Assembly: GCA_025350905.1 (NCBI GenBank)
Contig: JANXWY010000187.1
Coordinates: 1-42,705, forward strand
From: Verrucomicrobiota bacterium
GTDB lineage: Bacteria > Verrucomicrobiota > Verrucomicrobiia > Limisphaerales > JADLHS01
Length of the DNA stretch: 42,705 bases
Reading direction: 5' to 3'
The notes below the pieces were generated by a model. It was not told where the DNA came from and ran no database searches. It saw nothing but the letters and a program-made list of their open reading frames with translations. Shown in pieces: positions 1-42,705 of the stretch. The translations under genes and the position numbers were made by a program. The number at the start of each line of letters is the position of its first letter. Position 1 is the stretch's first letter.

Positions 1-53
1 CAGTAAGAGATCAATTGCCATTCGGCGTCCGTCAGGTCATGAGTGTATCGCAT
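1..53 (-). CDS. IS5-family transposase, N-terminal fragment
   Basis: Translation from the ATG at 53 on the minus strand gives MRYTHDLTDAEWQLISY before the window ends. The D-L-T-D-A-E-W-x-L-I pattern is the conserved N-terminus (DUF4096 domain) of IS5-family DDE transposases, which normally continues into I-x-P-L-L-P. Only 17 codons are visible, so whether the catalytic DDE triad is intact is unknown. The gene lies inside the element whose end is at 137. Confidence 0.75.
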   Translation of the reverse strand, partial: MRYTHDLTDAEWQLISY

Positions 54-137
54 CCCCAGTCTGTTGGGGCAGGTGGTCAAAAAAGTACAGCAAAATCTGC
101 GGTTTTATTGGTCTTTTCAGAGTTTTCAAACAGGCTC
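1..137 (-). mobile_element. IS5-family insertion sequence, one end (truncated by window edge)
   Basis: Read on the minus strand from 137, the element starts GAGCCTGTTTGAAAACTC, which resembles the terminal inverted repeat of IS5-family elements of the DUF4096 type. It is followed by about 80 bp of leader and then a transposase start at 53. The three bases just outside (138-140) are TAA, matching the TNA target duplication used by several IS5 subgroups. The other end lies beyond the window, so the second inverted repeat and second TAA cannot be seen. The insertion point lies about 110-140 bp upstream of the likely start of the TPR/peptidase gene, so the element may have displaced or donated its promoter. 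The family call is confident; the exact end is inferred from the repeat-like sequence. Confidence 0.75.
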
Positions 138-279
138 TAAGTTAGTTCACCGCGGGCCCGGAGGGTTCCCCGGTTTTCAACTGACCATCCAAACATTCCG
201 TGATGCACACGCTTGCCCCGGCCCCGGCGCGAGGTTAAAAGGGGTTGTGCAATATTGCTGGGTAACCTCCAGAATTGCG

Positions 280-2895
280 GTGCTCCTCCGACCGATCCTC
301 GCCGGGCTGCTGCTCTCCCCTGGTTGTCTCCTCCGGGGGCAAGACTGGGATGCGGCCCAAAAATCATTTCTGACCGGCGAGTATCAGCGCTGTCTCGCAA
401 GTTGCGAACAGGCCTCGACCAATGATTCGCGGAAGACAGATTGGACGCTGCTGCAGGCGCAGGTATTGCTGGCCGTCGGACGTTATCCGGAGGCCGAAGG
501 GGTGATCAGCAATGCGTTGCTGACGGCGCAATTCAATCTGCGCCTGCATGAGCTCGGCCTTGAAACGGCCAAGCGCACGGGCGACGTCCCGCTCAGGCAA
601 AAGCGCATTCAGGAAATCAACCGCCTGGCTACCGCTCGAGCCTGGGCCTATCGGGATCCGCCCAACTTGCTCGTGCTCGGACGTGTCGCCTTGCTGCTCG
701 GTGCCGATCCGAAAACGGTCTTGGAGCGGCTCCTGATGCCGGCGCGCCAGGCGGACCCGAAGTTGCGCGACGCCTGGCTGGCCAGCGGTCAGCTCGCCTT
801 GGACAAGCACGACTATGCCCTGGCGGCGAAAACCTTCAGCCAGGCCCAGGCACAATTTCCCGAGGATGCGGACGTAATGGCCGGACTGGCACAGGCCTAT
901 CAACCCAGCTCCCGCAGCAACATGTTGTGGTTCTTCCAATCGGCGCTGAAGCAGAATGCGCAGCACGTTCCGAGTTTGCTGGGGCTGGCCGAACACTTCA
1001 TTGATGCGGAAGAGTACGCGGAGGCCGACCGGATTCTGGCGCGTGCACTGAAGGTGAATCCCTGGCAGCCGCAGGTCTGGGCGTATCGCGCCGTCCTCGC
1101 CCATTTGCGTAACGATGCGGCGGGCGAAACGGACGCGCGGCAGCAGGGGTTGAAGTTTTGGAGCACCAATCCGGAAGTCGATCATTGGATCGGGCAGAAA
1201 CTTTCCCAAAAATATCGGTTCGCGGAAGGGGCCGCTCACCAACGTCAGGCCCTGGCGTTCGAACCGGGCTTCCTGCCCGCCCGCATTCAACTCGCGCAGG
1301 ATCTGTTGCGCTTGGGTGAGGAGACGGAAGGCTGGCAATTGGCGGAGGCCGCGCACCAGCAGGACCCCTACGATGTGACGGCCTATAATCTTACCGCGCT
1401 CCACGGGACCATGGAAAAATTTCAGACGCTCACGAACGCAGATTTCATCCTCCGGATGAATCCCCACGAGGCCGCGCTGTACGGGGAGCGCGCGCTGGCC
1501 TTGCTGCAGCGCGCCCAATCGCAACTGACCAAAAAGTACGGCCTGACGCTGACCGCGCCGACGGTCGTGGAAATTTTTCCGGAGGCCAAGGATTTTGGCG
1601 TCCGTACGTTTGGGATGCCTCACAATCCCGGATTCCTGGGGGTTTGCTTTGGGCACGTCGTCACCGCGACCAGTCCGGCGGCGCAAGGGGGCAATCCGGC
1701 GAACTGGGAAGCGGTCCTCTGGCATGAGTTTTGTCATGTGGTCACGCTGCAGCTCACGCGGAATAAAATGCCCCGCTGGTTGAGCGAAGGCATTTCGGTG
1801 TATGAAGAGCGGCAGGCCAATCCGGCCTGGGGTCAGACCATGAACCCGCGGTACCGCGGCCTGGTTCTCGGCGACGGCTTGACTCCGGTCGGTAAATTGA
1901 GCAGTGCCTTCCTCGCGCCCGAGAGCGATCTGCACTTGCAGTTTGCTTATTATGAATCGGCGTTGGTGGTCGAATATCTGGTGGCCCAGTACGGGATGGA
2001 AAGCCTCAAGGCCATCTTGCGCGACCTGGCCAACGGCGCAGAGATCAACGACGCGATTGTAAAACATGCCGGGCCGTTGCCCCAAATCGAGACCGGGTTT
2101 GCCCGGTTTGCAAAAGCGAAAGCCGAGGCATTCGGGCCTGGGCTGGATTGGAAAAAGCCGGAGCCGATTGCTGGCGGTCGACGACGGGAGGTGGCGGATG
2201 ATTTGAATTTCCTGACTTCGAGCAATCCGTCGCCTGCCGTTGGCGGTGTCAGTTCGAATTTGCTGGTTGCGACCCAATCATCCAGCAAGTCCAATTTCTG
2301 GGCTTTGCAGGAGCAGGCCGAAGAGCTTCTCGCGGAGAAGAACTGGACGGCGGCAAAGGTGGCATCGGAAACTCTGATTGCGCTGTGTCCGAGCCAATCG
2401 GGCCCGAACAATGCCTACGCGGCGCTGGCGGAAGCGCATCGCGGGCTGCACGAATCCGAGCCGGAATGCGCCGCGCTCGAGCAATGGGCCGTGCAGGATG
2501 CCGCGGCCCCCGACGCCTACCTGCGCCTCATGGCATTGGCCAAAGGCAAAAACGACTGGCAAGCGGTCGCCCAAAATGCCGAACGATTCCTGGCGGTAAA
2601 TCCGCTGGTGTCGCCGCCGTATCGCTATTTGGGTTCGGCCCGGGAAGCGCTCGGGGACCCCCCGCCCGCCGTCGACGCTTATCAAAAGCTGCTCCTGCTG
2701 GAGCCCGCGGATCCGGCGGACGTGCATTTCCGACTGGCGCGTCTGTTGCGTTTGCAGGACGATCCCGCAGCCAAGCGTCACGTCCTGCAGGCGTTGGAGG
2801 AAGCGCCCCGGTTTCGCGCGGCCCATCGACTACTTTTGGAAATGGCGCCAACCGAAAACGCTTCAACGAACGCCCCGCCGAAGCCAACGCCATGA
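280..2895 (+). CDS. TPR protein with gluzincin-type (peptidase MA-like) metallopeptidase domain, secreted
   Basis: Predicted exported protein of about 871 aa. The frame is open back to 43, but everything before 137 belongs to the IS element. GTG at 280 gives a typical signal peptide (LLRPILAGLLLSPGCLL, possibly a lipoprotein-like GC site); GTG at 247 is the alternative. The N-terminal half is tetratricopeptide-like helical repeats. A HEFCH motif at about residues 482-486 followed by SEG (Glu about 503) is the HExxH...E zinc site of gluzincin peptidases of the peptidase-MA/DUF1570 type. A second block of TPR repeats follows. Residues about 633-657 are encoded by an inserted palindromic element (2176-2248). 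It heads the MoxR/BatA block and overlaps the DUF4159 fragment by ATGA. The function is inferred: a TPR scaffold carrying a zinc peptidase. The substrate is unknown. Confidence 0.8.
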   Translation: MLLRPILAGLLLSPGCLLRGQDWDAAQKSFLTGEYQRCLASCEQASTNDSRKTDWTLLQAQVLLAVGRYPEAEGVISNALLTAQFNLRLHELGLETAKRTGDVPLRQKRIQEINRLATARAWAYRDPPNLLVLGRVALLLGADPKTVLERLLMPARQADPKLRDAWLASGQLALDKHDYALAAKTFSQAQAQFPEDADVMAGLAQAYQPSSRSNMLWFFQSALKQNAQHVPSLLGLAEHFIDAEEYAEADRILARALKVNPWQPQVWAYRAVLAHLRNDAAGETDARQQGLKFWSTNPEVDHWIGQKLSQKYRFAEGAAHQRQALAFEPGFLPARIQLAQDLLRLGEETEGWQLAEAAHQQDPYDVTAYNLTALHGTMEKFQTLTNADFILRMNPHEAALYGERALALLQRAQSQLTKKYGLTLTAPTVVEIFPEAKDFGVRTFGMPHNPGFLGVCFGHVVTATSPAAQGGNPANWEAVLWHEFCHVVTLQLTRNKMPRWLSEGISVYEERQANPAWGQTMNPRYRGLVLGDGLTPVGKLSSAFLAPESDLHLQFAYYESALVVEYLVAQYGMESLKAILRDLANGAEINDAIVKHAGPLPQIETGFARFAKAKAEAFGPGLDWKKPEPIAGGRRREVADDLNFLTSSNPSPAVGGVSSNLLVATQSSSKSNFWALQEQAEELLAEKNWTAAKVASETLIALCPSQSGPNNAYAALAEAHRGLHESEPECAALEQWAVQDAAAPDAYLRLMALAKGKNDWQAVAQNAERFLAVNPLVSPPYRYLGSAREALGDPPPAVDAYQKLLLLEPADPADVHFRLARLLRLQDDPAAKRHVLQALEEAPRFRAAHRLLLEMAPTENASTNAPPKPTP
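2176..2248. repeat. GC-rich palindromic element inserted in frame in the TPR/peptidase gene
   Basis: Arm 1 (2176-2198, GGTCGACGACGGGAGGTGGC...) and arm 2 (2226-2248, TCCGTCGCCTGCCGTTGGC...) are imperfect reverse complements of each other. By hand alignment arm 1 matches 19 of 23 bases of the element arm at 7521-7543, and arm 2 matches 18 of 23 bases of the arm at 7565-7587. It encodes an Arg/Asp/Pro-rich linker between two TPR blocks, a tolerated position for an insert. Confidence 0.65.
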
Positions 2896-3275
2896 AATTG
2901 CGCCCAACCTGGTATGTGACCGGGCGGTTGCCCGCCATCGCGGGGTCAGTTTGCTTCGCTCAGTGGCGTTGCGTTGGGCGGCGGTTTGGTGCGGTTAGCT
3001 CCGAGCGCTATGGCGTTCCCGAGTGGACGATCGCGCCGGGATGCGAGCAAGATTCGTTCGTTTTCGCGCGCGTGCGTTATGCCTCGAGCGGCGATGGCCG
3101 CGGGGGCGGCTGGGACACCGACTATCGGGATGCCGACCTCAACCTTTCCTTGCGGCTCCACCAGTTGACTTCGCTCCAGGCGGATCCGGAGGGCAAGGTC
3201 ATTGATTTGACCGACCCGGACTTATTCAATTACCCGTTCGCGATCAATGTTCGGTTCTGCGCGATGACCCACTGA
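2892..3275 (+). pseudogene. DUF4159-family protein, C-terminally truncated
   Basis: The ATG at 2892 overlaps the preceding stop (ATGA), and the frame runs 127 codons. Residues about 55-115 contain the hallmark start of DUF4159: a FVFARVRY-like strand, a W-x-T-D-Y motif, then D-x-N-L-S-L-R-L and a DPDLFNYPF motif. In intact family members the YPF motif is followed by a glycine-rich stretch, a yL-x-x-GG-F motif and a D-D pair, over roughly another 100 residues. Here the frame ends about ten residues after YPF, and 42 bp later the MoxR gene starts. DUF4159 genes are usual members of MoxR/DUF58/BatA clusters, which supports identity. It is most likely a remnant; a short functional form cannot be excluded. 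Confidence 0.65.
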
Positions 3276-3316
3276 CACCTTTCCGCAAAATCAATCGCTG
3301 TAACCCAAGGAACTCA

Positions 3317-4330
3317 TTGCAACCGCCCGCCACCCCCCACGCCGCCGAAGAACAAACCGTCGAACAAATCAAAGCCGGCCGCACGCGCATCCAGGCCGAG
3401 TTGTCCAAGGTCATCGTGGGCCAGAAGGAGGTGATCGAGCAATTGCTCATTGCGCTCTTCGCGGGCGGCCATTGTCTCATCACCGGCGCGCCCGGCCTCG
3501 CCAAGACGCTGCTCGTGAAATCTATCGCGCAGGTGTTTCATCTCAAGTTCCAGCGGGTTCAATTCACCCCCGACCTTATGCCCGCCGATATTACCGGCAC
3601 AGAAATTTTGCAGGACACCGGGGGCGAACGGAAACTTGCCTTCGTGCCCGGCCCGGTGTTCGCCAACATGATCCTCGCCGATGAAATCAATCGCACCCCA
3701 CCGAAGACCCAGGCGGCCCTGCTCGAAGCGATGCAGGAGCATCAGGTCACGGCGGCCGGCGTGCGCCACGCGTTGCCCGAACCGTTCTTCGTCCTCGCCA
3801 CGCAAAACCCCATCGAGATGGAAGGCACGTATCCGTTGCCTGAAGCGCAGCTCGACCGCTTCATGTTCAACGTGGTGATTGATTACCTGCCGGAGGACGA
3901 CGAAGTCGAAGTCGTGAAACAAACCACCAGCGGCAAGCCCGCAGCCATCGAACCGCTCTTCACCGGCGAGGACGTGCTCCGCTTCCACGACCTCGTCCGC
4001 AAAGTGCCCATCGCGCAGGACTTGATTCGCTACGCCGTGCGGCTCGCTGCCGCTTCCCGCCCCAAGCAACCGCACGCGCCGGATTTCGTCAACGAATGGA
4101 TCAGTTGGGGCGCCGGTTTGCGCGCCGGACAATTCCTCGTGCTTGGCGCCAAAGTCCGCGCCCTGCTCCAAGGCCGCGCGCATGTGACCATTGAGGACAT
4201 TCAAACGCTCGCCTACCCAACGCTGCGCCACCGCATTCTCCTGAACTATCGCGCGGAAGCGGAAGGTGTGACGGTCGAGAGTGTGATTGGGAAACTCCTG
4301 GAAACCCTCAAGGGAGTCGCGATGAAGTAA
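3317..4330 (+). CDS. MoxR family AAA+ ATPase
   Basis: Complete 337-aa MoxR-type AAA+ ATPase. Walker A is GAPGLAKT at residues 57-64 and Walker B is M-I-L-A-D-E-I-N-R. The sensor region ATQNPIEMEGTYPLPEAQLDRF is the family signature, and the C-terminal lid domain is present. The start is TTG at 3317, supported by an AAGGAA ribosome-binding site at 3307-3312, one of the few clear ones here. MoxR ATPases work as chaperone-like remodelers with vWA-domain partners, for example in cofactor insertion or in assembling envelope complexes. The DUF58 and BatA-like vWA genes immediately downstream are the obvious partners. Length and motifs are normal for the family. The client is unknown. Confidence 0.95.
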   Translation: MQPPATPHAAEEQTVEQIKAGRTRIQAELSKVIVGQKEVIEQLLIALFAGGHCLITGAPGLAKTLLVKSIAQVFHLKFQRVQFTPDLMPADITGTEILQDTGGERKLAFVPGPVFANMILADEINRTPPKTQAALLEAMQEHQVTAAGVRHALPEPFFVLATQNPIEMEGTYPLPEAQLDRFMFNVVIDYLPEDDEVEVVKQTTSGKPAAIEPLFTGEDVLRFHDLVRKVPIAQDLIRYAVRLAAASRPKQPHAPDFVNEWISWGAGLRAGQFLVLGAKVRALLQGRAHVTIEDIQTLAYPTLRHRILLNYRAEAEGVTVESVIGKLLETLKGVAMK

Positions 4331-4354
4331 CGATTTGAATAAAATGTTTAATCG

Positions 4355-4553
4355 CTCGCCCTCACCCCGACCCTCTCCCCCAGGAGAGGGAGAATCTTTG
4401 CCCGACTTCTGGCGATGCGAACGGCCTACGATTTCACTGGGACACTGGCGTAAAGAGCGAATGCGTGGCAGATGCAACGGAGATTTCGAAACAATCAGAG
4501 CGCGCCAGACTTTCCTCCCTCTCCCCGGGGGAGAGGGTTGGGGTGAGGGCGAG
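4355..4553. repeat. Paired REP-like palindromes in inverted orientation (BIME-like)
   Basis: The gap between the MoxR and DUF58 genes (4331-4585) holds two related hairpins. One is CCCTCTCCCCCAGGAGAGGG at 4371-4390; the other is CCCTCTCC-CCGGGG-GAGAGGG at 4517-4537. They are flanked by CTCGCCCTCACCCCGA (4355-4370) and its near reverse complement TTGGGGTGAGGGCGAG (4538-4553). The two units therefore face each other across about 125 bp of unremarkable sequence, like a bacterial interspersed mosaic element or a small MITE. The hairpins could attenuate transcription or stabilise upstream mRNA inside the operon. Confidence 0.75.
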
Positions 4554-4585
4554 CGTCACACAAATTTCACTCCGCTGGCGAGACA

Positions 4586-5569
4586 ATGAGTGCCCTCGCC
4601 CCAACCGCCACCTCGTCGAACCGGCAGATCCATTCGGAATCCCGTTCCACCAAACTCATCTCCCCATCGGCCCTGATGGCGATCAAGAATCTCGAACTGC
4701 GCGCCCGTATCATCGTTCAGGGATTCTGGCGCGGCATCCATCGCAGCCCGTATCACGGCTTCTCCGTCGAATTCACCGAGTATCGCCAGTATTCGCCCGG
4801 CGACGATCCGCGTTATCTCGACTGGCGGCTCTATGCGCGCAGCGACCGTTACTACATCAAGAAGTTCGAGGACGAAACGAACCTCCGTTGTTACCTGCTC
4901 GTGGACCACAGCCGCTCGATGGATTATGGCTCGCTCGGCTATACCAAATCGCAATACGCGAGCACCCTCGCCGCCACGCTCGGCTACTTTCTCCATCACC
5001 AAGGCGACGCCGTCGGCCTACTTACCTTCGACGAACAAATCCGCGACTACCTTCCAGCGCGCAATCGCCTCGGCCACCTGCGCCGGCTCATGCTGCAACT
5101 GGAACAAGCCACGGCCGGCACCGCCACCGACCTTGGCGCCCCGCTCCAGCGCATCGTGGAAATAGTCCGCAAATGTTCACTCATGGTGCTGATCTCGGAC
5201 TTCCTTGCGCCCATTGAAACGCTGGAACGAAATCTCACGGCGCTCGTCGCCTCCGGTCACGAGGTGATGTTGCTTCAGGTGCTCGATCCGGCCGAGCTCA
5301 CGTTCGATTTCGATCGCGCCGTCCTGTTCCGGGATATCGAATCCGGCCGCGACCTGTTCATTGAACCGGCCACCGCGCGCGAGGATTACCTCCAACGCCT
5401 GAACACTCACAACGAGGCTGTCCGCGCCACTTGTCAGCGGCTCGGTACCGGGTTCCGCTCCTTTAGTACCAATCACGCGCTCGAACTGGCGATGTTCGAT
5501 TTCCTGCGCGAGCGAAAACAGCGGGGCAAAACCACCAGCCGCTTCGGGGGAGCGAGGAAAGGGCGATGA
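4586..5569 (+). CDS. DUF58 domain-containing vWA-like protein
   Basis: 327-aa DUF58 protein. The conserved block HRSPYHGFSVEF-x-EYRQYSPGDDPR-x-x-DW-x-x-YARSDR lies at about residues 52-90 and is followed by the vWA-like fold. The MIDAS-type metal site D-H-S-R-S starts at Asp107. DUF58 proteins are standard partners of MoxR ATPases. No transmembrane segment is seen, so it is probably cytoplasmic or peripheral. The start at 4586 follows a weak GCGAGA stretch; the N-terminus aligns with the usual LELRAR helix about 35 residues in, so a slightly later start (Met31) is possible. A palindrome-rich gap separates it from the BatA-like gene. Confidence 0.9.
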   Translation: MSALAPTATSSNRQIHSESRSTKLISPSALMAIKNLELRARIIVQGFWRGIHRSPYHGFSVEFTEYRQYSPGDDPRYLDWRLYARSDRYYIKKFEDETNLRCYLLVDHSRSMDYGSLGYTKSQYASTLAATLGYFLHHQGDAVGLLTFDEQIRDYLPARNRLGHLRRLMLQLEQATAGTATDLGAPLQRIVEIVRKCSLMVLISDFLAPIETLERNLTALVASGHEVMLLQVLDPAELTFDFDRAVLFRDIESGRDLFIEPATAREDYLQRLNTHNEAVRATCQRLGTGFRSFSTNHALELAMFDFLRERKQRGKTTSRFGGARKGR

Positions 5570-5597
5570 AATTTCCAACGCTGCAACCTTCCATTCG

Positions 5598-5744
5598 CAC
5601 CGGGCTTCAGCCCGGTGTCGGGCGAGGGTCAGGCCGAAGCCCTTTCAACGGCTTGGCCGATGCGCGAAATGTCATTGAAACGAGAAAACGGTTGAAACCG
5701 TTTCGTTCCATTCGCCTGCTCACCACCCGGCTGAATCCGGGTGC
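5598..5744. repeat. Cluster of three short palindromes in the DUF58-BatA gap
   Basis: Three separate perfect or near-perfect palindromes lie within 150 bp: CACCGGGCTTCAGCCCGGTG (5598-5617), AAACGGTTGAAACCGTTT (5687-5704) and CACCCGGCTGAATCCGGGTG (5725-5744). The first and third are related to each other. The sequence between them shows no plausible gene. This looks like a composite dispersed repeat unit; such units usually occur in many intergenic copies, which cannot be tested from one window. Confidence 0.75.
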
Positions 5745-5777
5745 TACGGAGAGCAGAGGCTCTTTCTGAACTAAGCC

Positions 5778-7994
5778 ATGAGTTTCCTCGCGCCATTTTT
5801 CATGTTCGGCGGTCTGGCTATCGCGCTGCCGGTGATGTTTCACCTTGTCCGCCGTTCGTCGCGCGAAAAGCTGTTGTTTAGTTCCTTGATGTTTCTCCGG
5901 CCCAACCCACCGCGACTGACCCGGCGCCATCGGCTTGAAAACATTTTTCTCCTGCTGCTCCGCTGCCTCGCCCTCTGTATTCTCTCGCTCGGCTTCGCGC
6001 GCCCGTTTTTCCAGCGGCCACTGGCGGCCGTGGCTACGAATACTACTGGCGCGCATATCGTGATCCTCGTCGACCTCAGCGCCAGCATGAAGCGCGAAGG
6101 TGTCTGGGCGGAGGCGCTGGCGAAAGTCGAAGCCGCACTGAAGAAAGCCACGGCCGCCGATCAGGTCGCGCTGCTGACGTTCGACGACCAAGTCCGCACC
6201 CTCGTCAGCTTCGAACAGTGGGCCGCGATGAACCTCTCCGACCGCGCTGCGCTCGCGGCTCAACGGCTCCGTGAAAGCCCGCCGACCTGGCATTCCACTC
6301 AGCTGGGTAACGCGCTCATCGCTGCCGCGGAAACCATCGAGGACGCCGAGAAACGCGAGCCGCAGGCTGGCCCGCGACGCATTGTGGTCATCACCGACCT
6401 GCAGGAAGGCAGCCGGGTTGATGGCTTGCAAGGCCACGAATGGCCACGCGGCCTTGAAGTCGTCGTCGATCTGGTCAAAGCGAAGCGGCCGACCAACGCT
6501 GGCCTGCAATGGGTGATGAACGTCGAAGATTCCGCGCGCCCGGCGACCGACACCGCGGTGCGCCTCCGGGTCAATAATTCCGCGGACGCCAAACGGGATC
6601 AATTCCTCATTCGTTGGGCGGGCGATGCCGGCGGCGATTCCTTGGATGCTTATGTTCCCCCCGGCCAGAGCCGCATCCTGCCGGCGCCTCGCCTCCCATT
6701 GAATGTCGTGGCCGAACAAATCACGTTGAGCGGCGATGATGATAATTTCGACAACACTGCCTACATCGTTCAACCCACCGCCGAAGAGATTAACGTGCTT
6801 TTTCTCGGGAACGACGCCGAAGGGGACCCGGGGCAATTGCTCTATTACCTAAAGCGGGCATTTCAAGACACGCGCCGGCTGGCGGTGCATCTAAATAATA
6901 TTAGCGATCTCCTCACCCGACCTTTGGCCACCCTCTCTCCATCCGATGGGGAGAGGGACAGGGTGAGGGGGCTACTCTCGGCAAGTCGCCTCGCCATCAT
7001 CGCGAGCACTTTATCCGAAGCCCGCCGGGGTGAAGTTCGCCAATACCTCACCAACGGCGGTACTGCCTTGCTCGTGCTCAACGATCCGTCGACGGTGGCC
7101 ACTCTTGCCCAGTTGACTGGCGTCCTTGGTGTCAGTGCGAGCGCGGCGACCGTTCCCAATTACGCCATGTTCGGCCAGATGGATTTCACACACCCGCTGT
7201 TCGCGCCCTTTGCGGATCCGCGCTTCGGCGACTTTACCAAGATTCGGTTCTGGAAGCACTGCAAGTTGTCCCTCGACCAATTGCCCGGCGCTCGTGTCCT
7301 TGCGAGTTACGATGACCACGACCCCGCCATCCTCGAAGTTCCGGTCGGGCGCGGGCGCATTTTTTTGTTCACCTTTTCGTGGCGACCTTCGGATAGCCAG
7401 TTGGCGCTGTCGTCGAAATTTGTGCCGCTGCTTTATTCGCTGCTCGATCAAACCGGCGGCGTGAGTGCACAACGCGCACAATTCCAAGTGGGTGACACCG
7501 TTGACCTCTCATCCGTCCGTAGCCGACGACGTGAGGAGGCGGACTCGGTCGGCACATCGGGGAATCCGCCGCCTGACGTCGGCGGCTACACGGTTCGCAA
7601 ACCCGACGGCTCGCAGGTTCAACTCGCGTCCGGCGAAACGCGCTTTACCCAAGCCGATCAGCCCGGCATCTACGAGGTGCTGGTAACCGACGATGTAAAA
7701 AGGCGGACGGCATCGCCCCTAAGGTTCGCTGTCAACCTCGACGCCGCCGAAAGCAAAACCGCGCCGATGCCGGCGGACGAGCTCGAACGCCTCGGGGTGC
7801 CGATGAAATCCGTGACGGCGCCGTCCGATTCGCTCGCGGCCAAGCCGGAGACGCTGCACCAGGCCGAGCTGGAGGCTCGACAAAAGCTGTGGCGCTGGTT
7901 GCTTGTGACGGCCCTGGCGGTATTGTTGGTGGAAACTTGGCTGGCGGGCTGGATTACCCGCCGGACCGCCGCGCCTGTCGTGGCCGCAACATGA
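5778..7994 (+). CDS. BatA-like membrane protein with vWA domain
   Basis: 738-aa inner-membrane protein. The N-terminus (MSFLAPFFMFGGLAIALPVMFH) is the BatA/aerotolerance-regulator N-terminal helix. A second hydrophobic helix (NIFLLLLRCLALCILSLGFA) precedes a periplasmic vWA domain with MIDAS D-L-S-A-S at Asp99-Ser103. A CARDB-like segment and a GATase1-like Rossmann region (about 340-480) follow, and a final helix (LWRWLLVTALAVLLVETWLA) ends the protein. Bat proteins are classic MoxR partners. Two stretches, residues about 378-398 and 582-604, are encoded by repeat palindromes inserted without breaking the frame. Its stop overlaps the start of the next gene (ATGA at 7991). The overall architecture is seen directly; the function as a MoxR-dependent envelope component is inferred. 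Confidence 0.85.
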   Translation: MSFLAPFFMFGGLAIALPVMFHLVRRSSREKLLFSSLMFLRPNPPRLTRRHRLENIFLLLLRCLALCILSLGFARPFFQRPLAAVATNTTGAHIVILVDLSASMKREGVWAEALAKVEAALKKATAADQVALLTFDDQVRTLVSFEQWAAMNLSDRAALAAQRLRESPPTWHSTQLGNALIAAAETIEDAEKREPQAGPRRIVVITDLQEGSRVDGLQGHEWPRGLEVVVDLVKAKRPTNAGLQWVMNVEDSARPATDTAVRLRVNNSADAKRDQFLIRWAGDAGGDSLDAYVPPGQSRILPAPRLPLNVVAEQITLSGDDDNFDNTAYIVQPTAEEINVLFLGNDAEGDPGQLLYYLKRAFQDTRRLAVHLNNISDLLTRPLATLSPSDGERDRVRGLLSASRLAIIASTLSEARRGEVRQYLTNGGTALLVLNDPSTVATLAQLTGVLGVSASAATVPNYAMFGQMDFTHPLFAPFADPRFGDFTKIRFWKHCKLSLDQLPGARVLASYDDHDPAILEVPVGRGRIFLFTFSWRPSDSQLALSSKFVPLLYSLLDQTGGVSAQRAQFQVGDTVDLSSVRSRRREEADSVGTSGNPPPDVGGYTVRKPDGSQVQLASGETRFTQADQPGIYEVLVTDDVKRRTASPLRFAVNLDAAESKTAPMPADELERLGVPMKSVTAPSDSLAAKPETLHQAELEARQKLWRWLLVTALAVLLVETWLAGWITRRTAAPVVAAT
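6911..6970. repeat. REP-like hairpin inserted in frame in the BatA-like gene
   Basis: Outer arms CTCACCC (6912-6918) and GGGTGAG (6961-6967) enclose an inner hairpin CCCTCTC...GAGAGGG (6931-6957). It has the same layout and core as the intergenic elements at 4371-4390 and 4517-4537. It translates as a hydrophilic LTRPLATLSPSDGERDRVRG loop inside a GATase1-like fold, so it probably sits on a surface loop. Confidence 0.75.
7521..7587. repeat. Second palindromic element inserted in frame in the BatA-like gene
   Basis: Arm 1 (7521-7543, AGCCGACGACGTGAGGAGGC...) and arm 2 (7565-7587, TCCGCCGCCTGACGTCGGCG...) are reverse complements at 20 of 23 positions, with a 21-bp spacer. It encodes an RSRRREEAD-type hydrophilic stretch. 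It is a different family from the REP-like hairpin at 6911 but is closely related to the element at 2176-2248. Confidence 0.75.
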
Positions 7995-10900
7995 TTGATC
8001 GCCTCCTCCAGCTCCACCTTGAACCCATCGCCCGGGATCACCGGCGCGGGCAGCTTTTGCGCAGCTTGTCGCGCGGCTGGCTCGCGGCTGCGGGGGTGGG
8101 CCTGTGCTTCATTATGCTCCACCGCGCTACCGGATGGATTTCGCCCTGGCTGTGGCTGTTGCTTTTGGTCGCGGCTCTGGCGTGGACGTTCGTCGCGTGG
8201 CGCCGGCACCAACAGTCGCCGCTCGATTTTCAAACCGTCGCGCAGCACATCGAGGCGGAGGATCCGAAGTTACACGCGCTGTTACTTACGGCGGTCGAGC
8301 AAAGGCCCGCTTCGCCAACGCAGGAACTGAACTATCTCCAAGACCGCGTCATTCGCGAGGCCCTCGCGATGGATCGGCGGAGTCGCTGGCGCCATCGGGC
8401 AGCCGGCCAGCTGCGTCGCGCGCAACTCGGCACCGTCGCGGTCGCCGCTCTGCTCGCCAGCGTGTTGCTCACGTTGTATCAGGCCGCACCGCCGCGGCTC
8501 GCGATTTTTACCCGGACCGGCCACGAAGTCACGGTGACGCCCGGCGATACCAGTATGGAGCAAGGCAGCAGTCTCGTGGTGTTGGCGAAATTTACCGGCA
8601 ACGTGCCGGCGGCAGCCGAGCTGGTCGTGCGGCCGGCGAACGAACTCGAGCGCCGGCTTCCGCTGACAAGGAATCTGGACGATCCCGTTTTCGGCGCGAG
8701 CCTGCCCGACGTCAAAGGCGAACTGACCTATCACATCGAATACCGCGACGAGCGGACTCGCGATTTCAAAGTCACCACGTTCGAGTTCCCGCGCCTCGAA
8801 CGCGCGGATGCCAGGGTTACGTTTCCCGAATACACCGGCTTGCCGGGGAAAACGATCGAGGACACCCGCCGGGTCAGCGCGTTGGAAGGGAGCGCGGTCG
8901 CTTGCACGTTTCAACTGAATAAACCGGTCCGTTCAGCGACGTTCGTCGAAGTCCGCCGAAGTAGCGGCGACGCCTCGTCGCCGGGTGTGGTGATGACGCC
9001 CCCGTCGCCACGAAGTGACTCACCCGAGAGCCCCAAAGCGACGCGGACTTCGCTGCCACTGCTCGTGGACACCAATCATCCGAACGTGTACACCTTCAAC
9101 TGCAAACTTGAACAGAGCGCCCGCTACGAACTCCTCCTGGTGGATGAGGCCGGCCGCACGAACAAGGTGCCACCGTTGTTTGTCTTCGATGCGCTGACCA
9201 ATCATGCGCCGGAACTCAAGTTCGCGTTTCCGAAAGGCGACCTGCGCGTTTCGGCGTTGGAGGAAATCGCGTTCCAGGCCGAGGCTTCGGATGATTTCGG
9301 CCTCCAGGCTTACGGCTTGGCCTACAATCTCGCCGGTCACGAAACGAAGTTTGTCGCGCTGGGTGCGGCCGCCGGACCCCACGAGAAGCGCGCGATCAAT
9401 CAGTTGGTGCCGCTCGAAGCGCTCGGCGCGCAGGTGGACGAGTTGTTGAGCTATTACCTCTGGGCGGACGACTTGGGGCCGGACGGCCAGCTGCGCCGCA
9501 CGACGAGCGATATGTTTTTCGCCGAAGTGCGCCCGTTCGAGGAAATCTTCCGCGAAGGCCAGCCGCCGGATCCGAACGCGCAACAATCGCAGTTGCCGGG
9601 CCAAGGTCAAAACGCCGCCGAGAAACTGGCCGAGTTGCAAAAGCAAATCATCACGGCGACCTGGAATTTGCAGCGCCGCGAGTTGGGCAAGACCCCCACC
9701 GCCGGATTTAAGGCGGACGCCCAGACGGTAAAGGATTCGCAAGCGCAAGCACTCGAACAGGTGCGCCAGCGGACGGAGCAAGCGGAAGATCCGCGCGCAA
9801 AAGCCTTGCTCCAGACGGTGCAAACGCAAATGACGCAGGCGGTCGCGCACCTCACCGGCGCGACGGATGACAATTCGCCCAAAGCTTTGCCGCCCGCCTT
9901 GGCCGCGGAGCAGTCGGCGTATCAGGCTTTGCTGCGGTTGGCGGCCCGCGAGATTCAAGTGTCCCAAGGTCAGCGCGGGCAGAGCGGGCAGAGCCGTCGC
10001 GGGCAGCGGGCGCAACGGCAGCTGGACCAACTCAACTTGCGGCCGGCGCCGAATCGCTACGAAACCGAGCGGCAGGCCGCGCCGCCCCCAAATCCGCAGT
10101 CGCGCGAAGCGGTGTCGGCCTTCAATCGTTTGCAGGAACTCGCGCAACGCCAGCAGGACGTGAACGAACGGCTCAAGGAATTGCAGGCCGCCTTGGCGGA
10201 AGCGAAGACCGCAGCGGAACGCGAGGAGCTGCGCCAGCGACTCAAGCGGTTGCAGGAAGAGCAACAGCAGACGCTCGCCGACGTGGACGAACTGCGGCAG
10301 CGCCTGGAGCGCCCGGAAAACCAATCGTCGATGAGCGAGGCGCGGCCGCAGCTCGACCAGACGCGCAAGGAAGTGCAGGGGGCGGCCGAAGCCATGGAGC
10401 GCGGCGAGGTGACGCAGGCCTTATCATCGGGTACGCGGGCCCAGCGGGATTTGCAACAGCTCCGCGATGATTTCCGCAAACAAAGCGCGAGTCAATTCGC
10501 CGACGACCTGCGGGAGCTGTGCCGTCAGGCCCGCGAACTGGCCCAAAAGCAGGAAGGCATCGGTCAGGAACTGGACGCGTTGGCGGACCCGACGCCACGC
10601 AAGACTCTCACCGATGCCGACGGCCGCAAGCAACTGGCGGCGCAACTTGACGAGCAGAAAAAACTCATGGATGAACTGGTGAAGCACGCAACCGAAGTCA
10701 CGCAAAAGGCCGAGCCCGTCGAGCCGCTGTTGTCCCGCCAGCTTTATGACACGCTGCGGAAGGCGACCCAGGATGACGCGCGGAATTTGCAGGCGACAAG
10801 TGATGAGCTGCTGACGCAAGGCCGGTTGCGCAAAGGCGTCGAACAATATTTGCGGGAAAGCCGGCGGGGAGGAAAAACGGCGGTGGAAGTGAGCGCCGAT

Positions 10901-11893
10901 CTGCTGCGGGAAGGTTTGTCGGCCGAGGCGGACAATCTCGAACAACGCGCGCGCCGCAGTATCAACGAGCTTAAGACGGGAGTGGAACGTGCGGCGGAAA
11001 GCGTTCTCGGCGACGACACGGAAGCGTTACGGATCGCGCGCAACGAACTCGACGACCTAAGTCGGCAGCTCGAGCGCGAGCTGGCAGAGGCGCAGCGTTC
11101 GGCGAACACGAATGGCCCCGGTAACCGCCGAAGTGAGTCGTCCGATCGCGTGGGCGGCGAAGAACCGCCGGCCAACGTTACCAACGGACGCGAAGGCCCG
11201 CCCCCCGGCGAAGGCCAGCAAGGTCAACGGCAGGCGCAAAATCAACCTCAACCCAAACCAGGGCCGCAAAACAATCCACCGGGACCGCCAGCGCCATCAG
11301 CTCCGCCCGGACAAGCAGGATCGCGGACCGCGGCAAATCAAGGGCTAGGTGACGGCGCGGGGCCGACCGGCAACGCTCGCGGTCCGGCCGGGCAGAACCA
11401 AGCCGGCCAGCCCAGCGGTGAGCGTCCGCCCGGCGGACAACGCGATGGTGGTGGCGGTGGCGGCGGCGGTAATTTTCTTGATCAATTCGGCGAGGAGCAG
11501 GGGGGGCGGGCTGCGGGCGGTCCCATCACCGGGACGGAATACACGCAATGGTCGGATCGTTTGCGGGATGTGGAGGCAATGTTGGACGTTCCGGAACTGC
11601 GCGCTGAGGCCGCCCGAATCCGGGACCGCGCCCGCAACGCACGCCAGGATTTGAAACGCCACGCCCAAGAGCCGCGATGGGACGTTGTCAGAATGGAAAT
11701 TGCCGGGCCATTGCTGGAGTTACGTTCGCGCATCAGTGAAGAACTCGCCCGGCGCGCCTCGAAGGAGGCGCTCGTGCCGATTGACCGCGATCCAGTGCCG
11801 ACGCGTTACTCCGAATTGGTACGGCGTTACTACGAGCAATTGGGCAAGAGTGAGTCCGGCCGGGCGACGGAGGCTGGGGGCGGGAACCCGTGA
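7991..11893 (+). CDS. DUF4175-like large coiled-coil membrane protein
   Basis: 1300-aa protein. The ATG at 7991 overlaps the BatA-like stop; the frame is open further upstream but that part lies inside the preceding gene. Two N-terminal transmembrane helices (about residues 29-46 and 52-70) are followed by a third hydrophobic segment near 150, then beta-rich extracytoplasmic domains (about 180-520). A long Gln/Glu/Arg-rich coiled-coil region spans about 530-1030. A Gly/Pro/Gln/Asn low-complexity stretch (about 1040-1170) leads to a conserved-looking C-terminus with a PVPTRYSELVRRYYEQL motif. This layout resembles DUF4175 (TIGR02302-type) proteins, which accompany MoxR/DUF58/BatA genes. A role as a long periplasmic or envelope-spanning scaffold is inference. 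Confidence 0.7.
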   Translation: MIDRLLQLHLEPIARDHRRGQLLRSLSRGWLAAAGVGLCFIMLHRATGWISPWLWLLLLVAALAWTFVAWRRHQQSPLDFQTVAQHIEAEDPKLHALLLTAVEQRPASPTQELNYLQDRVIREALAMDRRSRWRHRAAGQLRRAQLGTVAVAALLASVLLTLYQAAPPRLAIFTRTGHEVTVTPGDTSMEQGSSLVVLAKFTGNVPAAAELVVRPANELERRLPLTRNLDDPVFGASLPDVKGELTYHIEYRDERTRDFKVTTFEFPRLERADARVTFPEYTGLPGKTIEDTRRVSALEGSAVACTFQLNKPVRSATFVEVRRSSGDASSPGVVMTPPSPRSDSPESPKATRTSLPLLVDTNHPNVYTFNCKLEQSARYELLLVDEAGRTNKVPPLFVFDALTNHAPELKFAFPKGDLRVSALEEIAFQAEASDDFGLQAYGLAYNLAGHETKFVALGAAAGPHEKRAINQLVPLEALGAQVDELLSYYLWADDLGPDGQLRRTTSDMFFAEVRPFEEIFREGQPPDPNAQQSQLPGQGQNAAEKLAELQKQIITATWNLQRRELGKTPTAGFKADAQTVKDSQAQALEQVRQRTEQAEDPRAKALLQTVQTQMTQAVAHLTGATDDNSPKALPPALAAEQSAYQALLRLAAREIQVSQGQRGQSGQSRRGQRAQRQLDQLNLRPAPNRYETERQAAPPPNPQSREAVSAFNRLQELAQRQQDVNERLKELQAALAEAKTAAEREELRQRLKRLQEEQQQTLADVDELRQRLERPENQSSMSEARPQLDQTRKEVQGAAEAMERGEVTQALSSGTRAQRDLQQLRDDFRKQSASQFADDLRELCRQARELAQKQEGIGQELDALADPTPRKTLTDADGRKQLAAQLDEQKKLMDELVKHATEVTQKAEPVEPLLSRQLYDTLRKATQDDARNLQATSDELLTQGRLRKGVEQYLRESRRGGKTAVEVSADLLREGLSAEADNLEQRARRSINELKTGVERAAESVLGDDTEALRIARNELDDLSRQLERELAEAQRSANTNGPGNRRSESSDRVGGEEPPANVTNGREGPPPGEGQQGQRQAQNQPQPKPGPQNNPPGPPAPSAPPGQAGSRTAANQGLGDGAGPTGNARGPAGQNQAGQPSGERPPGGQRDGGGGGGGGNFLDQFGEEQGGRAAGGPITGTEYTQWSDRLRDVEAMLDVPELRAEAARIRDRARNARQDLKRHAQEPRWDVVRMEIAGPLLELRSRISEELARRASKEALVPIDRDPVPTRYSELVRRYYEQLGKSESGRATEAGGGNP

Positions 11894-12188
11894 ACCCTTT
11901 GACTTGCCCAGACCCCATGACCTCACGTCCGACCTCAACTCGACTCTTCCCCCCGCGGGGAGGGAGGGCGATTCGGCACGCCGCAAATATTTTTGCATCC
12001 CATTGGCCATCGCGGCGATTGCTCCATGTTTGCCTGCAACCACAGGTGAAACTGGCGCACCCAGTTGATCCAAGAGCAGCCGAAGATGCTCGCTTTTGTT
12101 GGGAAGAGGGTCGAGTTGTGGGTGGACTTCCATCCATGCTGGTCGCTCCTATGAGGCGCGGTTCCGCTTCCTCAATTCGGCGGCTACC
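11894..12188. other. Intergenic stretch with no convincing gene
   Basis: About 295 bp separate the DUF4175-like and vWA/GATase genes. The stretch includes an imperfect hairpin-like CTCTTCCCCCCGCGGGGAGG run near 11942-11961, similar in composition to the REP-like elements nearby. Short open frames on both strands have no recognisable domain. No clear promoter or terminator was seen. Confidence 0.4.
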
Positions 12189-14597
12189 ATGATGATGGGC
12201 GCCATTCTTATTTCCGGTCGTGAATGGCTGTTGCCGGCGGCGGGGTTACTTTCCGTCGCGGGCGGGCTGCTGGCCTGGACTTATCTTCGCGCGCCGGCCG
12301 ATCCGAAACTCCGCACCGCTTGTGCCTGCTTGAAGTTGCTCGGCTTGACCGCGCTGCTCGCCTGTTTGCTCGAGCCACTTTGGAGTACGCAACGCGCACG
12401 ACCGGGGGCCAATTTTTTCGCGCTCGTCGCCGACAACAGTCAGGGAATGGAAATTAAAGACCGCGGTGAAAGCAAATCCCGGGGTGCGGCGCTCACCAAC
12501 CTGCTCGCACCGCGATTCGGAAACTGGCAGGCCAAACTGGAGAACAACTTCCGCGTCCGTCGTTACCTGTTCGATACGCGCTTGCAGAGCACCAAGGATT
12601 TTTCCGAACTCGTGTTCGACGGTCGTGCTTCGAGCATCGGTGCGGCGTTACGGTCATTGGCCGATCGTTTTCGCGGGCAGCCGCTCGCCGGGGTGTTGCT
12701 GTGCACAGACGGAAATGCCACCGACCTGCCCGAGGGCAAGCTCGACGTGACCGGTCTGCCGCCGATCTACCCGGTCGTCATCGGTCGGGACGACGCGCCG
12801 AAGGACCTGGCACTGCAAACGGTCACCGTCAGCCAGACCGCCTTCGAAGATCAGCCGGTCACCGTGCAGGCCGAAGTGTTTGCGGGCGGCTACGGGGAGC
12901 GGATGATCACGGCGCAATTGCGCGATGCGAATGGCAAGGTTGTGCAGGCGTTGAACCAGCGTGCCACGCGGGAACTCGCCACGTTTCGCTTTCAATTGCG
13001 CCCGGAGAAAAGTGGACTCGCGTTCTTCCAAGTGCGCGTTTCTGCGGCGGACGAACTCGGCCAGTTCGCGGCGCCGGAAAAATCCGTCGAAGCGACGCTG
13101 GCCAACAACACGCGCCTCATCACGGTGGACCGCGGCCAGGGGCCATATCGGATCCTTTACGTCAGCGGCCGGCCCAACTGGGAATTTAAATTCCTCAATC
13201 GCGCGCTGGCGGCCGACGACCAGGTGGAACTGCTGGGCCTGATCCGGATTGCCAAACAGGAGAAAGGGTTCGGTCGGTTTGAATTTCGCAGCCGCCCGGG
13301 GGAGGCGGCCAATCCGCTGTTTCGCGGCTTTGATCGGACTAGCGAGGAGTCCGAGGGTTACCACGAACCAGTGTTACGGTGGATTCTCCCCCCCGGAGGG
13401 GAGACGAACCTGGTCACCGACGGTTTCCCGAAAACCGCTGAGGCGCTGTTCAAATTTCACGCGGTCATCCTCGACGATCTGGAAGCGGAATTTTTTACCC
13501 GTGATCAGATGTCGTTGTTACAAAAGTTTGTGTCCGAGCGCGGCGGCGGCTTGCTCATGCTCGGCGGCGCGGAATCTTTTCAACAGGGCAAATATGAGCA
13601 CACGCCGATCGGTGAGCTGTTGCCGGTGTATCTGGATAGGCTTCCGGAAGGCAAACCGCCTTCCAACCTGCGCTTGAGTCTTACTTCCGAAGGTTGGCTG
13701 GAACCTTGGGCCCGATTGCGCGACAACGAAGCGGCCGAAAGGGCCCGGCTCACGGACATGCCCGCGTTGCAGGTCCTGAATCGGGTCCGGGAGGTTAAGC
13801 CGGGCGCGAGCGTGCTGGCGGAAGCACGGGATGCGAGTGGCGGGAAATATCCGGCCCTCGTGGCCCAGCGGTTCGGCAATGGCCGCGTCGGCGCGCTCCT
13901 CCTCGGTGACTTATGGCGCTGGGGCTTGCGGGATGAAGTCACCCGGCACGATCAGGATCAAGCGTGGCGCCAAATGATTCGCTGGCTGATCGCCGATGTG
14001 CCGCCGCGCATCGAATTTATTGCGGCCGCGCAGCCAGCGGATCCGAATCAAGCGCTGCGGTTGCAGGTGCGGGCGCGGAACCGGGAATTCAAACCGCTGG
14101 ACAATGCGACGGTGAGAATCACGGTGACACCAATGCTGGCGATGACGAACGCGACCAATGCGCCCGCGTCACTGTCACTGAACGATACCAATCGCGTTCG
14201 ACTTAATGCTGAGCCGGCGTTGACGGAGGCGGGGCTTTACGAAGCGTTATTTGTTCCGCGGGCGACCGGTGGCTACCTGGCCGAAGCTGTGGTGACTGAT
14301 GCCGAGGGAGTGGAGGTTGGGCGCGCCCAAACCGGTTGGTCGGCGGATCCGGCCGCCGAGGAATTCAAGTCGCTGAAGCCAAATCGTGCGCTGCTCGAAA
14401 ACATCGCGCGCCAAACGGGAGGGAAAGTAATCGCCGCCAACGAACTGGCTGCCTTTGCCGAGAAATTGCCAAACCTGAATGCGCCCATCACGGAGAACCT
14501 GACCACGCCCCTCTGGCATCAGCCCTGGGTGTTCTTGCTGGCCCTGACGTGTTTCGCCGCCGAATGGGGACTGCGCCGGTGGAAAGGTATGGCGTGA
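12189..14597 (+). CDS. Membrane protein with vWA-like and GATase1-like domains
   Basis: About 802 aa from the first of three consecutive ATGs at 12189; the frame is open to 12096 but the hydrophobic N-terminus starts here. Two N-terminal helices (WLLPAAGLLSVAGGLLAW and LKLLGLTALLACLLEPLW) are followed by a vWA-like region that begins FFALVADNSQGM, a variant MIDAS with D-N-S-Q-G. A GATase1-like domain follows (ERGGGLLMLGGAESFQQGKY at about residues 447-466), then Ig/CARDB-like strands and a C-terminal helix (PWVFLLALTCFAAEWGL). Proteins of this architecture (putative glutamine-amidotransferase-like, PF07090) close many MoxR/BatA clusters in Planctomycetes and Verrucomicrobia. No catalytic Cys-His pair of a true amidotransferase is apparent. 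It is probably a partner of the BatA-like protein. Confidence 0.8.
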   Translation: MMMGAILISGREWLLPAAGLLSVAGGLLAWTYLRAPADPKLRTACACLKLLGLTALLACLLEPLWSTQRARPGANFFALVADNSQGMEIKDRGESKSRGAALTNLLAPRFGNWQAKLENNFRVRRYLFDTRLQSTKDFSELVFDGRASSIGAALRSLADRFRGQPLAGVLLCTDGNATDLPEGKLDVTGLPPIYPVVIGRDDAPKDLALQTVTVSQTAFEDQPVTVQAEVFAGGYGERMITAQLRDANGKVVQALNQRATRELATFRFQLRPEKSGLAFFQVRVSAADELGQFAAPEKSVEATLANNTRLITVDRGQGPYRILYVSGRPNWEFKFLNRALAADDQVELLGLIRIAKQEKGFGRFEFRSRPGEAANPLFRGFDRTSEESEGYHEPVLRWILPPGGETNLVTDGFPKTAEALFKFHAVILDDLEAEFFTRDQMSLLQKFVSERGGGLLMLGGAESFQQGKYEHTPIGELLPVYLDRLPEGKPPSNLRLSLTSEGWLEPWARLRDNEAAERARLTDMPALQVLNRVREVKPGASVLAEARDASGGKYPALVAQRFGNGRVGALLLGDLWRWGLRDEVTRHDQDQAWRQMIRWLIADVPPRIEFIAAAQPADPNQALRLQVRARNREFKPLDNATVRITVTPMLAMTNATNAPASLSLNDTNRVRLNAEPALTEAGLYEALFVPRATGGYLAEAVVTDAEGVEVGRAQTGWSADPAAEEFKSLKPNRALLENIARQTGGKVIAANELAAFAEKLPNLNAPITENLTTPLWHQPWVFLLALTCFAAEWGLRRWKGMA

Positions 14598-14599
14598 GT

Positions 14600-15709
14600 A
14601 TGCGGCATCGCCACCGAATCGAGGCGGAGAATTATGCATCGTGGCGAATCCGCGGGTTTCTCGCTGTGGCGGCTAAGGCTGTTGCTTTACTGGGGTGGCT
14701 GCTGCTAGGTGCCGCCGCAACTCACGCCAGCGGAACGAACGCCCCCGAGCCGGCACGCGTCATCGTCGCCGTCGGTGCGGCGGGCGAGGAAGATTACGGC
14801 AAGGAGTTCGCAAAGTGGGCGGGGCTATGGGCCAAAGCGAGTGACCAGGCGGAGGCCAACTTCGCCGTCGTTGGTCTCGGCCCGACCAACGCGACCGCCG
14901 ACCTGGCGCTGTTGAAACAGTTGCTGGCGAGCGAACCCACGAATTCCCCCGCCGAGCTCTGGCTCGTCCTCATCGGCCACGGGACGTTTGATGGCAAGGA
15001 AGCCAAGTTCAACTTGCGCGGGCCCGACTTGTCGGCGACGGAACTGGCCGAGTGGTTGAAACCATTTCACCGTCCGGTCATCGTAATTAACTGCGCGTCA
15101 TCCAGCGGACCGTTCCTCAACAAGCTTTCGGCGCCCGGCCGGGTGATTGTGACCGCCACCAAGAGCGGCTACGAAGAGAACTACGCGCGCTTTGGGCAAT
15201 TCTTCGCGGCCGCCCTCACCGACCCGCTGGCGGACCTCGACAAGGATGACCAGGTATCGCTTTTGGAAGCGTTCATCATGGCGTCGCGTCGCGTCGCGGA
15301 ATTTTACGCCGCCGAGGGCCGGCTCGTAACGGAGACCGCTTTGCTGGACGACAACGGCGACGGCTTGGGCACGCCCGCCGATTTTTACCGCGGCGTGCGC
15401 GCCACGAAAAAGCCCGCCGGCGGCGCCACGGTGGATGGCGTGCGCGCGCATCAGCTGCATTTGGTTCGCAGCCCGAAGGAAGTTGGCATGTCCCCAGTGA
15501 GTCGCGCCCAGCGCGACGCTCTAGAGCTGGCCCTCGCCGCGCTCCGCGAGGCCAAGCCGGATTTGAGCGAGGCTGAATATTACGATCGGCTGGAACGGTT
15601 ACTCCGCCCGCTCGCTGCGCTATATTCTGAGTTGGACACACCGGGTGTAACGGCTCCGCACTCACCTACCAACTCAAGCGAAAGTCAATCGCGCTCCAAG
15701 TCGGACTGA
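14600..15709 (+). CDS. Predicted caspase-fold (C13-like) cysteine peptidase, exported
   Basis: 369 aa from the ATG at 14600, 2 bp after the previous stop. A membrane or signal segment (AVALLGWLLLGAAATHAS, about residues 30-47) is followed by a domain with two features of clan CD peptidases. One is a strand ending L-V-L-I-G-H-G with His127. The other is a later strand V-I-V-I-N-C-A-S-S-S-G with Cys165, which together give the His/Cys dyad order and spacing of caspase/legumain-type enzymes. A D-K-D-D / D-D-N-G-D-G pair further on could bind calcium or shape the substrate pocket. The C-terminus is helical and hydrophilic. It is last in the MoxR/BatA block, so it may be the block's proteolytic output. 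The peptidase call rests on motifs only. Confidence 0.65.
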   Translation: MRHRHRIEAENYASWRIRGFLAVAAKAVALLGWLLLGAAATHASGTNAPEPARVIVAVGAAGEEDYGKEFAKWAGLWAKASDQAEANFAVVGLGPTNATADLALLKQLLASEPTNSPAELWLVLIGHGTFDGKEAKFNLRGPDLSATELAEWLKPFHRPVIVINCASSSGPFLNKLSAPGRVIVTATKSGYEENYARFGQFFAAALTDPLADLDKDDQVSLLEAFIMASRRVAEFYAAEGRLVTETALLDDNGDGLGTPADFYRGVRATKKPAGGATVDGVRAHQLHLVRSPKEVGMSPVSRAQRDALELALAALREAKPDLSEAEYYDRLERLLRPLAALYSELDTPGVTAPHSPTNSSESQSRSKSD

Positions 15710-15723
15710 TTCGGAACGCGATC

Positions 15724-16107
15724 TTGGGAGGGATTTGGCAATCAATTTGGCCGACTCCAAGAATGGCCGTGAACGACGGCGGTAATGTTCCTGCCGCCAG
15801 CGATGGCGTCGACCCAAAAGAGTGGTGGCAAGAACTTGCGAAGATTGATGGCGGAGGGGTTGTTTCTGAACTTTATTGCCATCGGGTGATCAGGTTCGTA
15901 AGGGTGGATTCGCCGCCGAACAATAATGGTCAACAGCGGCCTGAAATGCTGGCTGAATATCGTAAGAGATTTGACGGGGTTTTCCAGGGAAGAGCGCGCG
16001 AGGTGCTCTTGATCAGGGAAACGAAATTCCACGACCACATGGGCCAGCCGCAACTTTCCGGCTGGGATGCGATTCACTCATTTACGACCCGCGTTGGTCA
16101 GGAGTGA
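15724..16107 (+). pseudogene. Unrecognised frame, probable remnant containing a dispersed repeat
   Basis: An open frame of 127 codons (TTG at 15724; ATG at 15763 is an alternative). Its middle third (15841-15972) is a diverged copy of the sequence at 19669-19799, which precedes an HTH-like frame. Here the similarity stops right after the E-M-L-A-E-Y-R-K-R-F segment, and the remaining 45 residues match nothing I recognise. The repeat is carried as coding sequence in both places, but this copy lacks the HTH. I consider it a broken relative rather than an active gene; confidence that it is expressed is low. Confidence 0.3.
15841..15972. repeat. Dispersed repeat, copy 1
   Basis: About 130 bp aligning with 19669-19799. 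Shared blocks include a GGTGATCAGG core, GGATTCGCC and the run CTGAAATGCTGGCTGAA. Mismatches and small indels are spread throughout, indicating an old duplication or a widespread repeat rather than a recent copy. Confidence 0.7.
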
Positions 16108-16264
16108 ATTGACGCGGCGACAGCCCATACCAGAGCGATCGCGCGGACGCTAAATTGCTTCGGCCGCGTGGACCGTATACCCCGAGATCTACCCGCCCGT
16201 TCTGCGCAAAACCATTTATGGGTCGCCAATAGCGCATGCGTCGGGCACCTTCGCCGGAATTCGC

Positions 16265-16579
16265 ATGTCAAAGCAAAGCTCTGCAACGTCCGTGTCTGAA
16301 TCTCAAGGCTGGTTGGGGGGTGTCTTCCGCAACCCTTTGGTCATGACCGGCGGGGGCATGCTGGCCTTGCTGGTGCTGGCGGCGGTGACGGCGCCGCTCT
16401 GGGTCACGGCCCGCCTGCTGCGCGATCCGGTCCGGCAATTCCCCACCGGCTTGGACGAGGATGGCCTGCCGGTCATCATAGGCACGGTGATGTTCAGCGC
16501 CGTCATCGTCGTGGCGGCCAACCTGGTGGTGGACGTGCTCTACCGTTGGATCGATCCGCGCATCAAAGCGGCGGCGTGA
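16265..16579 (+). pseudogene. Chimeric relic of peptide ABC transporter permeases (OppC start fused to OppB end)
   Basis: 104 codons. Residues 1-67 look like the N-terminus of an OppC/DppC permease: a cytoplasmic lead, FRNPLVMTGGGMLALLVLAAV as the first membrane helix, then a DPVRQFPTGLDEDGLP segment. Residues 68-104 look like the C-terminus of an OppB/DppB permease: VIIGTVMFSAVIVVAANLVV as the last helix, then DVLYRWIDPRIK, the family's typical ending. The body of both permeases (several helices and the EAA loop) is missing. The two oppD/oppF-type ATPase genes follow directly. The simplest explanation is a deletion that fused an oppC-oppB pair in frame near 16470. A small two-helix protein is the alternative. 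Confidence 0.6.
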
Positions 16580-16580
16580 A

Positions 16581-16720
16581 ATGAAATCCGAACCCCGAAT
16601 GTCGAAATCCGAAAGAATTCCGAAATCCGAAGCTCGAAGAAGGATTCTCTCCGAGCCGGAGCATTCGAATTTTGAGCTTCGACATTCCTTCGTCATTCAC
16701 CATTCGTCATTCGGAATTTA
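16581..16720. repeat. ATCCGAA-rich intergenic inverted repeat
   Basis: The gap before oppD is made of repeated ATCCGAA/TCGAA and CGTCATTC units. Nested arms are GAATGTCGAA (16597-16606) with TTCGACATTC (16678-16687), and GAAGCTC (16629-16635) with GAGCTTC (16674-16680). The transcript would fold into a long interrupted hairpin directly upstream of oppD. This has the look of a high-copy dispersed intergenic repeat. Confidence 0.65.
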
Positions 16721-16726
16721 ATCCCC

Positions 16727-17719
16727 ATGCCCCTTCTCGAAATCAAAAACCTCCAGATCGAATTCGGTTCTGGCGCCTCGTCCGTCCGCGCGGTGGACGG
16801 CATCTCCGTTTCGCTGGAGGCGGGCAAGACTCTCTGTCTTGTCGGCGAGAGCGGCTCCGGCAAAAGTGTCACGGCGCTTTCCATTGCCAAGCTGGTGCCC
16901 TCTCCGCCCGCGCGCTACGTCGGCGGCGAGATTCTGCTCGAAGGCCGCGACGTGTTGAAGATGTCCTCGCGCGAGTTGCGCGACATTCGCGGCGGGCTCG
17001 TGAGCTACGTCTTCCAGGAACCGGGCGCGTCGCTGAACCCGGTCTTCCGCATCGGGGCGCAGATCAAGGAATCCCTCAAATACCATCGGCCAGCGGTGGC
17101 CAACGACGTCGAGGTCGTCCGGCTGCTGAAGCTCGTCGGCATTCCCGCGCCGGAATCGCGCCTGAGAAATTATCCGCACGAAATGTCCGGCGGCATGCAG
17201 CAGCGTGTGATGATTGCGATGGCGCTCGCGTCGCAACCCAAGCTGCTCGTGGCCGACGAACCGACCACCGCGCTCGATGTCACCATCCAGGCGCAGATCA
17301 TCGAGCTGTTGGGCGACCTGCGCCAAAAGCTGGGCATGGCCGTCCTGCTCATCACGCACAACCTCGGCATTGTGGGCGACCTCGCCGATGACGTGGCGGT
17401 GATGTATGCGGGGCAGATCGTCGAGCACGGACCGGTGCGCGAGGTTCTCCAGCGTCCGCTGCATCCCTATACGCAGGCGTTGATCCGGTCCGTGCCGGAC
17501 CTGGAGGCCGAAGTGGAGCGGCTGACGGCGATTCCCGGCGCTGTGCCGTTGCTGGGCTCCTTCCCGGATGGGTGTCGTTTTCATCCGCGGTGTCCGAAGG
17601 CGCAGTCGAGTTGCTCTGCGCAGGCACCGGAACTGGCCTCCGTCCAGAGCGGCCGTCGGGTGCGCTGCCCGTTATGGGAATCTCCAGCGGTCAACCGCTC
17701 ATCGACCCTTCACGCATGA
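16727..17719 (+). CDS. oppD: Peptide ABC transporter ATP-binding protein, OppD/DppD type
   Basis: Complete 330-aa ATPase. Walker A is GESGSGKS (residues 40-47), the ABC signature is MSGGMQQRV, and Walker B is [12 protein letters not shown]. An H-loop (LLITHNLG) and the oligopeptide C-terminal domain with G-C-R-F-H-P-R-C-P are present. That Cys-containing domain is specific to the OppD/OppF and DppD/DppF families that power di- and oligopeptide or nickel import. All catalytic motifs are intact. No intact permease or binding-protein gene is adjacent, only the chimeric relic just upstream, so it must use permeases encoded elsewhere or be a leftover. The start at 16727 follows the repeat-filled gap without a clear ribosome-binding site. 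Confidence 0.92.
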
Positions 17720-17765
17720 GCCTGGACATCGTGCAGTCATGAACTCGGAATTCCACAGCCGCGAA

Positions 17766-17815
17766 CGAAGGAAACGAAGCGCCACTTCCGAAGGCCTTCG
17801 TCTTCGTTTCCTTCG
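17766..17815. repeat. Palindromic repeat upstream of oppF
   Basis: Fourteen-base perfect arms CGAAGGAAACGAAG (17766-17779) and CTTCGTTTCCTTCG (17802-17815) enclose a second perfect palindrome, CGAAGGCCTTCG (17789-17800). It sits 18 bp before the oppF start, so it would form a hairpin in the oppD-oppF mRNA close to the start codon. Confidence 0.8.
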
Positions 17816-17832
17816 CTTCCAACTTTAATAAA

Positions 17833-18798
17833 ATGCCTCTCCTCGAAATCCAAAATCTCAAGGTCCACTTTCCGGTGCAACCGCGCCTCTTTGGGCGTGC
17901 GAAAGAATTCGTCCGCGCCGTCGATGACGTCAGCTTCTGCATCGCGCCCGGCGAAACGGTCGGGCTGGTGGGCGAAAGCGGTTGTGGCAAGACCACGCTT
18001 GGTCGCGCGGTCATCAAACTTATTGAGCCGACCGCGGGCCGCATCGTGTTTGAGGGCGAAGACATCGCCGGCCTGACGGGGGCCCAACTTCGCGCCCGCC
18101 GCCGCCGCTTCCAGATGATCTTCCAGGATCCCTTCGGCTCCCTGGACCCGCGGCGGACGGTCTCCGACAGCATCGGCGAAGCGCTCGACATTCACCGCCT
18201 CGCTTCCGACGCCAAGGCGCGGCGCCAGCGCATCGACGCCCTGCTGAAGAATGTGGGGCTTGATCCCTCGCACGCGTCGCGCCTGCCTCACGAATTCAGC
18301 GGCGGCCAGCGCCAGCGCATCGGTATCGCTCGCGCCCTGGCCGTCGAGCCGAAACTCATCGTCTGCGACGAGCCGGTCAGCGCGCTCGACGTGAGCGTGC
18401 AGGCGCAGATCATCAATCTTCTCCAGGACCTGCAACGCGAGCACGGCATCGCGTATCTGTTCGTCGCGCACGATCTCGCGGTGGTGAAACACATCAGCCG
18501 CCGCATCCTCGTGATGTATCTGGGCCGCATCGTCGAGTCTGGGGAGGCCAAGGAAGTCTGTCGCTCTCCCAAACATCCGTACACCCAGGCACTGCTCTCG
18601 GCCGTTCCCGTCGTCGATCCTGATTCCAAGCGCCAGCGGATTCTTCTGGCCGGCGACGTGCCATCGCCGATTCATCCTCCCGGCGGGTGTCCCTTTCATC
18701 CGCGCTGTCCCGTTGCCGAAGCGCGCTGCAAAACCGAAGTGCCGACCCTACGTGAGCTTGAGCCCGGCCGCCAAGCCGCGTGTCATCTGGCGACGTGA
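17833..18798 (+). CDS. oppF: Peptide ABC transporter ATP-binding protein, OppF/DppF type
   Basis: Complete 321-aa ATPase. Walker A is GESGCGKT (47-54), the signature is [15 protein letters not shown], Walker B is [14 protein letters not shown], and the H-loop is [11 protein letters not shown]-terminal G-C-P-F-H-P-R-C-P oligopeptide domain is present. The [12 protein letters not shown]-loop region is the OppF hallmark. It would pair with the OppD-type protein as the heterodimeric motor of a peptide importer. All motifs are intact although the neighbouring permease genes are reduced to a relic. The start at 17833 follows a palindrome rather than a recognisable ribosome-binding site. Confidence 0.92.
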
Positions 18799-19324
18799 TG
18801 ATCCGTGATGTGCTGAGGCCGTTCTTAAGAATCACCCCACCTGACTTCGGCTAACGTCGCCTTGATCATCGGGATTTTCCCGTGAATCCGCTTTGGTAAT
18901 AATCACGAGGGTTCGATATGCGTTCCCACCGCCTGCGAGTCCGGCGCCCAGCGATTGTCGTTCGCTGGCGCGAATGGCAGTCCCTTCTCCCGCTCCATTG
19001 ATAATAAAGTGCTGGCGAAGCAGTGCAGTAAAAGTGCAGTAAAATCGCTGGCAATTTCCACCCGTCGCTTCGCATTCTTACAGGCGACGTTGCGGCGAAT
19101 CTCGCAACTTGACCATGGACTCTCGGTTACGCTCCCAGCCTTACCGAACAGTGGTGCGAAGACCTCAAACGGCTCATGTGGTTATTGCCCGCTTGGGCTT
19201 GTATTCTATTTTGGGCCATAACCGATGGACGGTAAAAAACACATCGCTTCTTCAGGACATCCGCACGCGGGCCTATCCAAATGAGCCGCTCAACCCAACC
19301 GGCAACCACAACACATTAGAATGA
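18799..19324. other. Gene-poor decayed stretch
   Basis: No frame here has a recognisable domain. The only local structure noticed is a short tandem duplication, GTGCAGTAAAA twice at about 19023-19044. Since an integrase remnant follows, this is probably degraded mobile-element or flanking DNA. Confidence 0.5.
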
Positions 19325-19525
19325 ACGGTTCGTCGTGTATTTGGGCGCTGGATTCAGGATGGATTGCGTCATTCCTTTGGGGCGTATTACCACAATCACA
19401 TGCACGACATTGCCCATGTTGTTTATGTGATGGGCAACAGCATCAAAATCGCCAAGAAGCACTACGTGCGTGAGGTCACGAAAGAATGGAACGACAAGTT
19501 CTGGTCACTGAAACCAACCGCATGA
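19325..19525 (+). pseudogene. Tyrosine recombinase (integrase) C-terminal remnant
   Basis: A frame entered after a stop at 19322-19324 translates to a G-L-R-H-S-F motif followed by M-G-N-S-x-K-I-A-K-K-H-Y and ending F-W-S-L-K-P. This is the C-terminal catalytic end of site-specific tyrosine recombinases common in Verrucomicrobia: the box II Arg and the nucleophile Tyr in HY, with the usual MGNS turn and a W-x-x-x-P tail. The N-terminal core-binding domain and the first catalytic Arg are missing, and there is no start codon. A terminator-like hairpin follows 28 bp downstream. It is evidence of a former integrated element between oppF and the FecR gene. Confidence 0.75.
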
Positions 19526-19553
19526 CGAATCCCAAAAACACAAACGATTCAAG

Positions 19554-19578
19554 AAAGCCCCTCAAATGGGGCTTTTTT
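19554..19578 (+). terminator. Rho-independent terminator
   Basis: Stem AAAGCCCC (19554-19561) and GGGGCTTT (19668-type arm at 19568-19575) with a 6-base loop TCAAAT, followed by further Ts to 19578. It lies 28 bp after the stop of the integrase remnant and has the canonical stem plus U-tract form. Confidence 0.85.
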
Positions 19579-19620
19579 ATACCGCAAATCGGTTTGTCAG
19601 AATTGTGTCAGAAGAAAACC

Positions 19621-19663
19621 GGGTTTTTCGAGTTTTTCTATTTTGGGAAAACTCATAAAACCC
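19621..19663. repeat. Strong interrupted hairpin after the integrase remnant
   Basis: GGGTTTT (19621-19627) pairs with AAAACCC (19657-19663), and GAGTTTT (19630-19636) pairs with AAAACTC (19648-19654). The two helices are separated by symmetrical 2-base mismatches, with an 11-base loop. It lies between the terminator and repeat copy 2. It could be a recombination site, a second terminator or part of the repeat unit. Confidence 0.75.
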
Positions 19664-19668
19664 TTTTA

Positions 19669-19799
19669 AAGATTGGCGGAAGGGGTGGTTTCTGATCCCT
19701 TTTTGCCATCTGGTGATCAGGGTTGTAAGGGGGGATTCGCCACCGTACAGAAATGGTTATCAGCTGACTGAAATGCTGGCTGAACATCGTAAGCAATTT
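19669..19799. repeat. Dispersed repeat, copy 2
   Basis: Counterpart of 15841-15972, sharing the GGTGATCAGG, GGATTCGCC and CTGAAATGCTGGCTGAA blocks. Here the repeat runs directly into an HTH-like coding sequence. Confidence 0.7.
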
Positions 19800-19967
19800 A
19801 AGTCCACCCGTGAAGCCATGGCGGCGGGGCTTGGTGTCAGTTTGGGCACGCTCAAAAATTGGGAATGTTGCCGAACCAAACCCGCCAAGCAATTCTGGTC
19901 AAAAATTCGAGAACTAGACCAAGGCACGGTCCCGTTCAGCCGCTCTAATTCACCACCGAGTTGTTGA
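19713..19967 (+). CDS. Small HTH-like protein, uncertain
   Basis: 84 codons from a GTG at 19713, with no clear ribosome-binding site. Residues about 24-70 contain a helix-turn-helix-like pattern: L-A-E-H-R-K-Q-F, then T-R-E-A-M-A-A-G-L-G-V-S-L-G-T-L-K-N-W-E, ending K-P-A-K-Q-F-W. This resembles the small XRE-type regulators that are numerous in Verrucomicrobia. The first 20 residues derive from the dispersed repeat and may not be translated. The gene follows the integrase remnant and may be a relic of the same element. No target operator was recognised. Confidence 0.4.
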   Translation: MIRVVRGDSPPYRNGYQLTEMLAEHRKQFKSTREAMAAGLGVSLGTLKNWECCRTKPAKQFWSKIRELDQGTVPFSRSNSPPSC

Positions 19968-20411
19968 ATTGAGCCTTGAGACTGTTTGGGCTGAGGAACA
20001 GCTCGGCACCCATCTGGACAGGATCAAGTCATGAGATTTCTGGGGATGTCCGATGCACTTTTTCTCAGTCGCAAAAAAATCTTCAAATCCTTTGCAAGGT
20101 CGGTCCTGTAGAAACTGTGGAGAGGAGTGTGAGCAAGAATTGGGAATAAAAAATAGATAACTCCCATGGATCAACAAAATGCCTCCACTCCCCTGTGGCT
20201 GAGCGAGCAGGAGTCCCGCTAGCTAGTGGACTTGGTACGCCAACCCTTGATGGACAAGTGCATTTCCACACGGTACAACCGCAGCGAAGCCGTCAGCACA
20301 TGGTCAATGTGCATCCGTCTCAAAACTGGCGCATTATCGTCCAGATGAATGTGAACGGCCATAAATCACGTCACTTTTTAGGCTCACAACATTTCATATT
20401 GTCCTACGTCG
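19968..20411. other. Intergenic stretch with no recognised gene
   Basis: About 445 bp between the HTH-like frame and the converging FecR/barrel gene. Short frames on both strands have no domain I recognise, and no tRNA-like fold, promoter pair or strong terminator was seen. Confidence 0.4.
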
Positions 20412-23400
20412 TCAGAAATTCAATCGCAGGCTCGTCACAAACATTCGGGTGCGAGGCAACTCCGCATGAAGATTCAGCGGGTTCAGCCGGTAATCGGTCT
20501 CGAAGAGGTTAAGCACGCCGAAACGAATTTCCGCCGATCGTCGCGGAAAACGATAGCCCATCATCAGGTTGTGCTGCCAGAAGGCCTCGTCCGGGTAGGC
20601 GGAGTTGTTCTGGTGATAGCAAGCGGAAGTCCACTGCGCAAACACGCCACTGCGATGTTGGAAGTTCAGCGTCAACGCGAGTTGTTGCAGTGTGGCTTGC
20701 TCCTCCCCTTCCAGTTGGTTGAGACCGGTCGCGGTGGGGGGGATATCCGGAAAGTTCTGATTCAAGGCGGCCTGGCTTATCAGATACCGTCCCCCGACGG
20801 AGAAATTGTCACCGAGCAATTGGCCGGCGTATAGGGCCAGATTCCGTTCGCGAAAATCCAACGTCTGGCGGGTATTGGTGGCCGTCGCCGGGGCGATCAA
20901 CGGAACGAAGCTGCTGAACGCTCCGACGTCACGTGTGCCAGTGGAATCGAGTTGCTCCAGTTCGAGGCCGAACCAGGTTCCACTTGGCAGCGACTGATCA
21001 AAAGCCACTCCGGTGGTAGTAAATTCTGTTCCGGGCACAAGGCCAACGACACTTTCGGGAATCAGGCTGCGAAAGGCCTGGTTGAAACCTGCCACCTGGG
21101 TAGGCTCGAGGCGCACGCTGTTGTCAAAATAAAGACCGCCGAGAGATTTGGTGTAGCTCGCGCGGAACAACCCGCGTTTCCAAGGTTCAAGCAAAAACCC
21201 TGCTTTGGGCGAAACGAGTTCGCGTGAGGATTCTCCCGCCTGAAACGGCGGAAGATCGGCGTTGTTGGGAAACGTCAGGTGGTCATAATTGACTCCGGCG
21301 ATGAGCCGGAGCGGTTCGAGGACTTGCCACGAACCATAGGCATAGAGGTCGCCGCGTTCGAGCGTACCATTCACCTGTTCGGCAAGCGCGGGGAATATGC
21401 GGGTCATCGCCGCGTCCGAACTCACATCGCCCGACTGCCACCGTCCACCGACAATGAGCGAATAATTCGCGGTTTCCCAAATCTGTTGCAGTTCCGCAGA
21501 ATACAACTTGAAATCGCTCGAAAAATTCAGATTCACAGGCGGGATGACCGGGCCGGATTGGACCTGGTTGACGGGCGGGCCAAACAGACCGGTCAAGAGA
21601 AATAAAATGTTCTTGTTCGGATCGTATAGCGACAACTGATCATCGAGTCGCGCGGCGAGGAACAACGTATGACTGCCGGGCACCCAAGTGTGATGCCAAC
21701 CTGCATAGAGGGTAGGTTCTTGCTGTTCGTTCACGTTGAAACCCGGCGTAGTCGTAGCGGGATCGAATCGATTCGCAACGTCACCGGCTTCAGCCTTGTA
21801 TTTTCCAATCTGGAAATAGGCTTCGTCCGCGGGAGTGACCTGCTGCTTGAGGGTCAGATAATACTGGGTTTGTTCCGATTGGCCGTTTGGCTGCTGGCCA
21901 TTGAGTTGTTGATAAAACGCGTCGAACGCGTAGCTGAATCCACCGATCGTCCCGAAGACCGTTCCTGACTGCCGCCAGTCGCCGTCACTGCCATACTCGG
22001 TGAGTGAACTCACGCCGACCGGGCGGGGATCGAAGAATTGCAAATGCTCCTGCTGAGACAGCAATTGGGAGAGATTGCCGCCACCGGACGGCGCAAGCAA
22101 GTTGGCGACGAGCAACTCACTTTCACGGGCGGTCTCCATTCGGAGGTCGAAGCCGTTTGCATTCTGAATCGCCTGGTAGCTATCGGCCAGAAACAAGTGG
22201 CCGGAAAAATTCTCGTAGCTTTCGCTCACCGATTGCACGGCGGTGTGATAACTGACCTCGGGCAGTCCGGCGTCGGAATAAATCGCCGCGAGATTGGCGC
22301 TGCGTACGGAGCGATCTTCGTCGAGTAATAGCCGCGAGCGAAAGATGGCCCGATTGTTGTTCAGGTCGGCGGAGTGTTCGAGACTGCGGAGGGCTTCGTT
22401 GAGGCGGTTGTTCTGCCACAAATCAAGCGCCGAATAGAGCCAGGCCGTAGGATCCTTTGGATCGACCTGCTCAGCCAGGCGGAATTCCTTCTGGGCCGCC
22501 CGGAAATCGCCCAGTTCACTCGCGGCTTTGCCCAGGTAGGCACGAAACAAACCGCGTTGCGGCTCCAGCGCGGCGGCGACCTGGAGCGCGGCAAGGGCCG
22601 CGGTGAATTGCCGCTTCTGCATCAAACAAAGTCCGTTCCCCAACCAGGCGGGGCTGAAGGCGGCATCCAGTTCGCGCGCCCGGCTGAAGGCGGTCTGGGC
22701 GGCAGGCACCAAACCTTGATCCAGCAGGATGAATCCCTGCAATGAATGAGCTGGCGCCAGGCGCGGAGCTAACTCAAGCGCGCGCCGGAGTGCGGCTAGG
22801 GCGGCACGACGATTGCCAAATGCGAAATCCAGGCTGGCCAGCCGCGCCTGCGCAAAGCCCAAGTTGGGGGCAAGCGCCACGGCGCGCTTGGCCGCTGACC
22901 GTGCGCCAATCAAGTCTGCGCGCGCCTGAAGGGAGTACGTTTGGGCCAAAAATTCGCTGCTGTTTGCGGCGGAGAGGGTCGGCGCGTCCGCTCGATTAGT
23001 TGAATCGCCACGCACCACGGCGATCAATTCATGGAGCGCGATCCGCCCCGGAGCATCGTTCGCCACGTCGGCGATCAATGCTTCCGCGTTCGCGACGCGG
23101 CCGACTGCGAGTTCGAGTTGGGCGCGGAGAATTTTCGCGCCCACCCCATGGACTAGGGCGGCGTCCGGCCAGTCGCCGAGTGCGGCTACCAAATCACCTG
23201 AACGATACTTCTCCAGCACTACATTTAGCGCAGCTCGTTCGCTTGCTTCAAAGTCCAAGTCATCTGGGTTCACGACTGCGGGATAATAAAGTGCCCATTG
23301 GATGGCGGTATGCGCATTGAGGAGGGGAGTCACTATTGGCGGTTGGCCGGGCTTCCATTCAAGTTCCTGGCCGCGCTCAAGGGCGACTTCACCTTCGAGG

Positions 23401-23900
23401 GTGTTCAACGCAACGCGGCCATCAATGAGCGCCAACCGCAGCGCGGAATTGGCTTCGGCCACGGCGAGTAAGAATTCCGTGCCGCGAATCGCCCCGGCGG
23501 CGAGCGGCGTGTCAAATTCGATATCTGCAGGTTTCTCGCGATTGAAAAAGTAAATCGCCCCGCCCGGAAGTCCAAAGCGCTTCTTCTCGGCGCGACGCGG
23601 CGGGAGGATTTCGAGCGTAGTGCGTTCGCTCAAACGTATGACGCTGCGATCGGAAAGTAGCACGGCGGCGCGGCTCGCAGCGCGCGTACGGACCCGATCG
23701 CCGGGCAGCAAGGCAAGTCCGTTCGTAGCCAGGCTCCAATTGGTGCGGCCGCCGGAACTGAACTCAACCTGCCCGGCAGCTTCAATGAGTTGGCTGGCGG
23801 ACTTATCTTCCATTTTGTTGGCAGCCGAATTTGTGAATTGCGCGCCCGCGACAAATGTCGTCAGCGCACCGCCAAGAGATAAAATGCAAAGCCATCGCAC
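20412..23900 (-). CDS. FecR-domain, TPR and outer-membrane beta-barrel fusion protein
   Basis: Exported protein of about 1162 aa if it starts at the GTG at 23900, which gives a textbook signal peptide (RWLCILSLGGALTTFVAGA, cleavage before QF). The frame is open to GTG 24092; that longer form would add 64 hydrophilic residues before the signal peptide but would start 40 nt after the predicted sigma-54 start site. Domains in order: FecR-like (about 40-166), TPR repeats (about 200-500, including L-A-R-A-L-x-L-A-P patterns), and a C-terminal beta-barrel (about 580-1162) of alternating aromatic strands ending S-L-R-L-N-F, a typical outer-membrane terminal Phe. It may form a surface or secretion pore, for example for polysaccharide; that role is inference. 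Upstream are a sigma-54-type promoter and an 18-bp palindrome. Confidence 0.8.
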   Translation of the reverse strand: MRWLCILSLGGALTTFVAGAQFTNSAANKMEDKSASQLIEAAGQVEFSSGGRTNWSLATNGLALLPGDRVRTRAASRAAVLLSDRSVIRLSERTTLEILPPRRAEKKRFGLPGGAIYFFNREKPADIEFDTPLAAGAIRGTEFLLAVAEANSALRLALIDGRVALNTLEGEVALERGQELEWKPGQPPIVTPLLNAHTAIQWALYYPAVVNPDDLDFEASERAALNVVLEKYRSGDLVAALGDWPDAALVHGVGAKILRAQLELAVGRVANAEALIADVANDAPGRIALHELIAVVRGDSTNRADAPTLSAANSSEFLAQTYSLQARADLIGARSAAKRAVALAPNLGFAQARLASLDFAFGNRRAALAALRRALELAPRLAPAHSLQGFILLDQGLVPAAQTAFSRARELDAAFSPAWLGNGLCLMQKRQFTAALAALQVAAALEPQRGLFRAYLGKAASELGDFRAAQKEFRLAEQVDPKDPTAWLYSALDLWQNNRLNEALRSLEHSADLNNNRAIFRSRLLLDEDRSVRSANLAAIYSDAGLPEVSYHTAVQSVSESYENFSGHLFLADSYQAIQNANGFDLRMETARESELLVANLLAPSGGGNLSQLLSQQEHLQFFDPRPVGVSSLTEYGSDGDWRQSGTVFGTIGGFSYAFDAFYQQLNGQQPNGQSEQTQYYLTLKQQVTPADEAYFQIGKYKAEAGDVANRFDPATTTPGFNVNEQQEPTLYAGWHHTWVPGSHTLFLAARLDDQLSLYDPNKNILFLLTGLFGPPVNQVQSGPVIPPVNLNFSSDFKLYSAELQQIWETANYSLIVGGRWQSGDVSSDAAMTRIFPALAEQVNGTLERGDLYAYGSWQVLEPLRLIAGVNYDHLTFPNNADLPPFQAGESSRELVSPKAGFLLEPWKRGLFRASYTKSLGGLYFDNSVRLEPTQVAGFNQAFRSLIPESVVGLVPGTEFTTTGVAFDQSLPSGTWFGLELEQLDSTGTRDVGAFSSFVPLIAPATATNTRQTLDFRERNLALYAGQLLGDNFSVGGRYLISQAALNQNFPDIPPTATGLNQLEGEEQATLQQLALTLNFQHRSGVFAQWTSACYHQNNSAYPDEAFWQHNLMMGYRFPRRSAEIRFGVLNLFETDYRLNPLNLHAELPRTRMFVTSLRLNF

Positions 23901-24140
23901 GTTTTGATGTTGTGGGAAGCGCGGTGGAAAATGAAATCTGATTTCAGGGAAGGATCGGAGTTGGCTTCGGTCGATCCCGACCGCAATCGGAACTTCCATT
24001 TCAGCATTTTCGACCGCTGGGTGCGAGCCGCCGGTATGCGGCCTCTCCGCTTTTTGCTTCGACTTTGATTTCTGATCGAGGTTTGCTTCCACTTCTGGTT
24101 TGGAGCCGAGGCGACTGGCGACGGGGCATCAAGCAACTCC

Positions 24141-24159
24141 AAGCAGGCCGCCTGCCAAA
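24141..24159 (-). promoter_or_regulatory. Sigma-54 promoter of the FecR/barrel gene
   Basis: On the minus strand TTTGGCAGGCGGCCTGCTT has the invariant -24 GG and -12 GC separated by exactly 10 bases, with TTGGCA at -24 and CTGCTT at -12. The predicted start of transcription is near 24132. The palindrome centre lies 62 bp upstream of the -24 GG. Confidence 0.7.
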
Positions 24160-24208
24160 GCGTTTTTGCCAGAAAAAGGGCTTATCTGTGTTTCGTCGCC
24201 GAAGTAAC

Positions 24209-24226
24209 TGTTCCGTTCACGGAACA
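24209..24226. promoter_or_regulatory. Palindromic activator site, copy A
   Basis: TGTTCCGTTCACGGAACA, a perfect 7-base inverted repeat with a 4-base spacer, upstream of the sigma-54 promoter of the FecR/barrel gene. It is one of four copies in the window, and 11 of the 14 arm positions are identical in all four. Confidence 0.75.
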
Positions 24227-24250
24227 ATTGACGATGAAACTTTAAAGGTA

Positions 24251-26041
24251 TTATTCGACCCGCACACGATAGAACTTCGTTCCCGAGTTTACCACGGTGA
24301 AGAAATTTGTCAGGCCGTTGCCAACCAGCGACCCAGGCCACGCGCTCCAGCCGGTGGAAAGATTGGTGCTTTCCTCGATCGTGTAAATCTGATTGGAGAA
24401 TGTTAGGTAGCCAAGTTGCATACCATTCGGGATACGCACCAGCGTACAATACGGCGGCACAACAACTTTGAGTGCAATCGTCCCGGTGACGCTGCCGAGG
24501 TCGTTGATGGCCGTGAAAGCGTAATTGCCGCTGGCTGTGTTGGTCACGTTGACGAACGTGAGCGCGGCGGCAGATTGGCCCGCCATCAACACAGTGTCTT
24601 TGCGCCACGTGAACGCCATTGGCATGCTGCCAGTGACAGGCGCCACGAGCGTGACCGTCGAACCGGCAGCAACGGTCAATGGTTTCGGGGCAACAATGAT
24701 GGAAGGCGCTTGCGGCGGTTGGTTGGTATTCAGGCTGTAATTCAACCAAGCCGTGCCGAACGCCCCGTTAACCCCATCCACCGCGATTAGGTATTGGCGG
24801 GCATTGACCACCGGCAACTGCACGCGTGATGGACCGTTGGTCCCGAAGCTGTCATTAGCGCAAACCAAGGAAATCAAGTCCTGATAACCGGTGAGCGTTC
24901 CGTTGAAAGTGTAGACCTCGAGGACCGTATCGTACGTGCTCCCCAACGTGTCGAGCGTGAGCGTGCCATTAGTGGGCGCTTGATAGATCAGCCAATAGGC
25001 CGCGCCGCCCGCAACTCCGCAATGCGGAGGTTCCAGAATGTTGGTAACCGCATAAGTGGTGTTGAAGATCTGACTCCCGTTGTAACCGCGGACCACGCCG
25101 AACCCGCTGATTGTGATGCCGCCGCTGGGGGAAAGCAGACCCAACGCGCGTAATGAACTACCGCCGCCAGTGGCAATCTCGCTGATCAATGGCGTGGCTG
25201 GCGCGTCGCGGAATTTTGGCTGCGCCAAGGTGTTCGAGGCCCCTTCAGTGTTGATTTGTATTTCGGTCGGAATTGAGAAGTAATGGATTCCTTCGCTGGA
25301 ACTCACTCGGAGTTTATAGCGCCCCACGTTCGTAGCTTGAAAATTGGGGATGACCAAATTGGTGCTGGTGGCGGAGGGAATCTCGTTTCCATTGAAATAC
25401 CAATTGAACTGGCTGCCCGTAGCGTTCGTGACCGTATAAATAAGCGAAATCGTTTCGTTGAGGTTCACCGAACGATCCGGCGGGGAAGCGAGCACTTTCG
25501 CCGGCGGCACGGCCAAGGAATCAAAGTTCCAACTCAGCTCCACCGTCCCCACCGCGCCAAAGTATCCGTCCACGGCAATCTCATATTTTTCCCCCGTAAA
25601 GACGCCAAACTCGATCTCGCTTTCATCTTCCAAACCCTCGGAATCGTCCACCCTCGCCACCTCGCGCAAATCGGCGAAGGTGGAGCCATTCGGAGTCGCG
25701 AATTGATAGGCCGAGAGCAAAGTGTCAAAAGCACTTGCCTCCGTCTTGAACCGAACCACCCCGTTAGTTGGCGCAACCCATGAAACCCAAAGCGAATGCC
25801 CGCCAACCTTGCCGCCGTGTTTCGGCTCGCCGGCTTCTACGGTGGCGGCGTGATTGGTTTGTTCCAACAGGCCCGTCGTATCGGTAATGGTCTCGCGGTT
25901 GGTGAACAGATCTTGAAGGGATTGCCCGCGCGCGAACTCGGCGAACATCAATGTACTCAGAACAAGCGCCGACACCACGGCACCGCACTGCCGCCTGCCG
26001 CGGCAGGAACGCATCCCGGGTTGAGGAGCAAAAACTCGCAT
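24251..26041 (-). CDS. Secreted protein with Ig-like domains
   Basis: 596 aa. The ATG at 26041 has AGG about 5-6 bases upstream and gives an N-terminus with Arg residues and a hydrophobic signal core (AVVSALVLSTLMFAEFARG). Two pre-peptidase-like beta domains, each with a W-V-S-W/Y-W-L-I-Y strand, a F/Y-D-T-L/V-L motif and a Y-x-I-A-V-D-G strand, lie at about 75-170 and 340-450. Two Ig-like domains follow the patterns S-x-F-N-W-Y-F-N-G and M-A-F-T-W-R-K-D. The C-terminus ends F-Y-R-V-R-V-E, a form common in secreted Verrucomicrobial proteins. There is no PEP-CTERM or LPxTG sorting signal. It is probably a surface or extracellular adhesin-like protein. It has its own sigma-54-type promoter and palindrome, so it is not simply part of the downstream barrel transcript. 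Confidence 0.75.
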   Translation of the reverse strand: MRVFAPQPGMRSCRGRRQCGAVVSALVLSTLMFAEFARGQSLQDLFTNRETITDTTGLLEQTNHAATVEAGEPKHGGKVGGHSLWVSWVAPTNGVVRFKTEASAFDTLLSAYQFATPNGSTFADLREVARVDDSEGLEDESEIEFGVFTGEKYEIAVDGYFGAVGTVELSWNFDSLAVPPAKVLASPPDRSVNLNETISLIYTVTNATGSQFNWYFNGNEIPSATSTNLVIPNFQATNVGRYKLRVSSSEGIHYFSIPTEIQINTEGASNTLAQPKFRDAPATPLISEIATGGGSSLRALGLLSPSGGITISGFGVVRGYNGSQIFNTTYAVTNILEPPHCGVAGGAAYWLIYQAPTNGTLTLDTLGSTYDTVLEVYTFNGTLTGYQDLISLVCANDSFGTNGPSRVQLPVVNARQYLIAVDGVNGAFGTAWLNYSLNTNQPPQAPSIIVAPKPLTVAAGSTVTLVAPVTGSMPMAFTWRKDTVLMAGQSAAALTFVNVTNTASGNYAFTAINDLGSVTGTIALKVVVPPYCTLVRIPNGMQLGYLTFSNQIYTIEESTNLSTGWSAWPGSLVGNGLTNFFTVVNSGTKFYRVRVE

Positions 26042-26092
26042 TGCTACCTAGTCAGCATGACATACAACTATCACTTTGGCATGGGTTTTCTC

Positions 26093-26112
26093 TAGCAGCG
26101 TCTTTGCCAATG
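26093..26112 (-). promoter_or_regulatory. Sigma-54 promoter of the Ig-like gene
   Basis: On the minus strand TTGGCAAAGACGCTGCTA has GG-N10-GC spacing, with TTGGCA at -24 and CTGCT at -12. The predicted start near 26084 leaves a 43-nt leader before the ATG at 26041. Confidence 0.7.
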
Positions 26113-26171
26113 GTCAAATCACTTTGGTTCTACCGAAATCAGCGATCATCCTGCTAATTGTTTCGCACAAC

Positions 26172-26189
26172 TGTTCTGTTTTCGGAACA
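26172..26189. promoter_or_regulatory. Palindromic activator site, copy B
   Basis: TGTTCTGTTTTCGGAACA, with one arm mismatch, 73 bp (centre) upstream of the -24 GG of the Ig-like gene promoter. An extra half site, GGAACA, lies nearby at 26195-26200. Confidence 0.7.
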
Positions 26190-26743
26190 AGGATGGAACA
26201 TGCGCGGTAAACCCCAAGCAAAGGTGCGGTTGTACGAACTCAGGAAGCAGGTTTGGGTACACAGTATTGTACCAAACGCCCGCACCCTGGAACGTCCTGC
26301 CCAGCCCCCAGCGAGTCCTGCCGGAGGATCCCCCCGGCTCCCCGATGGCTTGGAAACTCAAATGGCGCTTTTCGCCAATCGCCGGGTCGGTGTTCTCGCC
26401 GGGATTCGGGGCGTTCATTCTATCTTCCATTTTGTTCGATTGACGAACGGTGGCTTGTCCGGCATGTAACCAAAAGCCCAGAGGAAACCAAACGCCACTC
26501 GATTCTCAGCCCTCAGGCCGAGAGCAAGTGATTTGGTAGTAAACCACAAATTCGCCAACCACTATTCATCGCAATCAGGTATGGATTAATTAGTTCATGG
26601 CGGCAATGGTGTTCCAAAGGAAATCTCGCGTTAGCGGGGAAATGGTTCGTGCGCAGGAGTGTTGGACGCTCTGAATCCCATTCCATTATCGGATGCGGAT
26701 TCCGATTATGAAACGAGCCGCTGTGAGCTCTTGTTATTCCTAG
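26190..26743. other. Intergenic stretch between the Ig-like gene and the response regulator
   Basis: About 550 bp with no convincing gene. It contains an imperfect inverted repeat, GTTTGGGTAC with GTACCAAAC (26251-26278). A 94-codon minus-strand frame (26146-26430) has no recognisable domain and would run through the activator palindrome. Confidence 0.45.
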
Positions 26744-28135
26744 CTAGTCAATTGTCACACGCAGCTCCGGCCACTTTTCCAGGCGCCGCAACAAAGCCTG
26801 GGGCGACATGCCGAGCTTCGTTGCCGCGCGCCGGATGCCCCCGTTGGAATCGCGCAATGCGTCTCGAATCAGCAGATATTCTTGCGCTTCCACCGGTTTG
26901 AGGATGCGTTCCGGCGGCAAAGCGTCATTGGTTGCCGGGGTGGCCGCCGCGGACATGGTTGTTTCGCGGCTTAACCAGTTCAAATCCAGCTTGAGCCACT
27001 TGCTTTCCGGCGGCGTGCGCAACAGGGAACGTTCGAGCACGTTGCGCAACTCCCGCACGTTTCCGGGAAAATTGTGCGCGTTGAACGCCGACAAATCCTC
27101 GGAGCGCAGCAGCGGCTTGCTGCGGGAATATTTCTGTGCCAGTTGCGTGAGCAGCAATTCCGCCAGGCCGGTTATGTCCGCCCGCCGTTTTCGCAATGGT
27201 GGCAATTCGACCGCAAACACATCCAACCGATACCACAAATCTTCGCGGAATCTTCCCGCCTTTACTTCCGCCGCGAGTTTTTTGTTCGTGGCCGCGACGA
27301 ATCGCCCCGTGAACCGTTGACTTTCCACGCTGCCCAGCGAGCGGAACTCGCGCGCTTCGAGTAGGCGCAGCAGCTTGGCCTGCAAGGCTGGCGGAACTTC
27401 TGCGATTTCATCGAGGAACAGCGTTCCGCCCGCTGCGGCCGCCACGAGTCCGGCACGGTTTTTATCCGCACCCGTATAGGCGCCGCGCTCCGCACCGAAC
27501 AATTCCGACTCGAACATCTCCGCCGGCAGCGCGGCACAGTTCACGGCAATGAACGGTGCGTTGGCATTTGAGAACGTGAGTTCATGCAGCGCTCGCGCCG
27601 CGAGATCCTTGCCTACGCCCGTTTCGCCGGTGAGTAGCACTGTGCTCGTCGCATGCATTGCCGCCTGGCGGAGCTGAGTCATGACTTCGCGCATCGCCAC
27701 GGATTCACCAAAACACTGCGCGGCCTTCGCCGGCACGTCGCGCGCGGCGAGCCGCAACTTTGCCCGAACCAGACAAGCCGCAAACGCATCCACGCTCACG
27801 GGCTTGGTCAGGTAATCAAACAATCCATTGCGCGTGAGCGCCACGGCTTGACCGAGGTCCGGCATGCCGGTGATCATCACGATGGGTGATTCGGGGTGGC
27901 AGCGCGCGAGTTGATCGAAGAAATCGTAGCCTTTGCCGTCGGGCAAATGATTGTCGAGTAGAACGAGGTCGAATGAGTGGTTTGCGGTTGCCTTGCGGGC
28001 CCCAGCCAGATCCTCGGCCAGCGTTGCTGTGCCGCCTGCGCTGCGAACCATCTGCGCCGCCATCGTAGCGAAGGCGTTGTCATCCTCAACAATGAGACAG
28101 GAAAACCTTTCCCTACCCTGGTGCATTGTGGCCAT
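26744..28135 (-). CDS. NtrC-family sigma-54-dependent response regulator
   Basis: 463 aa from the ATG at 28135; the frame is open to 28264 but the receiver starts only here. The receiver domain (about 12-125) has the acidic D-D pair, the phosphoacceptor Asp61 in L-V-L-L-D-N-H-L-P and a Y-L-T-K-P lysine. The AAA+ domain has Walker A GETGVGKD (170-177) and Walker B GGTLFLDEIAE. The sigma-54 contact loop is GAYTGA (218-223), a Tyr variant of GAFTGA. The Fis-type HTH at the C-terminus (GGIRRAATKLGMSPQALLRR) would bind a palindrome as a dimer. It lies 76 bp after the stop of the kinase gene, so the two form an operon. It is the best candidate to bind the TGTTCYG-N4-YGGAACA sites found here. Confidence 0.92.
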   Translation of the reverse strand: MATMHQGRERFSCLIVEDDNAFATMAAQMVRSAGGTATLAEDLAGARKATANHSFDLVLLDNHLPDGKGYDFFDQLARCHPESPIVMITGMPDLGQAVALTRNGLFDYLTKPVSVDAFAACLVRAKLRLAARDVPAKAAQCFGESVAMREVMTQLRQAAMHATSTVLLTGETGVGKDLAARALHELTFSNANAPFIAVNCAALPAEMFESELFGAERGAYTGADKNRAGLVAAAAGGTLFLDEIAEVPPALQAKLLRLLEAREFRSLGSVESQRFTGRFVAATNKKLAAEVKAGRFREDLWYRLDVFAVELPPLRKRRADITGLAELLLTQLAQKYSRSKPLLRSEDLSAFNAHNFPGNVRELRNVLERSLLRTPPESKWLKLDLNWLSRETTMSAAATPATNDALPPERILKPVEAQEYLLIRDALRDSNGGIRRAATKLGMSPQALLRRLEKWPELRVTID

Positions 28136-28211
28136 TTCGAGGCGATAGTAACGGACGCGACCCGAATTCCAAGCTTGGAACCGGGGCCAACCGGACCGCG
28201 CATGCCCGCTC

Positions 28212-30944
28212 CTATTCCGTTTCCAGAATCTGGTGAATTGCGACCAACAGTTCCTCCAACGCAAAGGGTTTGCTGACGATCACACCAAGGTCGCCGCCCG
28301 GGTCTGCCTCTCCGCTTGTCAGAATCACCGGCAACCCGGGTTTTAGTTTGCGCAACGCTGCCACTGCCTGATGCCCATCCATCACTGGCATGGCGCCGTC
28401 GGTAATACACAATCGCACCTCATCTGCGTATTGACGGAACTGGGCAACGGCTTCCTCGCCGTTCGTCGCGGTCAACACGCGGTAACCGAACGAGTTCAGT
28501 TCCGCGGCGACCAATTCACGGATTGCCTTTTCGTCGTCGGCCACCAAAATCAATTCCCCATTTCCGCGTGGTAATTCTTTCCTCGCTCCGGAGGCGGCCA
28601 CGGGCACGGGCTCGATTGCGCGAGGGAGAAACACTTCAAACGCCGTGCCTTGTCCCGCCTCGCTTTCGACGCGGAGAAAGCCGCCGTGCCCTTTGATGAT
28701 CCGCAACACGGTGGAAAGACCGATACCGGTGCCTTCCCCTTTGGTGGTGAAAAACGGCTCAAACATCTTCGCGCGCACTTCCGCCGGCATGCCAGTGCCC
28801 GTATCGGAAACGATCAACGAAACGAATTCGCCTGGCTTCCCTCCGGGAATCGCGGCCGCTTCGGCTTTCGTAAGCTCCACGTTGTCGGCGACGAAGGTCA
28901 GCTTACCGCCTGTCAGCATCGCGTCGCGGGCGTTAACACTAAGGTTCAGCAGTACCTGATGCAATTGGGTCGAGTTGCCAGAAACGAGCCAAAGGTCGCC
29001 GGGCAGGAAGGAATCGATAACAATGGATTTTGGAAATGTTTCCCGCACTATTTTCTCGAGTTCCTTAACCAGCGCACCAAGCCCGATCCGTTCGGATTCG
29101 CCGCCACGACCGCGGGCAAACAGCAATACCTGTCGCACCATGTCCGCACCGCGATGCGTGCTGGATTCTATCAGGCCGAGTAGATCGCGCGTCTCATCGT
29201 CGGTCGCCTTGCGGCGCAGCAGTTGGGTGCCCATCAGGATTGGTGCGAGCGCATTGTTGAGATCATGCGCCATACCGCCCGCGAGCGTACCGATGGTATT
29301 CATGCGCTGGGTGCGGAGGAATTGCGCCTCCAATTGCTTTTGGTCGGTAATGTTGTCGTTAATGAGCAGCAACCCTTTCGGTTTGCCGGCATCATCGCGA
29401 ATCAGCGTCCAACGGCTCGCGACGATCACGATTTCCCCTGTCTTCGTTTGCTGGCGCAATTCTCCGTTCCATTCACCCTCCTTGAGCGCGGCAAGGCGGG
29501 CAGTGCGGGCGGCTTCCGTGTCCGGAGAAAACAATTCAGCACACACGTCTTCACGCTGAAGCTCCACTAGTTTCCAGCCATAAAGCTGCTCGGCGCTCGG
29601 ATTCACGTAGGCCATTGTGCCGTTGAGATCCTCCACAAGAATTGCGTCGTGCGCCTTGTCAATGAGGGCAGCCTGTTCGCGGATTTTTGCATCGGCGCTT
29701 CGCTTGGCAGCTTCGTAGCGTTTGCGCTCGCGATACCACTCAACTGAGTAAAACAAGACCGAGCCACTCAGGGCCACGGGAATTTGCGCACCAGAAATAA
29801 TGAGCCAAGGAAACCAGAGATCGTGAGAAAAACCCAACCCAGCCAATGCCACGACCACGCCGGCAACCGCAAACGCAGCGACGGTTGCTGGAATGGGTCG
29901 CAGCCAGATCAGCCCCCCGCCGACCAGCATCCCGACCATTAGCAGGAGCGCCGATTCCGTGCCGGGCGCAAGCCGCCGCAACCAATCGCCGCGAACGAGA
30001 TTGAACAATTCGGTCGCATTGACTTCCACGCCGGGCATAAAAAGTTCCTTATGGCTCCACGAGTGAAATGGATTGCGGAATTCATCCTGGCGTTCGTGGA
30101 AATTGCCCGCCATCGGACGGGCACCGATGAAAACGATTTTATCCCGGAAAAAATCAACCGGCACACCGGAGGGCGCAAGCGCTTCGGCGTAGCTAACATT
30201 TGGAATCGCCAACGCCGGGCCGTAATAGCGAAGCCAGTGTTCGTTCGCACCGTTTACGGCGTCGCGGATTCTCGTGGCGGGAAGTTGCAGCCATTCGGCG
30301 GCGGCCCAAGTGAGTGAAGGCTGCACCTGGGAAGTGAATCCTGCAAAATAACGTCGCACGACAAAATCATCATCAACGATCTGCGACGCGACGCCCCACC
30401 CGCCGGCGTTGGTGGCAAACGGGTCCAATGGTGGGGAAACCGCGGTCGTGCGGGTCCACGGTTGATCCTGACTCGTTACGTGACTTGCGTCGTCATTCAA
30501 TTCACCGGCCAGGATCACGCGACTATTCTCGTGCATGCTTTCTGCGAATGCACGGTCAGCGGCTACATCTGGCCCGGCGTTACTAAAGATGATGTCGAAC
30601 ACCACGGCCCGCGCGCCGGCGCTTTTTAACCTGCGGAGTAACTGCGCATGCAGATCGCGCGGCCAAGCCTGCGCCGGATCAAGTTTCATCGATTTAAATG
30701 AATTTAAATCGAGGTAGACAATGACGATGGGTGAATCGGCTAGCACCGCCAAGCGCGAGCCGTTCAAAACATGGAGTGAATCATAGCTGGCGCGCACTAG
30801 ACCGTCCCCCAGTGGGCCGTCCGATGCGCGCAAGGCGAGGCCGAGCAGGGCGACCAGTACTGCCAATGCAAACGAAGCGAGGAGGCGTGATCGGCTTTTT
30901 TGGCTAGCACCCATGCTTGGTCGCGAAGCATGCGCGAAGCTCAT
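28212..30944 (-). CDS. CHASE2-PAS hybrid sensor histidine kinase
   Basis: 910 aa from the ATG at 30944 (AGGGGG directly precedes it; TTG 30977 and ATG 30914 are alternatives). An N-terminal membrane helix (LASFALAVLVALLGLAL) is followed by an extracytoplasmic CHASE2 sensor (about 60-320, with a V-F-D-I-I-F-S motif) and three more helices (about 335-410). Then come a PAS domain (about 435-550), HisKA with the phosphoacceptor His560 (MAHDLNNAL) and HATPase_c with N, G1 (DTGTGMP) and G2 (GTGIGLST) boxes. A C-terminal receiver carries Asp849 in C-I-T-D-G-A-M-P. It would sense an extracellular cue and phosphorylate the adjacent regulator, probably with its own receiver modulating the relay. The cue is unknown. 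Confidence 0.9.
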   Translation of the reverse strand: MSFAHASRPSMGASQKSRSRLLASFALAVLVALLGLALRASDGPLGDGLVRASYDSLHVLNGSRLAVLADSPIVIVYLDLNSFKSMKLDPAQAWPRDLHAQLLRRLKSAGARAVVFDIIFSNAGPDVAADRAFAESMHENSRVILAGELNDDASHVTSQDQPWTRTTAVSPPLDPFATNAGGWGVASQIVDDDFVVRRYFAGFTSQVQPSLTWAAAEWLQLPATRIRDAVNGANEHWLRYYGPALAIPNVSYAEALAPSGVPVDFFRDKIVFIGARPMAGNFHERQDEFRNPFHSWSHKELFMPGVEVNATELFNLVRGDWLRRLAPGTESALLLMVGMLVGGGLIWLRPIPATVAAFAVAGVVVALAGLGFSHDLWFPWLIISGAQIPVALSGSVLFYSVEWYRERKRYEAAKRSADAKIREQAALIDKAHDAILVEDLNGTMAYVNPSAEQLYGWKLVELQREDVCAELFSPDTEAARTARLAALKEGEWNGELRQQTKTGEIVIVASRWTLIRDDAGKPKGLLLINDNITDQKQLEAQFLRTQRMNTIGTLAGGMAHDLNNALAPILMGTQLLRRKATDDETRDLLGLIESSTHRGADMVRQVLLFARGRGGESERIGLGALVKELEKIVRETFPKSIVIDSFLPGDLWLVSGNSTQLHQVLLNLSVNARDAMLTGGKLTFVADNVELTKAEAAAIPGGKPGEFVSLIVSDTGTGMPAEVRAKMFEPFFTTKGEGTGIGLSTVLRIIKGHGGFLRVESEAGQGTAFEVFLPRAIEPVPVAASGARKELPRGNGELILVADDEKAIRELVAAELNSFGYRVLTATNGEEAVAQFRQYADEVRLCITDGAMPVMDGHQAVAALRKLKPGLPVILTSGEADPGGDLGVIVSKPFALEELLVAIHQILETE

Positions 30945-31086
30945 CCCCCTGGCGAGTTCAGATTCAAAACCGCTCAAGTTTTGGGTAAGTCAAAGCCAAA
31001 TGTGACAGGGCCAACCTTGTTTGAGAAATGGTCGGCGAGGTCTCGCGTGGCCAGCGGATCCGACTGGCGGCAATGGCACGGCTTTG

Positions 31087-31104
31087 CGTTCCGGAGTCGG
31101 AACA
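31087..31104. promoter_or_regulatory. Palindromic activator site, copy D
   Basis: CGTTCCGGAGTCGGAACA: GTTCCG and CGGAAC arms with the same 4-base spacer as the other copies. Its centre lies 85 bp upstream of the -24 GG of the plus-strand sigma-54-type promoter. A further half site, CGGAACA, occurs at about 31131-31137. Confidence 0.65.
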
Positions 31105-31176
31105 GATGGCCACCAAAATTCAATCGCAACCGGAACACTAGGTGAAGAAATAAGCCGCCCAGCGGGGCAAAATGAC

Positions 31177-31196
31177 TTTGGCATAACTGTCGCTAT
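31177..31196 (+). promoter_or_regulatory. Sigma-54-type promoter upstream of the polysaccharide operon
   Basis: TTTGGCATAACTGTCGCTAT has GG (31180-31181) and GC (31192-31193) separated by 10 bases, with TTGGCA at -24 and CGCTA at -12. The -12 box is the weakest of the four candidates. The predicted start is near 31204. Confidence 0.55.
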
Positions 31197-31458
31197 TGCT
31201 CGCAGGATCAAATGAAGCCAAGGTCGCAAGACCCACGTGATTCTGAAAATGAGAATTCCATTTTATTCATCCAATAGTTTGGATCTGGGGACCAAGCGGC
31301 ATAACTTGGCTATAGCGGCCGAGCCTGCCAATCTTGTTCTTCAATCGCGGGAGCGTTGCGAGTCTAGCAATTCTCAATTCAATTTCGATACTTTCACCGC
31401 AATGCGCGGTTCGATTTATTTTTGCTCGAACCGTTGAAATGCTTTTCTACTAATCAAA

Positions 31459-32667
31459 ATGACACCCAAGAAAACTCATATCTCGCTGTATTCGCCCGGC
31501 ATCGTTGGGTTAGGCCATCTCCGCCGGAATCTCGTTATCTCCCAGGTTCTGGCCGAATCCAAGTTGCAATCCGTCAACCTGATGATAACCGAAGCGCGCG
31601 AAGCCAGCGTTTTTGTGAACTCAATGCCACCGGGTATGGATTGTGTGACTTTACCGGGCTTGAGCAAGAGTGCTGATGGCATTTGCAAACCGCGTTATCT
31701 TGATCTGCCACTGAAGGAGGTAATTTCTCTTCGTGCGCGGACCATCCGGGCCGCGCTCAAGGAATTTAAGCCGGATTTATTCATCGTGGATAACCTGCCA
31801 AGGGGCGCTTACCGGGAACTCGATTTGACGCTAAAACAAATCCGGGCCGCCGGCCACACTCGCTGTATTCTCGGCTTGCGTGATGTGCTGGATGAGCCTT
31901 GGTCGGTGCATCGGGATTGGTTGCGTTGGAAGAACGAGGAGGCGATTCGCGATCATTACGATGCAATTTGGGTCTATGGTGATCCGGCGATATACAATAT
32001 GATCGACGAGTACCGCTTTCCGCCTGGGATCGCCTCAAAGATCCGCTTCTGCGGGTACCTCGACCAACGAAAGCGAGCCGCGCTTTCTGGCCCCGATGGT
32101 GTTGATCCGTTTGAATCTCTTTCCCTGCCTCCGGGTCGGCTCATGTTGTGTTTGGTGGGAGGCGGTCAGGATGGCGAAGTTTTAGCCGAAGCGTTCTCCC
32201 AAGCTGAACTGCCGCCGGACTCTTATGGGGTGATTGTCACGGGACCGTTCATGTCGGCGCAGGCGCAGCAGCGCCTGGCACAACGGGCGGCAGTGAATTC
32301 GCGCCTTCGCGTGGTCAAGTTCATTATCGAACCGACGATGCTCGTCGCTCGTGCCGACCGGGTCATTGGCATGGGAGGGTACAACACCGTATGCGAAGTT
32401 CTCTCCTTCGAGAAACGGGCTCTCATTGTTCCGCGCGACAAGCCGCGCCGCGAACAGATCATCCGCGCTGAACGCCTGCGTGATCTAGGCCTGATTGACA
32501 TGCTCGTTCTCGCTGATCTAAATCCGCAGCGGCTTGCGGAATGGATGGCGCGCGATTTGCCGCCGATGAAAATTGAAGGGCGAATCAACATGAACGGGCT
32601 GGATAGCTTGCCTCGCATGGCGGAGGCGATGCTGGCGGCGACGCCGTCGTCAGCCCTTGCTGCATGA
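31459..32667 (+). CDS. Glycosyltransferase, MurG-like fold (COG4671-type)
   Basis: 402-aa GT-B glycosyltransferase. The N-terminus has the H-I-S-L-Y-S-P-G-I-V-G-L-G-H-L-R-R-N motif typical of COG4671 predicted glycosyltransferases. The C-terminal half has a nucleotide-sugar-binding pattern, including L-C-L-V-G-G-G-Q-D-G and the G-M-G-G-Y-N-T-V-C-E-V loop that binds the donor in MurG-like enzymes. It is first in a five-gene operon; its stop overlaps the next start (ATGA at 32664). No membrane helix is present, so it is probably a cytoplasmic peripheral enzyme adding a sugar to a growing polysaccharide unit. Donor and acceptor are unknown. Confidence 0.85.
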   Translation: MTPKKTHISLYSPGIVGLGHLRRNLVISQVLAESKLQSVNLMITEAREASVFVNSMPPGMDCVTLPGLSKSADGICKPRYLDLPLKEVISLRARTIRAALKEFKPDLFIVDNLPRGAYRELDLTLKQIRAAGHTRCILGLRDVLDEPWSVHRDWLRWKNEEAIRDHYDAIWVYGDPAIYNMIDEYRFPPGIASKIRFCGYLDQRKRAALSGPDGVDPFESLSLPPGRLMLCLVGGGQDGEVLAEAFSQAELPPDSYGVIVTGPFMSAQAQQRLAQRAAVNSRLRVVKFIIEPTMLVARADRVIGMGGYNTVCEVLSFEKRALIVPRDKPRREQIIRAERLRDLGLIDMLVLADLNPQRLAEWMARDLPPMKIEGRINMNGLDSLPRMAEAMLAATPSSALAA

Positions 32668-33956
32668 GCGGGCCGGGCTCTAAACCAACGACCGAGCCGG
32701 CGCGTGTGGGTTATGTCTTGAAGATGTTTCCGCGTTTGTCGGAGACCTTCATTCTCAACGAAGTTCTGGAATTGGAGGAGCAGGGTCTCTTGCTTCACAT
32801 TTTTTCGTTAAAGCGGCCAACTGAGACCGTCTGCCACGGGCAATCCAAACTGGTTCGCTCACCCGTGACATATTTGCCGGAAAGGATTCTTTCGGCTCCG
32901 TTCCGCGTACTCTGTGGGCAATTCCACGTCTGGTCAAAGCATCGTCGTGGTTGGTGGCGCGCTCTTCGCAACGCGATGCGGGCCGTCCGCGCCCGCGCCG
33001 ATGTGGGTGCGGGATTGGCCTTCTGCCAGGCTTGTTGTCTCATTCGCGAGTTGCGCGATATCCGTCATCTCCACGCCCATTACGCTAATGTGCCGGCCAA
33101 GGTTGCTCTGATTGTTCACCGGATTACGGGGAACTCTTACAGCATCACCACTCACGCCAAAGACATTTTTCAAAACAACCCTTTCGCCTCGCCCAAATTG
33201 CAAGAACGAATGGTCCGCGCTCGGTTTGTGGTTGCCAATAGCCGTTTCAGTGCATACCAAATTTGCACCGGTCTGGCCGGACAGGGCCAAGTTCGCGCGG
33301 TTTACAACGGCCTCGACCTCAGCGCTTTTTCGTTGCGAAAAAGCCCTGCGCACGAACCTTTGATTTTAAGCGTCGGCCGGCTGGTGGAGAAAAAGGGATT
33401 CGGTGATCTCATCGCGGCTTGTTGCCAATTGAAAAGGCGGAATATTAAATTCACCTGCGAATTGGTCGGTACGGGCGTCCTTTCCAAGTCGCTCAAAGAA
33501 CAGATCCGGGATTTTGGTGTGGGTGATTGCGTGAAAATGGTCGGCCCGCTGTCGCAAGAAGAGTTACGCAAGCATTATGAGCGGGCGATGGTCTTCGCCT
33601 TGCCATGCATCGAAGCAAATGATGGTGACCGCGACATTTTGCCGAATGTGGTCAAGGAAGCCATGGCGGTTGGCGTGCCAGTTGTCACGACCCGCATGGA
33701 CGGGATTGAGGAATTGGTCGAAGACGGCGTCAGCGGTCTGCTGGTGACCCCGGGGGACGTGCCAGGCCTGGCGGCGAAATTGGAATTACTGCTTAGCGAT
33801 TGCACACTGCGCCAGCAGCTTGCCACGCAAGGCCGAAAAGTGATCGAGGAACGCTTTGATCGGCGATCCAATGTCGCGCAGCTTAAAATGCTATTGGTTG
33901 CCGCGATGCAAAATCCGGCGGTTGATTTTGCTCAATCAACCGAGACCACCATCTAA
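32664..33956 (+). CDS. GT4-family glycosyltransferase
   Basis: 430-aa GT-B enzyme of the GT4 type. The N-terminus V-G-Y-V-L-K-M-F-P-R-L-S-E-T-F-I-L-N-E is the classic start of exopolysaccharide GT4 enzymes related to colanic-acid WcaL/AmsK. The C-terminal half has I-L-S-V-G-R-L-V-E-K-K-G-F, a P-C-I-E-A-N-D-G-D-R-D segment and the E-A-M-A-V-G-V-P-V-V-T-T donor-binding motif (E-x7-E type). It overlaps the preceding gene by four bases, indicating translational coupling. Confidence 0.9.
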   Translation: MSGPGSKPTTEPARVGYVLKMFPRLSETFILNEVLELEEQGLLLHIFSLKRPTETVCHGQSKLVRSPVTYLPERILSAPFRVLCGQFHVWSKHRRGWWRALRNAMRAVRARADVGAGLAFCQACCLIRELRDIRHLHAHYANVPAKVALIVHRITGNSYSITTHAKDIFQNNPFASPKLQERMVRARFVVANSRFSAYQICTGLAGQGQVRAVYNGLDLSAFSLRKSPAHEPLILSVGRLVEKKGFGDLIAACCQLKRRNIKFTCELVGTGVLSKSLKEQIRDFGVGDCVKMVGPLSQEELRKHYERAMVFALPCIEANDGDRDILPNVVKEAMAVGVPVVTTRMDGIEELVEDGVSGLLVTPGDVPGLAAKLELLLSDCTLRQQLATQGRKVIEERFDRRSNVAQLKMLLVAAMQNPAVDFAQSTETTI

Positions 33957-33963
33957 TTCACCT

Positions 33964-35139
33964 ATGACACGAGTTGCCTACGTCAGCGCGGATCTCGGCG
34001 TGCCGGTCTTCGGCCGAAAGGGCTGTTCCATTCACGCGCAGGAAATCATAAGCGCGCTTCTGCGACAAGGCGCACAAGTCGAACTATTCACGACCAGTGG
34101 CGAAGGTGAACCGCCCGTGGGTCTGAAATCAGTTTCCCTGCACCGGTTGCCACGCCCTCCAAAATGCGACAGCGCGGAGCGCGAGCAGGCTGCGCTCGCG
34201 GGAAACTTGCGACTGCGCGAGGAACTTGAGCGCGCAGGAGCCTTCGATCTCATTTACGAGCGTTACTCGCTTTGGAGTTATGCGGCGATGGAATTTGCAC
34301 ATGCAAACGGTGTGCCCAGCCTGCTTGAAGTTAACGCCCCCTTGATCGAGGAACAAGCTGAGTATCGCGTCCTGGTAGATCGGGCTGGGGCGGAACGTGC
34401 GGCGACGCGAGTTTTCGGCGCGACCACGGCGCTGCTTGCTGTTTCGGATGAGGTGGCTGATTATCTCAAGAATTTTCCCGTTACTCAGGGCAAAATTCAT
34501 ATCGTCCCCAACGGCGTTGATCCGGCGCGATTTCCCGGAAACCTCAGCCCGGCGCTGCCATCGGCGCCGGGAATTTTCACCGTCGGCTTCGTGGGCACCT
34601 TGAAGGCTTGGCACGGACTTTCCATTTTGATCGAAGCCTTCGCGCAGTTCCACGCGCGCCTCCCAAGTACGCGCTTGCTGATTGTCGGCGACGGACCGGA
34701 GCGGGAAAAACTGGAGGCGGACGTTGCGGCGCGGGGTTTGCTGAACGCGGTGGTTTTTACCGGCTCGGTTGCCCCGGAGAATGTCCCGGCACTGCTGGTC
34801 TCGATGGACGTTGCGGTCGCACCTTATCCTAAACTTGAGAAGTTTTATTTTTCACCGCTTAAAGTATATGAATACATGGCCGCCGGCGTCCCGGTCGTCG
34901 CGAGTCGGATTGGTCAACTGGAAAAATTAATCCAACCGGAAACAAATGGATTGCTTGTGCGGCCCGGCGATGCCTCCGCCTTGGCAGCGGCGCTTGAGCG
35001 CCTGCTCACCGAGCCGCAGCTCCGCGCACGGTTGGGCGGCGCGGGGCGCGCCACCGTGCTGCGCGATTACACTTGGGATTCGAACGCGCTGCAAATCCTT
35101 CGGCTTGCTGGACTCGAACAGAAAAATGTCGCAGCCTGA
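33964..35139 (+). CDS. GT4-family glycosyltransferase
   Basis: 391 aa from the ATG at 33964, 7 bp after the preceding stop; the frame is open back to 33856 but that part lies inside the previous gene. The N-terminal acceptor domain has a G-C-S-I-H-A-Q-E motif. The C-terminal domain has V-G-F-V-G-T-L-K-A-W-H-G, L-L-I-V-G-D-G-P-E-R and K-V-Y-E-Y-M-A-A-G-V-P-V-V-A-S, the GT4 donor site. Its last 14 bases overlap the start of the ABC exporter gene. Confidence 0.9.
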   Translation: MTRVAYVSADLGVPVFGRKGCSIHAQEIISALLRQGAQVELFTTSGEGEPPVGLKSVSLHRLPRPPKCDSAEREQAALAGNLRLREELERAGAFDLIYERYSLWSYAAMEFAHANGVPSLLEVNAPLIEEQAEYRVLVDRAGAERAATRVFGATTALLAVSDEVADYLKNFPVTQGKIHIVPNGVDPARFPGNLSPALPSAPGIFTVGFVGTLKAWHGLSILIEAFAQFHARLPSTRLLIVGDGPEREKLEADVAARGLLNAVVFTGSVAPENVPALLVSMDVAVAPYPKLEKFYFSPLKVYEYMAAGVPVVASRIGQLEKLIQPETNGLLVRPGDASALAAALERLLTEPQLRARLGGAGRATVLRDYTWDSNALQILRLAGLEQKNVAA

Positions 35140-36976
35140 ACCATTCAAAAAGAATCTACCCGGCCTGTGGCGGGTGCTGTGTCACTTTTGGCCGGAGACG
35201 CGCAAACATGGGTGGCTGATTGCCGGCTCTTGGGCGGCGCTGTTGCTGGAAGTCGGGTTACGGCTCTTGGAACCATGGCCCCTGAAAGTGGTTTTCGACC
35301 GCGTCATCAATAAGCTGCACGGCGCACACGGTTACAAGGTTACTCTATTCGATATTTTTGAACCCATCACGTTGCTAGCGATGATGGCCTCGACGATGGT
35401 TGCCATAACGGCGCTTCGCGCCATGGCCGGCTACTTGACCACGGTCAGCTTCGCAAAGATCGGCAACCGCGTCCTCACTGAGGTGCGCTCACAATTATAC
35501 CGTCATGTGCAGTATCTCTCGCTCTCATTTCACACCAAAGCGCGAACCGGTGACCTCGTGGTAAGGGTCATCAGTGACGTTGGATTGCTCCAAGACGTGG
35601 TCGTCACAGCCGTCCTGCCCATGATCGCAAAAGCTCTCATCTTGGTCGGCATGGTTGCGCTGATGTTCTGGATGAACTGGAAGCTGACGCTGGTGGCCTT
35701 GGCGGTTTTGCCGGTCTTCGTGTTGCGGACCGTGACGATGGGAAAACAAATCAACGAGGTCGCGCGCCTGCAACGCAAACGGGAAGGCGCCATGGCTTCA
35801 ACCGCTTCCGAATCCATCACCGCGATCAAAACGATCCAGGCGCTGTCCTTGGAAACGGCGTTTGAGCAGCAATTCGCACGGCAGAGTAAGAAGAATTTGA
35901 AACAAGATGTGAGGGCCAAGCGGCTGGCCGCCAGCCTTGAACGGTCCGTGGACCTGCTCACCGCAATCGGTGGCGCGCTGGTCTTGTTTTACGGTACGCG
36001 GCTGGTGCTCCAACAGGAACTCAGTGCCGGGGCGCTTCTGGTTTTCATGGCCTATCTTAAGAATGTCTTCCGACCCATCCAGGAATTCGCCAAGTACACC
36101 GCGCGCCTTGGCAAGGCGGCGGCGGCGGGTGAGCGGGTGCTCGATTTGCTCCATCACATACCAGAAATCCGCGATCTACCCGGCGCTCAAATTGCCCCGG
36201 AGTTTCGCGGCGAAGTGCGGTTTGAAAACGTCAGCTTTTCCTACGAGTGTGCACAGTCCGTGTTGTGCGAAATCACTTTCGACGTCAAGCCGGGGCAGTG
36301 TATCGCAGTGGTTGGCGCCTCGGGCTCCGGCAAATCAACTTTGGTCAGCCTGCTGCTGCGTCTTTACGACCCGGTCCAAGGAAGGGTGCTTATTGACGGC
36401 CATGACGTCCGAGAATTCACGCTGGGATCGTTGCGCTCGCAAATCAGCGCCGTGTTGCAGGATAATCTGCTTTTCGCCGCGAGTGTACGCGAGAATATCG
36501 CGCACGGAGCGACGGGCGCAACGGAAGAAGAAATTATTGCGGCCACGCGCCTCGCCAATGCGCACGATTTCATAATGGCTTTGCCGCAAGGTTACGACAC
36601 CGTGCTCGGTGAGCGGGGCGTGACCTTGTCCCAAGGCCAGCGCCAGCGGCTTGCCATTGCGCGCGCTGCCGTGCGTAAAGCGCCCATCCTGATTCTCGAT
36701 GAGCCGATGACCGGTCTCGATAAAATGAACGAACATGCTGTGCTGGAATCTCTCGAGCGACTCGATTACGGAGCGACCACCTTTCTGATCACCCATGATT
36801 TGCGCCATGCCGCGCGCGCGGACTTTATTATCTGCCTGGAAGCTGGCCGTGTGGTCGAGCGAGGTACCCCGTCCGAGCTGTTGCAAGCCAACGGACCTTA
36901 CGCGGCGTTATACGGATTGAAGGCAGCGGTTCGCCACGGAGTTCCCGAATCGCAAAGCCAAGTCGTGCCGCCCTGA
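35126..36976 (+). CDS. MsbA-like ABC exporter (fused permease and ATPase)
   Basis: 616 aa from the ATG at 35126; the frame is open to 34946 inside the preceding gene. The N-terminal half has six predicted helices, including GWLIAGSWAALLLEVGL, VVVTAVLPMIAKALILVGMV and LTAIGGALVLFYGTRLV. The C-terminal ATPase has Walker A GASGSGKS, signature LSQGQRQRLAIARA, Walker B ILILDEPMTGLD and H-loop ITHD, all intact. Half-transporters of this type act as homodimers that flip lipid-linked glycans or other amphiphiles across the inner membrane. Placed between glycosyltransferase genes, it is most likely the exporter of the product of this operon. Confidence 0.92.
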   Translation: MSQPEPFKKNLPGLWRVLCHFWPETRKHGWLIAGSWAALLLEVGLRLLEPWPLKVVFDRVINKLHGAHGYKVTLFDIFEPITLLAMMASTMVAITALRAMAGYLTTVSFAKIGNRVLTEVRSQLYRHVQYLSLSFHTKARTGDLVVRVISDVGLLQDVVVTAVLPMIAKALILVGMVALMFWMNWKLTLVALAVLPVFVLRTVTMGKQINEVARLQRKREGAMASTASESITAIKTIQALSLETAFEQQFARQSKKNLKQDVRAKRLAASLERSVDLLTAIGGALVLFYGTRLVLQQELSAGALLVFMAYLKNVFRPIQEFAKYTARLGKAAAAGERVLDLLHHIPEIRDLPGAQIAPEFRGEVRFENVSFSYECAQSVLCEITFDVKPGQCIAVVGASGSGKSTLVSLLLRLYDPVQGRVLIDGHDVREFTLGSLRSQISAVLQDNLLFAASVRENIAHGATGATEEEIIAATRLANAHDFIMALPQGYDTVLGERGVTLSQGQRQRLAIARAAVRKAPILILDEPMTGLDKMNEHAVLESLERLDYGATTFLITHDLRHAARADFIICLEAGRVVERGTPSELLQANGPYAALYGLKAAVRHGVPESQSQVVPP

Positions 36977-37041
36977 GTCCGTCCCAGATCATGGAATGTT
37001 CCTGAGGTGCGCCTTTTTTGAAAAGCGGAAAATCAAGACTA

Positions 37042-38172
37042 ATGAAAATTACAATCCTGAGCCACAATCTTACGTCGAACGCAGTTATGCGTGCGCACCG
37101 ACTCGGCCTTGCCGCGCGCCACTTTGCGGAAGTGACTTTGATTGGCCCGGTAAAACATCGCGGGGCTTGGGGGGCTCTGCCGCAAGAACCATGGATCAAA
37201 CCCGTCGAGTCGAAGAGTTTTCCGAAATTTTACAAAAGCATGCTCGAGATTGTAGCGGCTGCTGGTGGTGACGTGTTGATCGCCGTAAAACCCTATCTCG
37301 CATCATACGGCGTCGGTTTAATTGCCGCGGAATGCCGCGGCGTCCCCCTGATCCTCGACCTGGATGATCTGGATGTGGCGCTCGCACCCCATCCCAAGCG
37401 GGATTTAGGGGAATCCTTAACCGACCTGCGCGATCCGGCCTCGGTCATTTACCTCCAAATCCTCAGTAAGGCTACGGTGGCCGCGGCGGCAATCACCGTG
37501 GCTTCCACCACGTTGCAAAAGCGCTTCGGCGGAACGCTGGTGCCGCACGGCTGTCCGACTGAGCTATTTGAACCCGCTGCCATTGATCGCGATGCCGCCC
37601 GCAAGCAGTTCGGCTTTTCCGGCCAAGTCGTGTTGTTCCCTGGCACACGGCGGACACACAAGGGTTTGAAGTCGCTGGCTAAGGCCGTGTCACGCATTCC
37701 CGGAACTCGCCTCGCCGTGCTTTGCCGGCCGGACGATTTTTGCCAACCGGAGTGGGATGAGTTTCCGTTGATCCGGATTCCAGTTATTCCCTACTCCGAC
37801 ATGCCGATGCTACTGGCGGCGGCGGACGTAGTCGCGATTCCCCAGTTGGATACCGAGGCCGCGCGCCATCAGATGCCAATGAAAGTTTACGACGCGATGG
37901 CAATGGGCAAACCAATTGTGGCCAGCACCGTTTCCGACCTGCCGCTTGCGCTCGATGGTTGCGCCCGCCTAGTGCCACCCGGCGACGTAGGCCAGTTGAC
38001 CGAGGCGATTTGTGGTTTGCTTGAACACCCCGAGGAAGCCCAAGCCCTAGGGAAAAAAGCACGGGCCCGCTGTTTGGAACAATATTCGATGCAGCAGGTC
38101 GCTGAGGTTCTTTTGCCGGTGGTCAGCCGCGTGACACAAAGGCACAACGGATCGGGCAGTAGCTCCGCATAA
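37042..38172 (+). CDS. GT4-family glycosyltransferase
   Basis: 376 aa from the ATG at 37042, 65 bp after the exporter gene. The start M-K-I-T-I-L-S-H-N-L-T fits a GT-B N-terminal strand. The acceptor half includes L-I-L-D-L-D-D-L-D-V, typical of GT4 enzymes. The C-terminal half has V-V-L-F-P-G-T-R-R-T-H-K-G and K-V-Y-D-A-M-A-M-G-K-P-I-V-A-S donor-site motifs. It is the last gene of the operon; the converging beta-helix gene ends 66 bp further on and no strong terminator hairpin was seen between them. Confidence 0.88.
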   Translation: MKITILSHNLTSNAVMRAHRLGLAARHFAEVTLIGPVKHRGAWGALPQEPWIKPVESKSFPKFYKSMLEIVAAAGGDVLIAVKPYLASYGVGLIAAECRGVPLILDLDDLDVALAPHPKRDLGESLTDLRDPASVIYLQILSKATVAAAAITVASTTLQKRFGGTLVPHGCPTELFEPAAIDRDAARKQFGFSGQVVLFPGTRRTHKGLKSLAKAVSRIPGTRLAVLCRPDDFCQPEWDEFPLIRIPVIPYSDMPMLLAAADVVAIPQLDTEAARHQMPMKVYDAMAMGKPIVASTVSDLPLALDGCARLVPPGDVGQLTEAICGLLEHPEEAQALGKKARARCLEQYSMQQVAEVLLPVVSRVTQRHNGSGSSSA

Positions 38173-38237
38173 AGCCATTGATAATTGTTGGTACTCCGCC
38201 GACAGCGGCTTCGTTTTGGCGTCCACCTACTTGGGGA

Positions 38238-39956
38238 CTACTGAGTGCGCACATGATAGAACCGAGATTGCGTGTTCGCAGTTGTATCCCTGATCGTCAT
38301 CACGCTGCCATTGCCGTTGGTGGACGGTGGAAGCGCTGACCAATTCAGGTCGCTCAACGCATTCTTGAATTCGAGGGTGTAAGACTGGCCATTCACTGTG
38401 GTGAACGATAGTGCATTGTTGTTGCCGGTCTTGGTCTGCCCCGTAATCGAGGGTCGCACAAGCACGACACCACAGTTGGTCGAGATGGTGCCGTGGTTTA
38501 TTATGGTGCCGATGATCGTGCCGCAACCGTTGAGGGTTGCGTTGCTTGAAATGATCAAGCCATTGGCAAATGAATGCGTGCCGCCATCCATGTGCAAGGT
38601 CGCCGCGCCCACGCCATCGCCAACCACGAACGCGGCGCCGTTCGCCACCTTCATGGATTTGGTGTTGAGTATGCCGCCCTTGAAAAGGAATTGGGCGGCA
38701 GAATTGGTTAGCAGCAAGCTGTCTGAAGTGAGCGTTCCGGCTTTCCAGGTTACGGCACCGCTTGGAATGCTCATTATTGCGGTCGCTGCCGAGTTTGTAA
38801 TCGTGATCGTTCCGCCAGTAAAAACCATTTGTCCCGTTGAAAAGCCAGTGCTACCAACGAAAAGATTGGAGGAAAGATTAAGGCTGCCACCGTGCATTGT
38901 GAAGCTTCCCGTAGGGCTGTTTGTCAGATTGGCGGCAATCAAAAGGCTCGCGGCCTGCACGGAACCATTGGAAATCGTCATTTGGCCGCTCCCTTCTCGC
39001 CCGACGTAAATCTTCTGGTCGTTCGCAATGAGTTGGCCGCCCGTCACAAAAACAGTTCCCGTAGATCCGCTGAAACGTGCGATCGATAGATCGTTGGATA
39101 GCAAAATCGAACCGCCGTTTGCGAGGCTCAGGGTGCCGGCGGAGAACGCGTCCCGCCCGACATTGAGGTTGGTTAGCCAGGCGGTCGCATTGGACACGGT
39201 CAAGTATCCGATGCCCGCATCCCCCACGCGAGTATCACCCCCAAGCACGGCGAGTTGACCGCCGAGCACGGCTACAGTGCCGGTTGTTCCCAAGTTGCGC
39301 CCAATGCTGAGTGATGAGGAGATGTTGAACGCGCCGCCTGTCATATTCACGAGTCCAGAAGAATTGGCGAGGCCACCTACCGTGACCACGCCAAATGAGA
39401 CCGCACCTTCGTTGATGGTCAGGGTGCCACTGGTCACACGCCCGACACGGGCGGTCACGGTGTTGCCTCCTTCGAATGTGATCGCTCCGCTGTCGAGCGT
39501 TAGCAATCCATCAATGTTAACATGGTCGTTGGTGAGGCTCACGAGCACAGCCGAGTTTGTGATGCGAATGGCGGCGCCATCCAGGAGTTCGAGGCCGCTC
39601 TGGAAAACGAGGGGGCTGTTTGTGCCGATATTGCTTAGGAACACTGTGTTCGTAGCGCCGAGCGGCGCACCCAGCGTCAGTTTCTGCACCGTCAAGTTGG
39701 TTGGATCGGTCAGCGCGTCGATAATTACCGTCACTCCACTGTTGGTGGTGATGTCGATGAAAGAGGTAGCATCGGGCGACAGATTACCGGACCAGTTGGT
39801 GCCTACTCGCCAGTCTCCGTCCGCGGCGCTCTTCCAAGTCTTAGCCGCCAAACAATTGGAAGTGAAGGCAAAAGCCAGGTGAATGAGAAGTACAGCAGCA
39901 AGGCGTTGATTGAGCATGTTGTTTTTGGTTACGGAAGAATTCATATAGGATTGCAT
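38238..39956 (-). CDS. Secreted beta-helix surface protein
   Basis: 572 aa. An N-terminal signal segment (LAAVLLIHLAFAFTSNCLA) follows a Met at 39956; a downstream Met (M-L-N-Q-R-L-A-A) could be the true start. The rest is a chain of about 20-residue repeats of the form T-G-G-x-hydrophobic-x-hydrophobic-S-N-x-hydrophobic-x-hydrophobic-G and G-S-G-Q/T-hydrophobic-T-hydrophobic, indicating a parallel beta-helix as in autotransporter-associated strand repeats. The C-terminus (S-R-F-Y-H-V-R-T-Q) resembles that of the Ig-like protein and carries no barrel or PEP-CTERM signal. It is probably an exopolysaccharide-associated or adhesin-like protein. No sigma-54 site was found upstream. Confidence 0.75.
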   Translation of the reverse strand: MQSYMNSSVTKNNMLNQRLAAVLLIHLAFAFTSNCLAAKTWKSAADGDWRVGTNWSGNLSPDATSFIDITTNSGVTVIIDALTDPTNLTVQKLTLGAPLGATNTVFLSNIGTNSPLVFQSGLELLDGAAIRITNSAVLVSLTNDHVNIDGLLTLDSGAITFEGGNTVTARVGRVTSGTLTINEGAVSFGVVTVGGLANSSGLVNMTGGAFNISSSLSIGRNLGTTGTVAVLGGQLAVLGGDTRVGDAGIGYLTVSNATAWLTNLNVGRDAFSAGTLSLANGGSILLSNDLSIARFSGSTGTVFVTGGQLIANDQKIYVGREGSGQMTISNGSVQAASLLIAANLTNSPTGSFTMHGGSLNLSSNLFVGSTGFSTGQMVFTGGTITITNSAATAIMSIPSGAVTWKAGTLTSDSLLLTNSAAQFLFKGGILNTKSMKVANGAAFVVGDGVGAATLHMDGGTHSFANGLIISSNATLNGCGTIIGTIINHGTISTNCGVVLVRPSITGQTKTGNNNALSFTTVNGQSYTLEFKNALSDLNWSALPPSTNGNGSVMTIRDTTANTQSRFYHVRTQ

Positions 39957-40065
39957 TTTTAAGAATTAGAGAGAAATGGTCATAGCCCTTGAGTAAGGCT
40001 GCTCTTCCAAGGATAAGGTCGTTTCACTTGTTCGGTGGATTGAATGGTAACAAGTTTCACGCGGA

Positions 40066-40731
40066 TCACGGCGCGGTGTCTGGCAATGGGAGCGCTGTTT
40101 CCGCAGACACGACTTGAAAGTAATGGTCAAACCATTGTCGACTCGTTTCGGGTGTCCTCGGCCCCGGGGCGGGGAATTCAAAACGGGGTACGATGGCGAT
40201 ATTCAGGATTTTCTTGTTCAAGAGATTAATCAATTTTTCCGGCGAATGCGTTTCGGCAATGACTTTTGGAATCGATTTCAATGACGCCAGGTTTGTGTCC
40301 GTTATTTCCGGCATACCCACGAAAGAAACGATGGCATCAACATCGGAACTTTTTCGAGCTATCTTGAGGAACCGCTTTTCGGACAGCCCTGATCCTGCGC
40401 GAAATTTTGGATTTTCGCCAGGATCGAGCATTATCCGATTTTTGACAGTGATGCCGCCGAGCATCGCGAGATGCTTTTCAAAGGACTCAATTTGAAGTTT
40501 CAATTCCGGTGCGTGGCGGGTGTCCATCGCCACGATCACCAATTTCGCATTGTGACCCAGGAGTCGGGAAGTCTCTTCTGCCATGATCTGACCGACTGCC
40601 TCATGGAGTTTAGCGTTGAACACAGGCTGCGCAAACTCGGTCCGGTAAATCCAAATGCCTGAACAAATGATTGCGAGAACTGAACCCGTTACGATCAGTT
40701 TCTTTTTTGTGCTGCCGCTGCTTCCGTTCAT
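40066..40731 (-). CDS. Membrane-anchored protein of unknown function
   Basis: 221 aa. A single N-terminal helix (LIVTGSVLAIICSGIWIY, about residues 12-29) anchors a domain with alternating strands and helices: A-K-L-V-I-V-A-M-D-T, then V-D-A-I-V-S-F-V-G-M-P, then P-K-V-I-A-E-T-H and I-L-N-I-A-I-V-P-R. This suggests a Rossmann-like or periplasmic-binding-protein-like fold facing the periplasm. I do not recognise the family. It lies 155 bp downstream of the pseudopilin-like gene on the same strand, so both may share the sigma-54 promoter upstream of that gene. Confidence 0.65.
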   Translation of the reverse strand: MNGSSGSTKKKLIVTGSVLAIICSGIWIYRTEFAQPVFNAKLHEAVGQIMAEETSRLLGHNAKLVIVAMDTRHAPELKLQIESFEKHLAMLGGITVKNRIMLDPGENPKFRAGSGLSEKRFLKIARKSSDVDAIVSFVGMPEITDTNLASLKSIPKVIAETHSPEKLINLLNKKILNIAIVPRFEFPAPGPRTPETSRQWFDHYFQVVSAETALPLPDTAP

Positions 40732-40886
40732 ATCATGAATTCAATATCTGCAAAAAATTTGATCGCAATCCGGGAGCGAAAGTGGCCATCAGCCCACCCG
40801 TTCAAGACTGCCTAGGATGTTGCACCAAAGGGCGATCATAGTTTTTTGTGAGGCCATTCCGATTCTCCGCCGATGATTCGATTCGG

Positions 40887-41690
40887 TCAAAAGCGCCAGC
40901 GAACTGAGGTACTGTTGGTGGATTTGACGCTTGGTAACTTGAACGTATCGAACGTCGCCGCGCTGTTGTCGAAGAACAAAATATTTGTCTTGGTTCGCCG
41001 GCCGTGACGGGCGCTAACCCGTTCATTCTTGCCGTTCAATATCCAAAATCCATCGAATATGACCGGCATTCGTGGCACCATCGCCGCCCGGCTGAAGTGA
41101 TTGATTACTGTCTTTCGATTGTCCAGCGGTACACGCGTGAACGGCGAATTTTCTGGGGTGCCGGTCGTGCCATTGATCCCATACCAGCAATCTATAAAAT
41201 ATTTTTTGCCCGTGCTCGTGGAGGCGAATGGCCATGCTTTCGCTCCTTCCGGATCAGCGCGCGAACTAGGGTTCAGGGAGTAAACCTCGGGTAAACCTGA
41301 GGGACAGCGAAACACCGATCCAGCAAGTGAAAGTTTGTAATAGCTATCCGTCGTGGGCGCCGCAAGGTAGTGATTGTTGTGCAAGATATTTGGCCAGCCA
41401 TCGTCGATGGTTGCGCCTTTGCGTAGATCATAGTCGGCCGGGATGAGCAAATCTTGGTGGTCGTCCGAGTACATTGTCATTGCGAGCCCGATTTGCTTTT
41501 GATTGCTCAAACAAACGATGGTTCGACTTTTTTCTTTCGTTGCGCTCAGCGCAGGCAACAAGAGGGCTGCAAGAATCGAAATAATGGCTATCACGACCAG
41601 CAATTCGATCAACGTGAACGCCTGACAGACCAATAACCGATTGGTCTTGCTCGCCACAGGCAAGCCAACCATTGCGTCCTTGATGATCAT
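40887..41690 (-). CDS. Type II secretion pseudopilin-like protein (prepilin N-terminus, H-X9-DG-like)
   Basis: 267 aa. A prepilin-type cleavage site, A-F-T-L-I-E with Glu at mature position +5, is followed by the hydrophobic helix [19 protein letters not shown]. The C-terminal region has A-R-H-G[12 protein letters not shown], a degenerate H-X9-DG motif in which the usual Gly is Asn and the spacing is slightly longer. Such proteins are amplified in Planctomycetes and Verrucomicrobia and are thought to form pseudopili or be surface proteins processed by prepilin peptidase. The ATG at 41690 gives a 25-residue leader. A sigma-54-type promoter and palindrome lie 180-260 bp upstream. Confidence 0.88.
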
Positions 41691-41868
41691 AATTGCATTG
41701 CCGATTCCGAAATTCTCGTGTGCGTCCTAAGCGAAATAGGATTTGGTGTTGGCGGCGTTAGTTCGCGGCCTAGGGTATGGCCAACACTGGCGTCGAGTGG
41801 TTGTTTGTCGGTCAACGACAAGCTTGAGCCCAACGCGTGTGTAGAAAGGTTTTCGCATGAATCAGCCC

Positions 41869-41889
41869 AATTGCACTACTTGTGCCAAG
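41869..41889 (-). promoter_or_regulatory. Sigma-54 promoter of the pseudopilin-like gene
   Basis: On the minus strand CTTGGCACAAGTAGTGCAATT has TTGGCAC at -24 and GTGCAATT at -12 with GG-N10-GC spacing. It is the best match of the four to the TGGCACG-N4-TTGCA consensus. The predicted start near 41862 leaves a leader of about 170 nt before the ATG at 41690. Confidence 0.75.
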
Positions 41890-41929
41890 CACTGTTTCGT
41901 GCTCAATACTTCCTTCCACCTCCACTTAG

Positions 41930-41947
41930 TGTTCCGCTAGTGGAACA
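41930..41947. promoter_or_regulatory. Palindromic activator site, copy C
   Basis: TGTTCCGCTAGTGGAACA, with one arm mismatch, centred 53 bp upstream of the -24 GG of the pseudopilin-like gene promoter. Two additional half sites (GGAACG, GGAACT) lie at about 41958-41968. Confidence 0.7.
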
Positions 41948-42157
41948 AAATGGCGCAGGAACGGAACTAATCATCCTTCGGTAGAATTGATTGGTTTTAT
42001 CGTCGATTAGCTTTTGCCGGTCGGCAAACCGGCCCTATTCAATTTCAACTCGGTTTTGTTTGGTCGCGGTAAGTGCGCTGGTGGTTCGGCTTGAAAGCGA
42101 TTTTGACGCGCGGCGATGGTCCTGAAGGCTCTCAAGCTACAAACCGCCCACGACGAC
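41948..42157. other. Intergenic stretch with no recognised gene
   Basis: About 210 bp between activator site C and the NUDIX remnant. It holds a small hairpin, GCCGGT with ACCGGC (about 42016-42033), without a T-tract. Nothing else was identified. Confidence 0.4.
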
Positions 42158-42560
42158 CTATGACCACCGGTCCGGTGCGGCGGCGAGCCGTTTTATCAGT
42201 TGCGCATCGGCGGCGGGGAAAGTGTAGGTGGCCAATTCCTCCCGCCCCACCCATTTCAACGCCGCGCAGTCGAGCGGTTGCGGTTCGCCGGCGGACAACC
42301 GACAAAGAAAAAACTTTAGGTGAACCGTCTTGTCAACGTACGCGTGCGTCACGCTTTCGAACAATTCGCCGACGTCGACTTCGACGCCTAATTCCTCGCG
42401 CAATTCGCGGATCAGACATTGCACGAACGTTTCGCCCGGTTCGCGCTTGCCACCGGGAAATTCCCACAAGCCACCCAGGTGCGCGTCCGCATGCCGTTGC
42501 GTGAGGAGGGAGCAGGCCGGAGCGGAAGATCACGCCGGCGGCGACTTCCACGGCTGGTCG
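42158..42560 (-). pseudogene. NUDIX hydrolase (MutT/8-oxo-dGTP diphosphatase-like), frameshifted
   Basis: The 3' part encodes L-W-E-F-P-G-G-K-R-E-P-G-E-T-F, then R-E-L-R-E-E-L-G: the NUDIX box G-x5-E-x7-R-E-x-x-E-E with all catalytic residues, and a MutT-like C-terminus (T-V-H-L-K-F-F-L-C-R). The 5' part (V-E-V-A-A-G-V-I-F-R-S-G-L-L) is the usual MutT N-terminus but sits in another frame. The join lies within 42501-42514, where the minus strand reads CTGCTCCCTCCTCACGCAAC; removing four bases (CCCT or an equivalent) restores L-L-L-T-Q-R-H-A-D. Either the gene is broken, or the run of C and T is a sequencing error. The start codon of the 5' part is not certain. Confidence 0.75.
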
Positions 42561-42631
42561 CAGGACCAGCACCCCGGGGCGAGAACCAGCCACAGCCCGC
42601 GACGCTCGACTCCCGGCTTTGAACTTTTGGC

Positions 42632-42705
42632 TCACCGCCCGACGCTCTTGTAAATCCAGCCGAGTTTCTCCATCTCGGCCGCGTCGAACAGATTCCGCCC
42701 ATCGA
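42632..42705 (-). CDS. ugd: UDP-glucose/GDP-mannose-type nucleotide-sugar 6-dehydrogenase, C-terminal end (partial)
   Basis: The last 23 codons, read from the window edge, give D-G-R-N-L-F-D-A-A-E-M-E-K-L-G-W-I-Y-K-S-V-G-R and a TGA stop. The D-G-R-N-L-(F/Y)-(D/N)-P-x-x-(M/L) ... G-(F/W)-x-Y-x-S-(I/V)-G-R pattern is the conserved C-terminal strand and helix of UDP-glucose 6-dehydrogenases, which make UDP-glucuronate for acidic polysaccharides. Only the end is visible. It lies next to the polysaccharide and surface genes, so a role in supplying a uronic acid precursor is a reasonable inference. Confidence 0.7.
   Translation of the reverse strand, partial: DGRNLFDAAEMEKLGWIYKSVGR

Follow-up and report, generated by a model that had tools for sequence, protein, structure and literature searches.

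Palindromic repeats of 62 bp in frame within protein genes of Verrucomicrobiota

A palindrome of 62 bp lies in frame within a BatA/VWA-type gene of a Verrucomicrobiota bacterium (assembly GCA_025350905.1), at positions 6909–6970 of contig JANXWY010000187.1; the window, i.e., the whole stretch of DNA analysed here, comprises positions 1 to 42,705 of this contig. The palindrome is very probably one copy of a family of mobile, non-autonomous hairpin repeats (family A) which survive in permissive loops of proteins, and the linker of the BatA/VWA protein would tolerate it because it keeps the frame open and contributes a loop. Palindromes inside genes are generally regarded as an oddity of Rickettsia; here about half of the sampled copies of one family were found in frame, across an order of Verrucomicrobia. 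Such copies represent a natural insertion-scanning experiment, which maps those loops of housekeeping enzymes that tolerate 15–30 foreign residues. The mode of movement and any role of the added peptide become directly testable questions. In the following, genomes are designated by G numbers (G000 is the source genome, a draft of 6.27 Mb in 489 contigs; all others are relatives, whose genomes are drafts as well) and loci by L numbers.

The palindromes of the BatA/VWA gene

The host gene (5778–7994, forward strand) was recognised from its open reading frame, domain matches and orthologues in relatives; it encodes a protein of 738 amino acids with a BatA N-terminal domain (PF07584) and a VWA domain, and a close match is a protein of a Verrucomicrobiia MAG. 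According to domain matches, it is preceded by genes for a MoxR-type AAA ATPase (3317–4330) and a DUF58 protein (4586–5569), and it is followed by a gene for 1300 amino acids (7991–11893), which was compared with its counterpart in L068; all three are on the forward strand. Domain make-up and neighbourhood are those of other BatA/VWA genes beside MoxR and DUF58 genes, but unlike these, the gene at 5778–7994 holds two inserted palindromes. A structure model of the host protein, predicted from two sequences, was poor (mean pLDDT 46.2) and was therefore not taken as evidence.

The sequence at 6909–6970 (forward strand) is CTCCTCACCC..GGGTGAGGGG and is translated without a stop as LLTRPLATLSPSDGERDRVRG in the open reading frame 5778–7994. 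The initial annotation had correctly described a palindrome read through in this gene, which was given as a 60-bp element at 6911–6970. A long hairpin was predicted for this stretch (−34.9 kcal/mol, z −2.81), with 2 of 200 shuffles being equally good. An alignment of 64 of the 74 eligible family-A copies showed that the unit begins 2 bp before position 6911, so that its length is 62 bp and no multiple of three. The ends of the unit in this alignment are CCCC..GGGG; neither a GTAG nor a CGTC tag was found at the ends, and the flanks contain no GTAG. Searching with the right-arm pattern GGGGAGAGGGNNGGGGTGAGGG and up to 3 mismatches yielded three matches in the window (4359–4380 on the reverse strand, 4528–4549 and 6948–6969 on the forward strand), whereas 100 dinucleotide shuffles gave 0.00 on average; genome-wide, 257 matches (125 + 132) were obtained versus 73 (35 + 38) for the reversed control pattern. 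The 60-bp element matched other places of the source genome with identities of up to 90%.

Two intergenic hairpins between the MoxR-type and DUF58 genes had been annotated as having the same arms. The right arm indeed recurs at both places, but arm pattern and pair analysis showed that the two together form a single inverted pair (4353–4555) of short-armed family-A relatives, designated A2; its arms at 4353–4384 and 4524–4555 have 32 nt each, are 94% complementary and are spaced by 139 nt. A relative of this pair sits in frame in loop 1 of PurL of G000 (L058), G008 and G010, where the loop comprises 62–64 residues.

Orthologue matches were found in 47 of 57 relatives' genomes, and of the 29 further loci obtained, 27 were aligned after exclusion of the distant loci L045 and L046. 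The residues of the 6909–6970 element were absent from all 27 aligned orthologues; distant taxa sharing these residues, which would speak for native sequence, were thus not among them. The linker between the flanking conserved stretches has 32 residues here versus 18 in L019 and L021 (counted by hand on the alignment). The earlier estimate of about 20 added residues therefore holds for what the element encodes, and extra residues with respect to orthologues are present, but the net gain is about 14 residues rather than a clean insertion of 20. The present sequence is not accounted for by insertion unless native residues were lost as well, since in BatA, and likewise in TrpE (see below), the loop gained less than the length of the element. 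As judged from these alignments, the palindrome is an insertion into a variable linker of a BatA/VWA-type protein.

The orthologue of G010 (L018, which is the same as L067; 70% identical) contains a different palindrome in the same linker, namely one of the GTAG type (family B), for which at least 79 blastn matches were obtained in G010, both strands counted, the best 40 of 190 candidates having been scored. Family B is also represented further downstream in the host gene itself. Fold, repeats and alignment identified at 7518–7590 (forward strand) a palindrome unrelated to family A and absent from the initial annotation, an inverted pair of GTAG-tagged REPs (GTAGCCGACGACGTGAGGAGGCGGA..CCGCCGCCTGACGTCGGCGGCTAC), which is in frame and reads RSRRREEAD..NPPPDVGGY. 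The stretch 7514–7593 folds with a z of −5.51. With GTAGCC..GGCTAC at 7518–7590 and repetition in the source genome and in G010, family B has the properties of a GTAG-tagged REP dimer. G010 has a family-B palindrome at this second site, too, and most of the extra residues are gaps in 25–26 of the 27 orthologues. In L068, a locus of a Verrucomicrobia MAG, the gene after BatA carries a family-B palindrome in frame, and the source genome has other residues in that loop. Just upstream of the host gene, an intergenic GTAG-like repeat is present at 5693–5755; elsewhere in the genome, inverted copies of it flank a Y1 transposase (RAYT-type) gene (L072) on both sides, which is the classic RAYT arrangement.

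Copies in other genes and genomes

Matches to family A were present in 40 of 57 relatives. The copies were sampled from regions round the best listed matches in the source genome and 14 relatives, with 16 to 40 candidates scored per genome, and thus do not represent a census. Copies were regarded as coding if both flanks were coding, according to a codon model for which the same DNA had served as training set, and if one open frame ran through the element; the strict count excluded rows with less than 80% identity or less than 46 bp, which removed 3 of the 37 copies of G000 in a looser count. Counting in coding and noncoding positions, as proposed in the initial annotation, gave the following: among 121 full-length copies from 15 genomes, 57 were in frame in coding sequence (in 14 of the 15 genomes), 62 were not called coding and 2 were near contig ends. 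In the source genome 23 of 34 copies were coding by the strict rule and 26 of 37 by the looser one. The strict rule misses true cases, e.g., MutS (L059), which was rejected although an NCBIfam MutS match spans the element. Coding status by the looser rule was lost under the strict rule for L180 (G036), where the copy lies at the centre of an inverted-repeat element between genes, and both frame-2 cases of the looser rule (L048, L184) were lost as well. The 64 uncalled copies had a coding flank on one side (22), on neither side (37) or were otherwise arranged (5). Frame-breaking copies were 0 of 121 by the strict rule; a separate loose rule suggested one possible case among the 64 uncalled copies (L165 of G007). 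The same test with family B yielded 6 of 33 coding copies and one possible frame change, so that family A appears more genic than family B in this sample. A length divisible by three, which had been proposed earlier, was dismissed as a cause of survival in frame: 62 bp was the commonest length both in coding (32 of 57) and in uncalled copies (46 of 62). An acyl-ACP ligase-like gene of G000 (L050) contained two family-A-like inserts, one of them degenerate (77%).

Twenty host proteins were scanned, and eight were above the NCBIfam curated cut-off, namely UvrA (two), LigA, PurL, RsmA, MutS, RlmN and an ABC-F ATPase; the match of a TrpE host (L052) was below the cut-off, and its gene is cut by a contig end. 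Genes of DNA repair and replication are among the hosts (UvrA twice, MutS and LigA; L065, L096, L059 and L064), echoing the list for Opitutus terrae in the main text of PMC3733652. Comparison with solved structures showed that the stretch with the element was absent or much shorter in the best chain for four of four hosts (residues in query versus chain: MutS, 33 versus 1; LigA, 39 versus 0; RsmA, 36 versus 12; UvrA, 31 versus 2), and in each of these proteins both flanks of the element align to one chain. The residues missing in the alignments suggest that the insertion sites are surface loops. A family-A copy with closely similar flanks occurs in UvrA of G000 (L065) and at L157 of G007; some inserts may therefore be old.

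The content of a given loop differed between species. In TrpE (12 genes), family A was present in G000, G011 and G003, filler D, judged a palindromic element by its inverted GTAG..CTAC ends only, in G009 and G010, filler E in G006, a filler without family assignment in G004, and a short form of 11 residues in G001, G002, G005, G007 and G008. The loop of PurL (10 genes) contained family A in G000 and G003, filler F, assigned likewise only by its inverted GTAG..CTAC ends, in G008, G004 and G010, with a variant in G009, filler E in G006, a B-like palindrome in a second gene of G008, and sequence without family assignment in G011 and G001. For LigA (12 genes), family A was found in G000 and filler E in G009, while G001 and G004 had a GTAG..CTAC filler, G011 had sequence without family assignment, and G002, G003, G005 and G007 had a short form. 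LigA of G006, G010 and G008 (L199, L200 and L204) have about 260 extra residues at the zinc-finger loop, which holds family A in G000; a Pfam scan of these three proteins matched no family in the extra part. Repetition within the genome was seen for filler E (G006 and G009) and for family B (G010). Together with BatA, unrelated palindrome families share a loop in all four host loops examined, which were chosen and not random.

Movement, reading frame and constraint

The distribution of family A is best understood if hairpins insert widely and most genic insertions are purged, but insertions persist where they lengthen a permissive surface loop by a peptide without stops. The same few loops would then be filled repeatedly by unrelated families. 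Copies identical to the 62-bp consensus were present in G007, G009 and G036. Some intergenic copies in G007 and G036 (L163, L181, L182, L188 and similar ones) are embedded as the core in a larger element, which has inverted repeats and ends of the TTAGA..TCTAA type; genic copies consist of the 62-bp unit alone, and their flanks are not conserved. The 32 coding copies of 62 bp showed no target duplications of 3–7 bp; one of 2 bp was seen in 5 of 32 versus 2.0 expected. Lack of target duplication is a trait of single-strand transposition by IS200/IS605 elements or RAYTs. The result for family A fits transposition of the IS200/IS605 or RAYT type, being by itself no proof of the mechanism. The source genome has 16 matches to Y1 transposases (Y1_Tnp); since such genes are present and target duplications of at least 3 bp are lacking, family A might perhaps move while folded as a single strand, with a Y1 (RAYT-like) transposase as the mover, a step which we propose with less confidence. 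Near the 16 Y1_Tnp loci, one clear match to family A was found (L070), which is degenerate (79% over 47 bp), and a second one of 23 bp (L074; E 0.007). This is about chance, since some 257 sites per 6.27 Mb predict one or two matches in that much DNA; a RAYT flanked by family A, as is typical of REPINs, was not evident at these loci.

A further, rather doubtful suggestion is that certain loops are standing docking sites, where palindromes of unrelated families succeed each other in the course of time and one frame is favoured. If so, the content of the loop would turn over at the speed of a population of mobile elements, and the rest of the protein would remain conserved.

The reading frame of the coding copies is strongly biased. 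In 50 of 57, the first base of the element, in the direction of the gene, is also the first of a codon (27 and 23 copies in the two orientations); six of the remaining copies are in the phase which requires a change of length to escape a stop, and one uses the second open phase. Tested against equal use of both open phases, this corresponds to p = 5e-14, a value calculated for copies which are related and not independent. Among unshifted coding copies the ratio is 50 versus 1, and by the looser rule 35 versus 2. Plain tolerance of any open frame does not explain the use of one frame. A preferred reading frame is also known for Rickettsia palindromic elements (RPE). Hydropathy of the peptide provides no explanation, since the means of the two open frames are nearly equal (about −0.96 and −0.94 on the Kyte-Doolittle scale, calculated by hand). 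The base before the element is A or T in 33 of the 50 frame-0 coding copies, versus 28% A+T at codon position 3; this preference cannot predict the frame, since codon position 2 is still richer in A+T (53%).

The bias to one frame in 50 of 57 copies, in both orientations and although another frame is open, could be taken to indicate that the peptide of about 20 residues (SPSDGER-type) was recruited for a task in the host proteins, e.g., as a binding linker or a phase-specific motif, and the initial annotation had called the element domesticated. This appears improbable. Coding copies (n = 20) had 25 synonymous and 40 non-synonymous changes, and non-coding family-A copies read in the same frame (n = 26) had 34 and 39, respectively; the synonymous fractions (25/65 and 34/73) compare with an expected 0.29–0.33, and the 20 coding copies showed no synonymous excess over the 26 non-coding ones. 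The peptide thus gives no sign of conservation, and the term "domesticated" is not supported. In addition, the hosts are unrelated, and other species have entirely different peptides, or none, in the same loops. The encoded peptide is most likely neutral filler.

Structure of the nucleic acid, not of the peptide, looks to be under constraint. Paired positions accounted for 95.5% of cells, and changes on both sides of a pair numbered 14 versus 2.7 in shuffles; these touch only 4 of 26 pairs, mostly one pair of a side hairpin, a number of pairs which 19 of 500 shuffles reached, and related copies inflate the count. The strong predicted hairpins and the both-side changes would be compatible with a role of the hairpin in host mRNA or DNA, such as tuning of translation, RNA decay or supercoiling, as was proposed for extragenic REPs. 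We consider this role quite improbable: pairing is expected of any mobile hairpin which needs to fold for its movement, the positions are in the middle of unrelated genes, and orthologues are without the element or have a different palindrome. Native or chance GC-rich coding sequence resembling intergenic repeats, to which the high G+C content of the gene and nothing more points, is extremely improbable in view of the 0.00 matches expected in the window, the matches of up to 90% elsewhere in the genome and the absence from orthologues. Equally remote is a mis-joining of repeat ends into genes during assembly; the source genome is a draft of many contigs, as are those of relatives, but the 57 coding copies of the sample, which come from 14 of 15 genomes, have coding sequence in frame on both sides, without clear frame breaks, the two flanks in MutS, LigA, RsmA and UvrA each align to a single chain, and the copies in UvrA of G000 (L065) and at L157 of G007 have closely similar flanks.

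Comparison with known palindromic elements

Taken as mobile hairpins tolerated in loops, the members of family A can be compared with three systems. REPINs (Bertels and Rainey 2011, PMC3116915) are similar as hairpin-forming inverted pairs, whose movement is thought to be due to a Y1 (RAYT) transposase; they have pair-preserving changes, a trait which family A may share. They were analysed, in the main text of that work, in extragenic space, whereas 57 of 121 sampled copies of family A are in coding sequence, an observation at variance with the extragenic location of a REPIN, and no linked RAYT was established.

A resemblance to the in-gene elements of Rickettsia had been noted in the initial annotation, and it held: family A is a palindromic repeat, spread genome-wide and inserted in frame in unrelated protein genes, as the Rickettsia elements are according to the descriptions in the texts of PMC10969869 and PMC3733652, on which the likeness is based. 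The review PMC10969869 reports the latter as in frame within genes and gives their length as about 150 bp; family A has 62 bp, a net length which is no multiple of three, and occurs in Verrucomicrobia which are free-living or uncultured.

A nearer precedent than the Rickettsia elements, to judge from the main text of Di Nocera et al. (2013; PMC3733652), is provided by the intragenic GTAG REPs of Opitutus terrae. REPs inside genes were described there, mostly of the GTAG kind in O. terrae, with uvrA and DNA ligase among the hosts; for two Xanthomonas species, different REPs were reported at about one site of recB. Small palindromes in frame in genes of a verrucomicrobium are common to both cases (the dimers of O. 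terrae encode 20–30 residues), and uvrA and DNA ligase are also hosts of family A in the source genome. Differences are the untagged ends CCCC..GGGG of family A, although family B in the same gene has the GTAG tag, and the occurrence of several unrelated families per loop across related species, in four of four host loops. Our literature searches brought up no description of family A, or of loops shared in this way, for this clade. The kind of element is thus already known from the accounts of the Rickettsia RPEs and of the intragenic GTAG REPs of O. terrae (PMC3733652); as far as our literature searches show, an untagged family, a single favoured frame and the sharing of loops by unrelated families are new.
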